Of a stretch of 13,478 nt of DNA, positions 1 to 13,478 are shown one piece after another. Both the position numbers and the translations under genes were made by a program. Position 1 is the stretch's first letter, and each line of letters starts with the position of its first letter. Location of the stretch: NCBI GenBank assembly GCA_028711875.1, contig JAQTRJ010000021.1, forward strand, positions 1 to 13,478, given 5' to 3'. This DNA is from a bacterium (GTDB lineage Bacteria > Electryoneota > RPQS01). The notes beneath the pieces are model-generated. The model saw only the letters and a program-made list of their open reading frames with translations, was not told the origin of the DNA and ran no database searches.

Positions 1-496
1 GGATCGCCGTGCCTTCGCGAAGAAACTCGGGATTGTAGGCAAGAATAAATCCTTCGCCCTCGCGCTTGCCGGAAAGCTTTTCCAGACGGGGCAACACTTC
101 GCGGCGGGTGGTACCGGGAAGCATGGTGCTGCGCACGATCACGGTGTGGGGATGTGAAATCTTCGCCAACGCGCGCCCGAGATCGTCCGCCACCCGCTGC
201 ACGTAATGGATGCTGAGTGCGCCCGACTCGAGCGACGGAGTGCCCACACAAACCAGTGAAAAATCGCTGTGGGCGATGGCTTCATCGGCCGACATCGTTC
301 CGCGCAGTCGTCCTGATTTCGCGTATTGGCCGATCAATTCGGACAGACCCGCTTCGATAATCGGACTTTCCCCGCGCTGGATGAAGCCGACTTTGTCGGG
401 GTCCACATCCACGCCCCAGACTTCATGGCCGAGATCACAAAAACACGCTGCCGATACGCAACCGACGTATCCCAGTCCGAAAACGCTGATTCGCAT
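1..496 (-). CDS. Nucleotide-sugar dehydrogenase, GDP-mannose 6-dehydrogenase-like, N-terminal part (cut by window edge)
   Basis: The reading frame begins at ATG 496-494 and stays open for 165 codons to the left edge, so the C-terminal part is missing. The protein would oxidise the C6 alcohol of a nucleotide sugar to the acid in two NAD-dependent steps in the cytoplasm, feeding uronic acids into exopolysaccharide. Seen directly: a Rossmann NAD motif GLGYVG at residues 7-12, an acidic end of the second strand (VDVDPDKV, about 29-36), VCVGTP at 82-87, VRSTMLPGTT at 121-130 and NPEFLREGTAI at 155-165. These are hallmarks of the UDP-glucose/GDP-mannose dehydrogenase family. The detailed wording resembles AlgD-type GDP-mannose dehydrogenases, but substrate cannot be fixed without the C-terminal domain. 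No strong Shine-Dalgarno precedes the ATG; the start is chosen because the NAD motif follows immediately, as in the family. Confidence 0.85.
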   Translation of the reverse strand, partial: MRISVFGLGYVGCVSAACFCDLGHEVWGVDVDPDKVGFIQRGESPIIEAGLSELIGQYAKSGRLRGTMSADEAIAHSDFSLVCVGTPSLESGALSIHYVQRVADDLGRALAKISHPHTVIVRSTMLPGTTRREVLPRLEKLSGKREGEGFILAYNPEFLREGTAI

Positions 497-530
497 AGAT
501 TTTTTCCGTGGAAAAGGTGCGTTTGCCCAT

Positions 531-550
531 CAGGCACTGTTTATTGCCTG
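531..550. repeat. Small inverted repeat upstream of the sugar dehydrogenase
   Basis: CAGGCA (531-536) and TGCCTG (545-550) form a perfect 6-bp inverted repeat around an 8-nt loop, 35 bases upstream of the dehydrogenase start. It could be a leader hairpin or an operator half-site pair. A 6-bp repeat can arise by chance, so this is only noted. The rest of 497-769 shows no gene and no convincing sigma-70 promoter. Confidence 0.25.
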
Positions 551-708
551 CTTAGAAGATACGAAGCTCCAGTCGAAATCGCAAATTTTACACCGTAGCA
601 ATGGCGATTCTTTGATGGCGCAACGGCCGGCGCACCTCTCTCGAAGTTCTGACTCCATCAGTTTTTCCGTTCCCGCCCCGCCAGACGGCAATCGGGCGAG
701 AAATGGAC

Positions 709-740
709 AAGCGGGCAGGTTTTTCATCCCCTACCCGCTT
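709..740 (-). terminator. Hairpin downstream of the secreted-protein gene, possible terminator
   Basis: AAGCGGG (709-715) pairs with CCCGCTT (734-740), and AGG (717-719) with CCT (730-732) beyond one mismatch, leaving a loop of about 10 nt. It lies about 30 bases downstream of the stop codon at 770 on the minus strand. There is no clear T-run after the stem, so it may be a transcript-end stabilising hairpin and not a true intrinsic terminator. Confidence 0.35.
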
Positions 741-769
741 TCTGGTCATATTGACCTATCGGTCGGCTA

Positions 770-2632
770 CTATTCGCGAATCACGCGGGAAATGCGATAG
801 ATCGCCTGCGAATCGGCCGCCACGGGGATTCTCAGCCAGTTGGAATCGCTGTTCATCCAGAAAACGAAGGCTGTATCGTACGACAAAAGCCGGGAGACCC
901 GGTACAGGGAATCGCCAGGCAGGCTCTCCCAATTGAGTTCCAATGTATCCGGCGAAACGACCAGTACCGTCAGGCTGTCCACCGGGCCGTCGGTCACGCT
1001 CAGCGTGTTCGATCTCGAAGCGGTATTGCCGTACGCGTCGCGGCTGCCCACGGCAAAGAAGTACGACTCCGGCGGCGCCGTCAAATCGCGCAGAATCGAA
1101 CCCGTCTTGTGAAAATCATACAGATCGCTCAGGTAGGATTGCATGCGCGTCGCGAATGGAGATTCATCGCTGATCTCCACCGTGTCGTAGTAGAGCATGT
1201 ACGTATCGAAATTCGGATCGGCCGCCTCGGGAGTCCACCGCAGATAGACTTCGCTGTCCGTCAACCGGGTTGCCTGATACAGCGTGACCGTCGCGGGGGG
1301 AAGCGTATCCGTGTTCACCTGATAGTAGCGAATAACGCTGTCCAGCGCTGAGATCAACGGCTGATAGTATTCGACTGCCAGAGCATAGGTTTCCGTCGTT
1401 GGGGGCAACGGCCCCGCCAGCCAGCGCGGCCAGTCCGTTGGATTCCAGAGGGCGTCGGGATACTCGTCAATCTCGATATGAATGAAATTTTCCGGATCGG
1501 CGTATACGTCGTGATCGTCGTGACTGTACTCCGCCTGCTGATTTCCCGCGGCTCCAAGCAGATCATAAATCGAAGCGATGTCCAGCGTGTCGTCCGGGCC
1601 AAAGAACTTATAGGCCGGCTGCGACCAGAGACCGGCATAATCGTCCACGCGCCGATGAATGGTCTCATCCTCCGTAAGCCCGTTCACAGGGTCCAAGCCC
1701 AACGCATGGATGAGGTCTATGTGTCCCGCCAGATCCCGTAGCGGCGGATTGGGGAACTGATCGTCGCGGAAGGCGGAAATCTGCAGATCCTTCAGCGAGC
1801 CATGCGCGCCGGTGTCGTAGGAGTGCATCTGCACGGTTAGCAGCGGATCGGCCGGGCCGCCATCGAGCAGATCGAACAGCGTTTCGTGAGCTGCCTGAAA
1901 CGGACAGCGGTTGTTGCGAGTCGGATCGCTGAGCGATTTCGAGTTATCGTAGGGAGGCCATTGGGTATTCCACAGCACCTCCCGCCCCGCCCCGGCGATC
2001 AGCATCGCCCGCGCCCCGGCTTGAATGAACAGCTCGAGTCCCACCGGGATTGAGATGAAGTCGTCTTCCGGATGCGGCATCTCGATCAGCAGCTTGGGAC
2101 AGGCTGGCGTGGGATTGAACACGAAGAGTCCCCAGCCTTTGGCGAAACTGCCGATCACATCGTCGGTTTGACTTGTGTCGGTATTGACGTCCACGAAACT
2201 GCTGTCGAGACTTTCGCGCACGACGAAAAAGGTCGCTCCGATGCTGGTGTCGGCCAGTTCTGCCAGTTCATAGTGCCAGCCCGGCTCGTTGGCAATCAGA
2301 ATGGAATCCACCGCATTCCATTCGCCATCCACGGCCGCGGCAAAAACCGCCCGCCAGCCCGTCAGAGTTGCATCACCGGCCGGGCCGTTGGGAATCAACG
2401 TGAACGAGCCGAAGCCACTGGCCTGAGGATCGAGCCAGGCCGGGCCGTAATCGTTGTATCCTTCGCGGGCTATTCCTTCGGAGATGTGGCTGGTCCAGTT
2501 GTCATAGCCGCAGGCCGGACACTCACCCAGCACGAAGCCTCGCAAGCTACCCACCTCCCCCAACCCAGTAAAAGCCCAGACCGAGGAGGACATCGTGATG
2601 AAAAATAAAAGGATAGCCAGTTTCTTTATCAT
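770..2632 (-). CDS. Exported 620-aa protein with M14-like residue set and C-terminal FnIII-like modules
   Basis: I do not recognise this as a named gene. Residues 1-20 are a clear Sec signal peptide: a KK n-region, a hydrophobic core and a VWA cleavage site before F21. The mature protein is therefore outside the cytoplasm. The core (about 30-430) is rich in D, W and P. In order it carries H187-P-E-D190, E200, R217, N241-R242, QMHSYDT with H270, and HIEIDEYPDALW with E387. That order resembles the zinc and substrate residues of M14 carboxypeptidases (HxxE, R, NR, HSY, E), except that Asp replaces the zinc-binding Glu and the spacings differ. Residues about 444-548 look like an FnIII module (LYQAT, VYLRWTPE, YFFAVGSRDAYGN), and 549-620 like a second, partial one. 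No C-terminal type IX sorting domain is visible. The start is the first ATG ahead of the signal peptide, with a weak ribosome site. The M14 link is inference. Confidence 0.8.
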   Translation of the reverse strand: MIKKLAILLFFITMSSSVWAFTGLGEVGSLRGFVLGECPACGYDNWTSHISEGIAREGYNDYGPAWLDPQASGFGSFTLIPNGPAGDATLTGWRAVFAAAVDGEWNAVDSILIANEPGWHYELAELADTSIGATFFVVRESLDSSFVDVNTDTSQTDDVIGSFAKGWGLFVFNPTPACPKLLIEMPHPEDDFISIPVGLELFIQAGARAMLIAGAGREVLWNTQWPPYDNSKSLSDPTRNNRCPFQAAHETLFDLLDGGPADPLLTVQMHSYDTGAHGSLKDLQISAFRDDQFPNPPLRDLAGHIDLIHALGLDPVNGLTEDETIHRRVDDYAGLWSQPAYKFFGPDDTLDIASIYDLLGAAGNQQAEYSHDDHDVYADPENFIHIEIDEYPDALWNPTDWPRWLAGPLPPTTETYALAVEYYQPLISALDSVIRYYQVNTDTLPPATVTLYQATRLTDSEVYLRWTPEAADPNFDTYMLYYDTVEISDESPFATRMQSYLSDLYDFHKTGSILRDLTAPPESYFFAVGSRDAYGNTASRSNTLSVTDGPVDSLTVLVVSPDTLELNWESLPGDSLYRVSRLLSYDTAFVFWMNSDSNWLRIPVAADSQAIYRISRVIRE

Positions 2633-2940
2633 GGATTATCGGGTAGTGTCCAGCGATTCCGACCGATTGCTTCTGATCTTTTCAATATGGAGGGAGATGG
2701 AAGGAAAGTCAACGATCGGGACAATGTAAAGATAAGTTTGTGATTATTCCCCAGATATTTCACACACCAACAATAAACAGATACTTGGAATGATCTTCTT
2801 GGCTGTATTGCTGTTATTATCGGCATAGTTTCACTCTGATAGAGAGGACTTCTGCATCAAATTTTTGCCTGAACGGGTCTGTTTAATTAATCAAATGCAA
2901 TATCTTGCAAACACATGAATGAATTCTTGGCCGGTTTGTC

Positions 2941-2969
2941 TTGAAGATTTCGTGAAATTTTTCTATATT
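2941..2969 (+). promoter_or_regulatory. Sigma-70-type promoter for glutamate dehydrogenase
   Basis: TTGAAG (2941-2946, four of six consensus bases) is followed by exactly 17 nt and TATATT (2964-2969, five of six). Transcription would start near 2976, giving a leader of about 90 nt. It lies in AT-rich sequence directly ahead of the gene. Inferred from sequence only. Confidence 0.6.
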
Positions 2970-3021
2970 GGCGTCCCCAGATTGCGGGCTCGGCCCGGTC
3001 AGGTAAAAACCCCCATAGGCT

Positions 3022-3046
3022 ATTCGCCCGCAGGGGCGGGCTGAAT
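3022..3046 (+). promoter_or_regulatory. Stable hairpin in the glutamate dehydrogenase leader
   Basis: ATTCGCCCGC (3022-3031) pairs with GCGGGC-t-GAAT (3036-3046), giving ten base pairs with one bulged T and an AGGG tetraloop. It ends 8 bases before the Shine-Dalgarno stretch AAGGAAGG (3055-3062). It could modulate translation or mRNA stability. It has no U-run and does not look like a terminator. Confidence 0.4.
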
Positions 3047-3068
3047 GACAAACTAAGGAAGGTCTGTG

Positions 3069-4355
3069 ATGAGCAGCAAAGCGTTCAATCCGTTCGAGAT
3101 GGCTCAAGCGCAGTTCGACAAGGTGGCCGATCTTCTGGAACTCGATCCCGCCACGCGTGAACTCCTGCGCAATCCCCTTCGGGAGTTCCAGTTTCTGATT
3201 CCCGTGCGGATGGATGACGGGACGGTCAAGGTGTTTCGCGGTTTCCGGGTTCAGCACAACGATGCCCGTGGCCCCGGCAAGGGCGGCATCCGTTTTCACC
3301 CGCACGAGTCGCAGGACACGGTTCGTGCGCTGGCCATGTGGATGACCTGGAAGTGCGCGGTGGTGGATATTCCTTTGGGCGGCGGCAAGGGCGGTGTGAT
3401 CTGCGATCCCCACAATCTAAGCGCGCGCGAGCAGGAGCAAATCTGCCGCGGTTGGATTCGCCAGTTGGCCAAGGACATCGGCCCGCTGGTGGACGTGCCG
3501 GCTCCCGACGTCATGACCAACGCTCAACACATGCTGTGGATGCCGGACGAGTTCGAGCACATTCACGGCGGCCATTTTCCGGGATTCATCACCGGCAAGC
3601 CGGTCGGCATGGGAGGCTCGCTGGGCCGCACCGAAGCCACCGGTTACGGCGTCATCTTCACCGTTCGCGAAGCCCTCAAAGAGCTGGGCATGGCGCCCGG
3701 AAAGACGATCGCCAGCGTACAGGGCTTTGGCAACGTCGCTCGTTACGCGATTGATCTCTACACGCAGATGGGCGGCAAGGTGATCTGCGTCTCCTGCTGG
3801 GATCAGAAGGATCAGACCTCGTACAGCTACCGCAAGATGGACGGCATCAACATGCAGCAACTGCTCGGGATCACCGACCGTTTCGGCGGCATCGAGAAGG
3901 ACAAGGCGCGCTCCCTGGGCTACGAAGTCCTGCCCGGCGACGCCTGGATCGAGCAGGAAGTGGACATCCTCATTCCCGCCGCCCTCGAAAATCAGGTGAC
4001 GGGCGCCAGCGTGAAGAAGATTCACAAGCGGGTGCGGCTGATTGCCGAAGGCGCGAACGGGCCGACCACGCCGGATGCCGACAAGGTGATTCAGGAACGC
4101 GGGATTTTCGTGGTTCCCGATTTCCTGTGCAATGCCGGAGGCGTGACCTGCAGTTATTTCGAGCAGGTTCAGTGCAATATGAATTATTACTGGGAGCGGG
4201 ACGAGGTGCTGACCAAGCTCGACACCAAGATGACCAACGCTTTCCTGGCCGTGAGCAATCTGGCCCGTCAGCGCAAGCTGTATATGCGCGATGCGGCCTA
4301 TGTGATCGCGGTCAACCGGGTGGCTTCGGCCTGCCGGGATCGCGGCTGGGTCTAA
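3069..4355 (+). CDS. gdhA: Glutamate dehydrogenase (Glu/Leu/Phe/Val dehydrogenase family)
   Basis: This cytoplasmic enzyme interconverts glutamate and 2-oxoglutarate plus ammonia using NAD(P). The 428-aa length is normal for hexameric bacterial GDH. Seen directly: RGFRVQHNDARGPGKGGIR (57-75) with substrate Lys71, the catalytic-region GGGKGG with Lys107, VPAPDVMTN with catalytic Asp147, GGSLGRTEATGYGV (182-195), the dinucleotide motif GFGNVA (219-224), and ILIPAALENQVT plus IAEGANGPTTPDAD in the C-terminal half. NAD versus NADP preference cannot be decided by eye. A GTG at 3066 is in frame, but ATG 3069 is preferred because AAGGAAGG (3055-3062) then sits 6 nt upstream instead of 3. The gene has its own promoter and ends in a hairpin, so it appears monocistronic and is not obviously linked to the restriction gene downstream. 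Within the wider family, Leu or Phe dehydrogenase is less likely given the length and GDH-type motifs. Confidence 0.93.
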   Translation: MSSKAFNPFEMAQAQFDKVADLLELDPATRELLRNPLREFQFLIPVRMDDGTVKVFRGFRVQHNDARGPGKGGIRFHPHESQDTVRALAMWMTWKCAVVDIPLGGGKGGVICDPHNLSAREQEQICRGWIRQLAKDIGPLVDVPAPDVMTNAQHMLWMPDEFEHIHGGHFPGFITGKPVGMGGSLGRTEATGYGVIFTVREALKELGMAPGKTIASVQGFGNVARYAIDLYTQMGGKVICVSCWDQKDQTSYSYRKMDGINMQQLLGITDRFGGIEKDKARSLGYEVLPGDAWIEQEVDILIPAALENQVTGASVKKIHKRVRLIAEGANGPTTPDADKVIQERGIFVVPDFLCNAGGVTCSYFEQVQCNMNYYWERDEVLTKLDTKMTNAFLAVSNLARQRKLYMRDAAYVIAVNRVASACRDRGWV

Positions 4356-4374
4356 GTTTTTCCGGAGAATTCCC

Positions 4375-4402
4375 GAAGGGGCGGTTGACAAACCGCCCCT
4401 TC
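4375..4402 (+). terminator. Perfect 12-bp hairpin after glutamate dehydrogenase
   Basis: GAAGGGGCGGTT (4375-4386) pairs perfectly with AACCGCCCCTTC (4391-4402) around a GACA tetraloop, 19 bases after the stop codon. It is followed by TTGTGTATT, only moderately U-rich, so intrinsic termination is likely but may be partial. The loop and right arm are shared with a forward promoter (see 4385-4413). Confidence 0.65.
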
Positions 4403-4413
4403 TTGTGTATTAT
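4385..4413 (+). promoter_or_regulatory. Near-consensus sigma-70 promoter for the restriction-modification gene
   Basis: TTGACA (4385-4390, perfect -35) is followed by a 17-nt spacer and TATTAT (4408-4413, five of six -10 bases). It reads towards the restriction-modification gene, with a predicted start near 4420 and a leader of about 130 nt. The -35 box lies across the loop of the upstream terminator hairpin and the spacer is its right arm. Promoter function is inferred. Confidence 0.6.
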
Positions 4414-4426
4414 GAGAAGCTAAAGT

Positions 4427-4513
4427 ACCCCCTGTCCCCCCAAAAAACGAGTTTTGGAGGGGAGAATGAGGGTTTCCCCCAAAATCTGTGATTTGGGGGG
4501 AATACAAGGGGGT
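4427..4513. repeat. 87-nt nested palindrome of C and G runs (REP/MITE-like)
   Basis: The ends ACCCCC-TGT (4427-4435) and ACA-a-GGGGGT (4504-4513) are inverted copies with one bulge. Inside are two hairpins. CCCCCCAAAA (4436-4445) pairs with TTTTGG-a-GGGG (4452-4462). TTCCCCCAAAATC (4474-4486) pairs with GATTTGGGGGGAA (4490-4502) at 12 of 13 positions. No protein is encoded. It fills most of the leader between the predicted promoter and the ATG at 4551, and looks like an interspersed non-autonomous palindromic element. A second copy is not present in this window, so repeat status is inferred from form. Confidence 0.55.
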
Positions 4514-4550
4514 CACAAACGAAGCTGCTGAACCGGAACAACTCCCTTCC

Positions 4551-7500
4551 ATGCTGAAATCCACCCACAAAGCCATTACCGAGTACTACCGCCAGCGCGA
4601 CGCTCTTGCACGGCAGGGTGTCATACACGAAATGGGTGTGCGGTCGGCGTTTCAGATGCTCCTTCAGCAAACGGCTCCCAAATACGGCTGGACGCTGGTC
4701 ACGGAGGAGACGCTGCCCAAGTCGCGGCTGCGGCCCGACGGCACGCTCAAGGATGATTTTCAGTTCCGGCGCGGATTCTGGGAGTCGAAGGACGAGTTCG
4801 ACGATCTGCAGATGGAGATCGAGGCCAAGACCCGCAAGGGCTATCCGATCACCAACACGATTTTTGAGGACAGCCGCGAGGCGGTGCTGTTTCAGAATCG
4901 CCGCGAGGCGATGCGGGCGCGGCTCGATGACGCCCGGCAATTGGCCGATCTGCTCAACGCGTTCTACGGCTACAAAGAACCGCACATCGAGGATTTCGAG
5001 AAGGCGGTGGACGAGTTCAAGGAGCGGGTTCCCGAACTCGCCGGCGGGCTGCTGAAAAAAATCGAGGCATCCTACAAGCGCAACGCCGAGTTCCGCGCCG
5101 CGTTCGACGGCTTTTTCGAGCTGTGTAAAACCTCGCTGAATCCGAACATCCGAGCCGAAGCGGTCAAGGAGATGCTGGTGCAGCATCTGCTGACCGAGCG
5201 GTTGATCCGCAATATTTTTGACAATCCCGAGTTCCGCCGCCGCAACGTGATCGCGTCCGAAGTCGAGAAGGTGATTGACGCGCTCACCGGCGAGTATTTC
5301 AACCGGCAGGAGTTTCTCGACCAGCTCAACCGCTTCTACGTGGCCATCGAGCGCGCCGCGCAGGAGCAGTATGAGTTCTCCGAGAAGCAGAAGTTCCTCA
5401 ATTCCATTTACGAGCGGTTCTTTCAGGGATTCTCGGTCAAGGTGGCGGACACGCACGGCATCGTGTACACGCCGCAGCCGATCGTGGACTTCATGTGCGC
5501 GTCGGTGGTGGAGGTGCTGAAGACGGAGTTCGGCAAGGAACTGGGCGACCGCGACGTGTTCATCATTGATCCGTGCACGGGCACCGGCAATTTCGTGGTC
5601 AATCTGCTGCATCGCTTTTCGCCGCGCGACCTGCCCCGCGTCTATCGCCAGCAGCTCTTCGCCAACGAAGTGATGCTCATGCCGTATTACATTGCCGCGC
5701 TGAACATCGAACACGCTTATTATGAACTCACCGGCAAGTACGAGCCGTTCGAGGGGCTTTGTTTCGTGGACACGCTCGATCTCGCCGAGGCCCGGCAGTC
5801 CACGCTGGGCTTCATGAGCGAGAAGAATCTCGAACGGGTCGAACGGCAGCGCAAGGCTCCGATTACGGTCGTCATCGGGAATCCGCCGTACAACACGAAT
5901 CAAGTCAACGAAAACGACAACAATAAGAACCGAAAATACGAAATAGTTGACCGACACATTGCAGAGACTTATGCGCGTGATTCCAAAGCCACCAACCGGA
6001 ATAAGCTCGGCGATCCCTACGTGAAGTTCCTGCGATGGTCTGCCGACCGTTTAGAGGATCGTGATGGAATTGTGTGCTTTGTGACCAACAACAGTTTCGT
6101 GGAGCAGATTGCCTTTGACGGGATGAGAAAGCACCTCTCCGAGGATTTCTCTTCTTTTCGTCATCTCAACCTGCACGGAAATGTCTATAAGAATCCGAAG
6201 CTGAGCGGCACAACGCATAACGTGTTCGGAATCAAGGTCGGCGTGGGAATAACGATTGCTGTACGAAAGAAGAAAGAGAAGAAGAGTAAGCTGTTCTACT
6301 ACCGCGTTCCTGAGTTCTGGCGAAAAGAGGAGAAATTCGATTTCCTGAACGAAGCAGGCTCGGTTGCCTCGGTCAAGTGGCAGCGGCTGACACCCGATGC
6401 GCGGCATAGCTGGTTCCCCGCCGAGCACGAGGACGAGTTTGCGGGCTTCATCCCGCTCGGAACGAAGGAAGCGAAACGCGGAGAAAGTGGAGAAACTCTA
6501 TTTGGCCTCTTCTCCAACGGCGTCAAGACAAACCGTGATATGGTGGTGTATGATTTTGACCAGCGGAGTCTTGAAAAGCGCACAAAGACTTTCATTGCTG
6601 CCTATAATGCAGAAGTACATCGCTATCAAGACGAAGGTATGCCTGAAGATATTGATGCCTTTGTGGATTATTCAAAAATTGATTGGAGTCGAGACCTCAA
6701 GTCGGACTTAAGACGGGGGAAACCGGTCAAGTACAGTTCTAAATGCCTCCGCTCTTCTCTTTACAGGCCTTTCGAGACAATGCACCTGTATTTCGATTCA
6801 ATATTAAATGAGGAAGTATATCGTTGGCCGCAGTTTCAGCCAAATGCTGAATCTGAGAATCTCCAAATCTGCGTGTCCGGCATTGGCAGCAGCAAGCCGT
6901 TTCACGCCTTGATGACGAACATCATTCCCTGTCTCGATCTCCTTGAGAAAACCCAGTGCTTCCCCTTCTACGTGTACGACGAGGACGGGACGAACCGGCG
7001 GGAGAATATCACGGATTGGGCGCTTCAGGCATTCAAAGAAAAATATGAAATAAGAAATGAGAAATTAGAAAGGAAGAAAGATTCCGGCAGGATCACAGAC
7101 CCTGCTCGGCGGGAAAAGGATGCCGCTTCATCGCTCATCGCTCATCGTTCATCGCTTTCAAAGTGGGATATTTTTTATTACGTGTACGGGCTGCTGCACC
7201 ATCCGGTCTACCGCGCGCGCTACGCCGACAATCTGCGCCGCGAACTGCCGCGGATTCCGTTTGCGCCGGATTTTTGGGCGTTCAGCGAGGCGGGACGGAA
7301 ACTCGCCGAGCTGCACCTGAAGTACGAAGAGCTGACGCCGGTCTGGGAAGATTCCGGCAGGGACACAGTCCCTGCTCGGCGGGAATCGGATTCCGGGCAC
7401 GCGGGGACGCATGCCTCGGCGAAAAAATCTGTGGAGATGCATGCCGCAGAGAAGAAATCTGTGGGGACGCATGCCGCGGCGATTCGATTGGTGATTGATC

Positions 7501-7847
7501 CGAAGGCGAAGGCGCGGGATTTGTGGCGGGTGAAGAAGATGAAGCTGGTGAAAGCGAAGGATGAAGGCGGAAGGATGAAGGATGAACCGGCTGAACTGAA
7601 GATCAACGATTCTATCACGATCACCGGCATTCCCAACGAAGCGTTCGAGTACCGGCTCGGCAACCGGAGCGCGCTGGAATGGGTGGTGGATCAATATCAG
7701 GTAAAGACCGACAAGCGCAGCGGCATCGTGAGCGATCCCAACCGCGACGACGATCCCGAATATATCGTGCGATTGGTCGGACAAGTGATCCGCGTCAGCC
7801 TCGACACCGTGGAAATCGTAAACAACCTGCCTGAAAATCTCTCATGA
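4551..7847 (+). CDS. Single-chain type IIG/ISP-like restriction-modification enzyme (PD-ExK nuclease + N6-adenine methyltransferase)
   Basis: A cytoplasmic enzyme of 1098 aa that should both cleave and adenine-methylate its own DNA target. Domains: the N-terminal nuclease has RPDG (61-64) and GFWESKDE with E78-S-K80, a PD-(D/E)xK site, then KGYPITNTIFEDS. A helical linker spans about 110-300. The gamma-class methyltransferase has motif I DPCTGTGNF (340-348) and motif IV NPPY (444-447). A recognition region spans about 450-830. The tail has DIFYYVYGLLHHPVYRARY from 873, as in type ISP enzymes. No helicase motifs are present, so this is not a full ISP motor enzyme. ATG 4551 is chosen over in-frame GTG 4488, because that GTG lies inside a palindrome; the ribosome site is weak. 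Repeat-derived, in-frame insertions lie at residues about 833-871 and 934-981, and a shorter one near 1003-1012. The stop overlaps the next gene's start by 4 nt. Confidence 0.85.
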   Translation: MLKSTHKAITEYYRQRDALARQGVIHEMGVRSAFQMLLQQTAPKYGWTLVTEETLPKSRLRPDGTLKDDFQFRRGFWESKDEFDDLQMEIEAKTRKGYPITNTIFEDSREAVLFQNRREAMRARLDDARQLADLLNAFYGYKEPHIEDFEKAVDEFKERVPELAGGLLKKIEASYKRNAEFRAAFDGFFELCKTSLNPNIRAEAVKEMLVQHLLTERLIRNIFDNPEFRRRNVIASEVEKVIDALTGEYFNRQEFLDQLNRFYVAIERAAQEQYEFSEKQKFLNSIYERFFQGFSVKVADTHGIVYTPQPIVDFMCASVVEVLKTEFGKELGDRDVFIIDPCTGTGNFVVNLLHRFSPRDLPRVYRQQLFANEVMLMPYYIAALNIEHAYYELTGKYEPFEGLCFVDTLDLAEARQSTLGFMSEKNLERVERQRKAPITVVIGNPPYNTNQVNENDNNKNRKYEIVDRHIAETYARDSKATNRNKLGDPYVKFLRWSADRLEDRDGIVCFVTNNSFVEQIAFDGMRKHLSEDFSSFRHLNLHGNVYKNPKLSGTTHNVFGIKVGVGITIAVRKKKEKKSKLFYYRVPEFWRKEEKFDFLNEAGSVASVKWQRLTPDARHSWFPAEHEDEFAGFIPLGTKEAKRGESGETLFGLFSNGVKTNRDMVVYDFDQRSLEKRTKTFIAAYNAEVHRYQDEGMPEDIDAFVDYSKIDWSRDLKSDLRRGKPVKYSSKCLRSSLYRPFETMHLYFDSILNEEVYRWPQFQPNAESENLQICVSGIGSSKPFHALMTNIIPCLDLLEKTQCFPFYVYDEDGTNRRENITDWALQAFKEKYEIRNEKLERKKDSGRITDPARREKDAASSLIAHRSSLSKWDIFYYVYGLLHHPVYRARYADNLRRELPRIPFAPDFWAFSEAGRKLAELHLKYEELTPVWEDSGRDTVPARRESDSGHAGTHASAKKSVEMHAAEKKSVGTHAAAIRLVIDPKAKARDLWRVKKMKLVKAKDEGGRMKDEPAELKINDSITITGIPNEAFEYRLGNRSALEWVVDQYQVKTDKRSGIVSDPNRDDDPEYIVRLVGQVIRVSLDTVEIVNNLPENLS
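7047..7081 (+). repeat. Imperfect GAAATNA heptamer tract inside the restriction-modification gene
   Basis: Five 7-nt units run head to tail: GAAATAA, GAAATGA, GAAATTA, GAAAGGA and the degenerate AGAAAGA. They encode a charged stretch (EIRNEKLERKK) right after ALQAFKEKY, where family members normally lead directly into the FYYVYG motif. The A-rich composition differs sharply from the GC-rich flanks. Confidence 0.55.
7080..7115 (+). repeat. 36-nt hairpin element, copy 1, in frame in the restriction-modification gene
   Basis: Starts GATTCCGGCAGG and ends GCTCGGCGGGAA. It is 33/36 identical to copy 2 at 7350-7385 and read in the same frame, giving DSGRITDPARRE. The core GCAGGATC (7087-7094) and GACCCTGC (7098-7105) pair at 7 of 8 positions around an ACA loop. 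Confidence 0.75.
7128..7155 (+). repeat. Four tandem TCATCG(C/T) heptamers inside the restriction-modification gene
   Basis: Units at 7128-7134, 7135-7141, 7142-7148 and 7149-7155 are TCATCGC, TCATCGC, TCATCGT and TCATCGC. They encode SSLIAHRSS immediately before the conserved KWDIFYYVYG motif. Because 7 is not a multiple of 3, gain or loss of one unit would shift the reading frame. Confidence 0.7.
7350..7385 (+). repeat. 36-nt hairpin element, copy 2, in frame in the restriction-modification gene
   Basis: It encodes DSGRDTVPARRE, 270 nt downstream of copy 1 and in the same frame. Its core GCAGGGAC (7357-7364) and GTCCCTGC (7368-7375) form a perfect 8-bp stem around ACA. Outer arms ATTCC (7351-7355) and GGAAT (7382-7386) can also pair. 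Confidence 0.75.
7404..7493 (+). repeat. Three 30-nt tandem repeats encoding a 10-aa unit
   Basis: Units 7404-7433, 7434-7463 and 7464-7493 encode GTHASAKKSV, EMHAAEKKSV and GTHAAAIRLV. The first two are close copies; the third is degenerate at its end. There are no spacers, so this is not a CRISPR array. The repeats continue the insertion that starts with hairpin copy 2 and precede the conserved DLWRVKKMK segment. Confidence 0.75.
7556..7586 (+). repeat. GGATGAA-type heptamer tract near the end of the restriction-modification gene
   Basis: GAAGGATGAAGGCGGAAGG then ATGAAGGATGAA gives imperfect units of GGATGAA, encoding KDEGGRMKDE. It sits just before INDSITITGIP, a conserved ISP-type tail motif, so it looks like a loop insertion. 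The unit resembles the complement of the TCATCGC tract at 7128-7155. Confidence 0.45.
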
Positions 7848-10800
7848 CCGACACGCCGGGTTCCATAGATCAATTCCTTCGCTCGCTGCAGGAGCGCGCC
7901 AAAGAACTCGGCTGTCTGTACCGAATCGAGGAGCTGCTGCTCCATCCCGACGACGAACTTGCGAAGATCTTGCGCGGCGTGCTGGAAGCGATTCCCGCGG
8001 GCTGGCAATTCCCCGACCAGTGCCGGGCCGCTATCCGCTATGAGGGAGCGGATTACGCCCTGCCCGGCTTTCAAGAAACGCCGTGGATGCTGACCGCTCC
8101 GCTGCACATGCAGCAGGAGACCGTGGGAACGATCACGGTGTGCTATCTCAGCGAGCAGCCCGCCGCCGAAGACGGGCCGTTTCTGAAAGACGAAATCCGG
8201 CTGCTGGAAACGATCGCCAACCGCCTCAGTCACTTTCTGCACTATCGGCAGACGCGGCAGGCCTATCGCGAGCAGCAGGCGGCGAAGACGGGCGCGCTCC
8301 CCGCCGGCAAGCGGGAATGGGAAATGGCGATTGACCTGCTGCGGCAGACCGATCATCAGCTCCTGCACCGCGTGATTCGCAAGATGTTCATCCGGCTGCG
8401 CTCGGTCGGACTCCCCGAAGCGATCGCGCTGCAGGAGCGCCTGATCGCGGATGAGGGTCTGCCCGCCGACGAGAACCGCCCGCTGCGCAAACAGGCTTTC
8501 GACCTGTCGCCCGAGACCACGGCGCAGATTATCGAGATCGCCAAGAAACATTTTTCGAACGAAGAAATCCTGAACTGGGTTCACAAATGGATTCAGGAGG
8601 ATCGTTCGAGTTTTCTGGTGACGGCGCTGGAAAATCCCGGAACGACGCTGGGCGAGGTGGCCAGCGCCATTCGCCGCTTCCATCAGATCGCCCGCGAGGG
8701 CATGGAGCTTTCGCCTTCCGCCAACAAAGAAATCCGGGTGTCGCTGATCCAGCGGTTTTTCACCGATCAGCTCGAATACATCAACATCGCCAAGGAGTTC
8801 GTTGACCTCGAGGATTTCCATGCGCTGCTGAGCCGGATCATCTTCCCCACCGGCAGCCACGGCATGTTGGGCGGCAAGAGCGCGGGCATGTTCATCGCGT
8901 CGCGGATCATCGAGACGTTCGCTAAAGAACACGACGTTTTGCGCGGCATTCGCACTCCCAAGACGTGGTACCTGGCCTCCGACGGACTGCTGAACTTCCT
9001 GACGCATAACGATCTGGAAGAATTGGTCGAGCACAAATACCGCGAGATTGACGAAATCCGCCGCGAGTACAATCACATCGTGCAGGTGTTCAAGCACTCG
9101 CGGCTCACACCGGAAATCGTGCAGGGACTCTCGGTAGCGCTCGACGATTTCGAAGATCGCCCACTCATCGTCCGCAGCTCCAGCCTCCTTGAAGATCGTT
9201 TCGGTTCCTCGTTCTCAGGAAAATACAAGAGCCTGTTTCTGGCCAATCAGGGCACCAAACAGCAGCGGCTGGAAGCGCTGATGGACGCCGTGGCCGAAGT
9301 GTACTCCTCGACGTTCGGTCCCGATCCGATTCAGTATCGCGCCGAGCGCGGATTGCTCGATTTCCGCGAAGAGATGGGAATCATGATTCAGGAGGTGGTC
9401 GGCGCGCGGATCGGCCGCTATTTCTTTCCCGCCTACGCCGGCGTGGCGTTCAGCAACAACGAGTTTCGCTGGTCGCCGCGCATCCGCCGCGAAGACGGCT
9501 TGCTGCGCCTCGTCCCCGGTCTGGGGACGCGCGCGGTGGACCGTCTGAGCGACGACTACCCGATTTTGATCGCGCCCGGTCAGCCCGGATTGCGCGTCAA
9601 CGTCACCGTGGACAAAGTGACGCGCTACTCGCCGCGGCAGATGGACGTCATCAATCTCGAAACCAATTCGTTCGAGACAGTGGACGTCCGCGACGTGCTG
9701 CGCGAATACGGAACCGAAATTCCGTGGCTGAACCAGATGATCTCGCTCTGTTCCGGCGGTCATCTGCGCACCCCCAGCGGTTTGACGCCCGATTTGAACG
9801 AGGACGATTTCTGCGTTACGTTCGAAGGGCTGATCACGCGCACTCCGTTCATCAGGCAAATGCAGCTCGTGCTGCGTCTGCTGCAGGACAAGCTGGGCAC
9901 GCCGGTGGACCTCGAATTCGCTTCGGACGGCGTCCATTTCTATCTGCTGCAGTGTCGTCCGCAGGCCTACGCGACGGGCAACGTTCCGGCTCCCATTCCC
10001 CGCGACTTTCCTCCCGATCAGGTGGTGTTCACGGCCAACCGCTTCGTTTCCAACGGACGCCTGCCCGACGTCACCCACATCGTGTACGTGGATCCGTCAA
10101 AATACGGCGAGATTTCCAATCTGGATACGCTGCGCGAAGTGGGACGCTGCGTGGGCCGGCTGAACGCGATCCTGCCCAAGCGCCGCTTCATTCTGATGGG
10201 ACCGGGGCGCTGGGGCAGCCGCGGCGATATCAAGCTCGGCGTCAATGTGAGTTATTCGGAGATCAAGAACACCTGCATGTTGGTGGAGATCGCTCGGAAG
10301 CTCGGCAACTACGTTCCCGATCTCTCGTTCGGCACGCATTTTTTCCAAGACCTCGTCGAATCCTCGATCCGCTATCTTCCTCTCTATCCCGACGACGAGG
10401 GAATTCTGTTCAACGAGCGCTTCCTCACCGAATCGCCCTCGCTGCTGCCTGAGCTGCTCTCCGAATTCGCTTCGCTCGCCGACGTAGTGCGAGTCATTGA
10501 CGTGCCCGCCTGCACAGACGGCCGTGTGCTGCGCGTGCTGATGAACGCCGATCTCGACCGGGCCATCGGCCTGCTCTCGCTGCCCACTGCTCAAGTCGAA
10601 GAAATGGGCGAGGTCACGCCGCCGGTTTTCGACACCTCTTCCGAAGACCATTGGCGCTGGCGAAACCGGATGATCGAGCGCATGGCCGAGCAGATGAGTC
10701 CCGGCCGCTTCGGAGTGAAGAGACTCTTCGTCATCGGCAGTACCCAGAGCGCCACCGCCGACGCGTCCAGCGACATTGATCTGGTGGTTCATTTCGCGGG

Positions 10801-11020
10801 CACGGACGAGCAGCGGCAGCTGCTGCTGAGTTGGTTCGATGGCTGGAGTCTTTGTTTGGCCGAAGTGAATCATCAGCGCACCGGTGTCCGTCTGCCGCGG
10901 ATGCTTGATGCGCGGCTGGTCAGCGATCAGGAGTTTGAAGAGATGTCCGACGAATTCGCCGCCACCGCCCGCGAGATACCGCTGCGGTTCGATACGGACG
11001 ATACCATTCCCGCCGCATAG
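7844..11020 (+). CDS. GAF-like / PPDK-type ATP-grasp protein with C-terminal Pol-beta nucleotidyltransferase domain
   Basis: A 1058-aa, probably cytoplasmic, multidomain protein of unassigned function. Residues about 1-150 look GAF-like (LYRIEELLLHPDDELAKILR, LLETIANRLSHFL). About 150-330 is helical. About 330-706 is the pyruvate-phosphate-dikinase/PEP-synthase ATP-binding domain: GGKSAGM (343-349), RSSSLLEDRFGSSFSGKY (444-461), VDLEFASDG (688-696) and LLQCRP (701-706). The phosphohistidine domain and PEP/pyruvate barrel that normally follow are absent. Instead, about 720-930 is a region with LMGPGRWGSRGDIKLGVNVS that I recall from uncharacterised PPDK-like proteins. Residues about 945-1035 carry GS(965-966), ten residues, then D977-I-D979, the metal-binding signature of MNT-type nucleotidyltransferases; E1007 may be the third acid. 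The start overlaps the upstream stop (ATGA) and has no Shine-Dalgarno, indicating translational coupling to the restriction-modification gene. Substrate is unknown; a nucleotide-driven regulator or phosphotransferase is possible. Confidence 0.8.
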   Translation: MTDTPGSIDQFLRSLQERAKELGCLYRIEELLLHPDDELAKILRGVLEAIPAGWQFPDQCRAAIRYEGADYALPGFQETPWMLTAPLHMQQETVGTITVCYLSEQPAAEDGPFLKDEIRLLETIANRLSHFLHYRQTRQAYREQQAAKTGALPAGKREWEMAIDLLRQTDHQLLHRVIRKMFIRLRSVGLPEAIALQERLIADEGLPADENRPLRKQAFDLSPETTAQIIEIAKKHFSNEEILNWVHKWIQEDRSSFLVTALENPGTTLGEVASAIRRFHQIAREGMELSPSANKEIRVSLIQRFFTDQLEYINIAKEFVDLEDFHALLSRIIFPTGSHGMLGGKSAGMFIASRIIETFAKEHDVLRGIRTPKTWYLASDGLLNFLTHNDLEELVEHKYREIDEIRREYNHIVQVFKHSRLTPEIVQGLSVALDDFEDRPLIVRSSSLLEDRFGSSFSGKYKSLFLANQGTKQQRLEALMDAVAEVYSSTFGPDPIQYRAERGLLDFREEMGIMIQEVVGARIGRYFFPAYAGVAFSNNEFRWSPRIRREDGLLRLVPGLGTRAVDRLSDDYPILIAPGQPGLRVNVTVDKVTRYSPRQMDVINLETNSFETVDVRDVLREYGTEIPWLNQMISLCSGGHLRTPSGLTPDLNEDDFCVTFEGLITRTPFIRQMQLVLRLLQDKLGTPVDLEFASDGVHFYLLQCRPQAYATGNVPAPIPRDFPPDQVVFTANRFVSNGRLPDVTHIVYVDPSKYGEISNLDTLREVGRCVGRLNAILPKRRFILMGPGRWGSRGDIKLGVNVSYSEIKNTCMLVEIARKLGNYVPDLSFGTHFFQDLVESSIRYLPLYPDDEGILFNERFLTESPSLLPELLSEFASLADVVRVIDVPACTDGRVLRVLMNADLDRAIGLLSLPTAQVEEMGEVTPPVFDTSSEDHWRWRNRMIERMAEQMSPGRFGVKRLFVIGSTQSATADASSDIDLVVHFAGTDEQRQLLLSWFDGWSLCLAEVNHQRTGVRLPRMLDARLVSDQEFEEMSDEFAATAREIPLRFDTDDTIPAA

Positions 11021-11050
11021 AAACGTCCCAACACATCGCAATCTGAACAC

Positions 11051-11060
11051 AGGGAAGGAG
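11051..11060 (+). promoter_or_regulatory. Ribosome binding site that sets a TTG start
   Basis: AGGGAAGGAG (11051-11060) lies 5 nt upstream of TTG 11066. The next in-frame ATG is at residue 24 and would remove part of the first POT signature region, so the TTG start is favoured. Confidence 0.75.
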
Positions 11061-11065
11061 ACAAC

Positions 11066-12520
11066 TTGGCCAAAGGAGTTTCCGTCATCACGCAAATTCG
11101 CGGCCTGAAAGCGAATTTCTGGGTGGCCAACTGGATGGAAGCCAACGAGCGGCTCGCGTTTTTCAGCGTGCGCGCCATTGCTCCACTGTACATGGTGGCC
11201 GCCATCGCCAACAACGGTCTGGCGCTTTCCTATTCGGAGAAAGGCCTTATCTACACGGTCTGGGCGCTGGTGCAATGTCTGGTGCCCATGGTGTCGGGCG
11301 GATTCACCGACGAATACGGCTACAAGAAAAGCCTGTACGTCGCGTTTTCGATCAACATTCTCGGCTATCTGACCTTCGCGTTCGCCGGAGGATTCTGGTC
11401 GGCGATGGCCGCGTCGTGTCTGGTCGGACTCGGCACGGCGATCTTTAAGCCGCCCGTGCAGGGAACCATTGCCAAAGCCTCCACCGAGGAAAACAGCTCG
11501 GTCGCGTGGGGCTTTTTCTATTGGATGGTCAACGTCGGCGGCACGCTGGCGCCGTTTCTGGCGGCTATTTTACGCGGCGAGAACAACTGGCGGCTCGTCT
11601 TTTTCTGCGCGGCGGGCGTGACGCTGTTCAATTATATCCCTGCCATATTTTTCTACAAGGAACCCGAGCGCATCTCCACCGGCCAGCGCAAGACGATGAG
11701 CCAGACGTTCATCGAGACCATGAAGACCCTGCGCGACAAGGACTTCATGATCTTCCTGCTGATCTTCAGCGGCTTCTGGTTCATGTTTATGCAGCTGTGG
11801 GACCTGCTGCCGAATTTCATTGACGAGTGGGTCGTCTCGCGCGACATTGCCCCGGCCTTTCGCTTCATCAGCGATGGTCTCGTGCTCGAAAACGGCAACG
11901 TCAAGCCGGAAATGCTCATCAACATTGACAGCGCCGCGATCATTCTGCTCATGCTGCCGATCGCTTGGCTGACGGGGAAATTTCATCCGATGATCGCCCT
12001 GATCGGCGGCATGTTGATCTCGCTCGTAGGCTTTTTCTTCAGCGGCTTCAGCAACATCGGCTTCATCGTTGCGCTCTCAATCTTCATCTTTGCCATCGGC
12101 GAGATGTGGTGCAGTCCCAAGTTTTCCGAGTACATCGGCCTGACCGCGCCGCCAGACAAGAAGGCGGTCTATATGGGCTACTCGAACATTCCCTTCGCGA
12201 TCGGCTGGGCGGGCGGCAATCTGATATCGGGATTTCTCTATGACCACCTCGGCAGCAAGCTCCACTTCGCCCGCCAATACCTGATTCACAATCAGGGAAT
12301 GGACGCCGCCGCCGTCGCCGCGATTCCGCAGGATCAAATCATGGAAACGATGGCGGCCGGACTGAACGGCGGCACGGGCGCGACGATGGACGAAGCCACC
12401 CGCGTTCTGTGGAACATGCATCACCCGTGGCTGGTGTGGGCGATTCTGACCACGGTGGGAGTCGTCTCCACCGCACTCATGATCGTCTACTACATTCGCA
12501 TGCGCAAACCGCGCGCGTAG
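11066..12520 (+). CDS. Major facilitator superfamily transporter, POT/PTR (proton-dependent oligopeptide) like
   Basis: A 484-aa inner-membrane protein with about 12 hydrophobic segments, the usual size for proton-coupled peptide transporters. Seen directly: E25-A-N-E28-R29 followed by LAFFSVRAIAPLY, which matches the ExxER motif of the POT family where proton and peptide binding occurs. Then come the loop SGGFTDEYGYKKS, GLGTAIFKPPVQGTIAKAS (similar to the POT GTGxxKP segment) and FFYWMVNVGGTLAP, resembling the PTR2 family signature. A longer polar stretch between the central helices (about 270-290, ISDGLVLENGNVKPE) and another near 410-450 are less typical. The start is TTG behind a strong Shine-Dalgarno site. 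It lies 45 nt after the ATP-grasp protein and 45 nt before the protease gene, so one transcript is likely. Transport substrate is inferred from family motifs only; other MFS substrates remain possible. Confidence 0.82.
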   Translation: MAKGVSVITQIRGLKANFWVANWMEANERLAFFSVRAIAPLYMVAAIANNGLALSYSEKGLIYTVWALVQCLVPMVSGGFTDEYGYKKSLYVAFSINILGYLTFAFAGGFWSAMAASCLVGLGTAIFKPPVQGTIAKASTEENSSVAWGFFYWMVNVGGTLAPFLAAILRGENNWRLVFFCAAGVTLFNYIPAIFFYKEPERISTGQRKTMSQTFIETMKTLRDKDFMIFLLIFSGFWFMFMQLWDLLPNFIDEWVVSRDIAPAFRFISDGLVLENGNVKPEMLINIDSAAIILLMLPIAWLTGKFHPMIALIGGMLISLVGFFFSGFSNIGFIVALSIFIFAIGEMWCSPKFSEYIGLTAPPDKKAVYMGYSNIPFAIGWAGGNLISGFLYDHLGSKLHFARQYLIHNQGMDAAAVAAIPQDQIMETMAAGLNGGTGATMDEATRVLWNMHHPWLVWAILTTVGVVSTALMIVYYIRMRKPRA

Positions 12521-12545
12521 AAACCGGTTCCGCGTTTCGCGCGCG
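12512..12545 (+). other. GC-rich hairpin spanning the transporter stop codon
   Basis: CGCGCG (12512-12517) pairs with CGCGCG (12540-12545), GAAAC (12520-12524) with GTTTC (12534-12538), and CG with CG inside, with small internal loops and a GTTC loop. The stem includes the TAG stop codon and ends 11 bases before the next Shine-Dalgarno stretch. There is no U-run. It might dampen read-through into the next gene. Confidence 0.35.
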
Positions 12546-12565
12546 TTCCAAACATCGAGGATACC

Positions 12566-13478
12566 ATGGACGACCTTCGGTTGAATCGAAAAGACCTGCG
12601 CTTCATCGTCGTGTGTCTGGCGCTGCTGCTGGGCGGACTGCTCGTCAGCGTGCGCTATTTCCATCGGGCGTTTCCCGAAGCGTCCATTGACTTCCGTTTG
12701 AATCGGCCCCAATCGCAGCGCGTCGCCGCCGATTTCCTCCGAAGTTTAGACCTGTCCCCGCCCGCCGATTATCGCCACGCGGCGCGTTTCGGCTATGACG
12801 GCACGGCGAAGACGTATCTCGAAAAAGAATTGGGCGTGGCGGCGCGGCGAAGTATCTGGGCGCGCCCGTCCGTCTCTGGTACTGGCAGCATCGCTGGTTC
12901 AAGCCGGGCACGAAAGAAGAGTATCGCGTCTTCGTGTCGCCGGAAGGCGGCGTCGTGCGGCTGACGCACGAGCTGGCCGAAACCGCGCCGGGCGCCGACT
13001 TAACAGAAGATGACGCGCGCGCCGCCGCCGAGCGCTTTCTGTTCGGCACGATGCGCGCCGATTCCGCGCACCTGATCTTCCTCGAATCGCAGCGGATCGG
13101 GCGTCCCGACCGCACCGACTGGACGTTCACCTATCGCGCACGCGGCATCGAACCTGTGGTCGGATCAGACTACCGCTATACCGTCAGCGTCCTCGGCGAT
13201 CACGTCGGCGAATACTCCGAGTATCTGCACGTTCCCGAAGTCTGGAAGGCGTCGTTCGGCCGGCTGCGCAGCTACAACGAAACGGCGGGGAGCGCGGCCG
13301 GCGTGGGTTTTATGCTCACCGCTATCGCCATGGTCGCCGTTTTGTTCATCCGCATTCGCCGCCGCGACATTCGCTGGCGCGTCGCGCTCGGATTCGGCCT
13401 CGTGGCAGCGGCGCTCACGCTGCTTAACCAGATCAACGAGCTTCCGCTTCACTTCTATTGGTACGACACCACGTCCTC
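12566..13478 (+). pseudogene. CPBP-type intramembrane protease, N-terminal region, frameshifted and cut by window edge
   Basis: ATG 12566 follows GAGG (12557-12560) at a good distance. The first frame encodes a short cytoplasmic head, a membrane segment (about 11-29, FIVVCLALLLGGLLVSV) and a soluble part to YLEKELG. It then drifts into unrelated sequence and stops at 12964. From about 12838 the frame one base lower continues with typical family sequence: KYLGAPVRLWYWQHRWFKPG, EEYRVFVSPEGGVVRLTHEL, RTDWTFTYRARG and YLHVPEVWKASFGRLRSYNE. Two more membrane segments (about 13291-13353 and 13375-13428) follow, and this frame is open to the right edge. I recognise this as the N-terminal extension seen on some CPBP (CaaX protease/bacteriocin-processing) membrane metalloproteases. 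The catalytic domain would lie beyond the window, so the assignment is tentative. Whether the break is a mutation or a sequencing error cannot be told here. Confidence 0.6.

Follow-up and report, generated by a model that had tools for sequence, protein, structure and literature searches.

REP elements and the RAYT genes with which they form REPtrons are the closest described systems to the repeats reported here. The likeness lies in the short hairpin with covarying stems, in the conservation of its 5' foot, in a copy number in the tens with copies dispersed and, in two related genomes, in inverted pairs around an HUH tyrosine transposase gene. The differences are that the foot is CGCCGA, as set by the search pattern itself, rather than a 5' GT[AG]G, that the lineage is uncultured, and that no intact pair was found in the genome from which our sequence comes. 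Atypical feet have been reported in some subclasses, and the same source reports REPs in frame within RAYT genes and a CnGA foot of a separate class (PMC6006769). The separate class, the TnpA_Y1 class 3 loci, resembles our family in its many copies per genome and in its foot, since the CCGA right before our stem (reverse complement) fits CnGA; the class 3 protein motif is Y----Q, whereas the flanked proteins here carry Y-x-x-x-N-P and are recognised by the REP-associated tyrosine transposase model. The reading that fits the elements best is that of REP elements whose foot is not GTAG.

Palindromes within genes are also on record. In PMC3733652, RPE-4 and RPE-6 of Rickettsia are described as CGTC-tagged intragenic REPs, CGTC repeats are reported without transposase association, and recB of two Xanthomonas species carries different REPs at about one site. 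Like RPE-4, RPE-6 and RPE-1, the elements described here include short palindromes in frame in protein genes, and to that extent the preliminary description of this DNA was right to recall the Rickettsia palindromic elements; but ours have no CGTC end (the ends are ATTCCG and GGCG), their tag is RAYT-linked and intragenic copies are a small minority, so that a REP linked to a RAYT is the nearer kind. With the Xanthomonas recB repeats they share the occurrence of differing REPs near one site of one gene, but here the gene encodes a restriction enzyme, and in several lineages the loops of this enzyme carry multiple unrelated repeats. A literature search by title and abstract found no treatment of REPs in Type ISP enzymes, nor of restriction-enzyme loops as shared landing sites. 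Intragenic REPs and the Rickettsia elements are thus known already; the tag, the kind of transposase beside it, the lineage and the shared landing loops are what is new here.

The window, by which we mean the whole 13,478-nt stretch of DNA analysed, carries a 1119-codon ORF (4488..7847, plus strand) encoding a DrdV-like / Type ISP-like restriction-modification enzyme. Pfam matches (PF22240, PF02384, PF07669 and PF18135) identify coupler, N6-adenine methylase and Type_ISP_C domains, and DrdV (7lo5) ranks first in sequence match as well as in fold (TM 0.70 on query length and 0.77 on target length, rmsd 11.5), in agreement with the restriction-enzyme host proposed earlier. Three linkers of this enzyme, all encoded on the plus strand, are sparsely occupied among 119 homologues (the best 119 other proteins of 7984 matched, ranked by match to residues 780-1100): linker A (residues 856-888, 7053..7151; occupancy 0.04-0.26), linker B (residues 955-998, 7350..7481; 0.00-0.08) and linker C (residues 1026-1035, 7563..7592; 0.01-0.05). 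Residues adjoining linkers A and B have an occupancy of 1.00. DrdV has two residues between the parts flanking linker A and so is without it. The predicted model of the enzyme (mean pLDDT 80) drops below 50 over residues 958-995 and to 57-60 over 861-890, with 97 in the next block, which suggests that linkers A and B are disordered.

Three palindromic elements lie in frame in these linkers on the plus strand. Copy 1 (7081..7111, ATTCCGGCAGGATCACAGACCCTGCTCGGCG) occupies linker A and is read as DSGRITDPARR, with codons from 7080. Linker B contains copy 2 (7351..7381, ATTCCGGCAGGGACACAGTCCCTGCTCGGCG), read as DSGRDTVPARR with codons from 7350, and directly behind it a third element (7390..7421, ATTCCGGGCACGCGGGGACGCATGCCTCGGCG), read as DSGHAGTHASA. 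On the opposite strand the elements read CGCCGA, hairpin, CGGAAT. The preliminary description had reported two 36-nt copies (7080-7115 and 7350-7385) sharing one open frame; its coordinates and frame are correct, and the copies differ where it said and nowhere else (7092/7362, 7093/7363 and 7099/7369), the pair T7093-A7099 being replaced by A7363-T7369 and the mismatch A7092/C7100 by the pair G7362/C7370. The repeat itself is real and beyond chance, but the repeated unit is 31-32 nt rather than 36, and there are three elements where two had been counted. A tandem repeat of three 30-nt units found by repeat search (7403..7492, plus strand) overlaps the third element with its first unit. Further dispersed repeats are translated in frame in the enzyme at 7041-7076, 7124-7154 and 7563-7592 (gaaatgagaaattag type, a TCATCGC array and GGATGAAGG type); linker A thus holds two dispersed repeats besides copy 1, and linker C holds the GGATGAAGG-type repeat. 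An inverted repeat of CCCCCCAAAA / TTTTGGGGGG type lies just 5' of and across the start of the enzyme ORF (4435-4501).

The elements belong to a dispersed family. In the window's genome (2,303,704 bases in 367 contigs, 91.8% complete), a search with GCAGGNNCACAGNCCCTGC gave 27 matches, compared with none for the reversed control; the aligned matches have ATTCCGGCAGGGACACAGTCCCTGCTCGGCG, or something very close to it, in common and differ in their flanks. Allowing any middle, ATTCCGGN{10,36}CTCGGCG returned 89 matches against 1 for the control. Seven were set aside for other lengths (six chance-like, one a shortened 27-nt element), leaving 82 elements of 31 or 32 nt with 39 distinct cores in this 2.3-Mb genome. 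With about 80 further copies, the absence of others in the genome, an outcome for which the preliminary description had allowed, did not materialize, and the small palindrome tolerating translation that it envisaged is present as a dispersed palindromic family with in-frame copies. Stems covary: among the first seven stem pairs of the distinct cores, 254 of 273 cells are paired, compared with a mean of 181 and a maximum of 203 in 2000 partner shuffles, a control that keeps column make-up and not relatedness. The elements end at ATTCCG...GGCG, outside which information drops within a few bases and mainly a purine preference remains. Stop codons are absent from all six frames of 75 of the 82 elements, and from 35 of the 39 distinct ones versus a mean of 26 and a maximum of 33 in 200 dinucleotide shuffles. 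No Rfam family matched within the window at gathering scores, and a known RNA family was rejected on this result.

The distribution of the family is narrow. Of 41 genomes, 4 contain a 25-mer at no more than one mismatch, and these belong to a single family: there are 34 copies in the window's genome, 3 in a genome of the same genus, and 20 and 1 in two of the same family. A degenerate pattern searched in one genome per species (84,980 species, the window's own or very near records possibly left out) matched 22 stretches, all from two MAGs labelled candidate division KSB1 (RPQS01) and bacterium LacPavin_0920_SED4_MAG_61_11 (JAPKYT01). The same pattern had 0 matches in viral contigs, and a viral origin was ruled out on this basis.

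In related genomes the CGCCGA tag is tied to RAYT genes. Nineteen RAYT loci were inspected; the ORF rule gave no gene in three, from more distant genomes, and the other 16 come from the same family or order. The flanks of these 16 ORFs, taken to 400 bp and amounting to 11,954 bases, contain 9 tag-plus-hairpin sites (mean 0.13 and maximum 1 in 100 shuffles), a count that underestimates sites running into the ORF. Intact palindromes in inverted orientation lie on both sides of the RAYT at two of the 16 loci, L131 (G002) and L124 (G011), both in related genomes. The proteins of both score above the NCBIfam cut-off for REP-associated tyrosine transposase, their motifs are of YIHENP and YMLANP type (Y-x-x-x-N-P), and the elements flanking L131, ATTCCGGCAGGGAAGGAATCCCTGCTCGGCG, resemble the window core. 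A one-sided intact element is found at L127 (G006), L129 (G009) and L030 (window's genome, contig C39, at 91 bp), whereas L026 (window's genome), L126 and L130 have the tag on both sides and no intact hairpin by our scoring; the left arm of the L026 tags is unmatched, with 4-5 of 7 pairs. An intact tag palindrome was not found within 400 bp of L027, L028, L029, L125, L128, L132, L134 or L137, and that of L134 (G001) is at 553 bp. Stems vary between genomes, which fits the description of REPs and RAYTs in PMC2817692.

Five Y1-transposase ORFs (L026-L030), all with HUH and Y motifs, are present in the window's genome. Four of the proteins exceed the NCBIfam cut-off for REP-associated tyrosine transposase and the C39 protein (L030) falls below it; none of the five genes has intact tag palindromes on both sides within 400-bp flanks. 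L029, judged by eye, carries palindromes of its own kind. The occurrence of five Y1 genes in one small genome, several of them near palindromes of other kinds, suggests that it has more than a single REP system. Relatives of the C149 RAYT are found in 37 of 41 genomes, and RAYT presence was for that reason rejected as a predictor of the element.

Collectively, we consider it likely that the elements form a REP-like family mobilised by an HUH-type RAYT, a few of whose in-frame insertions persist in flexible linkers; spread was probably by a domesticated transposase. Against this reading weigh the lack, in the window's genome, of any RAYT gene with an intact tag palindrome on each side, the small share of loci with inverted intact pairs (2 of 16), the presence of RAYT relatives in 37 of 41 genomes, and one single-copy insert among three tested in homologues. 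The best surviving alternative is a spread free of any transposase, through recombination or replication slippage, with any role being that of an RNA element in mRNA stability or termination. Hairpin stability is compatible with this: folded as RNA, copy 2 gave z -4.9 on the plus strand and -4.1 on the minus strand, 0 of 200 shuffles being as good on either, and copy 1 did less well, with z -1.4 on the plus strand, matched by 22 of the 200 shuffles, and z -2.9 on the minus strand, matched by 3. Most copies also lie outside genes, and no intact REPtron of the CGCCGA tag was found in the window's genome. Such a spread is nonetheless unlikely because tag hairpins are enriched near RAYT genes in related genomes and form inverted pairs around two of these genes, and the RNA role is additionally at odds with the lack of any Rfam match within the window.

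A less probable alternative is that a local duplication or gene conversion inside the gene produced one of copies 1 and 2 from the other, which would make the genome-wide copies irrelevant. Their similarity does run beyond the element (48 nt at 88%, including 5 nt past the tag), but copy 2 has a core found in 25 of the 82 elements, more than any other, and that of copy 1 occurs once (the core of the third element occurs 5 times). The two copies are therefore separate members of the family, not one pair evolving in place. The compensatory change between them is genuine, yet it belongs to family-wide diversity, since GGGTC/GACCC and GGGAC/GTCCC stems both occur elsewhere in the genome. The homologue P0002, 66% identical over the region, also speaks against duplication: with DSGRVAKTDPARR at linker A (DSGR..TDPARR) and DSGHAGTHASA at linker B, it has the equivalents of copy 1 and of the third element, but ETPPCPPAKAGGKRKP where copy 2 sits in our enzyme. 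Judged from this protein comparison, copy 2 looks younger than either copy 1 or the third element and seems to be a separate, later arrival, because P0002 has another peptide at its site.

Five of the 82 elements are in frame inside ORFs, all in the DSG frame, and the other 77 were not found inside genes. Pfam covered 21 ORFs of the window's genome (G000) and 6 of relatives, the remainder being judged from ORF length and position. Three of the five are those of the restriction enzyme, one lies in frame between the Portal_Mu and Phage_Mu_F domains of a single ORF, and one, counted with reserve, is in a C274 ORF (L107) that appears transposase-like by eye and has no Pfam match. Contig C286 of G000 (L110, L111 and L112) contains Mu-like phage genes and several elements with the GGGTC/GACCC stem, including the portal-MuF one. 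Long ORFs across other copies (dnaB, leuS, a transporter, polA and others) were rejected as intragenic cases, as their Pfam domains start past the element or they match no family. Fetched stretches of relatives yielded 81 elements with at least 5 of 7 stem pairs matching, and one of these is clearly intragenic: in the JAPKYT01 MAG, an oxidoreductase-like gene (L065 2137-3114, JAPKYT010000144.1) on the opposite strand of the element reads it as RRAGSPTLPES between its Rossmann and DUF2520 domains (Pfam). In the other ORFs of relatives that were tested, the element is upstream of the domains or the ORF has no known family.

Most homologues of the enzyme are without the inserted segments. Among the best 119, an insert of at least 8 residues is absent from linker A in 93 and from linker B in 112, and the other refuting outcome named in the preliminary description, homologues that carry the same peptides as ancestral sequence, did not arise. 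Inserts of this size are present at A in 26 homologues and at B and C in 7 each, with A and B together in six; in this set the protein has no stronger insertion site than linker A, and the insert peptides of relatives are unrelated in sequence and length. Homologue DNA was read for five (G012, G003, G002, G001 and G032). Hairpins are found at both A and B in G012, which has the whole gene, and in G003, where the gene ends at the contig end; G032 has no loop inserts. Palindromes also occur in G002 (B and C) and G001 (C), but these matches are C-terminal fragments of about 119 and 86 residues and do not therefore demonstrate tolerated translation. At L051 (G002:C17) and L052 (G001:C52), such C-terminal enzyme fragments persist with palindromes beside or within them.

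Copy number was tested for three homologue inserts, with up to three mismatches. The loop-B insert of G003 has 13 copies in that genome, the loop-C insert of G001 has 7 in G001, 14 in the window's genome and 2 in G012, and the loop-A insert of G012 is a single copy. On the strength of the multi-copy inserts of G003 and G001, unrelated repeats occupy these loops, though some inserts, as at loop A of G012, are not demonstrably repeats. Homologues P0025 and P0091 have at loop A an endonuclease-like stretch (precomputed PF04480, a label we take to be DUF559) with repeat-like peptide around it. The idea that the inserts were selected as spacers or specificity-altering peptides in the target-recognition domain, with hairpins as by-products, accommodates the identical DSGHAGTHASA of P0002 and the 26 of 119 homologues with linker A inserts of 8 residues or more, but it is very improbable in the face of the unrelated peptides of relatives, the disorder suggested by the predicted model and the 77 of 82 elements not found in genes.

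For the REP-like family as we read it, an HUH-type RAYT of the kind flanked by the tag in related genomes most likely acts on single-stranded DNA, recognising there the hairpin together with its 5' foot. The RAYT would then copy or move the hairpin to new sites, and the majority of insertions would survive between genes. Intragenic insertions would persist where the net insert keeps the frame and lands in a flexible linker, helped by the near-absence of stop codons in any frame of the elements. In this manner the two linkers of the enzyme may each have acquired two or more of these repeats, which are translated into disordered peptide with a presumably neutral effect on the enzyme. It is possible, and we propose it tentatively, that the DrdV/Type ISP-like target-recognition domain is a general docking site, in which unrelated palindrome families of different bacteria repeatedly insert in frame into a shared set of two or three loops, the CGCCGA-foot, non-GTAG RAYT system being one source.

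REPs are extragenic by name; the REP-like family described above, whose foot is unusual, sits in frame in a defence gene. For the CGCCGA tag class, the transposase is directly testable. Occupied and empty sites provide a natural series on how elements choose and survive coding sequence. If the reading of a general docking site is true, this enzyme family would record the small repeats active in each lineage.
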